Shown here: piece by piece, positions 1 to 64,000 of the stretch
Numbering within the stretch: the stretch's first letter is position 1
Layout: each line of letters begins with the position of its first letter
Assembly (NCBI GenBank): GCA_001600455.1
Contig: BCKC01000005.1
Coordinates: 3,472,001-3,536,000 of the forward strand
Reading direction: 5' to 3'
Source of the DNA: Endocalyx cinctus
Lineage: Eukaryota; Ascomycota; Sordariomycetes; Amphisphaeriales; Apiosporaceae
DNA: 64,000 nucleotides
Translations under genes and position numbers: made by a program
The notes under the pieces: generated by a model
What the model was told of the DNA's origin: nothing
The model's input: the letters and a program-made list of their open reading frames with translations, nothing else
Database searches by the model: none

Positions 1-2456
1 TCCGATAAATTGAATTGTGTTGTAGTCCGCCTCGAAGCTTCGCTTTCGCATCCAACTGCGTAGTTTCTGGATGGGACCTCCAACGCCGCCACCCGGTTCT
101 CTTGCACCTATTTCCCAAACACCGTCCGTTGGGACGCATATGCTAGTTGGCTTTCCGGATTTCTGCACGCGCGCCAGAATTTTCCCCATAGAGCTCGAGA
201 AGTTCTGACCTGCGACTCCTGGTTTAGAATAAAGTCTGCAACGGACCTTCTTCATCAATCGTTTCCTACTACCAAAGAACAAGTCGGTCGTCATCGGCTG
301 ATTTGGAGTAGAGGCAAAATACACCTCAGGCCACTTATCAATAGCTTTCGTAAAGTGTAGTATAACCTCTATCGTATGCTCCACCTCTATCGTATGTCGA
401 CTCATGGACTCAGAATCGTCAATGATAATAATAATATGGCGCCTATCTAATTCTTTCAGCGCATCGAGGCCATTCCCATAATCCGGAGTCGATGGGAGTC
501 GAATTTCTCTGATAGCATCTTTAATAGTAAGAAGAGGGTATTTTCTCCTACGAGATGGATCCTCTTTTATTTGAGAGTGCAACGAGTGCGCGTCGGTTCG
601 GCTGGAACCGGCGGAGGGTATTGGTCGAAAACTCTGAATGACACCATTCGGAGATCCATCCACTGCTGGACTTTGGTTTTGAATCGGGCTTAGAGAAGGT
701 CGTATTTCTCTCGATAGTTCTTGTGCTGCGTTCGAACTTCTTATCACGGGATTTGATGTAGTAGCAACTTCGGTCTGAAGGGGGGTAATGTGGGGTTTGC
801 GCAGCTTTACCAACTCGTTTCGGAAACAGTGTTCGAGGCTCCTCGCGTCCAATCGCTCCTTGGGTGTGTTGCGAATCATGTGTGTCTCCACCATCTCACA
901 TACCACTTCCGAGAGATTATCAAATTTACTTACGCCTTTTTTGGCCTTTTCATGGTACTCATCAACAACAGCCAGCCTCCCGAGGCCGTCGTGGAAGGCA
1001 TTTTCGTACCCGCTTCCGTCCAACGATGCATTTTCTTTGATTGCCGTCTTTCTTGCGACGTCGTATTCCTCAATCCCGTCGTTTCCGAGTCCGAGCCACA
1101 CGAGGGCTTCACTAAAGACACAGCCCAGTGACCATATATCGTATTCCAAAGGAATATGCTCTTTGTCATCTTCTGTAATCGACCGGGTTCGGCACGCCTC
1201 CGGAGCACCTTTCAACCGTCAATAACTAATTATAAAACATGATTAAATAGCATATTTACTTACAGTACTTCCTACTGCCATCGTTATCCATGAAAATATT
1301 TCCAGATAGCCGTTCTTGGATTGCTGTCGTGGTATCGAAATCGGTTAACCTGAAGATAAAGGGGTCATCTACTAATGGAGGTTTGAACACCAAGATATTT
1401 TCTGGCTTGATATCTCGATGTGCGCTGTGTAGAAAGTTAGGTAAAAAATATTATTGTTTGAATCGTTGTTTGATATCACTTACCACCCTACTTTCTCATT
1501 GGTGAGGGATATCTTGTGAAGGCAAGAAATTGCGTTGGTCAATCCGAAAAGTTGTTTCCAAAAATGGTCAACAAGCTCAGGAGAGTTAGGTCGTTGGTTT
1601 TGAGAAAAGTATTCTTCTAGATTTCCTCCATTGGCGTAGTCTAGAATCAATACCGATTGCCCATTCTGCTTGAAAGAACCGTGGTATCCAACGATGCTGT
1701 TTTCCGATAGACTCGAACTATCTTTCCATAATCTGGTAAATACCTTCACTTCCCTTTCAAAAGCAGAGGCATTCTCAACGGAATAAATCTTGAAGACTTT
1801 CAAGTTCTGATGATTACTTGGTCAGTTTTTGGTAAGTTATTGTGGCCCTGGGGTGTTTCGCTTACCATTGGGCATTCTTGCTCATCATCTTGCAATTCAA
1901 CGAGCCAAACGGAAGATTTGGTGGCATGCTCATTGGAGATTTTTTTTCTGAATTTTACCGGAATAATTATTGCAGGATCGAGTTCTTTTTTATACAGCTT
2001 TGTCTTCAGATCAATGGGACAGAACATCCATTGCTTGGTGCGAAACTTTTCGACCATTTCCTGCCATTGGAGATTGTCGGGGAATGTAGATGCCGCAAAC
2101 TTCATCGGTTCTCGCTGTAAAACTGAATCGTCTAGCTCTTTTTCGATGAAGGCATCTATGAAATGGGGATATCCGATTGATACGAGTGTAGACCACACTC
2201 TCAAATATGAGTCCATTATCTTCGTTGCATCTGCTGTTATAGGAGGCGAGATTCCATTCGAGTCTAGGATGTCTGATATTCTTGGTTGATCCCAATAGTC
2301 CCGGAGTTTGGAGGTGGCAACGTATTTTTTAAGGTTTTGATCTATGTCAATGCCATCTTTTTGGACTTGATCAACATAGTCTGCGAACGGCCTGTCCCAA
2401 GGCATTGTCACCGATCCGGATTGCGGCGTAGCCAACATTTCCTTAGAACTGATCAA
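1..2456 (-). CDS. Protein kinase-like and von Willebrand A domain fusion protein (3' end beyond window)
   Basis: Model: exons 2456-1866, 1806-1484, 1424-1264 and 1208-1 (open at the left edge), with introns of 59, 59 and 55 nt; 761 codons are visible. Residues 1-190 are an acidic fungal N-terminal region. A kinase-like domain spans about 190-440. No glycine-rich loop is visible, but there is a candidate beta-3 lysine (LKVFKIY), an alpha-C glutamate (FEREVKVF), an intact catalytic loop (HRDIKPENILV, about 307), LTDFD in place of DFG (about 335), APE (about 361) and DIWSLGCVF. After a Ser/Pro-rich linker, a vWA domain begins near 613 with the metal-site motif DDSES and a later TDG. The start is the first ATG after an in-frame stop. 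Fungal kinase-vWA proteins are poorly characterised. I infer a sensor or signalling protein. The kinase may be weak or inactive because the G-loop is missing and DFG is altered. Confidence 0.8.
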
Positions 2457-3486
2457 TAAGGTACTTATTACAGCAATCTTCAGGGGCGTGGAGTATATAA
2501 TACCTATAAAGTATATGGATGCTTAATCCCAAGCTTTCGAGGTCTTGGATGATGTAATTATAATAACAAGTGTCGAAAAGGGTAAGATAATACACTGATA
2601 TGTTGTGTAATTATACTTAAATCAATGCCGCGATGAGGCGTTCTGAGCTGCGGTATCGTGATAATTAAGGAAAGATGAAAATAACAATATTCAGATAGAA
2701 ATAACCAGAACGAATAAAATCTGTTTGGAGAGGGAGAATTGTCAAAGACGGTATATATAAAAAATATAAAGCTTGACAGAGATAACTTCAAGGACAAAGA
2801 ATAACATCAACACACAAGACGAGACCACTCCGTGATTGAAGGCCACTATGGAGGAAGAAATGGGAATGATGGGAAAAGAGCAAGGAGCTTATGGATCGTT
2901 ATAAACCACCTAGGGACATGGATTAGAGACTCGACGCCTTATTTGCTCAAGCTTATAGTACCTGCTGTGGCGTTCTTACCCCAACGAACCAACGCCGAAC
3001 CTTCAGCTTTCCTTTACACAGCCTCTGAATAGGCTGACAATTCACTATATACTTTCTTACATACACACTCCATCTAAAAGAGGTACATAATATTTATCTC
3101 GGTACCTAGTAGTTTGGCAATACTAAGGTTTCTATACTTTATCCTTACCGACCTCCGCACAAGACTGCTCCCCCACCCCCTTTTCCCCTCCCTTTTCCCC
3201 TCCAAACCCTGTCACCCTTGTCATACGTGAATTCAAACTTTTACACAGTATATCGGATTTATTATATCGGAATTAGTATAATAATGGTATCCGTTGTAGT
3301 GAATAGTCAAGGCTTTCAACGTTAGGAATTTGGAAGAAAAGAGGATAGGGTAAAAAGAAGAAGAAAAACCCCATCCCGTCTAAGCCACCAGGACTTTGAG
3401 CGAGAGAGTTGTACTTTATCATTCAACATTTACACTGCCGAGTCAGAACTATAAAAAAATTCTGCTTCCTCCTTTCTCCTCTTTCC
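2457..3486. other. Intergenic, AT-rich
   Basis: This lies between the start of the kinase-vWA gene and the 3' end of the CorA-like gene. It holds C-rich runs near 3170-3200 (blocks of CCCC separated by TTTT), consistent with pyrimidine-rich promoter DNA. No supported gene is seen, and the short open frames lack codon bias and splice context. Confidence 0.5.
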
Positions 3487-5567
3487 TTACACCAGTACAC
3501 TGGGATCTAGCTGATCTCCAAACTCTTTCCGCGATCGCCGTCTAATACATCTGAAAAAGAGCCACCACGAAATAAGCACCAGTATAGTTAAAGGAGCAGC
3601 AATATATATAAACAACTTAAAACTGTTTGCATCCAGCTGCCATCCTCCAGCCTTACCATCGTTATCATCGTTGCCATCGTTGAACTGAATTACTCCACTT
3701 TGAAAGAAGCCCTGCTCCTTTTGAGTTAGATACAAACCAAACCTTTTTATGAAACACAATGTCGCATATCTTACAGCAAGGAAAGTCGCCGGTAGGAATA
3801 GCAATGTCACCGCTGTGACAATATGCATCGAGGCTGTCTCCTCTTCTGTCTTGCAGGCCACTTTCTCCATCTTGCGGGCAGATTCATGAGCGCTCTGCGC
3901 ATATATTCTGCTTACTTGAACACTGCGATACTGCAATATCCCATCGTACTATTGAAGAAAGCATTAGCGGACGATGCACCGACAACAAATTGTACAAGTT
4001 TCACGAACCAGTGTCTTCCCATCTCTTGCGTATATTTCAAGGTTCCTCCATTGCTTATGTATCATTTCCAATCTGGCTTCTAGTGAATTCACGCGTCTGA
4101 CGAAGTGAAGTATGTCATTCCGGCAAGCGACTTTGATCGTATCCGGGATACAATCGAGATTACAGAGGTCCCGATAATACTGTCGAATTTCCCCGAGGAC
4201 CGCGATGTTCAGTTGCGTAACCAGAAGCCCTGCCTGTATCTTCTCAGCAAGGCGTTGAAGCTCCTGCATCTCTTCGAAAGAGAACAGATCTAGGAGCAAA
4301 AAGTCGCGGAATTCCTTTTCGTTTTCGTTTTCCTGATCTTCTTTGACCTTGGCGTTTGACGTTGTCTCGAACAAATTCTTGAGTTGAAATTTTTTGATTT
4401 GATTTGAGATGCTATTATTATTGGCTGGGCCTGTTGGTTCACCGCTAAAAGATAGCTTCGAAAATACTGACGCCACGCTTCGCTGCAGAGTATTCCTCCG
4501 GGGAGCTTGGCTCGGAGTCTCAGTTGGTCGTCTCAGAATTTTCGGTTTAACGTCCTCAGGCATGAGACTAAAATATGGTTGCTTATCAATCGTGGCAGTC
4601 TTGGCCTTATCAACTATATCGCGAAGACAACTCTCGACGTCGTTGATGTGCCATCTCCAATTCTCCTCGGTCCAATCCAGGAGCATCAAGTGAAATGATA
4701 ATGTGGCAGAAAAACACTCGGACACCCCATTAGGGGTGTTTGACGCGGATGATGTATCTTTCCTCAAAACTTCATCCACCTGCTCTTCGATGACAGTATT
4801 GCTCTTCATGGTTATCCACACCGTGCGTCCATTTTCTACGTCAAAGGAATGGTACACAGCTAATGGCCGGACTGTCCAGTCTGGGTATCCTAGGGAGCTA
4901 GACTTCTCGACCGAGCGTAATAAGTAACAATGACGAAGCTCGTTTCCCGATCTCCCAAAGCTTGGGAGACAGAGTCGATTATTAGCCGGAGTAAAAATCG
5001 TATCGTCAGACTGGAACGTCGAGAAGAAACAATCCGTGGGCTCGGTGCATCGCCTGAATGAGAAAGCGAGGTCTAAGAACGAAGCGGGTATTTGATAAAA
5101 TGTACTTAGATATTTGAACATCGCAGCTGAACAGTTTAGGGGATCTCTAGATGATTCTGCCGTAATCGATCTATGGGATTATTTAGCTTGGGTGGGAGAA
5201 GAATAAAATAGTATCAAGAATCACTTACATATATCTCAATTTAGGATCTTTCCGGCTTTGATGCAAGTGATTCTCTAACATTTCCAAATTCTCGATTTCA
5301 TTTTGACACACTGTTATGTTGTAAACTTCAGTATTGATCATATATTCAAATGCGGGGACACTGACCTTCATTCCCGTTATAAATGTCTATAAAGTATAGA
5401 AGTGCCTCGCTGGCATCGAATACCGTGGCTTTGAATTTGTCGTCTTTGAGTTGCTTTGCTAGACTTGAAAGTCTTCTCCGCGAGTAATTCGTGACGACGA
5501 GGTTGCATGGATACTGAGGGTAGGCAGTATAGATTTCGCAAAATCGGCTCTCGGTATCTGTCGCCAT
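3487..5567 (-). CDS. CorA-like (fungal) two-TM membrane protein
   Basis: Five exons: 5567-5366, 5325-5229, 5170-4009, 3948-3775 and 3711-3487, giving 619 residues. The last intron (63 nt, with a CTAAC branch site) is in frame and stop-free, so a naive ORF would wrongly include 21 residues. Splicing it restores FLPATFLAGFFQSG. The N-terminal two thirds match the fungal CorA-like domain layout (DPLNCSAAM, then FSFRRC, then IFTPANNRLCLPSFGR). A helical stalk follows (MHIVTAVTLLFLPATF at about 525-553), and a second TM segment lies at about 575-598, followed by basic RCIRRRSRK. The GMN motif of true CorA magnesium channels is not present, as is usual in this fungal group, so transport is not proven. 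The first intron is only 40 nt; an acceptor 15 nt further on (55 nt) also keeps the frame. Confidence 0.82.
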
Positions 5568-6118
5568 TATTACCGAGCACTAGTTCAAATACTACTAATA
5601 GGGTAATCACACACGGGATATTTGCTCACTTCCCTGAAAAACCGCGTTATATCATGGAGATATAAATAATATATTTCCACTTAAGGTCGAAAAGCCTTCA
5701 TGGCTTTTTAACATGAAGGAATGGATATCGAGTCAGAAAACACCGCCGTGGCGGCTAAGTAAACCTCTGATATTTAGCCTTAAACTTTGACAATGAATTG
5801 AAAAAGTGCAACATTGATGTACAAGACATATCTGTGAGCAATTGAAGAAAACTGAAACGAGGTCCAAGGCACAGTCAAGAAGTCGGTAAAGTTAGATGAG
5901 ACCATGACGTATCATGTTGGTATTTCATGACCAGTAATTAACCATACATCAAGGCGTACATACATTAATCATCTCATAAAAAAAGAAGTATCTTTCCAGC
6001 ACTGATTTACAAGATAATGTGCCTAACCTCCGTCTCTCAACAGCTAAGCGGGCTTATCATTCCCTTTCCTACCCGGACCCCAAATATTGCCCGCACTATT
6101 ATTGGAGACGGGCGTAAT
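5568..6118. other. Intergenic, AT-rich
   Basis: This separates the CorA-like gene start (right side) from the stop of the small three-exon gene. No coding signal or repeat is recognised. Confidence 0.4.
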
Positions 6119-6479
6119 CTACCCCCTTGAACGCCTGGATGGCTTTCGCAGCTTTGCGATCTCATTCTTATCGGACTGCACAACCACACCGCTAATAGTT
6201 AACATCGGTATGGGAAAATGTGGAAGAAGTGGAACAAGAGTAGTAGGCTAGGCATACTTCAGTCAAAGCTTCGGGGACGAAGAATACAAAGTAGTCTTTA
6301 GATACCTAAGCCGATACCGAGTACGAATCAGCCTTGGCGCTTTGAAAACGGGTTGAAAGGTTGTTTTTCCACTTTACCTCTACCTGGATGGTATCATCGC
6401 CAAATCGTCGTCTAAGCCACGCTTGGACATCTTCGGATCTAAGCTTATACGCTTGTACTTGCTGCTGTATGTTACCCAT
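6119..6479 (-). CDS. Small conserved-looking three-exon gene, 68 residues
   Basis: I found this by reading the minus strand; every exon is below normal ORF cut-offs. Exons are 6479-6378 (34 codons), 6305-6258 (16) and 6175-6119 (18 plus TAG). Introns of 72 and 82 nt have donors GTAAAG and GTATGC and acceptors TTAG and GCAG. The first has a good branch site (GCTGATT). All junctions are phase 0. The protein is basic and starts MGNIQQQVQAYKLRSEDVQ. The middle exon has an aromatic beta-like stretch (DYFVFFVPEALTE) and the C-terminus is highly basic (KLRKPSRRSRG). It resembles, from general memory only, short fungal hypothetical proteins with a 'LT-E-IQKLR' ending. Function is unknown. The alternative is a chance alignment of splice sites, which I think unlikely because three frames and four splice sites agree. 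Confidence 0.6.
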
Positions 6480-8869
6480 TGGGCTGGGGAGATAGGTTTA
6501 AGCAGAAATAATTTTATGGACGTTAAAGTGTGAATTTACAGTTTACCAAACAGCGACAGAGATCAATTCATTTCTTTATACAGATATATAAAAGAACCAT
6601 TATCTAGTATTAGTATTTAGATTCCTCGGTATAGGACATGGCGATGATCCCCTTCAAAATTGAGGCTCAAAAACCCCCCACTCTTACAACGAAAGGTAAA
6701 GAAAGGGGGAAAAAAAAGAAGGGAAAACTGCTACGAGTCCTATGGCAAATCAAGAATGTGCAAGTATGAAGAAAGCACTCCGAATATTGGCCACATGAAC
6801 AACCAAATATGAAAATATGCAGGCTCTAGTCTGACTGATTACTAGGTTACATGAAAAATGCACTTTTTTGGAGTAAATTTTCGCATAAGAGAGCATCAGG
6901 CTCTGTTATCTGCCCGTCTGCTAGAATCCTAGGCGGTAAAAAGTGGGGGAAATTCAAGCATCTTCTTCCTATTTGATAGAGTTTAAGGCGTCCTTCGGCT
7001 GCGGCTTTTAAATATACTGCGGCGCCATGCAGGTCTCGCCGATTTTCAATAAGTCTATACCACCTGAAGCTGTCTCACCGCGTCAGGTTGATATAGGTTT
7101 TCGGAAGATGCGTGAATGATTAGGATGCTTCAAAATCTACCAACTTCTCATTTTAAGCCGCTGTCATACCACACAGAGTCGGCCCTAATTAGTGGCATAT
7201 GACATTGGAGCCAGTTAGATAGCTCAAAATTGCCGAGTGGCTAATATTTCAGCATGTTTGCCTTCTTGGCACGCTGCCCCCCGAATTATTCACGAATATA
7301 TATAAATAGGCTGACAACCGTGTGACTTATCAGCGCCCGGGGATATTAGAATTAGTAGTTTCAAGAAGTGTACAGGTACTTCTAAAGGATTCTTAATACG
7401 TAGAGGGAACGAGGTCGCCTGAATATTTTATGGTACGAAATATTCCCCAAAACCCAACCCATTTTGTATTATTAGATTTTAGCCATCATTCAGAAATAGT
7501 TTAAAGTACATAGATTATATTTAGTACTTGAAGCTAAAGAAATGACAAGCAATCAATTACAGCTGATATAACACTAAGTAAACAGCCGACCCAAGGCTCA
7601 AGAGTAGGTGATGGGGAGGATAAACTTTGAAGATGTCTAAAGTGGAGCAGTGTGACACGGAGACAAACATCTCTGACAAAAAGCCTTTCGTCACACGGGT
7701 TTGGTAGTAATTACGGCGTGAGTAGATTTTGGTAAAATGGGGGGGGGGGGGGGGGGGGAAGCGCGATAATAAGACTTAACTAACACTTTTTTTGGTGAAT
7801 AACTTTCGCGATCAATGAATTTGTGAATAGAGGTTTTGCTGCTCTTAGACTCTAACCCTACTCACGGGTTGTATGGTCTCAGTATCGATAGTTCGCCGGG
7901 AAGTCTACTTTATATTACAAATACAGTATCCAACAAACTATTCAGACAATGCCGCCCTCCCGAAAGTTATGTCAGATTAACGCCATCAGTTTTCAACTTG
8001 AAAGCTGTAAATTGTGACTGCGCAGTACGTGATATCGAGGGACAAGAACATAGTAAAACATCCTTCTAAGCCGCGACAATGCCAGCGTGGCAGATTTCCA
8101 GCATGTCATAGCTAAGACGTTCCACAACATAGAGCAGTCAGGCTGACCGGGCTGGTTTAGCGCCGGTTTCACTAGGCTAGGTTATTCTACGCCATTCAAT
8201 TCCTGATCCAAACGTAGTCACGGAACATTTCACCACCAATCGGTGTTCCCACCTTGTCTTCTCAAACACTCGGCAGATAGCGCACTCTTCGATGCCGCTC
8301 ACAGGATTCAGCGTCTTTTGATATTAAATTTTCTTACCCAACGTTTATCAGTCTCCGATGACCACCATCACAAACTGCTTCCATGTATATTTCTTCAATC
8401 CTCAACTAAAACTTCTATATTATCATAACTTACAATGATAGTGCAAGACTATTCATAGCCATCTACGTTCTTCGTACTAAGTATATCCCCCTTTTCGCGA
8501 GGACTGCAATGTTGAGTCCGCTATAAAGTTTTGCGATATATATCCGTATAAATATTTGGATAGGGGAAGTCGGTGCTTAAACCCGAGATGAGTAAGCCCC
8601 ACAATGGCGACATTTCCATGAGCCTTCCCCACCTGATGATTTCATCCATTCATAAGATATCGGTGACGTAAAAACCACGAACAGAAACGAGTGGGAACAG
8701 CTTGGAAGAACAAGAAAGACCCTCAAAGTTATTAGCAATTCGGGTTATAGATCAATTTCTTTTTCTCTTTATTCCATGATCTAACCTAGATAACTCATTA
8801 AGAAAATATAATCTCGATATTATTAGGAGAACTTGAATCATCATAAAGAAAAAAAAAATAAAAAGAATC
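6480..8869. other. Long intergenic region, 2.4 kb, AT-rich
   Basis: Contents: a minus-strand exon-like open stretch at 6847-7074 (75 residues with a natural-looking composition, see findings), a 20-base G run at 7739-7758 and otherwise AT-rich DNA. Plus-strand open frames at 7836-8069 and 8243-8428 look like chance. The last 100 bp probably hold the promoter and leader of the dehydrogenase gene. Confidence 0.4.
7739..7758. repeat. Poly-G tract, 20 bases
   Basis: An uninterrupted run of 20 G on the + strand lies in an AT-rich intergenic setting. Length is uncertain because such runs are prone to sequencing error. Confidence 0.8.
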
Positions 8870-9768
8870 ATGGCAGCAGCTCATCACGTCCTCCTCCTAG
8901 GCGGCAGCGGCAAGGTAGCCCAGCTCATGACGCCGATGCTCTTGCGGCGCTCCTGGAAAGTGACCAGCATAATCCGGAACCCGGACCAAATAGCGAGCCT
9001 GGAAAAATTAGGCGACGGTCAGCCGGGCAAACTCGACGTTCTCGTACGCAGCTTGGAAGAGGTGAAAAGCGACGCCCAGGCGAAAAGTCTCATCGACGAG
9101 GTAAAGCCCGATTACGTCGTTTGGAGCGCCGGTGCGGGGGGTAAAGGTGGTCCGGAGAGGGTAAGTTTCGATTACTAGAATTCAAAAACCCCGCCCCCCT
9201 CTCACACACATTTCGTTTCTTTCGAGATTGAAGAGAATGCTGATGGAGAGAGCGAATATAAAAATAAAAGACATTTGCTATCGATCGCGACGCCGCGAAT
9301 CATTTCATACGCGCGTCGGTAGCTACCCCGACCGTGACGAAATTCGTCATGATTTCCTTCATCACCTCGCGACTGCGCAAGCCGGCGTGGTGGGACGAAG
9401 CCGCCTGGCGGGCCGAGGTGGACGGGACGCTGACGAAGCTGAAGACGTACTACGAGGCCAAAATCGCCGCCGACGAGGTCCTCTACGTCGAAGGCAAGAA
9501 GCGGCGGGACGACTTCGCCGGCATCTGCCTGCGTCCGTCGGCGCTCACCTCGGAACCGGTCGGAAAGGTGGCGTTGGGGAAGCTGCCCAAGGCCGGCGGT
9601 ACGTCCAGTCGGGCCTCGGTCGCGAATTTGACGGCGCTCCTGCTCGAGGCCCCCGGCGTCAAGAGTTGCTGGTTGGACATGTTGGATGGAGATGAGGATC
9701 CGGAGGCAGCGGTGAAGAGATGCGTGGATGAGGGTGTAGATTGTGCCGAGGGCGAGCCATTCTATTAA
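8870..9768 (+). CDS. Atypical SDR, NAD(P)-binding protein (YMR090W/NmrA-like)
   Basis: Exons are 8870-9160 and 9271-9768; the 110-nt intron starts GTAAGT and ends AAAG, phase 0; 262 residues. The N-terminus has the Rossmann dinucleotide motif LLLGGSGKVAQ, then a YVVWSAGAGGKGG loop. The second exon carries FVMISFITSR, followed by a YYEAK element typical of UPF0659/YMR090W-type atypical short-chain dehydrogenases, and LRPSALTSEP. Members are cytosolic putative oxidoreductases with unknown substrates. The acceptor was chosen because it joins GPER to TFAIDRDAANHFI in frame. A 20-base A run at about 9811-9830 follows the stop but is probably only a 3' flank homopolymer. Confidence 0.88.
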
Positions 9769-10064
9769 AGAATATGTAATAAGAGGAGTATATTGTAATT
9801 AATCAACCTAAAAAAAAAAAAAAAAAAAAACATAACAATTCATCAATCTGCACGAGAGTCATCTTGCGAATGTCATTTCAATAGGATTACAAGTAGAATG
9901 ATGTCTCTAGATTTCAACATACTCCTAATCCAGACACGCGTCGTTTCGCATCGGTAAAACTTAAAGATTTAGATGATTGATTACATTATATTTAATTTTA
10001 AGTTATTATATATATCTTCATGAAGTCATTACGTATCAACCATAAACAGTTTCCTTTCTTTCAT

Positions 10065-11846
10065 TTACACGGCGAAGCCCCCGGAATTAACCTGCCTCGG
10101 CTCTCCCGCAGCTTCGAAAGTACCATTGGGTAAAAGTCTCACTCCCTGCGCGGTGCTCTGACCGGGCGCGACCCACGTCACGTTATGGCCCAGCGATTGC
10201 ATGTAAGCCACGGTGCTGTTGTCGTACGCGTACTCGAACGAGACCTGGTTGGGGCTGAGCTGGTCGTGCAGACGCGGGCTCGCGAGCGCCTCGAGAGTGG
10301 TCATCCCTTGGTCCAAAACGTGGTGCAGGTTCTGGATCGTCGCGGTGATAATGCGACTGCCGCCGGCCGATCCGATGACGAAGTATAGATCTCCCTCGGG
10401 CGATTCGACGATGGTCGGCGAGATAGACGAGAGGGGCCTCTTGCCGGGTCGGATGAAGTTGGCGGGGCTAGGAATGTAGCCGAAGGCGTTGCTCGAGTTT
10501 GGAATAGAAAAGTCATTCATTTCATTATTCATGATGACACCCGTCTCGGGAACTAACAGCCTAGAGCCGAATATCAGGTTGATGGTCGTGGTGAGACTGA
10601 TGGCCATGCCGCTCTTGTCGGCTACGGCGATATGGCTGGTACCGGGAGTCTCCAAGCTCTCGAGTCCCTTAGGGTCGTACCAAGACACATTCTGCGTGTG
10701 AAAGTCTGATATTTTAGAGCGTACCTCAGCTGCCGTCGCATTCGAGAGCATGGAAGTTTGATACGCATCGAGACCATCGACGAACAACGGGTCTCCCAGC
10801 TCAGCTCGTTGGCCGTAAGCAAATCTGATAGCTTCGTCGAGACGGTGGGTCGTCAGGTTGAGCGCAGCAGGATCACCGAATCCTTCGTAACCATTCACGA
10901 TGTTCAGTGCGCTAAGCGCCACGACTCCACTAGAGGGGGCGCTACAGCTCGTAAGCTTATAATCGCGATATGTGATCTCGGAGGTATTTCGGATAGCGAC
11001 GGTGTAGTTCTTCAAGTCCTCTAAAGTCATTGTTCCTCCCTCGTTCTTGAGAGCAGTGATAGTCGCATTCGCGATCGCACCGGTGTAAAACGCGTCGGCA
11101 CCCTCGTTCGCGATAACCTCCAACGTATCAGCGTAACGCTTTCGGGTTATCGTCTCATTCAACTTGACCCGGTAACCATGCGGGGCAAAATCAATGGCCC
11201 AATTCGGATCCTCCACAAGGAAATTGTCATCAACAGAGTCCATGTATTTAACAAGGTCTTCGGTCACTCGAAATCCGTATCGCGCGACTTTAATCGCAGG
11301 TGCCATTACTTGAGCCCATGGTAAGACACCGTAATTCTTGTGTAGGTGCTCCAACCCTCGAAGCTCACCCGGTACACCACTATGACGAATATCCACGTTA
11401 GCTTACAGAGTTCAATTCCAATCTGAGGGATAGTGTAGTTTTTTCAATTGTTTAATACTGATTTTATCGTACCTTGCAAGACCACCGTATAAACTGAGAT
11501 CCGTGTCGTTGTTGTACATATCTTGAAAAGCAGCGGCGGGTGCGGTCTCTCGGAAGTCGATGAACTCGTATTCCCCGTCGCTGTTACGCACCAACATAAA
11601 GCCACCTCCGCCTAGTCCACTGTGGTACATGCCAATAACGCCAATGCAGAAGACGGTACCAACGAGAGCATCGGCAGCGTTGCCTCCCGCTAGGAGCAAA
11701 TCGGTTCCAATTTTAGAACAAACGGCGCTTTCGGACGCTACAGCTCCTAATTTAGGTTCTTCGCTGTGGAAAGGCGAGGCATTGATCGGGCTCGCTAAAT
11801 ACCCTAATTGCAGCGCAGCGGCTACAATTCGCGCTACGGACGGCAT
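10065..11846 (-). CDS. Gamma-glutamyltranspeptidase, secreted or vacuolar
   Basis: Exons are 11846-11473 and 11379-10065; the 93-nt intron is placed so the product reads GGLASGVPGELRGLE, the conserved small/large domain junction; 562 residues. An N-terminal signal peptide is evident (VARIVAAALQLGYLASPINA). The catalytic threonine is in ETPGTSHIAVADK (about residue 372), where the precursor self-cleaves into large and small subunits. Oxyanion/substrate motifs follow (PLSSISPTIV, GSAGGSR). Many N-glycosylation sequons agree with a secretory route. The enzyme removes the glutamyl group from glutathione and its conjugates. Length is normal for fungal enzymes. Confidence 0.95.
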
Positions 11847-13062
11847 CGCGGATGGTAATCTCTAGGATAGGGCCACGGTAAAATTGAAATAACTATCTTG
11901 GAGCAAGGTAGTTGTTATTGAAGGGCCGGTCTGGTAAGCACCGATCGCGAGAGGGGTAGCTCCTAGTTATCCAGCTTATTGTGGCGGAAGAAATTGGAGA
12001 AAAAGAAAAGAAAAAAAAAAAAAAAGCCAAGCTATCAGCTATATATATGAGATGGTAGAAGCTATTTACTTTATACGGCGTTGCAGTGTTTACGTAGTAT
12101 CATTATCAAACCATAGAATTCTTCCATTTCGGCCCCATCCGTCTGCGTGTTGTTGCAGGGGTTCTATTTCCGTCTCTCGATGCTCGGTGAAGGAAAATGA
12201 AGATCATCGAAGAAGCTGTTGAGATAATTGAGTTATTACTACAGTAATATCCAGTTACCCTGCCTGCCCTGCCTGAAAATTCCGTCATAACCCTGAAAAT
12301 TGGAAAATTAGTGCGAAGATAACCTACGCAGCTACGATACGGCATCTTATCAATAAAGATTACGCAGTAAAAACAAAGATTAAAAGCGGATGGGATCCGT
12401 GTGGGCTACATGGATCTTGATATTTCTTCCTTCCTCTTCGAGATAGAACGAGAGCAAGGGCCTCTACACTATATGTACATCATCAATTGATCAATACGTA
12501 CGTACTCGCAATTTAAGCCTTTATGGTGAAAAGACGAGAGCTTGAATTTATTCCTCCCCACCCTGTATGTCATATCCAGGGCGCGCTGATCTACTTCGTT
12601 TGTGGGGCACATCTTGCATCTTATAGTGGCGTCCAAGAAAAAAGTGTAGTCCCTAGTCAGCATCTACACTGAAAACAAAAATAAAATCTTTACGGTAATT
12701 GGTCAAATCTCAGAAAGATATTTCCTACCCGGAATATATATTACTATTTTCCATTCCTTATGTAAGTTATGGCTGAACTCATGTCAACTCTGTTCGGTTG
12801 AGGCACAGAAGCGGCCGCATTGAAATCACAATGAGACGACCGAACCGGAGCTAGAAGTACACTAAGGCGCCGAAATGGGGGGAAACAGTCAGTCGTGAAT
12901 GAGAATATAAATACAGAGTACTCGCCTACTTTATATCTTTGATGATGAAGAACAAGATGATGATCACTTATATTTTATAAGTTATCATAATATATACTTA
13001 TTTTGACCAAAGTAACAGATCCTTCAGACCCCACATCTAGTTACACGAAGGAAGACGCAAAA
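11847..13062. other. Divergent promoter region between GGT and aminotransferase
   Basis: 1.2 kb of mostly AT-rich DNA lies between two divergent genes. It contains an A run near 12008-12026 and a TATA-like element (TATAAATA, 12906-12913) about 150 nt upstream of the aminotransferase ATG. Small open frames inside show no convincing coding signature. Confidence 0.45.
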
Positions 13063-14400
13063 ATGGTGAAATTACCGGTCTTCGAGGTAGAGCAGTGGAT
13101 GGATAAGTACGAGCTCACGCCCGGCGTCCTCAACATCGCCGAAACGTGTGCCTCGTCTATCTCCGTGAACGACCTCGCTCAATTTTACGACGTCGCGGCT
13201 GATAGCAAAAACCCATCAACCCCGCCTCCCGTTCTAGATCTTTCCACGCGACTTACTTATGGCGCGATCCGCGGGTCCGACGAGCTGCGGCGGAATATCG
13301 CCGATATGTATCAGGCTTCGCCGGAGCAAGTCCTCGTGACGCCGGGAGCTATCGCCGCGAACCATTTGGTGTTTTATACCCTTATCGGGCCTGGAGATCA
13401 CGTCGTGTGCGTCTTCCCGACGTACCAACAGCTATACTCCATCCCCGAAAGTCTTGGCGCCGAAGTTTCGCTTTGGGAGCTAAAGGAAGAGGACAAGTAT
13501 GTACCGGATGTAGAGGTGCTGAAAGGGTTGATCAAAAGAAATACCAAGGTATCTTTTTTTTTTTTTTTTTCATACCTTTATCCAAAATTTATTATGATTA
13601 TATTCTGCTCGAATTCAAATAAAGTATATGGAATCCATTTCACCGAAAAAAAGCCACTAAAACCAAATGACTCGTTCAAGATGATCGTCATCAACAACCC
13701 CAACAACCCCACGGGCGCCACCATCCCCGCATCCGCGCTATCCGAAATCGCCGCCGTCGCCCGAGCTCACGACCTCGTCCTCTTCTCCGACGAAGTCTAC
13801 CGACCCCTCTTCCACAGCCTGCCCGAGGACGTGCCCCCGCCGCCCTCGGCCCTGTCGCTAGGCTACGACCGCGTCGTCGTCACGAGCTCCATGTCCAAAG
13901 CCTGGGCCCTCGCCGGCATCAGGCTCGGATGGATCGCGTCGCCCGACCCCTCCATAATCGCCGGCCTCGCCTCCGCCCGCGATTACACGACCATCAGCGT
14001 CTCCCAGCTGGACGACCAGGTCGCCCGGTACGCACTGGCGCCTCCGACGCGGAGGCGGCTCCTCGCCCGGAACTTGGAGCTCGCGCGCGCGAATCTAGGC
14101 CTACTAACGAGATTCGTCGAGGATCACGCGGACGTGTGCGACTGGGTGAGGCCGACGGCGGGGACGACCGCTTTTGTCAGGTTTCGGAAGAGGGGCGGGG
14201 AGGTGGTGGACGAGGAGTCATTCTGTAAGGACGTGTTGGACAAGACGAAGGTTATGTTCTTGCCTGGACGGAAATGCTTTGGTAGAGGTGGAAAGGAGGG
14301 ATTTGAAGGGTTCGTGAGGATTGGGTATGTTAACGGGACGGACGTGCTAACGCAGGCGTTGGATAATTTGGGAAAATACGTTGATGAAAATCTGAGATGA
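13063..14400 (+). CDS. PLP-dependent class I aminotransferase
   Basis: Exons are 13063-13548 and 13681-14400; the 132-nt intron is a multiple of three and stop-free, with a long T run, so it would be missed by ORF calling; 401 residues. The upstream in-frame extension to 13003 begins with TTG, so the ATG at 13063 (MVKLPVFEVEQWMDKYE) is preferred. Fold-type I landmarks: TYGAIRG, substrate loop PTYQQLY, NNPNNPTGA (cofactor aspartate/asparagine region), SDEVYRPL and the PLP lysine in SSMSKAWALAGIRLGW (about K235). A C-terminal RIGY supplies the carboxylate-binding arginine. The group is often labelled capreomycidine-synthase-like in fungi. The real substrate is unknown. Confidence 0.9.
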   Translation: MVKLPVFEVEQWMDKYELTPGVLNIAETCASSISVNDLAQFYDVAADSKNPSTPPPVLDLSTRLTYGAIRGSDELRRNIADMYQASPEQVLVTPGAIAANHLVFYTLIGPGDHVVCVFPTYQQLYSIPESLGAEVSLWELKEEDKYVPDVEVLKGLIKRNTKVSFFFFFSYLYPKFIMIIFCSNSNKVYGIHFTEKKPLKPNDSFKMIVINNPNNPTGATIPASALSEIAAVARAHDLVLFSDEVYRPLFHSLPEDVPPPPSALSLGYDRVVVTSSMSKAWALAGIRLGWIASPDPSIIAGLASARDYTTISVSQLDDQVARYALAPPTRRRLLARNLELARANLGLLTRFVEDHADVCDWVRPTAGTTAFVRFRKRGGEVVDEESFCKDVLDKTKVMFLPGRKCFGRGGKEGFEGFVRIGYVNGTDVLTQALDNLGKYVDENLR

Positions 14401-14689
14401 TACCGAAAATAATCTCGTTGGGTTATTAAAAACGGAGATAAGAACTCAAAGTATTTAACCAGGCATTTTCATTGGAGTGTGGGTTGATCTCCGTAAATAT
14501 GCATCGGAATTATCCCAACTTCACGTTCGAAAAGACTTACTAAACATAGGGCTCGGTTTCATAACAGCGACATCCGACATAAAGTTACGCATAGCATTCG
14601 TCACATCTAGTCTTATGCATGCAGATGTCTTGTATAAAAATTATATCAGATTGGTTTTTTATTTATTTATCTCATTACATGTCATAATC

Positions 14690-15733
14690 CTATAACACCA
14701 CGCATTTCGAGGGCAATCCGCATGGGCCTTCTCCCGATTGCTTCCCCTTCTTTTTCGGGTTTTCTGTGTCGTTTGGTTTTTCTGCTGATCCCGCCGCCGG
14801 TTTTTGTGTCGCGGCAGCGTCGTTCTTCGCCACTCCGTTCTTCACCACCCCATTTTTCTCGTCACCGCCATGTAGTCAACCCGTGTACTTGGCGACGGTC
14901 TTGTAGAACTCCTCGCCCTGGGTGGTAGCGAGACCGATCTCCTTCTCGGAAGGCTGGCGCGAGCCGTCCGCGCCCGCGAAGGTACCGGCACCCCAGGGGC
15001 CACCGCCGTGCACCTCCGAGAGGTCGGACATGGCGGCGAAGGCCTTGGCGAATCCGAACGGCACGTAGACGATGCCGTGGTGGGCCAGGGTCGACATGCA
15101 GGCCAACGCCGTAGACTCCTGGCCGCCGCCGAGGGAGCCGGTCGAGATGAAGAGGCCGGCCATCTTGCCGTAGTACCCGCCGGTGGCCCACTGCTTGCCC
15201 GTCTTGTCCCAGAAGGTCTTCCACTGCGCCGGCATGTTGCCGTACCGCGTCGGGACGCCGAGGAGGAAGGCGTCGTACCCTTCGAGGACGGACGGGTCCT
15301 CGATCAAGGGGATGTCGCTCGGCTGGCCCGGGGCGTACATCTTGGACAATACGTCCTGGGACAAAGTCTCGGGGACCTGGTACAAGTCCACCGTGCCGCC
15401 GGCCTTTTCGATACCGGCCTTCTCAGCCTCCGCTAGCTTGCGGATGTGGCCGTACATGGAGTACTATTGGAGCAAAGTCAGTCTACGTTCTAGCTGAAGT
15501 GTTTCGAGGGTGCTATAATATTTTATGATCTCGTGGAAACATGGGAGATCCGATATACACCTTATTATGATATATCTTCTAACCATCACTCTCCGACATT
15601 TACTTGATATATGCAGAAACGGAGGCGTGTATAGTTTGCTGTCTACCCCGCATAGGCTAACAAGTGCGAGAGAAGGGAAGAGCAATAGGGGATCATATTA
15701 ACTTACAAAGACGATAGCGATCTTGGGAGCCAT
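14690..15733 (-). CDS. NAD(P)H:quinone oxidoreductase, WrbA/Pst2/Alt a 7 flavodoxin, with readthrough extension
   Basis: Exons are 15733-15707 (MAPKIAIVF) and 15463 onward, with a 243-nt intron, phase 0. The core frame stops with TGA at 14876, giving 204 residues, the same length as the Alt a 7 allergen family. FMN-binding landmarks: IAIVFYSMYGHIRKLA, PTRYGNMPAQWKTFWD, STGSLGGGQE and EVHGGGPWGAGTFAG. It reduces quinones by two electrons in stress defence. The stop is TGA CTA, and the same frame continues for 61 more codons (14875-14693) to TAG at 14690. The tail is GC-rich and hydrophilic, has a KKKGK patch and ends CGLPSKCVVL, a CaaX box; AT-rich DNA begins right after it. Yeast Ycp4 and some fungal relatives carry lipidated C-termini (established). 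Here I infer two isoforms, soluble and prenylated. Confidence 0.88.
14873..14878 (-). promoter_or_regulatory. Stop-codon readthrough context, TGA CTA
   Basis: The flavodoxin stop codon (14878-14876) is followed immediately by CTA (14875-14873). UGA CUA is the established high-readthrough context described for fungal and animal dual-targeted enzymes. Downstream, 61 sense codons end in a perfect CaaX motif, which makes the context likely to be functional. Confidence 0.7.
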
Positions 15734-17359
15734 ATTGAAGTATAGCTTTTTAAGATGATATTATTATTATAGGGATAAGTTGGATGAAGACGACTGCGAG
15801 TGTATGAAGATGTATTGCTTGATGAAAAGAGAAGACTGGAATGAGGAAGAGTGGTGGGAATGCGACCAATTCATATACTCCGAGCTAGTGGATAAGACAG
15901 GTCAAAGATACCTACATAGTACTGCAGGTTTATGAGTGATTTGAGTTTCAACTAGGCCTCTGCTATGCCGTAGACTTGGAACTATGGGTCTTTGTTACTT
16001 CGTTATAGCTTCCATGTGCATGCGCAAGTCCACGGGTATTTCCTGAATAAACGCTAGACCGTAATCAATACGCGTATTGCTCATCATCCCAATGTCATTA
16101 CTGAGCACAACCCCTGACACATGTCTCGTGGGGCTTAAGGGACTCGACCAATGATATGCGACGACAGTGACGTTCTTGTTAATGCCCACCTCAAAGAAGA
16201 GATTTAGATACTGATATATACTAGGACTTGATTAACGATAGCTTACAATACGTTAATAATCGTCTTCTGTCTAGTAGATCTCATTAAAAAAAAATCGGAC
16301 GAGATTACCGGCTATTCAAGCTTACCTCTTCTAGTTGCTTATACCCGCTGCCAAATACGGAAATAATGAACTAGAGTAGGTCTTTAACAAGCTGTAGACG
16401 TACAACCGAAGGAAAAAGAAGAAAGAAAGAAAGCTGGAGAATATTCCACATATTGCATCATCATTCCAAGAGAATTAAGCTCTATGTTAGGTTGGCTGGT
16501 TAACTGATGGACGATGAGCAAGTGTATCGGCGTCAAGTTGGCGAAAAAGAAAAGCTAAACTCCATTTTTACTGTTTCCGGTTACGGTAAAACGGCTTATT
16601 CATGGCTTACAATGAATTATGTAAGTACATAAGCGTAGATCTAGATTGACAAACAAAGCTGACATAGTTCTAATCCACTATGTATTAATATCCATATGGA
16701 TATATGTAAAATTTGAATCGAGTAAATATTACGTCCCGAATCTTACGACAATAATTAAAATACTATATGCATCTCTCATTTTTAGGTTGACAGAGTAAAA
16801 CCAAAGTCCAAAGAGTGATGTACTCTAAGTATAAAGAGTATATGTCATGATTGTTATCATAGGATAATGCTCATATAATCACCCCCTTATGTACTTACAT
16901 ATAATGCACGCATAAGCACTATGTATAATTACTGGATAACCCCACTTTATACCATTAGTGATCTTGGCTTAATTCGATCACTTCCTCTCGCTATCCTCCC
17001 AGCCTCCCAGCGGTGAGACAAGTGAGACAAAGAGGGGGTTACTTGAAGCCTCAACTTGACATGTGGGATGTAACATGAATGTTTTCGGTACCGATATATG
17101 CACAGTCGCATGGTCGACGAGGTGGGATACGAATATATTATGTATGTTACAAATCGATGGAGGGTGGGTAAATAATCTAACTGCGGGACAAATCATCACT
17201 ATTGCCATATTACCGGTGACAGACAGCATTTCAGCCATTTCAGGTACGCTTAATATTAGTCGAATAATTTTGATTATTCATGATTAGCTATCGATAGATC
17301 ATATCCTATACTTTGATTACCCGTCACCTATATCTGTCCATCATTCTTACTAACGGCCG
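15734..17359. other. AT-rich gene-poor stretch upstream of the flavodoxin gene
   Basis: Apart from the small relic at 15995-16451, I see only AT-rich DNA with scattered stops in all frames. A minus-strand open frame at 16978-17238 may be the far 3' end of the degraded gene that follows, but it has no clear link. Confidence 0.35.
15995..16451 (-). pseudogene. Relic of a small gene with hydrophobic N-terminus
   Basis: Reading the minus strand from an ATG at 16451 gives MWNILQLSFFLLFPSVV, a signal-peptide-like start. An in-frame TAG (16373-16371) then interrupts it, and the same frame continues to a donor (GTAAGC, 16325). A second exon from 16210 (acceptor ATCAG, phase 0) ends at 15995. It includes NKNVTVVAYHWSSPLSPTRH and looks protein-like. 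The TAG could be CAG changed by one C-to-T. The intron option around the TAG would be under 40 nt. I do not recognise the family. It may be a decayed secreted-protein gene or chance. Confidence 0.35.
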
Positions 17360-18870
17360 TACTTACCAACAGGAACCCTGACTTTTCCCTTCTCCTGAAA
17401 AAGGTGGGTACTCCCCCACGGCGTGATCCTCAGCATCTCCATTCCATTTCGTCACATAGTCCACATCCCAGAATGTGGAACAAGTACCAGTCGTGCCTAT
17501 GATCGCCGACCCAGAAGTCGTCTGCGCATCGTTCGCTATCATCAACTACTCGGCTCTGAGATTACCTAGACTTTCCTCTATCGGCAATTTCAAGGTCTGC
17601 GATGCCGGTCGTCACGTCTGACTCTGTCGTATTATCTTCGTGGTCAGCACGCACCTCGACGCTAACGATGTTTTTGAATAAGGCCGCCCCGAGTACCGAC
17701 GTGTAATCCGTGATCAAGGTTTGCGAAAGTCAAGAAGGCCCCATCGACGCCTAGATCCCATGTTTGGGAGTATTCGTGATGACCTTTTCACTCACGTCGA
17801 CATCGACCTAAAACCGAGTATGCTAGAATGTGACGTCGCACTCAGTCTGGTTAGGACCTACGTATCACTCGCCCGTGATAGAACAGTACGCGGAGCGATT
17901 ACCTCCACTGCCAGCCGCTATGCTCATGATACTATCGCGTCCTCAAGACAAGAAACTAGATCACTGGCCCTTCGAAAGCGACCCGTTCAGATAATAGCCG
18001 GCGAAGTAGAACGGAGGCGTGTCTAGAGCACCGGTCATCTGCAGGCTCAAGGCGCTGGACGTGCTACGAGTGCAGGTCGCATTCGGAATATATCCTTCTT
18101 CATAGTCGGATAAACGAACAGGTCTCATAATTAGCGTCAATGGGTATGATTCCAGTAGCAGCGTTGAGTCTACCAAGGGCTGACCGAGCTTAGGAGGAGA
18201 CCTGTCCCAGCTGCATATATAGGATTTAATCAGCCTCGAATAAATAATGAGAAAGTCGGGTTAGGAAGAGAGATACCTTTTCAAGTCATGTACGTGAACA
18301 TGCCCTCTCCCGTTGTGTTTCTATCGGGGAGGATCTTACATATTCAACTCGTGCCACACGATTGTCCCGAAAGCCACGCCGTTTCGTTGCCGTAATTTAA
18401 GATCGTGAACTCGGCAACAACCTCGACCGTCGTCGTCACCGGCGTGAGTTCCCATCCCAAAGCGCCGACGGCACTTACGGTCCCACGTCGAATAGGGTCG
18501 ACGTGAACATTAAACCGACGGGGAGTTCGAAGTCCAGTTTATCTGTACGGAGCGGCATCCGCTCGCTTGAGGGCATCGAACGAAGCGCTCTTGGACGAGA
18601 ACTCGGTATTAGTCTACATAACAATCATGCCGCAGACGCCGTAGACTTGGTAGTTACCGAAGAGTACTGAGAGAATTTAGACGAAGAGCGCCACCAGCGC
18701 CTGATTCGCGTCGACCCATGCTGCCGCTAAGGATTGAAGTTGATTTCGAGGGAGATGGATATCGCGACAAAGATGCTCAGGGCCGTGGAGACAAGTAAAG
18801 AGAGGTTGAGAAGCACATTTAGCTATCTAGTCTTTGCGGCGGCTCCGCCACTTTCGTATAGTGCCATGTC
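17360..18870 (-). pseudogene. Degenerate multi-segment membrane protein gene
   Basis: This GC-rich island in AT-rich surroundings reads like coding DNA on the minus strand but is broken by about ten in-frame stops, mainly TAG, TAA and TGA at positions fitting CAG, CAA or CGA, plus frame changes. An ATG near 18868 starts MALYESGGAAAKTR then a stop, followed by a hydrophobic stretch (LLNLSLLVSTALSIFVAIS) and a second one (ALVALFV). The middle part has several N-glycosylation sequons (NGS, NYGNET, NTT). An intron-like element (donor GTATCT at 18278, acceptor TGCAG near 18211) precedes the longest intact piece, 17961-18176 (LTLIMRPVRLSDYEEGYIPN). The last piece, 17363-17545, includes CSTFWDVDYVTKWNGD. 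It is probably a relic of a fungal membrane protein with a luminal domain. The family is not identified. Confidence 0.65.
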
Positions 18871-19212
18871 TAATTAACATCCTCTTTGGTATTGTCCTAT
18901 CGGCTTTGGACGAAATCCAACTAATTTTCACCGCGGCTTAAGTAGTTCTTGTCGAGGCGCATCCTAGTGTAAGTCGACTCTGTCGCAAGTACTCATCTTT
19001 GAGGCAGCAGTGCATATTCATTCACCATCCGTCCCCTTAAATAGACGGCGTAAGACAATATACCGCTCGTCCTTTCCGATTTTTCAATTGATGCGATGAT
19101 AAAAACCTCTCATTACACGGCTCTGTCCACTGACCGCCATTCTACGTAACTCAAACGATAGTAAAGAAATAACATAAGATTGTTTCTACCTGATAAAATC
19201 CCTATTACCATG
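18871..19212. other. Short intergenic spacer
   Basis: This stretch lies between the N-terminal end of the degraded membrane-protein gene and the stop of the DUF7580 gene. No feature is recognised. Confidence 0.4.
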
Positions 19213-21083
19213 TCATATCGAGAAAAGCGGTTTCATGTGTTGATACGTTGCCTGCACCGGCACCACCACCTCGTTGAAGAACTCAAGACGAAACTTTTCA
19301 AATTCAAAACTATGCGTAACGGCGCGTCCAGTAAAGTCGCACCGCAGACAGCGCTGGACAGCACATGCATAAGAATGACCTAGCTCATTCTGAACATTGC
19401 CAACTTCCTCGTTAGCTATCCGGTAATCGTCCAGAATAGAGCCGGTCGCAGCTTGTGGCTCTTCCCGCCTCTGTAGCCGGATATCTTGAAACGGTACCCC
19501 CAAAGCGAGCTCGATGAGGAGGATCCCGAGGGCAAATAACGTTTGGTTTGGAATCAAGGAAGCTTGGAATTTTCTTTGAATGCTGTTTTCGCCGTCATCC
19601 CTGAGGGTTGTCTGCACTGAGCGATTGAAGCGCCCAAAAAGAGCTGGACAGTCAATTGCTGGCGATTCCCTGCTCCATATGATGTGGATTTCTTCTGTCC
19701 ACTTTAAGCCCGGGGACAGCCAGGGAGATCCCGTAAGAAATAGGAGCGCCCAGCAGAGACCCGCACAGAGCGCAAGACGTTCACCTTTGGGTATGTCCCG
19801 GAGCGACAAATCTGGTCGTCTAGTGCTACTTCCACGTTCCGCCAAGAATTTCTCCAATAACGTGGGTGGCTTCCTTTTCTGACTGTGAGTAATGCTACGT
19901 CTCAAAAGTATTGTTCGTTTCTCGGCTTGCTGATGTACTTCAAATTTATCAGCACTTGAGTTTTCGTTCAAAAATAGACAGAGACTATTTGGCATGACAG
20001 GCGGTGCCGACAGTGTTGTAGGTGTGATATTCGTGGTGCCTCATCGCCCAGTTAGCTTTTCTGGTCATTCGTATTTTCTTCTTCTGGATTAAGACATCTA
20101 CTTACTCTGGGATTTAATAATTTCTTGATTCGTTTCTCTATTCCCCCATTGTAATCGCCAAGGTCGTGTGAGAATTTGTCGAGAAGTTCCAAGATGCAAA
20201 GTAGGAGGTGAAGCAAGAGATGAACCTATATAAGACTGTTGATGTGGTGTCCCTCTGTCCTTCTCAGCGTCAGAAAGCTCGATTTTGAAATCTTCCCATT
20301 CATGACTGTCGTTGGATTTCTTGTACAATGACAGATGCATCGTATCCGACTGAATTCTATCTATGGTGTGCCACAAGATCTTGAGGTTTCTGATGTGCAT
20401 AGATTCGCACTGGCAGCCCCAAGCATTAGAAATTGCGTCATGCATTAAGACCGCATTTCTTCGGAGTTGGTTGCATTCTTCCATATTCATTCTTTTCCGT
20501 ATATTCTGGAGAGACGGTCTATCATCAATGGTCTGCCATAGCATTTCAGGTTTCTCTCTCAAGCATTCTCGAAGAAAATTGTTCCATTGTTGCAATTCTT
20601 CTGCAATATTTTCAACCGTGTGTCGTCTAAAGCTGTTCTTGACTCGACGCCATTCCCAATGTATTCTTTCTGGGGGTTCTTCGAGCCATTTTGGCTATCA
20701 TTCGGAGTTTCGTAGTTAGCTTACATCTCCTCGTTATTCAGAGTCAAGACATGACTCACCTTATTATCAATATCGATCTCCAACTTATCCAATATGCCCT
20801 TTATCATATTGCTCATTTTTTGTATTATTTTTATGTAGTTACCATAATTATTAGGCTGAAGCTTCTGGATTTTGACCAATAGTTCATCTGGCGGGAGGTC
20901 CTTAAGATCCATATGGCTCAGCGTCACGTCTAGTTGCTCTTTCTGTACCCAGATTTTCATCCGAAGATCATGGATATTAGAGCTATGGACATAATCTCTT
21001 GCTATTTGCGCAGCTTTCTCGTATTTTTCCATTGCGACTAAAATCAAAGGGATGCCTCCCAGCACCAGGCCAGCGGTTTCCAT
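19213..21083 (-). CDS. DUF7580-type fungal protein
   Basis: Exons are 21083-20760, 20694-20106 and 20039-19213, with introns of 65 and 66 nt. The second has a perfect GCTAACT branch site and was placed so the frame joins through STTNITPTTLSAPP; 579 residues. The N-terminus METAGLVLGGIPLILVAMEK is the short hydrophobic helix typical of fungal HET-associated N-terminal domains. A long helical region follows. The C-terminal half has the DUF7580 signature: RLALCAGLCWALLFLTGSPWL, then LKWTEEIHIIW, then LFALGILLIELALGVPFQDI, which resembles a kinase alpha-F/G region without catalytic motifs. These proteins are common and variable in moulds. A role in incompatibility or immune-like signalling is suspected but unproven. 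It faces the C2H2 gene head to head. Confidence 0.82.
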
Positions 21084-21480
21084 ATTTGGGAATCTGGCTG
21101 TTGTAAAACTGACAGAGTAACTTTGGTCAACTGTGGATTGAAATCGAAATATATATCTAGCTCAACAGAACAGAAACGAGGAGAAACCCATCGGCAAATC
21201 TCTGAGCGAAACCTAAGGCTAGAAGAGGGGTTTTGCATCAGCTATGACGTCGTCACTAATACCTATGATGTTACACTACATACGGCATTTGGAGGCATCA
21301 ATCCTCCCTACATTATCACTTTGTCGACTGCATCTAGAATCCATGAAGTGCAAGACACAGTCACTCCTTTTCATCATGAAGCATATAATAGATTAGTTCT
21401 TTTGTTTGCCAGCGTGTTCCCAGATTGACTTGTTGGTCTAAGTCTTAATACAGCGATATACCATATGACTTGAAGTTACA
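21084..21480. promoter_or_regulatory. Shared divergent promoter, 397 bp
   Basis: This is the only space between the DUF7580 gene (minus) and the C2H2 gene (plus), so both promoters must sit here. No clear TATA box or palindromic operator is evident. The arrangement allows co-regulation. Confidence 0.55.
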
Positions 21481-23637
21481 ATGTCATCAGAACTTGATCT
21501 AATCGTTCCGGGTAATCCTAATCAGACTATCAATGATATATCGGAAAGATGTATAAACTTGTTCAAAGACTGTCTGCTTCTTCTCAGTGACGATGGAGTG
21601 CGCAGCCATCTTACCATGAATGAGATTGACGGACAGCGTATTTGGGAAGAGTACGGACGGCTTAAAATATGGTGTGATGAGAATCGGGCGTCGTTACCTA
21701 TCCAATCAAGAGGGTCTCTTGAGTCTGTTCTTCGGAAGGAAGAAAAGCTACATCAGGGTATATGCAACATTTTCCAGCAAATGGAAATATTTTTACAGCT
21801 AGGTTTGTTCGCATTTTGTTCACCTAACTCAAGAGCGGTTGCTGAATATCTGTACAGCAAAAACGAGACTGAAACAAAAACATAATACAATGGATAACCA
21901 AGATGAAGACTCAGATGTTAGCTCTTTAAGCTCTGAGACTCAAAGTTCATCGTCAGATCAATACCATGCCTCACAAGAGGCGAGGGCGCGCCCATCAAAG
22001 ATATCTGTTTACTTGAACCATGCGTTCAGTAAAGTGGTATTATTATATAGTATGAATCCACTGCTGCACCGGCCAGGGCTTGGTGACCGGTACCTTCGAT
22101 CGAGGAACAAGGCACCGGGATTATTAATAGATCCTTCGGAGTACGAACTAGTCCGGCAGACATTGATTCGATGGCGAAGACCACCCGATGAAGAAGCTAG
22201 GACCAACCTGGAGAAAGAAGAGAGCGTATCTGAAGAAGTGCTTCAGTCAAGAAATCTGTCGGCGCTGTCTTCTGTTGAACCCCTGGATGTTCTTTGCAGA
22301 AGATTTTCGAACGCAAATTTTCTTCGACGGGAGCAGTTCCGATTTTGGCATGATAATCCATCCGATGAGAGCCCGGCTAACTTCAACCCAGACTATGTGT
22401 CGGATAAGGGAAAATCTACGCCAAAGATCGGTAAAATGCTCGACAACATTTCGCTACGCTCTCGGAATACAGCGCGCAGTTTTTCTGAGATTGCTCGTTC
22501 CGAGATATATGAAACTGAAACGAGAGACCAGGCTCGGACAGACTATGCGGAAACTACAATAAACGACGACATATTCACTGCTCATGTGCCTAATTTCGAG
22601 ACGGTAGTATCGACAGAAACATCTATTGCAACTTGTCCGTACTGTACTATGGAGCTAGATGCAAGGACCATGAGAAGCAACAGAAAAGCATGGAAGTATG
22701 TTAACTTAAATAAGACGTAACCCTAGCTTTCTAAACAGGCAAAATCAGCTAATATTCAGTATAGGAGACATGTATATCGAGATCTTCGGCCTTATGCATG
22801 TACATTTGTCGATTGTCCAGATCCATCAAGGCTTTTTGCTACGCGCCATGATTGGATCTACCACGAGTTGCAGGTTCACAGGCGACGGTGGATTTGCCGA
22901 GAATGCAGTGAATCCTTTCCTTCCCAAAATTCTATGGCTAGCCATTTGAGAGTGGTTCATCAAGGCTTATGGGCCCCAGAGCAACTTTCAGCCGTCTTGG
23001 AAATAAGTGAAGTCCCGGCAGATGATACCGTGCGTTGGCCATGCGCTTTCTGTTCAAAAAGTAATACTACTACAAAGATCATGAGCCATATGGCTCAGCA
23101 CATGGAAGACCTCGCTCTTCTTTCCTTGCCCCGAGCCCACGTCTTAGAAGAGGACATGGTAGGATCGATGAATGCTAGTAGCTTAGAGGCAGAAATACCA
23201 TCTGAACGACTTTCGAATCCCGCGTCCGATTCAAAAGGTAGCAACACGCCTCCGGAAGAACAAGCAAAGAGCCAAAGAGAAGACAAAGAAATCGAAATAG
23301 CCACAACACACGCAGTTACGAACCTCCCACAACCAACTTCAAACAAGTCAGAGGAAGATCAAAAGAGCATCACAGCTCAAATCCAAGGTAATATTCAATC
23401 CACGAATAAATCTACTTACGAACAAACCAAATCTATACACTATAAGGGTGGTCTGCCGGGACTCGTGACCCGCATATGGTACTGCGTAAGTTGTCAGGCA
23501 TATATCCTAAACATGAATAATGAGCTAATATGGCATAGTGTAATTGCGGTCAAGGTCCCATGAACTCTTCCTTATATGAATCATGTACGACATGTAATCA
23601 TCAGCCATGTACCGCCTGTAACGTAGAATATGTGTGA
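21481..23637 (+). CDS. acuF-type C2H2 zinc-finger protein with C-terminal CCxCG motif
   Basis: Exons are 21481-21802, 21858-22695, 22765-23485 and 23539-23637; introns of 55, 69 and 53 nt; 659 residues. The N-terminus (SERCINLFKDCLLLLSDDG, then EEYGRLKIWCDENRA) is the helical domain of the fungal group often labelled 'oxidoreductase acuF-like C2H2 zinc finger'. An acidic Ser-rich linker and PSKISVYLNHAF follow. The zinc region has CPYCTMEL, WKRHVYRDLRPYACTF, TRHDWIYHELQVH, CRECSESF, HLRVVH and CAFCSK...HMAQHMEDLALLSLP. The third intron was set at CAGTATAG because it gives WKRHV. Reading through the last intron would end the protein at 23563; splicing it gives WYC-CNCGQGP followed by spaced C..C..H..C..C, a likely zinc-binding tail. 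Function is unknown, possibly transcriptional or immune-like. Confidence 0.83.
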
Positions 23638-24559
23638 GTGTTGAAGTTGATTGATTAATGGTTGTGTGTGCGAAGCACACAACTGCTAAGTATTATATAC
23701 CCGAGCGGGGTAGCAGCGCAGCTGCTACCAGCTGCTAGCGGCTGACAATATAGGAAGAAGGAGGGGTTCAAGTATTTGTGAGCTAAAAGGAAAATTTCTA
23801 TATTATTAATTATTAGTTAGTTTAGCTTGAGAAAAAACCAACATAATTCACGACTTAAAAAAATTCTTCGTCTCCCACGCGCGCGTCTCGTTTCGTCCTT
23901 TTTCTATAAGAAGATATCTTAGCCGACATATGCTCAGCACTAAGTGGGTCAGAATCAACGTTCAGTTCACTAGATTATATTATATTAATATCGTCATTAC
24001 AGAGATCATTATGGCTTTTCGGCGTGTTCTGACATGTAATTATTAGTGTGTAATTAATCTACGACAAGTTGGCGTTAGACTATCCGAACGACGTCCGTAA
24101 CCTGTGGAGACGATAGATGGAAAAATCCTTTTCCACATGTACCTATCCGTGAAGTAAAGTGATAGATGTTTAATTGTATGTGTGAAAAAGCATGTGTTCC
24201 CTTAGGTGTTATCTCCATACAAATTTTCACCAGGTTTTTACAGTATGATGTTTCGGAACAACATATCTCCGGTATCTAATCTGACAGTAAAGTGATAGAT
24301 CATAATCAGAGTTAGATACCCCTGACCCGTAAAATATTCATGCTTAATACTTTAACCATAGTATAAAAAAGATAGAAATCTTGATCACTGGCCGATAATG
24401 AAAAACGTGTTTTTTCCCCAACATTTATACCATCACACATCTGTAAATATCACTTAATATATAGTAAAACACGATACCTAGTAATTAATTGCCCAGTCCA
24501 CCACTATATCACCTCACTCACCAGAGAAGAAAAAGAGAGAAAGAAAGAAAAGAAAAAAA
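23638..24559. other. Intergenic with tandem hairpins
   Basis: 922 bp of AT-rich DNA. Two inverted repeats follow closely after the C2H2 stop (entered separately). The final 60 bp before the dehydroquinase are purine-rich (AGAAAG runs), probably the leader. Confidence 0.5.
23661..23729. repeat. Two adjacent hairpin-forming inverted repeats
   Basis: First hairpin: TGTGTGC (23665-23671), loop GAA, GCACACA (23675-23681). Second: GGTAGCAGC (23709-23717), loop GCA, GCTGCTACC (23721-23729), perfect 9-bp arms. They lie 24-92 bp past the C2H2 stop, in its likely 3' UTR or flank. Possible roles are an RNA 3'-end structure or a short palindromic mobile element; neither is shown. Confidence 0.75.
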
Positions 24560-25015
24560 ATGTCCCGTAAAATCCTCCTCATCAACGGCCCCAACCTCAA
24601 CCTCCTCGGCACCCGCGAGCCCGCCATATACGGCAGCACGACCCTCTCGGACGTCGTAGCCTCGGCGCAATCGCAAGCGCAGACGCTAGGGATCAGCCTG
24701 GACACCTTCCAATCGAACCACGAGGGCGGCATCGTGGACCGGATCCAGGCGGCGCGCGAGGAAGGCGTCGACGCCATCGTCATCAACCCGGCCGCGTACA
24801 CGCACACGAGCGTGGCCATCCGCGACGCCCTCCTCGGCGTCGACATCCCGTTCGTCGAGCTGCACGTCACCAACGTGCACGCCCGGGAGCCCTGGCGGCA
24901 TCACAGCTACTTCTCCGATAAAGCCGTCGCCGTCATCTGCGGGCTGGGCACGTTCGGGTACGCGGCCGCGATCGAGTTCGCCGCGAAGCATATGAAGATC
25001 AAGGAGAAGTCGTGA
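24560..25015 (+). CDS. qutE: 3-dehydroquinate dehydratase, type II (catabolic, QutE/Qa-2 type)
   Basis: Single exon, 151 residues, the normal length. It dehydrates 3-dehydroquinate to 3-dehydroshikimate in cytosolic quinate catabolism; fungal biosynthetic dehydroquinase is instead part of the AROM polypeptide. Type II landmarks are all present: [18 protein letters not shown] (active-site arginine and tyrosine on the flexible lid), [49 protein letters not shown] (general-acid histidine) and [13 protein letters not shown]. The start is the first ATG after a purine-rich leader. Other quinate-cluster genes are not adjacent here: the right neighbour is JIP5 and the left the C2H2 gene. Regulation by quinate cannot be read from this sequence. 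Confidence 0.95.
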
Positions 25016-25497
25016 TGTAATTTTATTATTCAGCCGCTGTCTCGCTTGATCGAGGTCGGAAAGTTCCGTGGTTTTTGTGCCACTTTATGCGAGGAAAACT
25101 GGTTTTTTCCCTTTATCGTATTTACATGTGATTAAGATGTACATAATTCATTAAAGAGTCTATCTACAATATTTCGATATTTGCCAACTTCTCGCAATGC
25201 CATTCAACAACTATTCATCTGATTCAGGTATTCGAAGCTCAGTACATTGCTACCCCGCCATTCACTAAACTAGCCCTGGAGCTACCCCGCAACGACCCCT
25301 TAAACTGCCTAGACTTCAGTTACTAACAACGGTATGGAGCTATTCAGGGGCAGACGAACCAAAAAAAAAAAAAAAAAAGGTGATTTATGGCAAAATCATT
25401 ATCCATTGCAAGAGTCAATTACTTTTTCTGCTAGGGTATCATTAACGACGAGGTAAGCGAAACCTCATATAGCAGAGTAGCGGAACCAAATATACAT
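25016..25497. other. Convergent 3' spacer between dehydroquinase and JIP5
   Basis: 482 bp between two convergent genes. It contains a 17-18 base A run near 25362-25378 and no gene. Confidence 0.5.
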
Positions 25498-26880
25498 TTA
25501 ATCAAGACCCTTGAACTTCATGACCCCATGTGCTCCATGAGGTCCTAGGTTGTCGCTCTTCTTTCCCTTTCCCTTCTTTCTCTTCTTTCGCTTACCGCGT
25601 TTCGACCCTGCATCCGAATCATCCGAGTCCGAGTCAGAGTCCGCTTGTCGCTTCTTCCCACCTGACTTTTTCTGAGGCGGCGCATCGGAATCGTCGTCAG
25701 AATCGCTATCGTCATCATCATCCTCGCTATCGTCATCGTCGTCATCTTCCATGTCATCCCCTCCAGCTGCACTACCCAATTCTTGCCAGATCTTGATGGT
25801 CTGTCCTCCACCACTAATTAGACGTCCTATGCTATCGAATCCAAGGCCAACGACCGCTTCCATATCATCGTGTCGAAGGCTTGTCTCGACTTGTCGACTC
25901 ATGAGATCAACGATACGCAAGCTTCCGTCACCCAAGCCGATCACCACTTTCTTGCCTCGCGTGACCGTGTCCGGGATCTGAGTGATGCAATCCAGGCTCT
26001 CGTGATAATCAATGTTAATACGATCTTGCTGATCGTCCCAGGCGCCCTTGTCCCATAGCGTCAAAACGCCCGTACCCGTGCCCACCGCGACCATACCATT
26101 GTCTCGGTTCTTCTTGGGACCTATTCCGGGTATGAACGCCGAGCACAGCAATTCGTCCTCCTGATCCTCGCTGCGAACGAGTACGCCACGTCGGAGATCG
26201 GTCACGGCAAGGGTCGTGCCGCCCGTGGATATCCATTGCTTGCTGTAACCGCTCGTACTCTCGGCCGAAGGGGGGATAGGTGTGATGCTCGAGACGAAGT
26301 CGTCGTGAGGATAGTGCGATTGTTGAGGCTTCGAATCCGCCAGTGCGCTATCTCTCAGGTCCATAAGGTGAAGAACACCGGAATCACAACCGAGTAATAG
26401 TGTCTGGGGAGACAGTACATGGACAAGAGATGGGGAGTCCGCCACAGATTTTGTCGAAGGAATTGCAATCTTGGAGATGACTTGACCGGTCTCGGGAGAA
26501 AAGTGCTTCAGCAGGGAGTCCGTTCCGGCCGAGTAAAGTGCTAGTTTATTACTTCGAATTAGTACATAAATTTGATTAAAATGATTCGAAGCTAGTAGGA
26601 AAAGGGAAAATCAAGACTTACAAGAGCCATCATTATTAAACACTAAGCTTCGACAGCTACCTTTGTGTCTCTTCGTACGCCAAGCGGTATCAATCGTTCT
26701 CTTCCCATCCGACAACACGCTCAGGTCACCATCATCTTCATCTGTTCTTTCGGGTGCCGGAAGACGAAAACATTGGACATGTCCAGTGGAAAGACCAACT
26801 CCGAGAAGAGGTTCAGTCGGATGAACAGCCTGGGAGAAGAGATCAGAGCTCAGAGGAAGGGTACAAAGGTTCTCAAACAT
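25498..26880 (-). CDS. JIP5: WD-repeat protein JIP5 (WDR55 homologue), ribosome biogenesis
   Basis: Exons are 26880-26622 and 26540-25498; 81-nt intron with GTAAGT donor; 433 residues. JIP5 acts in the nucleolus in 60S subunit maturation. The sequence has degenerate WD40 blades: [20 protein letters not shown] at the start, [20 protein letters not shown] across the splice junction, [55 protein letters not shown] and [16 protein letters not shown]. It ends in an acidic Asp/Glu/Ser tract, then a basic nuclear-localisation region ([17 protein letters not shown]) and the conserved ending KFKGLD. The order (propeller, acid tract, basic tail) is typical of the family. Confidence 0.93.
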
Positions 26881-27555
26881 GACGGCCGTCTTTCAAATTT
26901 AACGTCGTAGAGAAATATAGTCATAAAAGGTAATAAATTCGCATAGGTTTATTAATTAACCCACTATACTCCACACATCGACCACATCGTAAGAATTTAT
27001 CGTTCGAAGATTGTGTTTTACCAGATGAAAAGAAGGCAGAGAAGAAAAAGTAAGAAAAATATTAAAGAGGTCGATGCATCAAATATTGCATACAACGCGT
27101 CTAATGCATTTAGTGAGTGTTTACTTTGATAACTTCGATATGAAAATATTTTTCGTACCAGACTAAACCTCCTTTGTGGATATCGTAAACAAATTTATCT
27201 CCTGCTAACCTCTTGATGAATGGGAGGTAATCCCATAAAAGCACCGAGCTCCGACCGAGAAAAAAATCCATGAACTTCTCACGATCTTCTTTCGCTATTA
27301 TCATGTTCTAACCAGCCCTAGGGTTGAAAACCGAAAGGGTCATGAAAACCTCTCTTGTAGTCATATTGTCAAGATTAACAAGAATCACCGTAATCACACA
27401 ATTTAGCATTGGAGTAACTAAATCATCCCAGCGAAGTCGTACTAGAATCAAGAAACAACGTGAATTTCAATGCGTGTCCGTAAGTATAACGTCATTTTTC
27501 GAGAGACAGTGTATATTTAGAGCTTTCCGCTAGGCGGTACTATGTGCCTAAGGAA
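26881..27555. other. Intergenic between JIP5 start and P450 stop, holding a relic ORF
   Basis: Apart from the relic described at 27110-27441 this is AT-rich flank and promoter DNA of JIP5 with A-rich stretches. Confidence 0.4.
27110..27441 (-). pseudogene. Exon relic interrupted by one TAG
   Basis: After a good acceptor (TTCTAG, at 27443-27442) the minus strand is open for 43 codons (includes RLRWDDLVTPMLNCVI and REVFMTLSVFNPRAG). It meets TAG at 27310-27308, then stays open in the same frame for 65 further codons (KEDREKFMDFFLGRSS, DYLPFIKRLAGD) to a stop at 27110. The composition looks protein-like, with hydrophobic and aromatic residues spaced as in a helical domain. One C-to-T change (CAG to TAG) would explain the break. 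I do not recognise the family. A continuous 109-codon frame with one stop could also be chance in AT-rich DNA. Confidence 0.35.
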
Positions 27556-29139
27556 CTAAGCAGGAAACAGCGCGACGATCGCTCCATTGAAGTTTTGGAA
27601 CGTCGTCCTCGTCTCCTCCGTCCACGGTCTATCGTCGCGACTTTCTAGTCTTGCAAATTCTCTGAGAATAGTTACCATCGTATATGCCACTTCCGCAAAA
27701 GCCAAGCGAAAGCCTAGGCAGATACGCGGACCTCCGCCGAATGGCGTGTACTCCCAGGTGGGTCTCAAGACGTCCCACCTCTCCGGTCGAAACTCGTCGG
27801 CGTCTTCTCCCCAGAAATCCTTGTCCCGGAACGTGCATCTGAAGTTCATCTCCACCGTATCTCCTTTTCGTACGTATAATGGAGATTTCCCGTCTCTCCC
27901 TCCACCTGTGGGAAGGACAACCTCTTCGATACATTGTCGAGAGATCATGGTCGATATCGGCGTTACCCTATGAGTCTCGCGAATGACATTTTTTAGATAT
28001 CGATACTTCTTCAGAAGTTCGTAGGTGATAGGCACATCTTTTGTTGGCAATATCTCCTCTCTAAGTTTGGCCCAAGCTTCGGGCTTCCGGGACAAATGAA
28101 AGAACGCATTGGTGAGAGTGATGGCGGCTCCGTCGTGGGCCGGGGTGAATATATTCTGCATCTGGTACCGCAGCGTGAGTCGGTCTTGAGTCACTTTTGC
28201 CATCTCGTCGATGAGGCGAAGAGGCCCCTCATCGTCTCCGGCTTTCGTGCTCTTCCCTTTTTCTAATCTAGCCAGAGCCTCGTCGACGCGTTCGTCGAGG
28301 AAGCTGTTGACCGTGTCACAATCCGCCCACCACTTGGGGTCGCGATGTAGAAATCGCAACATGGGTCCTAGTATCAGTCGCACCCCACAGCCCCTTTGAG
28401 CGTAGAAGTACGCATCCATAAAATCCTTGTGGGCGTCTGGCGAAACTAAAGCGCCCAGGCATTCCCCAAATATGAACTCACTTGCCGTGTCTAGACTCTG
28501 CGATACCGTCGTCAGCAATGTATATATTACATAGGAACGTCCAATCAATCATACCAGACGCCTAAATAACGGCATCAAATCCACCGTCGAGCCATCACGT
28601 GGGATGAGGTCCATAAGTCTTGTGACATGGTTGGCAAGACTCCGATTCTCAAGGTTACCGATATGAACCACGTCAAAAGCAGGTTTAATAAGCTTCCGAC
28701 GAGAGGCCCATTTCTCGCCATCTACCAGGGTGATCCCGTCACCCCAGAGATACTCGATACCCTGACGGATTTTCTCGACGCCGAAATGATCGAAATAAGT
28801 CGCATGTACGTATTTCGTTATTTCAGGGTCCATAGTCTTGATCGTTGGCGTGCCGAGAGGGCGGGCTCTGTACGTCTTACCGTACTTCTGGAAAAGTCGA
28901 TGGTTTAACCCGAGGAAGTCTCGTTCTTCAAAAGCTTTCTTGTATAACAGGAAAAGATCAAGGCCAAAAATTGGGTCTTTGTGAGGGTAGTTTGGGGGCT
29001 CTTGGCAATCATTTTGGTGCATCACAGATCTGTGGTGCAGCCACACCTTGATCTTACTGTAAGAGGTATGAACTATCCATAACATCAACAGTGTACGAAG
29101 GATTAAAAATAAAGCTTGAAAGGGTGATGATGTATCCAT
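27556..29139 (-). CDS. Cytochrome P450, alkane/fatty-acid hydroxylase-like (CYP52-type)
   Basis: Exons are 29139-28555 and 28497-27556; 57-nt intron, phase 0; 508 residues. An N-terminal membrane anchor is present (FQALFLILRTLLMLWIVHTS). CYP52-like features: NCQEPPNYPHKDPIFGLDLF-type linker (about 44-62), YGDGI/WGDGITLVDGEKWASRRK, and RPAFD-like KPAFDVVHI. The K-helix ExxR is ETHR (about 369-372), the PERF variant is FRPERW, and the haem loop is FGGGPRICLGFRLA with the cysteine at about 456. The I-helix reads FTPAHDGAAITL, so the usual acid-Thr pair is Asp-Gly and the conserved threonine is absent. Substrate is unknown; the family suggests terminal hydroxylation of fatty acids or alkanes in the ER. 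No cluster partners surround it. Confidence 0.92.
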
Positions 29140-30888
29140 GATTTGAGAAGTCCTTCCGAAAGTGTTGATCGTGAAAGTGCTTAGGGTTATCGATGCTCGC
29201 TGATATGATAACCATGAATCTCTTAAGTTTAAATACCAATGAAGAGTTCAAGGGGCAGCTCCTATTTCTATATTCTACATGTGTTGGTAATATATATGAC
29301 CGTTTAGGGCAATCGATAAAGAACCAACTGGTGTGCACAATGTCACCCTATTTTTCAGCCCCGTATACAGCGTTGGTGACAGCATTCCGATCGCACAGAT
29401 GTGAAATTGGCGGGTTCTTGCGCATTTGATCATTTATCTTCGTGTTAAGTGAACTTAATAATAGGCAGCCTTACCCTATCACATGAAAATATCAAAGCTG
29501 ATCGTCTACAAAATACCTCGCAGTATGAATCTTCCAATTGAGTCCTCGGGGGCCGGATCACAATCGCGTTCCATAACTGGACGGTTCAAGTATTGTTGGT
29601 TCTAAGTGCATAATAGTCAGCGCTTCAAAACACGGTACTCAAAGACAGTGAAGGCCTCTTACTCGGTAGTTAGCCAGCGACATACATGATAGTACCCCAT
29701 ACTTTAGATGACCTGCAAGTCTACTTGCAACATCCAATATACCCTCTATTTATAGGAGTAATATATGCATTGTGCGGTGGAAGCCATTATATAGGGATAA
29801 TACACCTGTTTTTTATTACCACTCGTTACTTCATCTAGGGATTTCTAAACTGGCCGGCTTTTCCCATCTTTTAAGTTAACCTCTGCGTCTTTGAGGCAAC
29901 ATGTTGTCCACTCGAAGGAGACGTATCTAATATCATGTTTCAAGGCTCTTGATTTTGGCATGTCTTTGGCTACGGTATATTTTTTTTTTTTGGTAAGTCA
30001 AGGTTCTGATAGCATACATGCCCTCTTAATTCTAATCAAATTCTAGGCGTTTCTTGATATGTTGTTGGATATCCCATGCCCCCCTTAACTCAAGCTAGAG
30101 GTCTCATGGAAAGGACACCACTAAATCAAATCAGCGATATGATCAGTATCGACAACAAGCTTAGTAAAGCATTAAACGCTACATGTACTCATATACATCA
30201 ACCCCATAGATGTTTTTATTGTGTTTAGTATGTTTTCTGTCTCAGTTTCTCTGTCAAAAGCTAGCATGTTGTATCAACGCATATTCTGTCTCAAGGGCTT
30301 ATAGCGAGATCTGACCATGAATAAGTTGGCAGTCATGGCAGTCACCACTATTTCTTTACCATAAGGTTCCTTGTGAGTTCATATCCAAACTAATACCACT
30401 AATACTACTACCACCACCACCACCACCAGCGTAGAAAACATGACGTACACCAGATAGGTATACCACTTCAGGATCTTGCTATTGCACATAAAGGTGTATT
30501 ATATGTAATTTCCATCAAGACGATCTGAGCTTTGATATTCTCTGGTTCTGAACATAATTTTTACAAACAGAGAGCGAAAAAAGAAAAAAAAAGTACGGAT
30601 ATTCAGAATTTATTACGCTTAGATTATCCTTGCTAGCAGTTTGTAATTAGTGGAAGGGTGATGGGAGAAGAAAACAATTTCGAAGCTTTACATATTATGA
30701 AAGATTGAGGGGATATGCGGCGGTGCATCGTGGCTATCAGTGGGATAGTGGGGCTAGTTTATGAGTACCTTCTAGGTAACACTGCTATTTTATCCATAAT
30801 TTCATCATCCATTCTATACGGTGGATGTTCGTTTCACGCGTATAACTCTATTAATACTTAGGATATTAGTTCTTTGATATCTGTAATC
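29140..30888. other. 1.75 kb divergent intergenic region
   Basis: AT-rich DNA between the P450 (minus) and chitinase (plus) starts. It contains an imperfect ACC/ACT microsatellite near 30398-30429 and a T run near 29983-29992. No coding signal is seen. Confidence 0.45.
30408..30429 (+). repeat. (ACC)n microsatellite
   Basis: About seven tandem ACC units follow shorter ACT units, in intergenic DNA. Confidence 0.75.
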
Positions 30889-32308
30889 ATGATGCGTCTT
30901 CATTCCGCTGTAGCTTTGTGGTTCTTCGCCTTAGCAATGACTTCGGCCGCCATGACGCAAGTCCGTAATATCATGTATCTTACTGGGTAAGTCGCACAAT
31001 ATCTTCATATTCCCACCGCTAGAAAAAAAAAAAAAAAAAAAAAAAAGGGAATTCAAGCTAAAAAGGAAAATAGTCAACACCCTGTAGTCCCGGAAGACCC
31101 CGCTCTCACCAAGCCCATCACTCACGTGGCCATGGCCTTCCTAGGATCAGAGCTGTTCAATACGGACACCGAAGATGGGACACGGGATTGGCCCCTTTTC
31201 ATGTCCGTCGAAGAGGTCCGGACTAAGTTTCATCCCCACACCAAAATCATGGTCGCTATCGGTGGATGGGGAGATACGGCCGGGTTCGACAAGGCGGCCC
31301 GCACGCCCGAAAGTCGCGAGCGCTTCGCTCGTAACGTGGCAACTATGGTCCGGGATACGGGGGCTGACGGTGAGTTCCCATTCCTGGTATTTTCGAGATT
31401 CGTATTTTGGAGATAATGGATAGCTGACTCCCCATTCCACTACATTCAGGCGTCGATATCGATTGGGAATATCCAGGGTGAGTTCCAGATCAAAAAAAAT
31501 TATATGCGCGATCAAAAAAACTAACACAGCACGCAGCGGTAACGGCGAGGATTACAAGCAAGTCCCCAACAGTTCCAAAGCCTGGGAAATCTCCGCTTAT
31601 CCGTTACTCCTCTCCTCCATCCGCGCCGCCCTCGGCCCCTCCAAGCTGATCTCGGCCGCCGTCCCGGGTCTCCCGCGCGACATGTTAGCCTTCACGCCCG
31701 AGACGGCGCCGTCCATCTCGTCCTCTCTCGACTTCGTCAACGTCATGACGTACGACCTGATGAACCGCCGAGACGACCGCACCGAGCACCACACGGGGAT
31801 CCGAGCCAGCCTCGCCTCCCTTTCGGCCTACCGGGAGATAGGGTTTCCGTCCCGCCAGCTTAACCTCGGGTTCGCGTTCTACGTGAAATATTTTTACGTC
31901 ACCCCGCCGGAGGCGCGCGAGGCGTGCGAGAGGGACCCGGTCGGATGTCCTACGGGTCCGATGGAGGATCCGATCACGGGCGGCGATTTGGGGAAGACGG
32001 GCGGGTTTTCTTATCACGACCCGGTACCGGACGACGAGAAGGTGAGGAAGTCGTACGAGCGCGCCGTCGAGGAGGGAACGTACGATGAGGAAGGTGGAGG
32101 GTATTATTATTACGATAAGGGAGAAGGGATTTGGTGGACATTCGATACGCCTAAGGCGGTCAGTCGGAAGGTCCCTGCTCTCGTGAGGGAGGAAAAATTA
32201 GGAGGCGTGTTCGCTTGGGGGTTGGGTGAGGATGCGCCTGAGTGGAGACATTTGAAAGCGCTGAATGAGGGCGTAGAGGCGTTAGTTATGGAGAAGGATG
32301 AATTGTGA
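30889..32308 (+). CDS. Secreted chitinase, glycoside hydrolase family 18
   Basis: Four exons: 30889-30986, 31074-31369, 31450-31477 and 31537-32308; 397 residues. Intron 1 holds a 24-base A run. Its acceptor (AATAG) was chosen because it yields YLTGQHPVVPEDPALTKPITH, the conserved start of the barrel. Exon 1 encodes a signal peptide (LHSAVALWFFALAMTSAA). The 28-nt third exon carries the catalytic signature DGVDIDWEYPG (DxxDxDxE, final Glu as acid) and joins GNGEDY. Later landmarks are FVNVMTYDLMNRRDD and GVFAWGLGEDA. It hydrolyses beta-1,4 N-acetylglucosamine polymers in the wall or medium. There is no chitin-binding module. The gene converges on the phosphodiesterase, 284 bp away. Confidence 0.92.
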
Positions 32309-32592
32309 TTTCTCTTCTCTTTATAATATTTTTATCTACTTACAAGAGATGGAGTGTACGCTTCGAAGAAAAAATGAACGGATTACTCGATAATATATTA
32401 CCATAAGCTGGTCTCAATGAAACCAGTCCGACAGCTCTTAAATAGAAATTTCTAGTAAAGAATCAAAAAGAAAAAAATAATTCAAGAAGTCAAGTCACTT
32501 TTTTCTCTATAGTTATCTTATTATTATTATTTTAATTTTGACCCCATTCATATATATGCGCACAACCCCTTCCACATCCTCCCACCCCAACA

Positions 32593-33879
32593 TCAAGACA
32601 TAAACCCCATACAGTTAGCATAAAACGTAACCGTACTACTCCAATCGGAGAAAATACCCATAACGCCTACCTGCCTAGCCAGAACGTCTACCAGCCTATA
32701 CATATCCCCGTCGCGCGTCGTCCCGTTCGCGATCGACGTATAGTAATAATCTACGTCCTCGCCCGCGGCCTTCAAAGGGCCCGACCTCTCGAGCGACCAA
32801 GTCACGATCTTCAAGCCCAGCTCGTTCGCTTTATTCGCGTACTCCGAAGGGACGTACCCCTTCCCGTCCTCGTCTAAACTCACCAAGTAAGGCAAAGGCG
32901 GGGCCACGATCCGCACGCCGGCGTCCTTGTAAAAAGTCAAGTTCGCGACGGCGGCGTCGAAGTCGGCGTCGCCGCTCTCGTCCAGGAGGACGGCCTGTTT
33001 TCCGAACTCGGGCGTCCGGGCGAGCCAGTACGCGACGTCGCGAAACAGGAAGCTCTGCGGCCATACCCGCGAGGGGGATACCCCCGCGGCGACGTACTCG
33101 TCGATCATCTGCTGCGCGTACATGTCGTGCGTGTAGTTCCCCTGGAAGGGCATCGGCACGCGCGGCTCCTTCAGCTCGGGCGTGAAATCTAACCCTAGGG
33201 CGTCCACGTGCGCGATGAACTCCTTGTGCGACATCACCGTCGGACACTGCCCCGCGTACAAGTCGGTGCGCCAAGCGGGGGTGCCGCTCAGAAAATCCTC
33301 GGGCGTCAGCGCCGAGGCGTTATACCCGTCCATCTTGCCGCACAGGGACTTGAACTCGGCGAGGGTGAGATCGCTCGTGCAGCATTTCGCCGTCGCTTCG
33401 GTGAGCCCGTCGGCGCTCGCGGGCGTAAAAGGGACGGCGCATTTAGAGGCCAGGTCGGTGGCGAGGATGTCGGTCGTCGTGTGCAGGTCGCACTGGTCGT
33501 GGCGGCAGACGAGCTCCCGGTCCGCGGTGAAGGCGACGTCGCACTCCTGGATGCCGGCGCCCATCCGGACGCCGGCCCGCAGCGACTGCAGCGTCTCCTC
33601 GGGAAATTGCAGGCAGCCGCCGCCGCGGTGGGCGATGCTGAAGCGCGTCGGCCGGACCTCGTCCTCGAGGCATTGCGTCAGCCGGTCTTTCAGCCAGCCG
33701 TCCTCCATGTCTTCCACCAGGTACTGCGGTCGCGGGCCTAGCTCTACGTTGCTGATCTTGTGCTGCTGGGAGACTTCCCAAGACCGAGGTTTCCATGACG
33801 GGGGCTTGCCGGGTAGGGCCGAGGTGATCTGCGCTACGGCGAGCACGCCGATGGAGATGGAAGAAGCGTCTAGGTGCAT
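32593..33879 (-). CDS. Secreted glycerophosphodiester phosphodiesterase
   Basis: Single exon, 428 residues from the ATG at 33879; a longer frame to 33891 would need a TTG start. A signal peptide is clear (ISIGVLAVAQITSALPG). The GDPD TIM barrel begins with AHRGGGCLQFPEETLQSL, containing the catalytic histidine and metal-binding Glu. QECDVAFTADRELVCRHDQC follows with the second histidine, then ELKEPRVPMP. The ending FSDWSSTVTFYANCMG is typical of the fungal secreted group. It cleaves glycerophosphodiesters to glycerol-3-phosphate and an alcohol, probably for phosphate or lipid scavenging. Exons are very GC-rich compared with flanks. Confidence 0.92.
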   Translation of the reverse strand: MHLDASSISIGVLAVAQITSALPGKPPSWKPRSWEVSQQHKISNVELGPRPQYLVEDMEDGWLKDRLTQCLEDEVRPTRFSIAHRGGGCLQFPEETLQSLRAGVRMGAGIQECDVAFTADRELVCRHDQCDLHTTTDILATDLASKCAVPFTPASADGLTEATAKCCTSDLTLAEFKSLCGKMDGYNASALTPEDFLSGTPAWRTDLYAGQCPTVMSHKEFIAHVDALGLDFTPELKEPRVPMPFQGNYTHDMYAQQMIDEYVAAGVSPSRVWPQSFLFRDVAYWLARTPEFGKQAVLLDESGDADFDAAVANLTFYKDAGVRIVAPPLPYLVSLDEDGKGYVPSEYANKANELGLKIVTWSLERSGPLKAAGEDVDYYYTSIANGTTRDGDMYRLVDVLARQVGVMGIFSDWSSTVTFYANCMGFMS

Positions 33880-36271
33880 GAGGGCGGACAACGGATAAAC
33901 TTGGTCTAAATTTGATTCAGAAATACTGGTGACCGAGTTGACAAGGAGAACTGTTGACTATAAGGCTAATGGGAGTATTCAGCAACGCAAAAATAAGAGG
34001 AGAGGAAGTGCTCTTGTTTATAGCTCTTTCTTCTTCTCAATTGTCCAAGCTCCGAAGGGCGGATATAGAAGCAGCTAGGTAAGAAAGCTGTATCCATTAT
34101 TATCTACTCGGCAGGCTTTCTTATCATATTGTGTTCATATAATATCCAGGGTTTCGGATATCAAGAGATTCCGATTGATAGGAATTGTCCAATGAGAAAA
34201 GCATACTAAAGAGCATGGCATGCGAGATTGCCAGGGTCGGAGCTACCCAGCCTGCCAGCATCTGAAGATATAAAAATAATGAGTTCAAAAGTAAGAATAA
34301 GTTATGAGAAATAGTAGTTTTTTTCGAGCTGAGCTGACTCCACCGTGAAGCTAAAGCTGCCAAGACATGCAGCTCTACTGCTCTACTGCTACGTTAGGAA
34401 AGTCGTGAGAAATTTAGGGGGATATCGTAAGCTCGGCACGGTCTGCATAAACAGGGTCTTTTTTTCAATATTAATTAAAAGTACATTAGCATCTCATCCA
34501 TATCGAGAGCGTAACCAGAGCACGTGTTTTTGACATGTTTTAACGTCGACGGGTCTAGGTTAATTAATTCGGCAGCAACCCTACACTACGGAGTATTTTG
34601 TAAGAGTCCGGTCGTGAGTATCTACATAATTAAGTATTCATTTATGTAATGCAGTGCAATATAGACGCAGGAATCTAGATGAGGTCTCAGGTACACAGCG
34701 CAACACTACACGTACCTGTATAAATATAATTATGGAAGCGTGCTTAATACCCTGTACATATTTCTGGAATAAGATAGGTGAGTGATGTGATATTACCTAG
34801 GTAGTTACTTGTCGTTTCATATATGAGATTCGTTTTGTGTTCCGATAAGATTGGTTCATACTCTACATAGTACTCCGTACCTAAATATACAAAATCACAT
34901 TTATTGGTGACGAGGTGAACTGGAGCCAGTATCCATTATTACGTGACTCGAAGTTTGCGATCGCTGGACCAGTGATGTGAATATAAATCATCATGCAATT
35001 CTTTTGAGACCGATTGACTGACTCACCACCACGTTATCCCTGGCAAGGTTTTAAGTTCATACAGTCAGGCAGTACCTAGGTATAGAAGAACATCGTGATA
35101 TAATATTTTACCTAGGTACGGTATCATACCTAAATATCGATATGTATTACCCCGCCAAATCACTAAATCCGCGTATCCGATTCCGATTTACCGTTTTCCC
35201 CAGCCCAGCAGCCCAGCAGCCCATCAGCCCAGGATCTTTCGGGTCACAAGCCTAATAGTGTAGCTTATTACCCAATCAGGAATGAGTATTGACGTCATGA
35301 CGCCTTATGACGAAGCTAACTTGTGGCTCATCCTCTTTACTATGTACCTACCCAGCCAGCCAGCTACCTACCTAGGTAGGTATGTAATAGTTTAAGACGT
35401 TTCGAATTTGAAAACCGACTTTTGCTCCAACGGAATTCAATCAGTTCACTTAGTATTTTTTGTGTTTCTTTTTATTTATGTATTAATGTATTAGTTAAAG
35501 GTATCCTATCCTTTGATTCAAAGGAATTCATAGCTGAGTATAAGGGAATAAGTGGCGGAAATAGTTTGGTTTCACGGAGATAGAGAGAACAGACTGTAAC
35601 GTACCACAACTATAAAATCCAAATTTTACGTCGAGATGACGGTAGTTGATATAATGTTCAACAGTTCATTTAAGAAGATCGACAGAACTAAGATTACTAG
35701 TTAGGTATGGTTAACCGCGTAAGAAAATATCAATATGTAAGTACTCAGATCGGATCGGGTTTGTCTCTTAGCGGTAACAAACGTCATCACCAAGCCTCAA
35801 CGCCCAATACCATTCTGGAGCGTTCCAAGTTTTTAACTCCATCCACGCATGACATGTCATCACTTATGCCATACCAGCTAACTTAGGTTCACCTATGTAT
35901 TTTATTTTTTCAGCTCCTAGGCAGAAGGGAGAAAGGGAAAAGGGAAAAGGGAGAAGAAATTCGATACGATGCATATTTAAAGACCGTCGATTGGCCCGTT
36001 TTTGTCTGGGTACGGGATCGTAGACCTTATATCACCTACTCATCACACCACACGCCAACCGTCGCATTTATTAATACTTTACTCTCCATCTCCCCTCTCG
36101 GTTTTTTTCTTTGAGACCTTACTTTACAATCCTGTTCTATTCCAATCCACTTCCTGCATCTTCTTCGTTCCACAACGTATCAGGTCGCATATAATTCACC
36201 TCCTACATCCCACTCACCCCACCTGCCAACCAACCCCGTTTAAACCAAACACACATACCAAAATTACAAAA
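33880..36271. other. 2.4 kb intergenic region with CCTAGG palindromes
   Basis: This separates the phosphodiesterase start (minus) from the MARVEL gene (plus). No gene is supported. It contains four or more ACCTAGGT palindromes (34795, 35073, 35109, 35365) and a CAGCCCAG microsatellite near 35204-35231. The last 270 bp are a C/T-rich leader of the MARVEL gene; an open frame from 36002 in it is the 5' UTR in frame with the gene, not a better start. Confidence 0.5.
35365..35382. repeat. 18-bp perfect palindrome centred on CCTAGG
   Basis: TACCTACC-TAGGTAGGTA-type palindrome. Shorter versions (TACCTAGGTA or ACCTAGGT) occur at 34795-34802, 35073-35082 and 35109-35118 in the same intergenic region. 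Confidence 0.8.
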
Positions 36272-36809
36272 ATGGCTTCCTTCGCAGGCATAGCACACAT
36301 CGTCGCCGGCGTCTTCTCCGTCGTCGAGCTGGGCCTGACCGCGTACGTCGCGTCCGAGTACGACGACTACTACGGATTCGGCGGCTACTCGCCGTCGCAG
36401 GTCAACTTCATCCTGTTCGACTCGATCTGGTCCATCCTCGTCCTCATCTACGTCGGGCTCACCCCGCTGTACATGACCAGCGTCTTCCACCGCCTGGCCG
36501 CGACGATCCTGAACGTCATCACCGCCATCTTCTGGTTCGCCGGCGCCATCGCCTTCGCCGTCGCCTTTGCTGCACCTCACTGCGGCGCGAGCACCTGGTG
36601 CGGCGCTACCCAGGCCGCTATCGCTTTTGCTTTCTTCCTTTGGTGAGTAGTGAAATATTTCTCGTTTTTATTTATAGGAACAAAAACTAATAATCATCAT
36701 CAGGGCTATCTTCACCTTCCTTGCCGTCCTTGACACCATTGAATCTCTGCGTCGTCGCGGCCACAACGCCGGCACCACGCAGAAGACGAACGCTTACCCA
36801 GGCGCTTAA
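36272..36809 (+). CDS. MARVEL-domain tetraspan membrane protein
   Basis: Exons are 36272-36642 and 36704-36809; 61-nt intron splits a Trp codon; 158 residues. Four hydrophobic segments are visible: IAHIVAGVFSVVELGLTAYV, FILFDSIWSILVLIYVGLTP, LAATILNVITAIFWFAGAIA, and AAIAFAFFLWAIFTFLAVLD across the splice junction. The luminal loop before TM4 has paired cysteines (PHCGASTWCGAT), the usual fungal MARVEL pattern. The C-terminus is cytosolic and basic (RRRGHN). These proteins sit in the plasma membrane, some in eisosome-like domains (Nce102 family); the exact role here is unknown. The ATG at 36272 sits in a strong AAAATGG context. Confidence 0.88.
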
Positions 36810-37852
36810 AGAGAAGTCTAGAAAAACTACGCTTTAGGCTTTCCATGACGACTTGAGAATGCAACGAATCAAAACTGGTTCAACATGCTCACACCTCCTA
36901 TCTACATCGCCTTTCTATTCTAGTCTATTCCGGCCTGGCGTTTTTCGCTAATCGTGGATTCCTTTCCATTTCTTCTTCCTGTCCTTTATTTTTCTCTTTA
37001 TGAGGTGTAGTTCTGGTTGGTGAGGGGTGTAAGGCACATGGTTACAAATACCCTTTCATACTTTTACTTAATTTTTTGGGGGTCGTGGAGATTGATTGTG
37101 TTTTTTAATCATCGAACTTTCTTGCTTATACGGTATCTATCGAGGCAAGAGAGCAAGAAGGAAAGGGAGAAAATGGATGCCGAAAAAAAAATGAAGTCTC
37201 ACGAAACGAATAATGATGACGATTTTGGTTTTATAATACTCTTAATTAATTTTTGCTCTAAAAAAAATATAAAAAAAATTATCATTCATTCATCACGTGT
37301 TTATCGCGTCATAATAACTACAGCCCCGGAGATGAGTCCTCCAAATGGGGCAGTTGGGCAGCTCGAGCACCCTTGAAGGTGGATCTTGATGTTTCAAAAT
37401 ATCTTAAATGCACGTCATGTAAGGAAAGGAGTCGAGCCAGGTATATATATAGGTATATATATATGTATCGACTCTCGAGGGATATCGTAATATATCTTAA
37501 ACTGGATTGGTATTAAGCTTTACTAATATATAATATATACTACATTCCATCCATCTCTTCATCTATTTATATAATTCTGAAGTCTTCCAATCAATCTTAA
37601 ATCTTGTCTTTCTCGCCTCATAATCGTCTCATTATAACGTTATAACCCTCTATAGCTTAGGCAATCCATCCAGGAAAAAAAAATGAAATCGCTATCTTGT
37701 AGCCGTGAGGGGAATAATATGAACTCCACCAAAAAAATACCAACGAAGACGCCACCAAATGAAGAGATGACACCCGAAAAAAAAAAAAAAAAAAAAAAAA
37801 AAAACTGATCAACCGCATCGACACACTATACGCACACACACACTAAAAGGAA
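36810..37852. other. 3' convergent spacer, AT-rich
   Basis: About 1 kb lies between the MARVEL stop and the sulfite oxidase stop. It includes TATATA tracts (37441-37462), a 26-base A run (about 37779-37804) and no gene. Open frames there are A/T-rich chance. Confidence 0.5.
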
Positions 37853-39787
37853 TCAAACTTTCTCGCTCCGCTTAACTTCGACATTCCCGCCACCGTCGGC
37901 ATCCACTCTCAAATCCGTCTTCGAGACGGCCGTCGGCGGACAAGTTGGACAAGCGAAATCGACGCGATGCCAAGCCGTCGCGAGGTTTCCCCTGAGGTTA
38001 TAGATGCTCTTGTGCGTCTCCGGCTGGGTATTGTACGCGTCGTCCGTAGCCTTGACGACGAAGGTCGTCTTGATCGTCTCCTCGTCCCGCTCTTCCTTGC
38101 CCGCGACGGAAGCCGGCAGGACCCCTTCGTACGTCCACCTCTTCCAGCACCAGCTCTTCTCGCCCTTTTCGTGGCTCGCGTCCTCGGCCTTCAGGCAGGC
38201 CTGGTCCCAGGTCTCGCCCCCGTCCAGGCTCACGTCGACGCGCTGGATCTCCCGGCCGCCGCCCGAGTACGCGTACCCTTCGAGCTGGACGATGCGTTCG
38301 TTTTTCTTTTCCTTGTTGTTGTTGTTGTTCTCTTCGTCCTGGTTTCGCTGCTGAAGTAACCGCGTTCGGGTGATGGCGCTCGTGATAGGCATCACCTGGA
38401 TCGACTTGTACTTATCCCAATCCTGCTTCGTCTCGTTCGGCCCGAAGCACTTATAGTCCTTCCTCTGCCAGCTCGTCTGGCTCTCCTCGTCGCTCACGAC
38501 GATCCGGTTGACCCACTTGACGCACCGCGCCGCCACGTGGCCCGGCACGATCAGCCGCACGGGGAACCCGTGATCGCGCGGGAGCGGCTCGTCGTTCATG
38601 CGAAACGCGAGGAGCACGTCCCCGCGGGGGTCCAGCGCCGACGCGACGGGGATGCTCGCGCCGTACGCCTCGAGGCCCGAAAACTGCACGTGGCGCGCGT
38701 CCGGACCGGGGTTCTCGACCGGCAGGCCGGCGTCGGCGAGCACGTCCCGCAGGAGCACCCCTTCCCACTTGGCGCAGCTGATGGCGCCCACGTCCCACTG
38801 CAGCCCGTTCGTCTTCTTGGCGTGCCGCGTCATGTCGTTTCGGCGGTTCCCCGAGCACTGCAGCACGGCCGTGACGGCGCGCTGCTCGAACCGCCGCTTC
38901 AGCTCGCCGACCGTGTACCGCCGCTCGGCGCCGCCGGGGAGCTCGACCGCGATCGCGTGCGCGTCCGCTTCGGCCTCGCCGACGACGGGCACCCACATGT
39001 GGTTGCGCACGTAAAACACCTCGTTCGGCGTCAGGAAGGCGTCGGCCAGCTCGTCGGCCGGCGTCTCGGCGTTGCAGGGCTTCTCGGTGATCCGTCGCAG
39101 CCGCGCGTCGCGCGCCGGGTCCGACACGAAGGGGTCCTCGACGGCGTGCTGCGACGGTTTCCCGTCGGGCGCCAGGTCGTCCGGGTGGATCCGGCCGACG
39201 ACGTACTGCTCCAGGATCTCTCGCACGTACGGCGACGATTTGTGCACGGCGAAGATGTCCCAGTACGGTTCCAGACTGCCGCCAGCGGCGTGCAGGATAA
39301 CCTCGCCGCCCGGGTGCGCGGCTACCCAGTCCGTTATGTCGTATACCTTGTCTCCGTATATCACCCAGGGGGCCTTGCTCTTGGGACCGTGCTCTTCCTT
39401 CACCTCGGTCAGCCTGTAACGCGGGAGCTTGTCGTCGGCATCGTGTTCGGTGTTGGCATCCCTTGCGGGAGAAGAAGTACGTGGCGAATTCGGTTCAGAT
39501 TGGCTGGGAATGGAGAACAAAGCTAGCAGAATGGTACCGATTCCGACTCCGGTACTAGCAGCAATGGTACGGTTACCGGTGTTCGTTCTAACGGGTGAGG
39601 GTTTCGGAAGTTTCGAAGTAGCGGATTCACGGAGAGCTGAGCGAGCGGACGAGAACGGACGAACTGGACGGACTGGACGAGTAATACCGAACCCAAGAGT
39701 CTGTAGACATGACCTAGATCGGAGAGGGGATGTTTCTGTTAATCTCAGTACCTCGCGACTTAATTGTCGCCATATTGGTATAGACAT
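37853..39787 (-). CDS. Sulfite oxidase, mitochondrial, cytochrome b5 plus molybdopterin
   Basis: Single exon, 644 residues. A Ser/Arg-rich mitochondrial presequence (1-70) is followed by a hydrophobic segment (ASTGVGIGTILLALFSIP, about 76-94) that suggests intermembrane-space sorting. The cytochrome b5 domain (about 122-205) has the haem ligands in HPGGEV (H158) and VHKSSP (H182). The molybdenum cofactor domain begins near 215; its Mo-binding cysteine is in VLQCSGNRR (C311). Then come GLQWDVGAISCAKWEGVLLR, EPLPRDHGFPVRLIVPG and the dimerisation domain (GYAYSGGGREIQRVDVSLDG). This order is animal-type sulfite oxidase: sulfite to sulfate with electrons to cytochrome c. A low-complexity Asn/Glu/Lys insert (NNNNNKEKKN) lies before the last domain. 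The NADH/FAD module of nitrate reductase is absent. Confidence 0.95.
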   Translation of the reverse strand: MSIPIWRQLSREVLRLTETSPLRSRSCLQTLGFGITRPVRPVRPFSSARSALRESATSKLPKPSPVRTNTGNRTIAASTGVGIGTILLALFSIPSQSEPNSPRTSSPARDANTEHDADDKLPRYRLTEVKEEHGPKSKAPWVIYGDKVYDITDWVAAHPGGEVILHAAGGSLEPYWDIFAVHKSSPYVREILEQYVVGRIHPDDLAPDGKPSQHAVEDPFVSDPARDARLRRITEKPCNAETPADELADAFLTPNEVFYVRNHMWVPVVGEAEADAHAIAVELPGGAERRYTVGELKRRFEQRAVTAVLQCSGNRRNDMTRHAKKTNGLQWDVGAISCAKWEGVLLRDVLADAGLPVENPGPDARHVQFSGLEAYGASIPVASALDPRGDVLLAFRMNDEPLPRDHGFPVRLIVPGHVAARCVKWVNRIVVSDEESQTSWQRKDYKCFGPNETKQDWDKYKSIQVMPITSAITRTRLLQQRNQDEENNNNNKEKKNERIVQLEGYAYSGGGREIQRVDVSLDGGETWDQACLKAEDASHEKGEKSWCWKRWTYEGVLPASVAGKEERDEETIKTTFVVKATDDAYNTQPETHKSIYNLRGNLATAWHRVDFACPTCPPTAVSKTDLRVDADGGGNVEVKRSEKV

Positions 39788-41517
39788 GTCTCGGATGGCG
39801 AACGAGATAGATCAAGATCCTTCCTTTGTTCGGGTGGTAAGTTGACTGAGGTTTCGTTCTGGTCTTGTCGTGATTTTGACGAGATTTGGTTGAAATTTCA
39901 GTTACGGATAGTCGTACGTAATTCCATAATTGTTACACACAGGCAAGCTGTAAGGTTTAAATGTTGGGGTGTTGGTTGAATTGCTAACCTAAAGATCTAC
40001 CAACAGAAAAGAGAGAGAAAAACGCATGAATAGCAATCTATCTATTTCTTGCAGACTAAAAAGGGAGATAGTCAACAAGGAAATAGGTAAATCCTTTTTG
40101 GTCAAAGGGTAAGGAAATAAAAAACTGCGAAGCTGACTCAATATTGAATTGAACAAATGGTTTTTTTTTTTTTTTTTTTTTTTCTTCCTGAGCGGGATTC
40201 GGATAATATTTCTTTTTATTGATCTTACTGTACGGGCGGTGAAAGAAACCAAATAACAGTAAAGAGTCAAGCGTAATATGAAGAAATGAGATTGAAGCTT
40301 CAAAAAATCTTATGATCAGATGGGAAATGGATTGATTATGTTATTATTAAATTGACCAAATGGATCCAATCATCTACTTGGATATTGAAGTCCTAAGTTC
40401 ACACGTTTTGAACTATTCTTTCTCTGTTTTTCCCTCTCTACTTCTGGCTTCTTCTTTTCGTTCTATTAAAAAGAGCTTGTACTGTATAAGCAATCTGTAC
40501 CGGCAGACAGGGTAAGCTACAAGTTAAAAATACAGCAGGTGATCAGAAATTGACGTCGTCTAACTACAATCTTCGGTAGTTTGTTTAACGGTTTTAATCT
40601 ATTCATTTACCGTATTTCCCCTCCTCCATAAACATCGTTATTCCCTGAAATAGACAGGCCATATTTAAATAGCAGTAAATCATTAGACCTAAAATGGTAA
40701 TCCACAGTAGTCGAGAAACAGGGGAGGTTGAACAGGTCTTGCATTCGCTGGAACTACCTTTTATTCGTCCAATTCTTTTCCTTGAATTGCCAAATCGCCC
40801 GTAAAATACCACTGACCACGTCAGCCGACAGGAATACTCGTGTCCGTTAAATCTGCGCTATACGCTATGAGTAGTCGGATACCACGTCCGGATACAACGC
40901 TGTCAGCACATTATCCCAGGGGGAGGATGGCGTCAGTTTGTCAGTTTGTTTTTATCGGTGCCGATACCGGTGATCGTTTCTTCTTTGACAGGGGAAGGTG
41001 AACTGCATATTATATTACACTGCGGTACTCTGTAGATTTTATTTCCGATTTTCTGGAGTTCTGGTAAAGTACCCGAGTACTTAATAAATATACTACTATA
41101 CTAACTTATCCACACAGTATATTTAATGAATGGCGTATCCATGGATAGTACGGAGTATGCATATCGATATTCACATTGGTTGGATGAAAACAACTATACG
41201 TGTACCATGTAATACCTGCGATAACATCACTTGGCATGCAAATACAACGTCGGACAGAACTAACGTGAAAAAAGGTACGAATACGATACTCTCCGAAGTG
41301 AGAATAAAGGTCGCTGGTGTAATCTAGAGTGTATTTTGTTTTTTACAATTACGTACGCTTATAAGCATATATGTATGTACGTATGCTTGTATGTATGAGT
41401 ACAACCTGCTCTATCGTAACCGAGTAATCAACTTACTTTACGCTCTAACCTGTCCATGCCGTCTCCTAATTAATCATCATAGTGGTACATGCGCGGGTTG
41501 AGATGGCTATCGTGAAA
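39788..41517. other. 1.7 kb intergenic region
   Basis: The sulfite oxidase promoter side and the Rpn2 3' flank. It contains a 23-base T run near 40160-40182 and a stretch rich in TATG/GTAT repeats near 41355-41400. No gene is supported. Confidence 0.45.
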
Positions 41518-44500
41518 CTACTCATCTTCGTCTTCTCTGTCCGTGAAGTACTCGAAATCCTTAGGAACCGGCGCTTCTTCGTCCGTCTCGCCATCTTCGT
41601 CAATCGCCGTTAGGACACCAGCTGCCGCTGCCGCCCCGCTGTTATTGTTGCCGGCCCCACCGAGACCTGCTCCTCTAGCCAGGCCCGCGAGCGATCCATC
41701 CGTCAGCCGACTAAGCAGCGCTTCCTCCACCGTCCGAGGGTTACGGTTCTGCGCGTTGCTGGCACCCGCTACCGGAGCCTTCTCCGTAGCAACCTTCTTC
41801 AATTTCTCCTCAATTAGAGCCTTCTCCTTATCTGGCTCCATGTCGTGCAGAAGAATGGGTCCGCCGGTAGGCTATCGGAAAGAAAAAAAAAGTGGGTTAG
41901 TGAGAAAAGCTCGTACGGCATTCATATATATAAGTAGAAGAGGGGAGGGAAACATACTAATGGGCCAGCTCTCACGAGCTTGACGGGCCAGTATCGTCCT
42001 TTGGGGAGGCTGATGTACTTTAGTTGACCAGGAAGGACCCTGCTCATGTTTTCGATCTCGTAGCCAATCTTTTCTTTTTCCGACTTCTTCTTGGCGTCTG
42101 GCGGAGGTGAGGTAGAAGACTCTTTCTCTCCGGATGCCGCTGTCTGCTCATCTTTCTTGTCCTTTACCTCGTCACCCGTCTTAATCTTCTCGTCAACATC
42201 CATCTTATCGCCGCCACCGGCAGACTTAGAGACGGTGGGGGTAGCTGCGGGATCGAGATCCATACTTTCACGGCGCTGAGCTCGTTCCTTCTTCTGAGCC
42301 CGGCGTTTGGCTTGGGCCGTGGTGGAAAGGATAGCCGTAGCAATCAACGCCGGTCCTTCTTCCGTCTTGACCTCCTGCTCGGGAGGGTAGTCAAATAGGC
42401 TCTGCTTAGTAGCGCAGTGGAATTTAACGTCGAGGATATCTAGGTCATGATCTAACGCGATGATCGACGTAGGACTGAAGGAAAGGGATAAAAAGTGAGT
42501 GAACGGGAACCAGTACCAGTACTGGGTGAAGACGGCCATGCCCACGATACCGGCCATGTTGAGGTTACCCGTCTGGGTCTGAAGCCCGATACTGCAGTTG
42601 CGACCACCCGCATCAATGATTCCGAGAGCGAGGGCGGCGCCGAATTTCGTCATAGCGTCTTCGTGACGGTCACCAACCACCTTCTTAAGAGTCTTACGGA
42701 TAGAAGCAACCTTGGGGTTCATCACCTCGTTCTGCTGAATCATGATCATCGCTAGCGATATCAGAGCACCTTGTCGAACGAAATCAGTAGGATCTTTCAT
42801 CATGGGCTCGAGCAAATCGATCGCCTCGTCGAGACCGGTTCCGGCGCAGGAGATGCCGAGAGCCATGGCGGAACCGTATCGGACGTGGGGGTTGTACGAC
42901 TCGGAGAGGAGCTCGACCATGCGCGGCACGCTGCCCGGTTTACGGAAAAGAATGAATCCCAAACTCATAACGGCGATGCGTCGCACATCATCGTTCACGT
43001 CGCTGACAGCAATATGCAACAACTTCCGGATAGCCTTGTTGCTACCGGTGCCGCAATAAGCCATCGCGACCGTCATGATACCACCGTAGCGCAGTGCGGG
43101 GTCAGGATCATTAAGAAGACCCTCGATCATAACGTCAGCTCCTTCCTGTCTACCGTACATGATAAGAGACATGCCGAGGGCCAAGCCACGAACGCTCTTC
43201 TCGTGAGAAGTCTCGTGTGCGTAGGCGACCATGTCTTCCAGGGCCTTAACATTACCGGTTCCGAGCATAATCAAGCCCATAGCCAGACCGACAGCCTCTC
43301 CGTTGAGGGCCGAATCGGCGTAGAGAACCTCTTTCAGTTTGTCAAAAATTTCTTCGTTACCACTAGCCATACCAGCCAAGCCGAGACCCAGAGCTCCTCC
43401 GTGCTGGATAACCTCTTCTTCAGCATTTTCGAACTGGTTTCGGAGGTAGTCTAGAGCATCGGCACCGTGGTTGGCATGGATGAGACCATAGGCGTAGAGC
43501 GCACCACCTTGGGAATAAGGAGAACCGCCACTGATACCGCCGGCGCCTCGGGGAAGGTAGGGATCCAATAGCTTTTTAGATTGCGAGAGGTTACCGCGGT
43601 GAATGACACCCAAGGCCGCAGTGGCTGTGAACTTCGACCAGTTCACTGCCTTACCCAACCATTCCAAGTTATCGCGGAAAAACTTATCATTCGTGGTCCC
43701 TTGGTTCATGAAAGCATTGCAGAAGGTTACGGCGGTGTGAAAAATAGAATTCCGGCCTTCGAGGCTATCTCTAACCTTGTTAAGTATACTTAAGTCGGTC
43801 TTGTTGTTACGGTATAAAAACTCAAGGTTGAGCTTGATGGTGGTCGAGCCGTCTAGGATGGATCGGATATTCTTATAAACCTCTCTCTTCTTGTCATCGA
43901 GTTCACCAAACTCGGACTCGCCGTCATCGTTCTCACTGTCAAGTAAAGGTTCATTTTCCGCCTCTTCATGGCTCTGGAGTTCCTTCTCCGCGGGCGGCTG
44001 GCCTTTGGGTAGGCCGGTTATAACTTTCCCGAGGAACTCTTGAGTGCCGTTGTCGTACAAGTCGAAAACGAATTGGTAGGCTATCGCCGTAGCTTCCACA
44101 GATGCCGCATTGACCAGATGTCGAATGACGCCGCGGGCCTGCTCATCTTTGTTGAGATAAACTATGCATTTCGCGATAGAAAAATAATCGGGGTCCTTAG
44201 CCCTGCCACTGTCAAGAATGTCAAGGACCAATTGTAAGATGTCATCTCTGAAAGCCCTTTCTTGCACAACGTCCATACAAATCTCTAAGCAGTAGTTCAT
44301 TAACTCTTCAGCTGGGCCCATGACATCCTCTTGGGCGGATTTGCCCTTGGTTCGCTTGTGATCGTCATCGGCGCGTTGAATAACCTTGCCAACAACGTCC
44401 AACCTTTTCGCCTCGACGGCGATACCAACAACCTGTTGGTAGCGACCGTCCTTCAAGCAAGCCTCGAATAGTCGCTCAATAACGGCATCGATGGCACGAC

Positions 44501-45269
44501 GGGTGTCCAGTTCGTTGTTGGTCAGCGCGATGGACGAAGACCGGTGCTGCTTCTTAGGCGGGTCGAAAGAAGGCTCCAGTATAGTATTATCGGTAGAAGC
44601 ACGGGAAAGGAGCGATTTAGACGGCAGAGTAGATTGGGAAAACGGAGTAGTCGGGGAAATGAGGGTAGAAGCATTACCGTCATTGGTACCGCTGGCGAAG
44701 GCGGTAGCCAACGATGGTAAGGAACTATCCTTATCCTTCTTGTTCAGAACCGAGTGGTTTTCGTTTTTGGTCGCGATATAGTGGTCGACACATTTAGAGA
44801 TGATTGTTTCCTCGAATTCGCCAGGGTTATCAAGCTTAAAGAGATGACCAGCGGCTAAAGCGAAGAACATACTCTCATCGTAAGCTTGAAGATGATAGTA
44901 TACCTTGGAAAGAACCAAGGCAGCTAGCTTGCGCTCGGGGAACGATTCGTCTTCGTAGAGGGCCTCACTAAAATCGACAACAAGAAAATAATTAGTTAAC
45001 GAATATTTAGTGGCTGATTGATGACACGAGGCTAGTTGCATTTATATTTGCATTTGTGTATTTGTGTATTTGACCTACATCTGACCGAGAGCTCCGGCAA
45101 CTTCGAACCAAACCGTATCAATATCATCGTTGAGAGTTTGCAGAGCGAATACCTTGAGTTCAGGTTCCTCGTCGGCTAGAAAAGCCAAGACACCAGTAGC
45201 GGTTACCAGACCAGGCATCTTGGGCAAAGATGATTCGTGATGATGAATAGGGATGGTAACAATTGACAT
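41518..45269 (-). CDS. RPN2: 26S proteasome regulatory subunit Rpn2 (PSMD1)
   Basis: Exons are 45269-45079, 44967-41958 and 41871-41518; introns of 111 and 86 nt; 1184 residues from the first ATG, or 1167 if translation starts at MPGLVTATGVLAFL. Rpn2 is a scaffold of the 19S base that holds Rpn13. The large exon holds the PC (proteasome/cyclosome) repeats: YGLIHANHG, GGALGLGLAGMASG, GEAVGLAMGLIMLGTG, RGLALGMSLIMYG, YGGIMTVAMAYCGTGSN, RRIAVMSLGFILF, RYGSAMALGISCAGTG and FGAALALGIIDAGGRN. The conserved LQTQTGNLNMAGIVGMAVFT and WYWFPFTHFLSLSFSPTSII blocks follow. A charged Lys/Asp/Ser insertion precedes GYEIENMSRVLPGQLKYI. The C-terminus is acidic (DFEYFTDREDEDE), as expected for the Rpn13-binding tail. 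No proteasome PACE box was identified upstream. Confidence 0.95.
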
Positions 45270-47710
45270 TGATATCTTACCCGAAGGAAAGACGTAACTA
45301 AAGTATTTGATTTTATGATTTTAATCAAATTTATAACAAGTTGACTATTTCCCTTTTTTTTTTGTTATACAATGATATAAATATGAAGAAAGACAGAGAA
45401 ACAAAAGAAAATGATTTCTCTGGGTAGAGAGTCGAGGGGATGTAAAGACAACTATGAAAATGAAATGATTATTAGTATGTAGGGATGGATTATGTTGTTT
45501 TTTCGGAAGTAGTATACTAGTAAGAGCTCAAAGTCCACGTCAGGCACAGCTCTGCCTTGTGAAGAGAAGCTTGGCAACCTGGCTCGAGCGCGATATTAAA
45601 ACGGGTCTTTTCTTGATCTGACTAAGCCACTCGCTTCTACGTACGCTTACCTAAGTAGGTTAGGCTTCTACTTGTAAGTATGGACTCAATAGCTGCTGGC
45701 TGGTAGTACCTACTCCGTATCCATTACTTAATATAAGTAAGTCAATAATAGCCCGGGAGGTATCATAGACTCATAGACTTCGAAGCTCGAAGGGTAGGAG
45801 GAATTGGAGAATATATACATATATGTAGGTATATCCCGATGAATCTCTACTAATTATTCCGTACGTAAGTATTGTATTAGATAGAGATATACCCCGTTGG
45901 GTTCTATTTATGACATTCCTCTTGCTTAGGTAGATAGATTGCCATCGGTATCTTCGTCAACTTAACTTATGTTCAACTAACCTACGTCCTCCTCTGGATG
46001 ATAAGTCGAATTTGTTTGTATTCTATTGAACTCTATTTCAAATATTTGGTGCAACTCCTACTGTGACGAAAATATTGCGACGCGATATAGGAAATCTCGA
46101 TGAACTCGGTAATATCCATTATACTATGGAGGTACCTGATTGCTCGTCTATCTTAAAAACTTCCACATGCAATTTTCCAACAGAGTTAATGTAGATGTAC
46201 ACCCATATAAGTCAGCGCAGAACTACTGTGTAAGTGCACACGCGAGATATCCATACATATGTATCCATGGATGTTTCCTTTAACAACACTCGGCTAATCA
46301 TTCACCTTAGGTATGATAATATAGCATAGATCCATTATACCGAGTCAAGTATAGGTTATAATACTTTACAGACTACTATAATATAATTGAAGTAGACTAA
46401 AGACGCGCGTGTTTTAAAACACAATCGGACAGTTGGCTGAAATGATGATTGATTACCTAATAAATCAGAACCTTCAGAGAAAAAAAATTAAAGGGGAAAA
46501 AAAAGTTGAATGGAAACTTGCGCATAGAATTTATACATTTGAATCAATTGCGACAAATTGTCTACATTTAGTCGCAAGAACAATAAATTTATATCACAAT
46601 AGAAATATTATGATATAACTTCTTTCTTTCTCACTAATTCTCTTCATTTTATGACCCCTTTGTATTAATTCTTTGTTTATACTCTAATTTCAAACGTATC
46701 CATACCAATCCCAACTCGTGAATTCAATCGAATTGGACCCAAATCATCCCTTCGCGAATAATAACATCAACACAAACGAATAACTCTCAAAAGAATCAAG
46801 TATAGATTAAATCAAGTCAATCTGAAATAGTCATAACTTGTGTTGTATATTACTTGAAAGAAAGAAGAAGAATAAGAAACAAAACGAGGAAGAGAAAGAA
46901 GACGACGTAAATGAAATAAATACGGTGACTGGGACACGGCACGAACTTCGAACTGATTAGCCCCAACCTAACTCGAACGAAACGAACGAATCGAATCGAC
47001 AGACAAGACGAAAAAGAAATTCCAAGTAAAACCGCTTACGTATCTCCTAAAACTTTATTCGTTTACACTTGCCTGCCTTTCTCTTTTTTTTTTTATTTGG
47101 AAAATTTCATGGTATATCTTCAGGGCTATATATTTCCGAGGTTATATTATTGATCCCGATCTCATCAAACGAAACGAACATCATCGGTTTCACTTCTCCA
47201 CCACTATCCCGTACCGTCGCATTTATCGATAGATTCCAGTATCCAAAATACAAATATAAGCTCGGAAAACAATCAAGATCGTAAAGGAAGGGAAGAATAA
47301 CCATGGGAAGCGTCAAGTTTTAATGCGTTTATGACGTTGGAATGAACGAGTACGTGGTTTACGACGTCGAGTAAAAGAGAAGAAGAGTGCTCGGGCCTGG
47401 GTACAAAAGAGAGAAAAAGATAAGAAAGAAAACGGAGGGAGAAAGAAAAGGAAAACGTAAGGACGGGGAAAAACATAATAAGAGATATTGTGCGCGCATA
47501 AGCTGTATTACGCGTTGTGCTTTCGGATACAGTATATGCATTTCTGTGTGGTTTGGTTTGCATTCGATAAAAAAAAAAGTTTGGAGTTGGTTTGTCTAAG
47601 TTATCTGTGATTGCGAGTCGTGCGACGGAAAAGAAAGAGCGAGGTATTGTGTTTTTTTTGGCATTGCGCGCGCCAAAGAGTGACTGTTACAATCAGCCGT
47701 CATTATCATC
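45270..47710. other. 2.4 kb divergent intergenic region between RPN2 and capping enzyme
   Basis: AT-rich DNA with purine-rich tracts near 46860-46910 and 47400-47470. The last 600 bp are probably promoter and leader of the capping-enzyme gene. No gene is supported; the open frames seen have repetitive purine or pyrimidine composition. Confidence 0.45.
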
Positions 47711-50418
47711 ATGGATCTTCGCACCATGTTGAATACCGAGGGGGGTGCTCGTGGAGCTGCCCAGGCCTCATCCGCATCCGCAACATCTTCATCCAAACTT
47801 CCGCAAGCTCCTCCTACTCCTTCGTCGGGCGCACCAGCTACGCCTATTCAATCCGGTCCTCCACCCCACGCTTTCAGAGATTACAACCAATCTACTCATG
47901 CTTCCCCGATAGCTCAGTCACGCGACTATAACCCAGCTTCGGCAGGTCCTGTTCCCGGTCCTTATGCATCTCCTACCAGTTATCATCCACCATCGGGCGC
48001 ATTTGGAGGAAGACAAGCCGTACCTCCTCTTCAACCTCCCCCATCTCACGACGTCCGATCTCCCGGAAATTCTTCAATTTCCGTACCTTCGCCTTATCGA
48101 CAAACACCTACTTCTTCCGTAAGCGCAAACAGTGCTGGCTACCCATTCCCGCAACAGCCACCTAGTAGTCCTGGCCAGAGGCATCAATACGGCCCTTCCC
48201 CGACCGTATATAATCGTGATCCGTACGCTAATCAACAACGACAAACGCAGCATCCGCCCCCGCCCGTTGGTATTCCCGTATCCCACGGATCCATTTCTTA
48301 CGCCCAGGGTGAAGGTCATAATCAAGCTCCGCCTCAGCAGCACGTACCACAAACACCGCCCGTCGGCACTCCAGGCGGAAGTCACCAATATTTACATCAA
48401 AGATCTCTTTCTATTCAATCGACACCGACACCTACTTCGGCTCAGAGTCAACATCCACCTTACGGCACGCCTTACGTCCAAGGCAGTCCGGTTGCCGCGA
48501 ATCAACATCCTTCACATCTCGAACAACATTATCATAGACAATCTTCTCAACCTCCTACTCCGCTTGGACCGCCCATGTCATTACCTCCACGGCAATCGCC
48601 CAGGATGAGTCATCAACAACCGCCCAGTCCCTACCAGCCGCGAATGTCGGTCCCGACACCTTACGGTCACCAGCCTATCCAAGCATCACCCCCGCCCCTT
48701 CCACCGAATTCCGCGTCGCGAATGTCGACATCCGCTGGAAATCAAGGTTATGATGCAGTTCCCGAGTCCCATCGCCGGTCGCAATCTCAAACGTCTCGTA
48801 GTGAACGGGACAGAAGCGTGAGTGTCTCACCAAAGACACGTGTACCTAGTCTACCCAGTAGCGCGGGCCACCATAAGTCTTCCATTAGCAGCGAATCGAA
48901 TTCCCATCCTCCACCTCCACCACACCAGCTCACGCTACCAGGTGCGAATAACTCCGCGTCATCTAAAATGGAAATGCGCATGCAACGCGACGCTACTCCT
49001 GCTAAGCGAAAATTGGATGAGCGAGGACTACAAGCCGAAGAATTAGAAAGTAAACGACAGCCACCTCCTCCTCCGAAATTGAACGGAAGCCATAGCGCTG
49101 CACCCCATATACCTCCCCGATCGTCTACTTCGCCTATGATGCCGAGACGCAGGCATGTGCGACGTGATGTACCGCCAACGTGGGCGCAGGGTGGCAGAAA
49201 CCGACCTCCCAACGCAAGCCGCAACTTCTCTCTAAAACAACACATGAGTGCCGCTGGACAGCCGGCGGTGACTAACGGTAACAGTCACGAGCCTGCTCCT
49301 AGCGTGAAGTCGGATCATGCATCCCGTCAAACCTCGCCCGAGTTCTCCCGGGCTACTCCCAGTATGAAGATCGATGAACCAAGTCAGCCGGCGGCTAAGG
49401 AAGGACCCCCATTCCCTTGGGAGCCTAGTATAGAAAATACGAAACCCTTGGATGTTGTTACACGTACCGTAGCCGATTTTATAGTTTTCAACGTTTTGAA
49501 CAATTCTAGTATGGAAGAGATACAATCTAGAGGGGTTCAATTCGAGATTGAAGCTAAATTGGGTACTATTATTGACAAGAGCACAAATGACCGAATCTGG
49601 TTTCCAATGAGGTCAGGCGAGTGTATTTTAAGCGATGAGGCAAGAGTCGCTTTTCGTAGTTCGATGACCGAGGTAAGTTGAGTCAATTTTCCTATTTACT
49701 CGCAAGACAGTTTCGCTAAAGAGTCCCTCTATCGCAACAGAACCAGCATCGCGATCTCAACGAATACTTGAACGAACAGGTGAAGGCCTCATTCCATCGC
49801 AACCCTACGGCGGCGTCTCGGGTCCCCGTTCAATATGTACACCGACGAGAAGTCGATCGATTCTTCGAACTGCCGGCACAGATGCGGCTACGACTCCCTA
49901 TGTGTGTATCCTCCAATCTCCAAAGCCACGGGCCCCTCAAAGCAAGGATATCATACGACCAGAAAACAGAGGCCGTGTTGGCAAAAATAATCAAAGCTCG
50001 TATCGCCGATCTCCATATTCATCTCCCTCACCTGCCACTCGACTGCCGGATCAGCATCAACCTCGAATGGGACTGGGAAGGACCGCCGGAAGAAATCGAA
50101 CAACACCAGATTCCTAACAAAGAGCGACCACCGAACCGTAACAAGGACCGACTCAGCTACACGCACGGTTACTACCAAATAGACCTCACCCAGGTCACGC
50201 AGAGCGGCCACGGCAACCATCAGCCTTCGCAACCGCCCATGGGCACAGGCGGTCCGAATAAGGAACACGAGCTGGAGATTGAGCTCAACACTCAGGCGCT
50301 GCTCGAGCACGGAAAGTCATTGATGGAGGGGAGACCCAATCGGTTCTCCGACCTCATCGACGGTTTCGTGGACAATATTCGTGTCCTCGCCAGACGGTGT
50401 CCTCCGCCTCATATGTAA
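47711..50418 (+). CDS. CET1: mRNA-capping enzyme subunit beta, RNA 5'-triphosphatase (Cet1 type)
   Basis: Exons are 47711-49672 and 49741-50418; 68-nt intron with GTAAGT and CAACAG ends; 879 residues. About 570 N-terminal residues are disordered, rich in Pro, Gln, Ser and His, and end in PPFPWEPSIENTKPLDVVTR. The C-terminal triphosphate-tunnel domain has the metal-binding strands FEIEAKLGTI and HELEIELNTQALL, the two Glu-x-Glu motifs that hold manganese in this family. It also has basic tunnel residues (VHRREVDRFFELP, KARISYDQKTE, CRISINLEWDWEGPPEEIE) and TYTHGYYQIDLTQVTQ-like SYTHGYYQIDLTQV. It removes the gamma phosphate from nascent pre-mRNA in the nucleus before guanylylation. The long N-terminus is usual for filamentous fungi. 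Confidence 0.93.
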
Positions 50419-52104
50419 TCATAAAAAAGTAACCAGGACTGGAGAAGACGGACTAAGCTGGGAGGAAAACTAAGGGGAGCGGGAGAGAGCAAGAGGGATT
50501 TCGAAATTATTTTATCTGTTAAACGACGCACGTTATTTTGTTGAAAATATCATTCTAATTCATCACCAAAAAATGAATCAACTGATTATTCCTATTGAAG
50601 AAGTTTCATTTATTGAAAAGGACGATACCTTTCGGCAGCGGACAGAAATTCCTCTTTCATCAATTTTTTTCTTTTCCCGTCCTCTCTTCCCTCTTCCTCC
50701 CTCCTACTGTTAATATTTTTTGTCTCTACTAATATTATTCCTCTTTTCCCTTTCTTTTTATTGTTCCTATAATGTATGTCTCTGTTTTGTTTTTTTTTCC
50801 TCTTTTTTCCCCCCAAGAAAAAGAAAACCTTATGATACCACGGTGGGGAACAATTGCTCAGGATTATGGGTTTCGTTTTTCCCCTTCTTTAGAAAAGCTT
50901 TCGTTTACAGTTGTATATTTGTTTTTTTCGGTTTTGATACAGGAAGGGATGAATCAATCAATCAATCAAATGCCGGAGGATAAAAAACAGGAAAAAAAAT
51001 CAAACTCAAAAAAAAGTTTTCTTTGATTTTTTTTTTTCTCTTCTTTTTTTTCATCGCCTCCAATTATCAACTTTCGGTCGGCGTCATTTAAGAATGGCCG
51101 CAGAGAGGCCCATTTTCTTATTCACATACATATTTACTTAGTAATGACGTAATATGAGATGTTCCGTTTGGGTGGAAGCCATCAAATCAAAATATATAGG
51201 AATGAATGAGGCTCATGAAAATTTCTTAAGTGATCCAAGTAGAGAAAATCGTGAAGGACAAGCACCTGGGGGACTGAACGACACCAATCTCAACGTACAC
51301 CAAGTCGTAGATCTGTACTCATAATATCCTCATGTTTCAATTGAATAATCCTATGAGCCAGAGTCAGCCAGCCAAATACCTATTCCATGTCCTCGGGTAA
51401 GTATTTACTTTTATATAAGTACGAGTTATTCAACAACTGGAGAGCAGACTGCTATCGTTGACACACTACGAAAAGTGTTCGTCTCAATCAAGACTCTCTT
51501 ACTCGTGTGGTCACAAAGTCAAAAGCTCTCTACTGCCAGACAATGGAAAGTAATTGGAAATGAAAGAAAACTACCCTATCCATTAAGTGAAGTTGATCTA
51601 AAGCTACAGTTGTAATACATAACATATTAATATCTTTTTTTGTCTTTTCGTAGTTTTTAGTTCATCTTTCCAATCAGAATTAAATATATTACCCTCCCNC
51701 CCCCCCCCCTATCTCTTCTCCATCTCATCCTATTAGCGGTCTTCGTCCACCCTTAGACGACAAATGAAAGGTTTATTTTTTTTTTTTTTGTGTTTTTCCT
51801 ATTATGTTGTTGTAGTTTTGTTATGGGGAGAGATGAAAGGGAAAATAAAATAAAAGGAAAGACGAGGTGATTAGATAGAAGTACAATGGATAGGTAAGAG
51901 ATCCAGAGAACAAAAGAAAAGAAAAAATAATGTTGATATAGCTTTCCGTTGGAAAGGGAGCAAAACGAGTGAACGAATGTGGATATTTTGGGTTGTAGCT
52001 GCGCTTCCCGCAACTTGAGGGCAGCCCACGAGCCTCTCTATCGTCTTCTACAACTTCTCTCCATAGTCAAGGCAAACGCGTGACTTCTCTCCCTCTTTCA
52101 CTCT
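50419..52104. other. 1.7 kb convergent spacer, homopolymer-rich
   Basis: This lies between the capping enzyme and the large zinc-finger gene. It contains T-rich and A-rich runs, (AATC)n near 50953-50970, a C run with an ambiguous N at 51699, and no supported gene. Confidence 0.5.
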
Positions 52105-55100
52105 TTACTTCCGGTTTCTCAATCGTCTTCCCGGAGTCTTAATCTCCTCTTCCTGCGCTCCTCCGTTCTTAGGCACCACCTTACTCCTCGAGACGGTAGC
52201 CCGGGTAGAGGCAGCCTCGCTATCGTCCTCGGTAGTGGTGGTATTAACCTCCGCGGCCGAAACGCCCGACTTGGACGCTCTGCCCCTCCTCGTAGCCATC
52301 ACCGTCGTCCGAGACGACGCGCCGTAGATCGACATGGACTCGTCGTCCTCCTCTTCCTGGATCATCTCCATCGACGAGTACGCGATCGGTATCCCCTGCG
52401 GCAACTCCAGCGAGGATCCGATATCCGACCGCAGCTGGGCGTCGAGCTCGTCCTGCACGGGTAGTCGCAGGGTGTTCCTGCCGGCTCCGTAGTACGCGCC
52501 GAGGCTGCGCTTGGCCGGGCTGCGGCTCGAGCGCCGGGTCGCTACCGCGGTCGAGCCGGATCGCTTCTTCTTACGAGGCGATCGCGGCGCGTTCGCGTCT
52601 AGGTTCTCGACCAGCTCCGTCGCCGCCGACGCCTCCGAGTACTCCTCGATCGGCTCGTCCTCCGTAATGCTAGGACGGTGGTACGACGGGTCGCGGCTCG
52701 AGTGGCGCTTACGCTTTCCGGCGGGGTCGGGCAAGCCGTTGTAGCCCTCGTCGCCGTCGGAGTCGTACGAGATACCCTCGTCTTCGTTATCGATCGAGTC
52801 CTCGTCCTCGTCCTCGTCGTCATTGTTGGTATCGTCCGAAGAGGTACCGCCGACCGTCGGGCCGCCGTGCTTCTTGGACTTCTTCGCCTTCTTGGTCTTG
52901 TGGCTGCCGCTGCCGGCGCTGACGCTGCTGCCGGCGCTGCTGCTGACGACCCTGGCCCTGTTGGCGAACGATTGGGCCGGTACGTTGGGCGCGTTTGTGG
53001 CTCCTGTCAAAGGGGGCGTCTTTAGCTTCCCGTCATTGCCCAAGAGCGCCTGCAGGGGATGAGTGCTCGAAGACGCCCCCGTCGACGGCGTGCTCGGCGC
53101 GCCTCCGTACAGGAAGGTCGGCGTCGACTGGCCCGTCACCGGCGTCGATGTGGGCGAAGGGAGCACGATCGTCGGCAGGTTCTTCTTCTTCTTCGGCTTT
53201 CTCTTCTTGCCCTTGCTCGCGGGGTAGAGGTTGAGTGGTGATGATGGCTTGGACTTACCGGGCATGCTGGTCACGGCCGTAGTCGTGCTAAACGTGATAG
53301 GAGGAACATCGGACTTCCGAATGCTGCCGAACATCGCCTTCTTCTGGGCCAAGAGCTGGCCCAGGGTAGTTGGAAAATGAAGGGGCAGGGTCGGGGTCGA
53401 GGTGCTGCCGTAGTTGATCGTAGTCTGAGGGGATTGCGTCGCCGTTTGGCTGCTCTGTACTTGCGCTATCTGCTGTGGGGTCGACACTGGTAAATACGGG
53501 ACCTGACCGGTCCCGGGAGGAGGTATTTGGAACGACGGTGGTTTCGTAATGGTACCACCCACTACCGGCAAGTTAATAGTCGTAGAGGTCGGTGCCACCG
53601 GTTGAGGCGTGAATTGTGAACCGTATTGCGGAGTTGCAATCGACGTAGGCGATGGGGGAGGTTTACCTAATCCGAAATTCAGAGTGTATGGCATGGGGGG
53701 CTGGCTTGGTCCAACTTGCGGAGCTGCTGGTGTCGGAGTCGACGTAGTTAACTGGTGAAGGTTACCTGATCCGTATTTTGTAGTAAGTGGGATGGGAAGC
53801 TGGCTTGGCCCGACTTGCGGAGCTGTCGCTGTCGGAGTGGGCGTAGTCGACGGGGGTGAACCTGATCCGAATTGGATGGGCGGGACGTTCAAAGCTAAGG
53901 GGGATGGTTGAGGTGGTGCCATCGCTATTGGAGAACCTGCCGAACTGGCCGAGCTCACCATGATGGCAGGTATTCCCTGTTGAGGCTGGGGAACAGATGT
54001 CTGAGAAGTCTGCCCCGCTGCCGATGGCGCTGCCGAGCTCATCAGGTGGCTGCTCTTGCCTATCAGCAGAATATTCTTTTTCAATTGCTCGTTCGTCATG
54101 TCCCACTGGGCTTTGGTGTAACCAAGCTTCTGGTAAAATTCCTCTATAGTCTTACTTCCGGCCGCATTCTGAGCTAGCATATATATGCTCTGCCCAGAAG
54201 GGCTAGTAACAGAACTCGTGGGCGGTATCGGTAAAGTCGTGTTAATAGGCGCCGTCTGTGTAGGCTGAGACATCGGAACGGATGGCGACTGCTGCTGTGA
54301 CGGGCTGGATGTAGGCAAGTTGTGAGGAGATAGATATTGGAGCCCCGAAGTCTGACTTTGAGAAGCATACGTCTGTGAAATCATATTTTGGATCGCCTGC
54401 TGCGTCTGTTTAGCTGGCTGAGATTGCTGCTGAGATTGCTGCTGAGCAGCTTGCTGAGCAGCCTGTTGTTGGGCCTGTTGCTGAGCCTGTTGCTGAGCAG
54501 CCTGTTGCTGAGCCTGTTGCTGAGCAGCCTGTTGCTGAGCAGCCTGTTGCTGAGCAGCNNNNNNNNNNNNNNNNNNNNNNNNNNNNNNNNNNNNNNNNNN
54601 NNNNNNNNNNNNNNNNNNNNNNNNNNNNNNNNNNNNNNNNNNNNNNNNNNNNNNNNNNNNNNNNNNNNNNNNNNNNNNNNNNNNNNNNNNNNNNNNNNNN
54701 NNNGCCTGTTGCTGAGCAGCCTGTTGCTGAGCAGCTTGTTGTTGGGCCGCCTGTTGAGCCTGTTGCTGAGCCTGTTGCTGAGCAGCCTGTTGCTGAGCGG
54801 CTTGCTGAGCGGCTTGCTGTTGAGCAGCCTGCTGAGCTTGCTGTGGGGTCTGTTGCGAGGACGATGCCGGTATAGGGGTTTGAATTTTAACCTATTAAAA
54901 CGAGAAGTCAGAATGAGATAAAATTCATCGAATATTTCTCCTATTTAGGATACGCGTGACACAAAAGGGAAAGAAAACAGAAACGAAAGAAAAAAGCGCT
55001 TACTTGAGATGCAGACGGCTGTTGAAGCTTGGCGTTTGGGTCATGACAATAACTGCAGGAAACGTGCTTATCCATCTGTTCCTTTGTCATGGCCTTAGTG

Positions 55101-58100
55101 AGCGTACCACATATATTAAACTGCGGACACCTCTTTTCTTCGTCAGTATTGTCCTGGTCCAACCTCCTAGAACAGTAATATTCGTGCGTAAGCCTGGCAC
55201 TTGGCGTCATATTCTTCAAGCTAATACCGCAATGGCCGCAGTAGTCCCATTCCTCTCCTGCTGGTTCTTTACAATTGGTTGAATGACGCGCCTTGTACGT
55301 GTCGTCCATGGTATCATCCCATTCCAAAGCGCAGATTGGACAATACTTTTGAATATCGTCGAGATTGGTTTGTTGGTAGGTACATTGCTGACAGGGCTGT
55401 AGAGGAAGGCGGAACACGTCTTCTTTGGTGTTAACGAACATGTGCCCTCGACAGCTAATGCAGAAGCGAATATGGGACCTGTTCTTTGAGCTCTCAATCG
55501 TGACGCAGACATCCTCGTGGTGATTCTTGTCGTTATCCATGTGGTTTATAAAGTGGTCAACGCCGCATCGGTTGCAGTAATGGAAATTGAGCCGAATGTC
55601 AACAATTTGCTTCTTAGCCGGCTGTTGTTTACTCTCGAAGAGGGTCTTTAGGGCACCGTAATGGTGAGTAATGAAATGCTGGCGAATCTGCTGCTGGTCA
55701 TAGTAAGGGAATAGGTGATTCTCTTTGTCGCAGAGGAAACATTGAAGGATGGCGTGGTCTTCCCTCATGTGTCGGTCGAGAGCTTGCTCATCCCCGAACC
55801 GGAAATACTTGTTACAATTGGCCCAAGGGCACACGCGGATACGGTCCAGAAGTTGCATGCGCAGCGAATGCACTTCTCGCTGCAGACGGATGACTTCGGT
55901 GGGAGTCAGCATAGCGCTCGTCACGCCGAGGACATCGGGGCCGGTGCGAAGGATAGTCTCCATGGGCGGACCGTGGATAGGTAACGTCGGTTTCGAGGGA
56001 TCGACAAACATAGACGCCGTGTTCCAGAACAACTTTTCACGAAGGTTCACAGACCTCATGAGTTGATCGTTGTTATTAACTGAGGACTTGAAAAACTTGT
56101 CCATCGCGGCACTGTCAACGGGCGGCTTAGGGTCCGCTAACACCGTGAGCTGAGAGATGTCGACCCCAGGCAGCATATAGCGCTGACCAAAAGGTTGCGA
56201 CATGTCAACTACCGGCGCCTGTTGCGAAATGAAGGTCACCGTGATTCTAGACTCGACAATATTCCGGCGGATCAACACCCAGTCTGCTTCAGTTGTGTCG
56301 CTCTGGATTGCAAAGCTAGGTTTCCTGTATTGGTCAGCGGGTGGCTCTCCCTGACCTAAAATCACCACATAATCATTACTGGTGGGATCATATGCTGCCA
56401 CTAGATTATCCCTTATCCCAGCTCTCAATTGATCGAGGCTCAATCGATTGATATTTACCGTCATGCTTTGGTTTGTTCCTTGAACGTAAAGGTGGTAATC
56501 TTGATATACGGGCCGTATGACTATACCGATTCTCTCGGGCGTACTGTGATATTGATTCGCCTTCCAGCCATCCATGAAGAGCCGCCATTGAATAACTGAT
56601 ACCATCGATTTCGAAACATCATTTGAATATTTGATTCGACCAGGTGTCGAGTTAATTTCCGAGAACCCATCGGCAGGAATCCAGACTTCAAGTTCAATTG
56701 GATCTGGGTTTATAAAACCTGGCGTTTTAGCATTTGCGAACCCGTACCACAGGAAAAGCTTCTGCAGGCCGACAAGATCCTTTTCTGTACCATCAACCTT
56801 AAGATCCTCACATTTAAATCCGTGGTTTAGCAGATGCTCTTGGTTCTCTCTGGCCTCTCTCCCAGCCGTGCTTAAAGCTGGTCGGGGGATGAACACACTG
56901 TGATTATAACACCCGGGAACTGTAATGGGAATCCAGTCATGTGGAATTCGAATTTGTTCAAGCCCCAGAGAGTTCGAAAGATTACCTGTTTGCCTGGTTT
57001 CAACCGCCTGCCAAAAGCTTAAAGGAGGATCGAGCATCCCGTAGGAATACCAGCCAGGATTCGCGTTCGAGCTGGGTGTACCTTCCCACCGCATGTGCGA
57101 GTGTATAGGTTCCGGTAACAAACTCATTGCATCACGGAACCCCCTGCTTAGTTGCCAAGGAGTAAACGTGGATAAGGGACCCGGAATCCTCACATAGGTA
57201 CTAGCACCGCTCGTAGTGTCGTTGATCACCACAAGGCGCATATCGTTTGACGGCGGCACAATTTCGGTCGGATGATTTTCCTTGGAAAAATGGACGAAAA
57301 TCTTGGGGTCTGCTACCTTAGCTTTACCTTCTCCGAAGTAAGTCATCATGAGATTAAATATGGGGTCGTCCTTTGAAGTAGGTCGATACAAATTGCCGTG
57401 CTTAATCATCCCCGTCCTTATCTCAAGCGCGTTGTCGCCGTCCCAGATCTCGCAACAAATCTCGTAGTCGTAGTTTTTTTGCATGCTAAGGACTCCATCA
57501 ACATCCTGAACAAATCCTTGCCAGGTCAACATCTCGCGAATACGGGATCCTTGATAACCGCATACTACGACAGCCACCGGCTCAAGTTGTTCTAGTGGGG
57601 TACTAGACGGTTTAGATTTCCCGGAAATTGGGTTAACGTTACCGGAAGTGCCTGATGGTGGAATGATAATCCCCTTGGGGCCAGAAGGAAACCCGCCCGC
57701 TGGTGGGATGGTACTCCCCGTTGGGGCAGGAGGAAACCCGCCCGCTGGTGGGATGGTGCTCCCCGTTGGGGCAGGAGGAAATCCGCCCGCTGGTGGAATG
57801 CTAGGAGGAGGACCACCTACTGGGGCAGGGCTAAGTGTTGCTCCCAACGAACTGGGATTGCCCGAGCCACCTCTCAAACCCATATGATTATAGAATCGAC
57901 TATCTGCTCGAGGCAATGTGAAAAATTGGTTGTCGGGCTCTGGATAATTCGCGTGGTTAGCAATCCAAAAACATCCTCTTTAAAGAAAGTATCGTCGCCA
58001 ATTAAAACTATGTGCATAAGTGGAGGTATGGTTAAACGTACTTCGTGAGATATCGTTCTCAGCTAGCCTCTCGGAGTACTTGTTTAGGAAGTCCAACTGG

Positions 58101-58867
58101 TCCCCCTCGACCCTTTCTTCATTGTCGTCTATGTCGATCTCCATATCCGGGGGTAGATTGACAGTACCTGGCCTAATCGGTTCTACCGGCATGCCAAAAT
58201 ACATGAGAGTCAACTTCAGCTGTAATGAAGGGGTCACACTTTGAAAACGCGTTCGCAGGAGTTCATTGTAACGTGCTGTATTATCCCTCTGCCATTTCAT
58301 AAGCTCCGCTGGTCGCGAAGCCGGCATGAAAAGTTCAATCTCGTGTTCCGTAAAGGTGAGTTCAAGGATCTCCTCGATGGGGAGGTTAGTCCCACGCAGT
58401 AAAGAAGTAAAATAATCCATCATCTTCAGGAAATCTGGATTGGTCGGTTCAATCCATGGGCAAGCGCGAGTCTCAAAGGATCGCTTGTCCATGTACCCGT
58501 CGAAAGGTACAGCATTCATTGCCATGGTGTTCTTGGGGACGGGATTCGTCGGTACTGAATTGGGTACCGCTGAGGACAGTGTAGCCCTAAAGGCTAAAGC
58601 AAAATTTGATGTTACTTCAGTCTCCTCTCTCTCAGCCTCAGGTGACGCTCTAGCCGTGGTAGAGCTTAGGATCGACTCCTCGGTAATTTCCTCCTCAGTT
58701 TCTCCAAGATCTCGAACAGGATTTGAAGATCCTTTCGTGTCGCCTTCTATTTCTCGTATCAGTGATGCTAGGTCTTTACTATGATATTTAGGGAATTGTC
58801 GTTTCTTCAGTAATTGTCGTCGTAAGCTTCGCGATCTCTTTCTCTTAGCGATAAGGGGTGCGATCAT
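52105..58867 (-). CDS. Very large fungal zinc-finger protein with Gln/Ala repeat (assembly gap inside)
   Basis: Exons are 58867-58042, 57975-55004 and 54891-52105; introns of 66 and 112 nt with consistent phases; about 2194 residues including about 48 hidden by the N gap. In order: a basic N-terminus (AKRKRSRSLRRQLLKKRQ), a PRO-rich linker with three 15-residue repeats, a folded region of about 600 residues (VAVVVCGYQGSRIREML, IEAEVWIP-like IELEVWIPADGF), and a zinc region at roughly 990-1260. The zinc region has C2H2-like CPWANCNKYF..HMREDH and pairs such as CNRCGVDH, CISCRGH, CQQC, CPIC, CGHCG and CSYC. Then a Gln/Ala tract, a Ser/Pro/Thr region, basic patches (KGKKRKPKKKK, HKTKKAKKSKKHGG), an acidic stretch and RRLRNRK at the end. 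It is probably nuclear. I do not recognise a named family. The start is the first ATG after an in-frame TGA. Confidence 0.8.
54411..54853 (-). repeat. Glutamine/alanine coding repeat interrupted by assembly gap
   Basis: The tandem 12- and 9-base units encode QQQA and QQA on the minus strand. N bases fill 54559-54703. The flanks keep the same codon phase across the 145-base gap, but its true length is unknown because the repeat probably collapsed. Confidence 0.9.
57650..57800 (-). repeat. Three tandem 45-bp coding repeats (PPAGGFPPAPTGSTI)
   Basis: Within the zinc-finger gene, near-identical 45-bp units encode IPPAGGFPPAPTGST twice and a diverged third copy (FPSGPKGIII). The high nucleotide identity suggests recent slippage or unequal exchange. 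Confidence 0.85.
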
Positions 58868-61130
58868 GCCTCGTCAGCAATATTCACACCCTACCGCACT
58901 TAACCACAAATTTAGAAAAGAGTTTCCCTTATGAGAAAGAGTTACTCATTTCTTGCTAAGGTATCAAAAAGAGAAAGTGCAAAAAGCCTCAGCAACAGTA
59001 GGTGCTAAGAGAAAGGAAGGACACGAAGAGAAAGCGAATGAACGTAAAGAGAATGAAAGAAGAGAACGTTTGTGGAAGAACAAAGAAGCATCGCGAAGGG
59101 TAGAAACAGGTAAGATAGAGGCGATTAGTTTCCTAAGCAACTGCTAAGGCATTCCGCCAGACTCTCAAGTTCCGTAAACAATACATTTGGAAATGAATAC
59201 ATTCCATCCCTTTCACTCTTTAGCGTGGATTTAGAGACAAAGGCACGGCGGGCACGACATTCTGTGCTAGGCGATTCAAACGGATCACCGCGACCTATAT
59301 TTTTACTGTTTTCAGTGATGCTGTATACTAAAGAGAAGACGATCAATCGCATCCGTACAAAATAGAGAATGCTCTAGCGCTGCTAGCAATAGTTTGCCTA
59401 TGTTCTGTCACAATTTGAGGGAAACTTGTTACGAGTTCGCAGCTTAACAATTCCATCCGTGACCCCGTTCCGTTCGGGCTAACTTTACCTCCGGAATGTT
59501 CTCAAATAAAAAGCTCATCGATATATTACGGTGAAGACGAGTATTTGAGGTGCCTTCGTCTCCTAACCGGGCCAATAACGTTGGAATGAATGATGTAATT
59601 TCATGGTGATTTTTGATGTCTCGGCTATCGGGAAATGAAGTCTCGATATTCCATTTTCCAAAATAATCATGTAAACATTTCACAAGAAGTGAGTGAGCAT
59701 TTCTGCTAGTAAATTGTGTAGGGTAAATCACGAAGCGCACCGAATTTTGTTGGATGGACGACCATACACGCGGGGAGAGGGAAAATCGCTAACCACGATA
59801 TACATGGACCTCACCGCCATAAAATTCTGAAACTTATTCAGGTGGCTAAGAGATAGAAAAGTAGCTGATCACGTGACTTACAAGTCCAGGTTCTAAGATG
59901 GGCGGATAAGCTGAACATTTTTGTAGTTCGGTTGCGAAGACTTTGTATACTACGGGAAAAATATAAGATAAATATGTATCAACGTCTATCCAATCCACAC
60001 CCACGGTCTCATCGCTTATGCATTCTATATTGGCGGGAAAATATCTATCGAGCGGCCCTTACGTACCCTAAATTAAGTAACAGGGGGGTGTATATCAACT
60101 TAGCAGAATCGAGTAACTTATACGGCGTTTTCGTATGTCTCATCCGTCGCGGTCCAATGGCATCGAGCTGTCGGTAATTTAGGCTAAATACGAAAAAGAT
60201 AAAAAAAAAACCAGGGTTAAGATAGCCTGGCAGCCAGACTCGGCAATCAATAAGGAAGAGGTAAAAAGATTTACAAGTACATATAAACATGCCTGCATGC
60301 TTAGGTATTCTCCACAGTAATGGATGAATTATTCAAGGTTTTGACGTTTTGGGTATGTGGATTGTGTGGGTGACGAAAGTTGGGGAATTAAAGCTCTGAA
60401 CCTGGGGAAGAGAAAATATCCCACAAGACCATCAGACCTTACCAACCAGTATTCACTTGTCAAGGAGTCTCGTGGATGGCTAAGGTTTCATTTTCAATTT
60501 ATCTATGCGTGAGATGGTGTTAATACTACTACTATGATATCCATATTTTCGAATAGGGCCGCTTGGGAAAACGAAAGGTTGTTTCATTACCAGCGCATTG
60601 GAACTGGTGGCGACAGCCAGAGATTGTCCGGTCCAATATAATATATCCCCCTACCGCATCTCGATTTATCCCACAGGCTAGGTAGGGAGGGTAACTAACT
60701 ACTTGTCAGACGTATCCACGCAGGATTCTGGCTCGGGGTTATTTTGTAAATTTCTCCTCCCTTGAAGCTAAGCACTCTCGTGCGGAGAAGCTTGTATACC
60801 TTGTAACAATTTGCGCGAATCGCAATCGCAATCACGGAGCAATGACCTTGGGAATTGTTAACATGGTGTGATAATAAACGTCCCGTATGACCGTATACTA
60901 GTTAGGAATAATAGGACACGAAAATCTGGTTCATCTCGTTATTTATTTCTGATGGACCCCCCACAATGCGTGTGTTGTATATAAGTTTATGTTTCTTATA
61001 ATCGATCAAATTTTCGTTAAGATCACTCAGTCGTCGGTTCATTATACCGAGAGACTTCATAAATATTGATGACGGCATTTTTGGCTTGTTTAAATAATTA
61101 GAAAGTAAATTTTCGTGATCGTGAGCAATC
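58868..61130. other. 2.3 kb intergenic region with a relic ORF
   Basis: The first 300 bp are purine-rich on the plus strand, probably promoter of the zinc-finger gene; an open frame at 58953-59147 there is low complexity. A relic lies at 59444-59827. The rest, to the sugar porter ATG at 61131, is AT-rich without recognisable features. Confidence 0.45.
59444..59827 (-). pseudogene. Exon relic of an unknown protein interrupted by one TAG
   Basis: From an acceptor-like TTCAG at about 59828, the minus strand reads FYGGEVHVYRG, meets TAG at 59791-59789, and continues in the same frame for about 115 codons: RFSLSPRVWSSIQQNSVRF, then YPTQFTSRNAHSLLVKCLHD, then FIPTLLARLGDEG, ending RTERGHGWNC and a stop at 59444. 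The composition is strongly protein-like and has no other stop. The family is not recognised. A CAG to TAG change would account for the break, as in the relics near 16.4 and 27.3 kb. Upstream exons, if any, were not found. Confidence 0.45.
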
Positions 61131-63560
61131 ATGGGTGTGGCAACAGATTCCGGCGCCGCCGTCTACGATGCGGCCCTGAAGCGGCGTCAGAACATGATGG
61201 GAGCGTCAGGTCCCGCGGCTATCGTCAAGAACTTCAAAGTCTTTCGTATCGCCCTCTTCGCTTGCATTGGCGGTGTCCTGTACGGATATAATCAGGGCAT
61301 GTTTTCGGGTCTCTTAGAAATGCCTGCGTTCAAAACTCGTAAGTAAAGAAAATCTTCGTCATCTATCATTATTTTCCACGTCTTATCTCTGGAACTTGCT
61401 ATGTGCGTCGTCAAAATCTCACATTATACTAATTTACATTTTGTCTTTCAAAAATAAAAAGACATGGGCGAATATGACCCGTTGGACCCCTCAGCCGATC
61501 AAACGAAGAAAGGTTGGCTGACGGCCATTCTCGAACTCGGGGCCTGGGTCGGGACTCTCCTATCTAGCTTCATCGCCGAGACCATCTCGAGAAAATATGG
61601 TGTCTTGGTAGCCGTCACCGTCTTTTCTCTTGGCGTCATCGTGCAAGCAACTGCGCAGACGACCGGACACAATGGTATCCTGGCTGGTCGCTTCGTTACG
61701 GGTATGGGTGTGGGAGCCCTAGCCGCGATTGTTCCGATATATAACGTATGAGAATTTTCATAGAAGACACCCAATCGAGAGAAGCTAAAGTTTCTAACGT
61801 TGAAGTTACGTCACATAGTCAGAAGTCGCGCCACCTGAAGTCAGAGGTGCTCTCGTTGGATTACAGCAACTCGCCATCACCTTCGGAATTGTAAGTTATT
61901 GTGTTTTTCACGAATATCTGCTGAAAATCCCCTTGGTTAATAACTCGACTATAGATGATCAGTTTCTGGATCGACTACGGTACGAATTTCATCGGTGGCA
62001 CCATTCTCGGCGCACAAACCGACGCAGCCTGGCTCGTTCCTATCTGCCTACAACTCTTCCCGGCCGCAATCCTTTTCATCGGAATGATATTCATGCCATT
62101 CAGCCCGCGATGGCTGATCCACCACGACCGGGAATCAGAGGCGCGCAAGATCTTGGCGCAGCTGCGAGGGCTCTCGGTCGACCATGAGCTCGTCGAACTC
62201 GAGTTTTTGGAGATCAAGGCCCAGTCACAGTTCGAGAAGCGTACTGTGGCAGAGCACTTTCCGAAATTGCGCGAGCAGACTGCTTGGAACACTTTCAAGC
62301 TGCAGTTCGTCTCTATCAAGTCCCTGTTCCAGAGTAAGGCGATGATCAAGCGAGTCGCTGTCGCAACCATCACCATGTTCTTCCAGCAGTGGACAGGTAT
62401 AAACGCAGTCTTGGTAAGTCACTATTACTTATAATAGTTTCAAGATTCCAAAGCCTCTTGTTCTTCTATTTTCCATCCCCCTCCCCCCCTCCTCTCGCAA
62501 CAACAAAGCCCGCCGGCCATCAATGGTATACTTCAACTGACCCTATTCATTGCCTACCGTATAGTACTACGCTCCTAGCATCTTTAAAAAGCTTGGAATG
62601 AGCGACAATACGACCAGCTTGCTCGCGACGGGCGTAGTCGGCATCGTCATGTTCATCGCCACCATCCCCGCGGTTCTGTACATCGACCGAGTCGGACGAA
62701 AGCCCGTTTTAACGATCGGTGCTATCGGTATGGCCGTCAGCCACATAATCATTGCCGTCATCGTGGCCAAGAACGCGAATCAGTGGGGCGAGCAGCCTGC
62801 GGCGGGATGGGCTGCTGTCGTCATGGTCTGGCTGTTCGTGATCCACTTCGGTTACTCTTGGGGACCCTGCTCTTGGATTATCATCGCAGAGATCTGGCCT
62901 CTGAGTTCGCGATCGTACGGAGTAGCGCTCGGTGCTTCGAGTAACTGGATGAATAACTTCAGTATGTTTCTCTTATAAAGATTATTATACCCATATATCA
63001 ACCCCTTAGCTTAAAATTGGTACATGCCCAACGAGCTGTGCCAGAAGCTTGGGATACCAAGAACAGGAAATCGTGAACTAACGCTTATCTCCTAATTAGT
63101 CGTCGGCCAAGTAACGCCAGACCTGTTGAACAAGATTGGATACGGCACATACGTCCTTTTTGGTCTCTTAACATTTTTGGGTGCTGGATTCATATGGTTC
63201 TTCGTACGAATACCCTTAGGATGAGATCACATAACAATTTACCTAAACTGACCTCATTTACTTCTCTAGGTGCCTGAGACCAAGAGACTTAGTCTCGAAG
63301 AGATGGTACGTGCTGCTTTCTTAGACTCAAGACGAGTCTAAAAGAAAGAAAAAAAAAGAGGCTAACATGACTATGAACTTTAGGATGTCATCTTTGGATC
63401 TGAAGGAACTGCTCAAGCCGACTTCGAGCGAATGGAAGAGATCAACAGAGAGATTGGGCTGACAGCGATGATCAACGGCATGGGAAGTCAAGGAGACAGC
63501 CAACCGGATGTTGCCGATGAGAAGACAGAAAAGTCGCACAAAGAATCTGACGATGCATGA
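61131..63560 (+). CDS. MFS sugar porter (hexose transporter-like)
   Basis: Eight exons: 61131-61338, 61462-61745, 61819-61890, 61955-62413, 62565-62961, 63100-63203, 63270-63305 and 63384-63560; 578 residues, phases consistent. Twelve-TM sugar-porter signatures: TM1 ACIGGVLYGYNQGMFSGL; after TM2 ETISRKYG (the RxGR-like loop); TM4/5 GRFVTGMGVGALAAIVPIYN with SEVAPPEVRGALVGLQQL (PESPR-type entry loop); SPRWLIHHDRESEA after TM6; TM7 FFQQWTGINAVLYYAPSIF; YIDRVGRKPVLTIG; SWGPCSWIIIAEIWPLSSRS; and VPETKRLSLEEMD after TM12. Family membership is firm; the substrate is not. The QutD-type N-terminus of quinate permease is absent, so a link to the dehydroquinase 36 kb away is not supported. Confidence 0.95.
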
Positions 63561-64000
63561 TCGGTAGCCCAAAGATATTCAGTACCCCCCTTCATTCAGC
63601 TACGACGTGACAGCAACAAGGGGTGGGGGCGCAATATGACTAAGAGAGTGAACAGTTCATCATGTACCTCACCGAGACCACTTTTTTTCTTTCCTTCCTT
63701 TTGTTGAATTCTCTATCAAGACATAAGTCAACCGATCCGGGATGGGAATCAGGAGATATGAGATAGTCTCTTTCTTTCATGGGTGACGAAGATTCTTTAG
63801 AGAGGTGCGAAGAACATGGGGGCCGGGTATGGGTCGCGGCGCTTATGAAGGGATTACACTACATATTTTTTCTTTTTCAACGGGACGAGTCCCGGCGTCT
63901 CAGTTTTCAAAGTCGACTGTCCAATGATATTTTTGCTTGCGTCTCTTGAAACCCGTCGTCAACGATCGTATGTGGGTGGCACAGACAGCCGTAGATGACG
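63561..64000. other. 3' flank of the sugar porter gene
   Basis: Mostly T- and purine-rich DNA. No further gene is visible up to the window edge. Confidence 0.5.

What the first reader, a model, noticed from the sequence alone, without database searches (positions are those of the whole stretch)
14690..14878. Flavodoxin stop codon TGA CTA followed by a 61-codon in-frame tail ending in CaaX box CVVL
Seen: the core frame of a WrbA/Pst2-type quinone reductase stops at residue 204 with TGA CTA. The same frame then has no stop for 61 codons, stays GC-rich, contains a KKKGK patch and two cysteines, and terminates exactly after CVVL. AT-rich DNA begins directly after the second stop. Established: UGA CUA is the compact context that drives readthrough in fungal and animal enzymes, creating hidden targeting signals; Ycp4-like flavodoxins can be lipidated. 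Inference: readthrough makes a minor geranylgeranylated membrane isoform of an otherwise cytosolic quinone reductase. A hidden prenylation signal, rather than a peroxisomal one, would be a new use of this mechanism as far as I know.
Basis: partly seen in the sequence, partly recalled or inferred. Interest (0 to 1): 0.88.

Follow-up and report, generated by a model that had tools for sequence, protein, structure and literature searches.

The report
Hidden membrane anchor behind a stop
In this fungus the gene for a quinone-reducing enzyme carries, just behind its stop codon, a conserved tail ending in a lipid-attachment signal, so one gene probably makes a soluble enzyme and, now and then, a membrane-anchored one.

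Summary
On the minus strand, a 204-residue WrbA/Pst2-type quinone reductase ends at TGA CTA (14878-14873); a 61-codon in-frame tail follows and ends in CVVL before TAG. The tail is real: 52 of 180 fetched relatives end in the same CGLPxKCxxx box, across three classes of fungi. Of 46 listed Xylariales-type relatives 44 stop near residue 204 (34 at the very same residue), so the stop is neither new nor an assembly error.

How the long form is made is less certain. TGA CTA is a known leaky fungal context and follows only 1.2% of TGAs in sampled DNA of this genome. All 18 in-frame introns found that could remove the stop have poor donors. The start of the tail weakly resembles relatives' tails in frame. 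The genome's GAPDH gene also ends TGA CTC before a PTS1-like tail. Against this, a long and a short Podospora-type protein share an identical core, pointing to alternative splicing there, and no annotated long form lies in the window's own supported clade. Relatives' DNA could not be reached. I put readthrough at about 0.6, splicing at 0.25. A prenylation signal behind a readthrough stop was already predicted for Drosophila Syx17, so this is a new variant, not a new kind.

The parts
15707..15733 (-). exon 1 of the quinone reductase gene, MAPKIAIVF
   Evidence: sequence; the MAPK N-terminus is shared by the 30 relatives aligned
15464..15706 (-). intron 1, GTAAGT ... AATAG, 243 nt
   Evidence: sequence; joining its flanks gives the MAPKIAIVFYSMYGH start of relatives
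14879..15463 (-). exon 2, core of the WrbA/Pst2-type flavodoxin-like quinone reductase up to AKYTG
   Evidence: NCBIfam flav_wrbA 6.8e-52 and PRK03767 1.6e-55; S. cerevisiae Pst2 structure 5mp4, 9e-69; up to 86% identity to Xylariales relatives
14873..14878 (-). first stop with its leaky context, TGA CTA
   Evidence: sequence; stop position shared by Xylariales relatives; CTA follows 1.2% of TGAs in 264 kb of this genome
14693..14875 (-). 61-codon tail in frame behind the stop, predicted disordered
   Evidence: weak in-frame similarity of its first 31 residues to relatives' tails; pLDDT below 50 for residues 198-257 of P0001
14741..14755 (-). polybasic patch KKKGK in the tail
   Evidence: sequence; lysine-rich stretches also precede the box in many relatives
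14693..14731 (-). conserved prenylation module EGPCGLPSKCVVL; CaaX box CVVL at 14704-14693, second cysteine upstream
   Evidence: 52 of 180 fetched relatives end in CGLPxKCxxx
14690..14692 (-). second stop TAG; an AT-rich 3' flank with AATAAATAAAAAA follows

Best explanation
This is a Pst2/Ycp4-type FMN quinone reductase gene, apparently single-copy, that makes two proteins. Most ribosomes stop at UGA and release the 204-residue soluble enzyme. A minority misread UGA in the UGA-CUA context and add a disordered, lysine-rich tail ending in CVVL. The tail should be geranylgeranylated on its last cysteine (X = Leu, general rule, recalled) and perhaps acylated on the upstream cysteine, which would place this isoform on a membrane where it can reduce membrane quinones. 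Shown: the anatomy, conservation of the box in relatives, the shared stop position. Inferred: readthrough as the mechanism, lipidation, membrane location, and an ancestor with a constitutive tail.
For: Box: 52 of 180 fetched relatives end in CGLPxKCxxx, named as Sordariomycetes (with Xylariaceae sp. FL0662B and Apiospora), Leotiomycetes and Eurotiomycetes (placement of names recalled). Stop: of 46 Xylariales-type names end near residue 204, 34 of them in Gly at the window's own position. Context: CUA after UGA suffices for readthrough in Ustilago maydis (PMC4207609, section 6 read) and follows 108 of 8899 TGAs here. Introns: the 18 in-frame GT-AG introns of 30-250 nt that remove TGA and keep CVVL use only GTCGCC, GTTGAC or GTCTCG as donor, none enriched before branch-point/acceptor signals, whereas GTAAGT is. 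The first 31 tail residues score better against 52 relatives' tails than all but 19 of 1000 shuffles; the other two frames do not (122 and 673 of 1000). GAPDH of the same genome ends TGA CTC followed by LSASHKL. P0001 has no second match in the genome. Candida albicans Ycp4 has an extension ending in CAAX, and these proteins were seen at the plasma membrane (PMC4556627, passages).
Against: In the supported 9-row clade that holds the window all 8 relatives are annotated short, and the two Xylariales-type long forms lie outside it, so the tail is not shown in the nearest kin. P0041 (long) and P0108 (short) share 189 of 189 core residues, best explained by splicing in that species. The similarity test is weak, and the next 16 tail residues do no better than shuffles (607 of 1000). 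No stable RNA fold behind the stop (z = 0.00); no G after CUA, which PMC4207609 (section 11 read) says helps. Codon bias is weaker in the tail (GC3 0.57 against 0.92). PGK, TPI and RPE of this genome show no UGA-CU context (read by eye).
Confidence: 0.6

Rival explanations
1. Alternative splicing: a weak intron that includes the TGA is mostly retained (short form) and sometimes removed, joining the core to the CaaX tail. The product is nearly the same, the mechanism differs.
For: Three long/short pairs share nearly all of the core: P0041/P0108 100% of 189, P0012/P0063 99.5% of 189, P0037/P0163 99.4% of 160 residues, the last two between differently named Colletotrichum. P0041 comes from a 1058-base contig and reads through the place of intron 1, so it is probably a transcript (inference). 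In the window a donor G|GTTGAC lies at the stop and the TCAGCAG acceptors keep the frame (96 and 99 nt). Annotated long forms in Fusarium and Colletotrichum start their tails as if an intron were removed here.
Against: Donors in the window are poor. The apparent junctions differ between close Fusarium (VAN|SQAK, VAN|QAK, T|AAPEV, QG|DSQAK), as if gene callers were stepping over a stop. The stretch that the CAG-acceptor introns would largely remove is open in frame and weakly resembles relatives' tails. Splicing does not account for CTA.
Confidence: 0.25
2. Relic: the tail is a leftover of an ancestral constitutive CaaX extension, cut off by the stop and no longer made in useful amounts.
For: Nine Hypoxylaceae-type relatives end differently (GSGSA type), so some lineages may have dropped the tail; no tail is annotated in the window's nearest kin; codon bias is weaker in the tail.
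Against: The frame is still open for 61 codons and the box EGPCGLPSKCVVL is intact, although the stop position is shared by relatives no more than 86% identical.
Confidence: 0.1
3. A-to-I mRNA editing, which Sordariomycetes use in sexual fruiting bodies, turns UGA into UGG.
For: Stop-loss editing occurs in over a hundred genes in Fusarium graminearum and Neurospora crassa (PMC11156358, passages).
Against: Over 70% of edited sites have U before the A, and the stop codons described as edited are UAG and UAA; here the A follows G.
Confidence: 0.03

Closest known systems
UGA-CUA readthrough isoforms of metabolic enzymes (Ustilago Tpi1, Rpe1, Pgk1; human LDHB, MDH1)
   Same: metabolic enzyme, UGA CU(A) context, C-terminal targeting tail, mechanism alternates with splicing between species (PMC4207609, abstract and sections 6 and 11; PMC9549241, passages)
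   Different: those tails carry a peroxisomal signal (PTS1); this one carries a prenylation box on a 61-residue tail whose box is also found where no stop interrupts
Ycp4 / Pst2 flavodoxin-like quinone reductases of yeasts (C. albicans Ycp4, S. cerevisiae Pst2)
   Same: same enzyme family; C. albicans Ycp4 has a C-terminal extension of about 90 residues ending in CAAX (PMC4556627, passages)
   Different: there the CAAX is described as part of the protein; here it lies behind a stop
Drosophila Syx17 readthrough extension with predicted farnesyltransferase signal (PMC3840789, Table 2, passages)
   Same: prenylation signal predicted in a readthrough extension
   Different: an animal gene, a single prediction in a screen; Syx17 as a SNARE protein is recalled

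Membership tests
WrbA/Pst2-type NAD(P)H:quinone oxidoreductase | sequence match over the curated cut-off | tested here: met
   TIGR01755 176.3 bits (cut-off 132.5), NF002999 188 bits (cut-off 141); Pst2 5mp4 9e-69
WrbA/Pst2-type NAD(P)H:quinone oxidoreductase | FMN binding and quinone reduction | not testable with these tools
   needs purified protein
CaaX prenylated protein | cysteine fourth from the end, aliphatic a1a2, at an exposed C-terminus | tested here: met
   CVVL; tail disordered in the model; the same box ends 52 of 180 fetched relatives, the KC being part of the search motif
CaaX prenylated protein | lipid attached in the cell | not testable with these tools
   needs labelling or mass spectrometry
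functional stop-codon readthrough | leaky stop context | tested here: met
   TGA CTA; 1.2% background; context known from PMC4207609
functional stop-codon readthrough | conserved coding sequence behind a conserved stop | tested here: inconclusive
   box conserved as protein and stop position conserved, but no relative with both could be read as DNA
functional stop-codon readthrough | extended protein made from unspliced mRNA | not testable with these tools
   no RNA, ribosome or peptide data
alternatively spliced dual isoform | usable splice sites around the stop | tested here: inconclusive
   18 in-frame candidates, all with poor donors

The most novel reading that the evidence does not exclude
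In Xylariales a UGA-CUA readthrough signal controls a prenylation switch on a quinone reductase. The tail is an ancestral, once constitutive CaaX tail that different fungal lineages now express in three ways: always, by alternative splicing, or by readthrough. As far as my searches saw, it would be the first conserved lipid anchor gated by readthrough, with the soluble-to-membrane ratio open to control by readthrough efficiency.
Probability: 0.5. Interest if true: 0.78.

Novelty: new variant of a known kind. Interest (0 to 1): 0.68.

Why it matters
Readthrough in fungi is known for peroxisomal targeting. A conserved prenylation box behind a leaky stop would show that the same trick can split an antioxidant enzyme between cytosol and membrane, and would give a lineage in which constitutive, spliced and readthrough versions of one tail can be compared. 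It would also mean that many of the roughly 204-residue Sordariomycete entries named minor allergen Alt a 7 or quinone oxidoreductase may be missing a membrane isoform.

Tried and rejected
Searching with the tail region alone (P0001 residues 186-257) gave 11 candidates and no match at E <= 10; the full-length and profile searches worked.

Relatives' DNA was looked for in genome contigs (205 pattern matches) and viral contigs (20); none encoded a relative. Conservation of TGA CTA and dN/dS therefore remain untested.

RNA structure behind the stop: no excess stability. Donor statistics from 264 kb are noisy: several non-consensus hexamers also rank high. They serve only to show that the candidate donors are not enriched. 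Open-frame length was dropped as evidence, since 6 of 25 TGA-ended ORFs do as well.

Assembly error was rejected because the stop position is shared by independent relatives. Selenocysteine was not pursued: PMC4207609 states that fungi lack the machinery.

Tail comparison was done three times: with 14 tails caught by a narrow pattern (0 of 300 shuffles as good), with 52 tails that still held some core residues (4 of 400), and with 52 cleaner tails (19 of 1000). The last is the one to trust. P0085, whose model leaves the frame after CGLP, was dropped from the 52. The 180 relatives are the best-scoring rows of two searches that found 6238 and 5718 matches, so they are no random sample.

Full report
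What is there. The gene lies on the minus strand at 15733-14690. Exon 1 codes for MAPKIAIVF, intron 1 is GTAAGT...AATAG, and exon 2 runs to AKYTG, giving 204 residues before TGA CTA at 14878-14873. The frame is then open for 61 codons and ends EGPCGLPSKCVVL-TAG. GC drops from 0.55 in the tail to 0.35 after the second stop. The core is a WrbA/Pst2-type quinone oxidoreductase, nearest solved relative S. cerevisiae Pst2, 5mp4, and is the only match found to this protein in the 44.8 Mb genome (more distant FMN_red hits exist). Its nearest relatives are Xylariales such as Camillea, Nemania and Biscogniauxia, at up to 86% identity.

Is the tail real. Yes. Of the 180 relatives fetched, 52 end in CGLPxKC plus three residues. 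By their names they include Fusarium, Colletotrichum, Sordariales, two Xylariales-type fungi (Xylariaceae sp. FL0662B, Apiospora), Botrytis, Rhynchosporium, Penicillium, Aspergillus and Paecilomyces (placement of names recalled). KC was part of the motif used to pick them; the first cysteine was optional and is present in all 52. The last four residues vary (CVVQ 22, CVIL 6, CTIL 6, others). Of the fetched relatives with 230-300 residues, only P0085 lacks the motif. Candida albicans Ycp4 has an extension ending in CAAX as well (PMC4556627, passages). The simplest history, inferred, is an ancestral constitutive CaaX tail that Sordariomycetes moved behind a stop.

Is the stop real. Among entries bear names of Xylariales-type fungi (picked by hand). 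Of these 44 end near residue 204: 34 in Gly exactly where the window does, nine Hypoxylaceae-type three residues later, one as AFP. Two are long. In the tree of 37 cores, long and short forms are mixed: Whalleya (short) pairs with FL0662B (long) at 100/99, and Colletotrichum, Fusarium and Podospora show both forms; only 10 of 33 inner branches are well supported. In the supported 9-row clade that holds the window (97/84), the other 8 rows are short, so the tail behind the stop is seen in the window but not tested in its nearest kin.

How the long form is made. For readthrough: CUA after UGA is sufficient in Ustilago maydis (PMC4207609, section 6 read). It follows 108 of 8899 TGAs in 264 kb of this genome, and of 25 long TGA-ended ORFs this one alone has it. 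Of 18 in-frame GT-AG introns (30-250 nt) that could remove the stop and keep CVVL, every one needs GTCGCC, GTTGAC or GTCTCG as donor; none is enriched before branch-point and acceptor signals (8 seen with 8.0 expected, 5 with 11.5, 13 with 11.9), while GTAAGT is (32 with 12.6), in a noisy test. The first 31 residues behind the stop score better against relatives' tails than all but 19 of 1000 shuffles; the other frames give 122 and 673 of 1000, and the following 16 residues 607 of 1000. The same genome's GAPDH gene ends TGA CTC followed by LSASHKL; many fungi make peroxisomal GAPDH by splicing or readthrough (PMC9549241, passage), though HKL as a PTS1 is recalled.

Against readthrough, or for splicing. 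P0041, a long form on a 1058-base contig that reads through the place of intron 1 and so is probably a transcript, has the same 189 core residues as the short P0108 of Podospora aff. communis. This is best explained by alternative splicing in that species. Of the 52 long forms it is the only one without an ncbi source, so the other 51 may rest on gene models. Those in Fusarium and Colletotrichum show junctions that differ between close species, which looks like gene callers stepping over a stop. There is no stable RNA fold behind the stop (z = 0.00), no G after CTA (helpful according to PMC4207609, section 11 read), and weaker codon bias in the tail (GC3 0.57 against 0.92). PGK ends TAA, TPI TAA and RPE TGA TTT in this genome, read by eye. 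Editing is unlikely because the A of UGA follows G (PMC11156358, passages).

What it would do. In C. albicans these proteins were seen at the plasma membrane and are proposed to reduce ubiquinone and limit lipid peroxidation (PMC4556627, passages). The tail is predicted disordered (pLDDT below 50 for 198-257, overall mean 66.8), lysine-rich, with two cysteines; Leu as last residue points to geranylgeranylation, while the CVVQ relatives would more likely be farnesylated (general rules, recalled). A small share of anchored enzyme beside a soluble majority would be the natural outcome of readthrough.

Novelty. Searches for readthrough together with prenylation, CaaX, farnesylation or Alt a 7 showed no fungal case in what was listed: 0 papers, the top 20 of 1067, the top 20 of 841, all 12, the top 20 of 32. 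One precedent exists: Dunn et al. 2013 list a farnesyltransferase signal in the readthrough extension of Drosophila Syx17 (PMC3840789, passages), repeated in a review (PMC4973966, passages). Schueren et al. 2014 screened human extensions for prenylation sites (PMC4359377, passages). The case is therefore a new variant of functional readthrough, stronger than the precedent because the box is conserved across classes, but with its mechanism unproven.

Noticed in passing
L005 (G000:C4:1834210-1837563), 3' end of the GAPDH gene: GAPDH ends AAG TGA CTC TCC GCT TCT CAC AAG CTC TAA: a UGA-CU context followed by LSASHKL, a PTS1-like tail, suggesting a readthrough-made peroxisomal GAPDH in this fungus.
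   Followed up: partly
window 13060-14400, + strand: Class I/II aminotransferase gene (PF00155, 1.4e-38) convergent with the reductase; the two 3' ends lie about 290 bases apart.
   Followed up: no
window 11412-11861, - strand: Exon of a gamma-glutamyltranspeptidase (PF01019, 1.2e-22).
   Followed up: no
relatives P0136, P0148, P0152, P0168 (Fusarium): Fusarium seems to keep a second paralogue whose tail ends GG(A/L)CGLPTKCVVQ, with no sign in the protein of a skipped stop, beside the gene with short and long forms.
   Followed up: no
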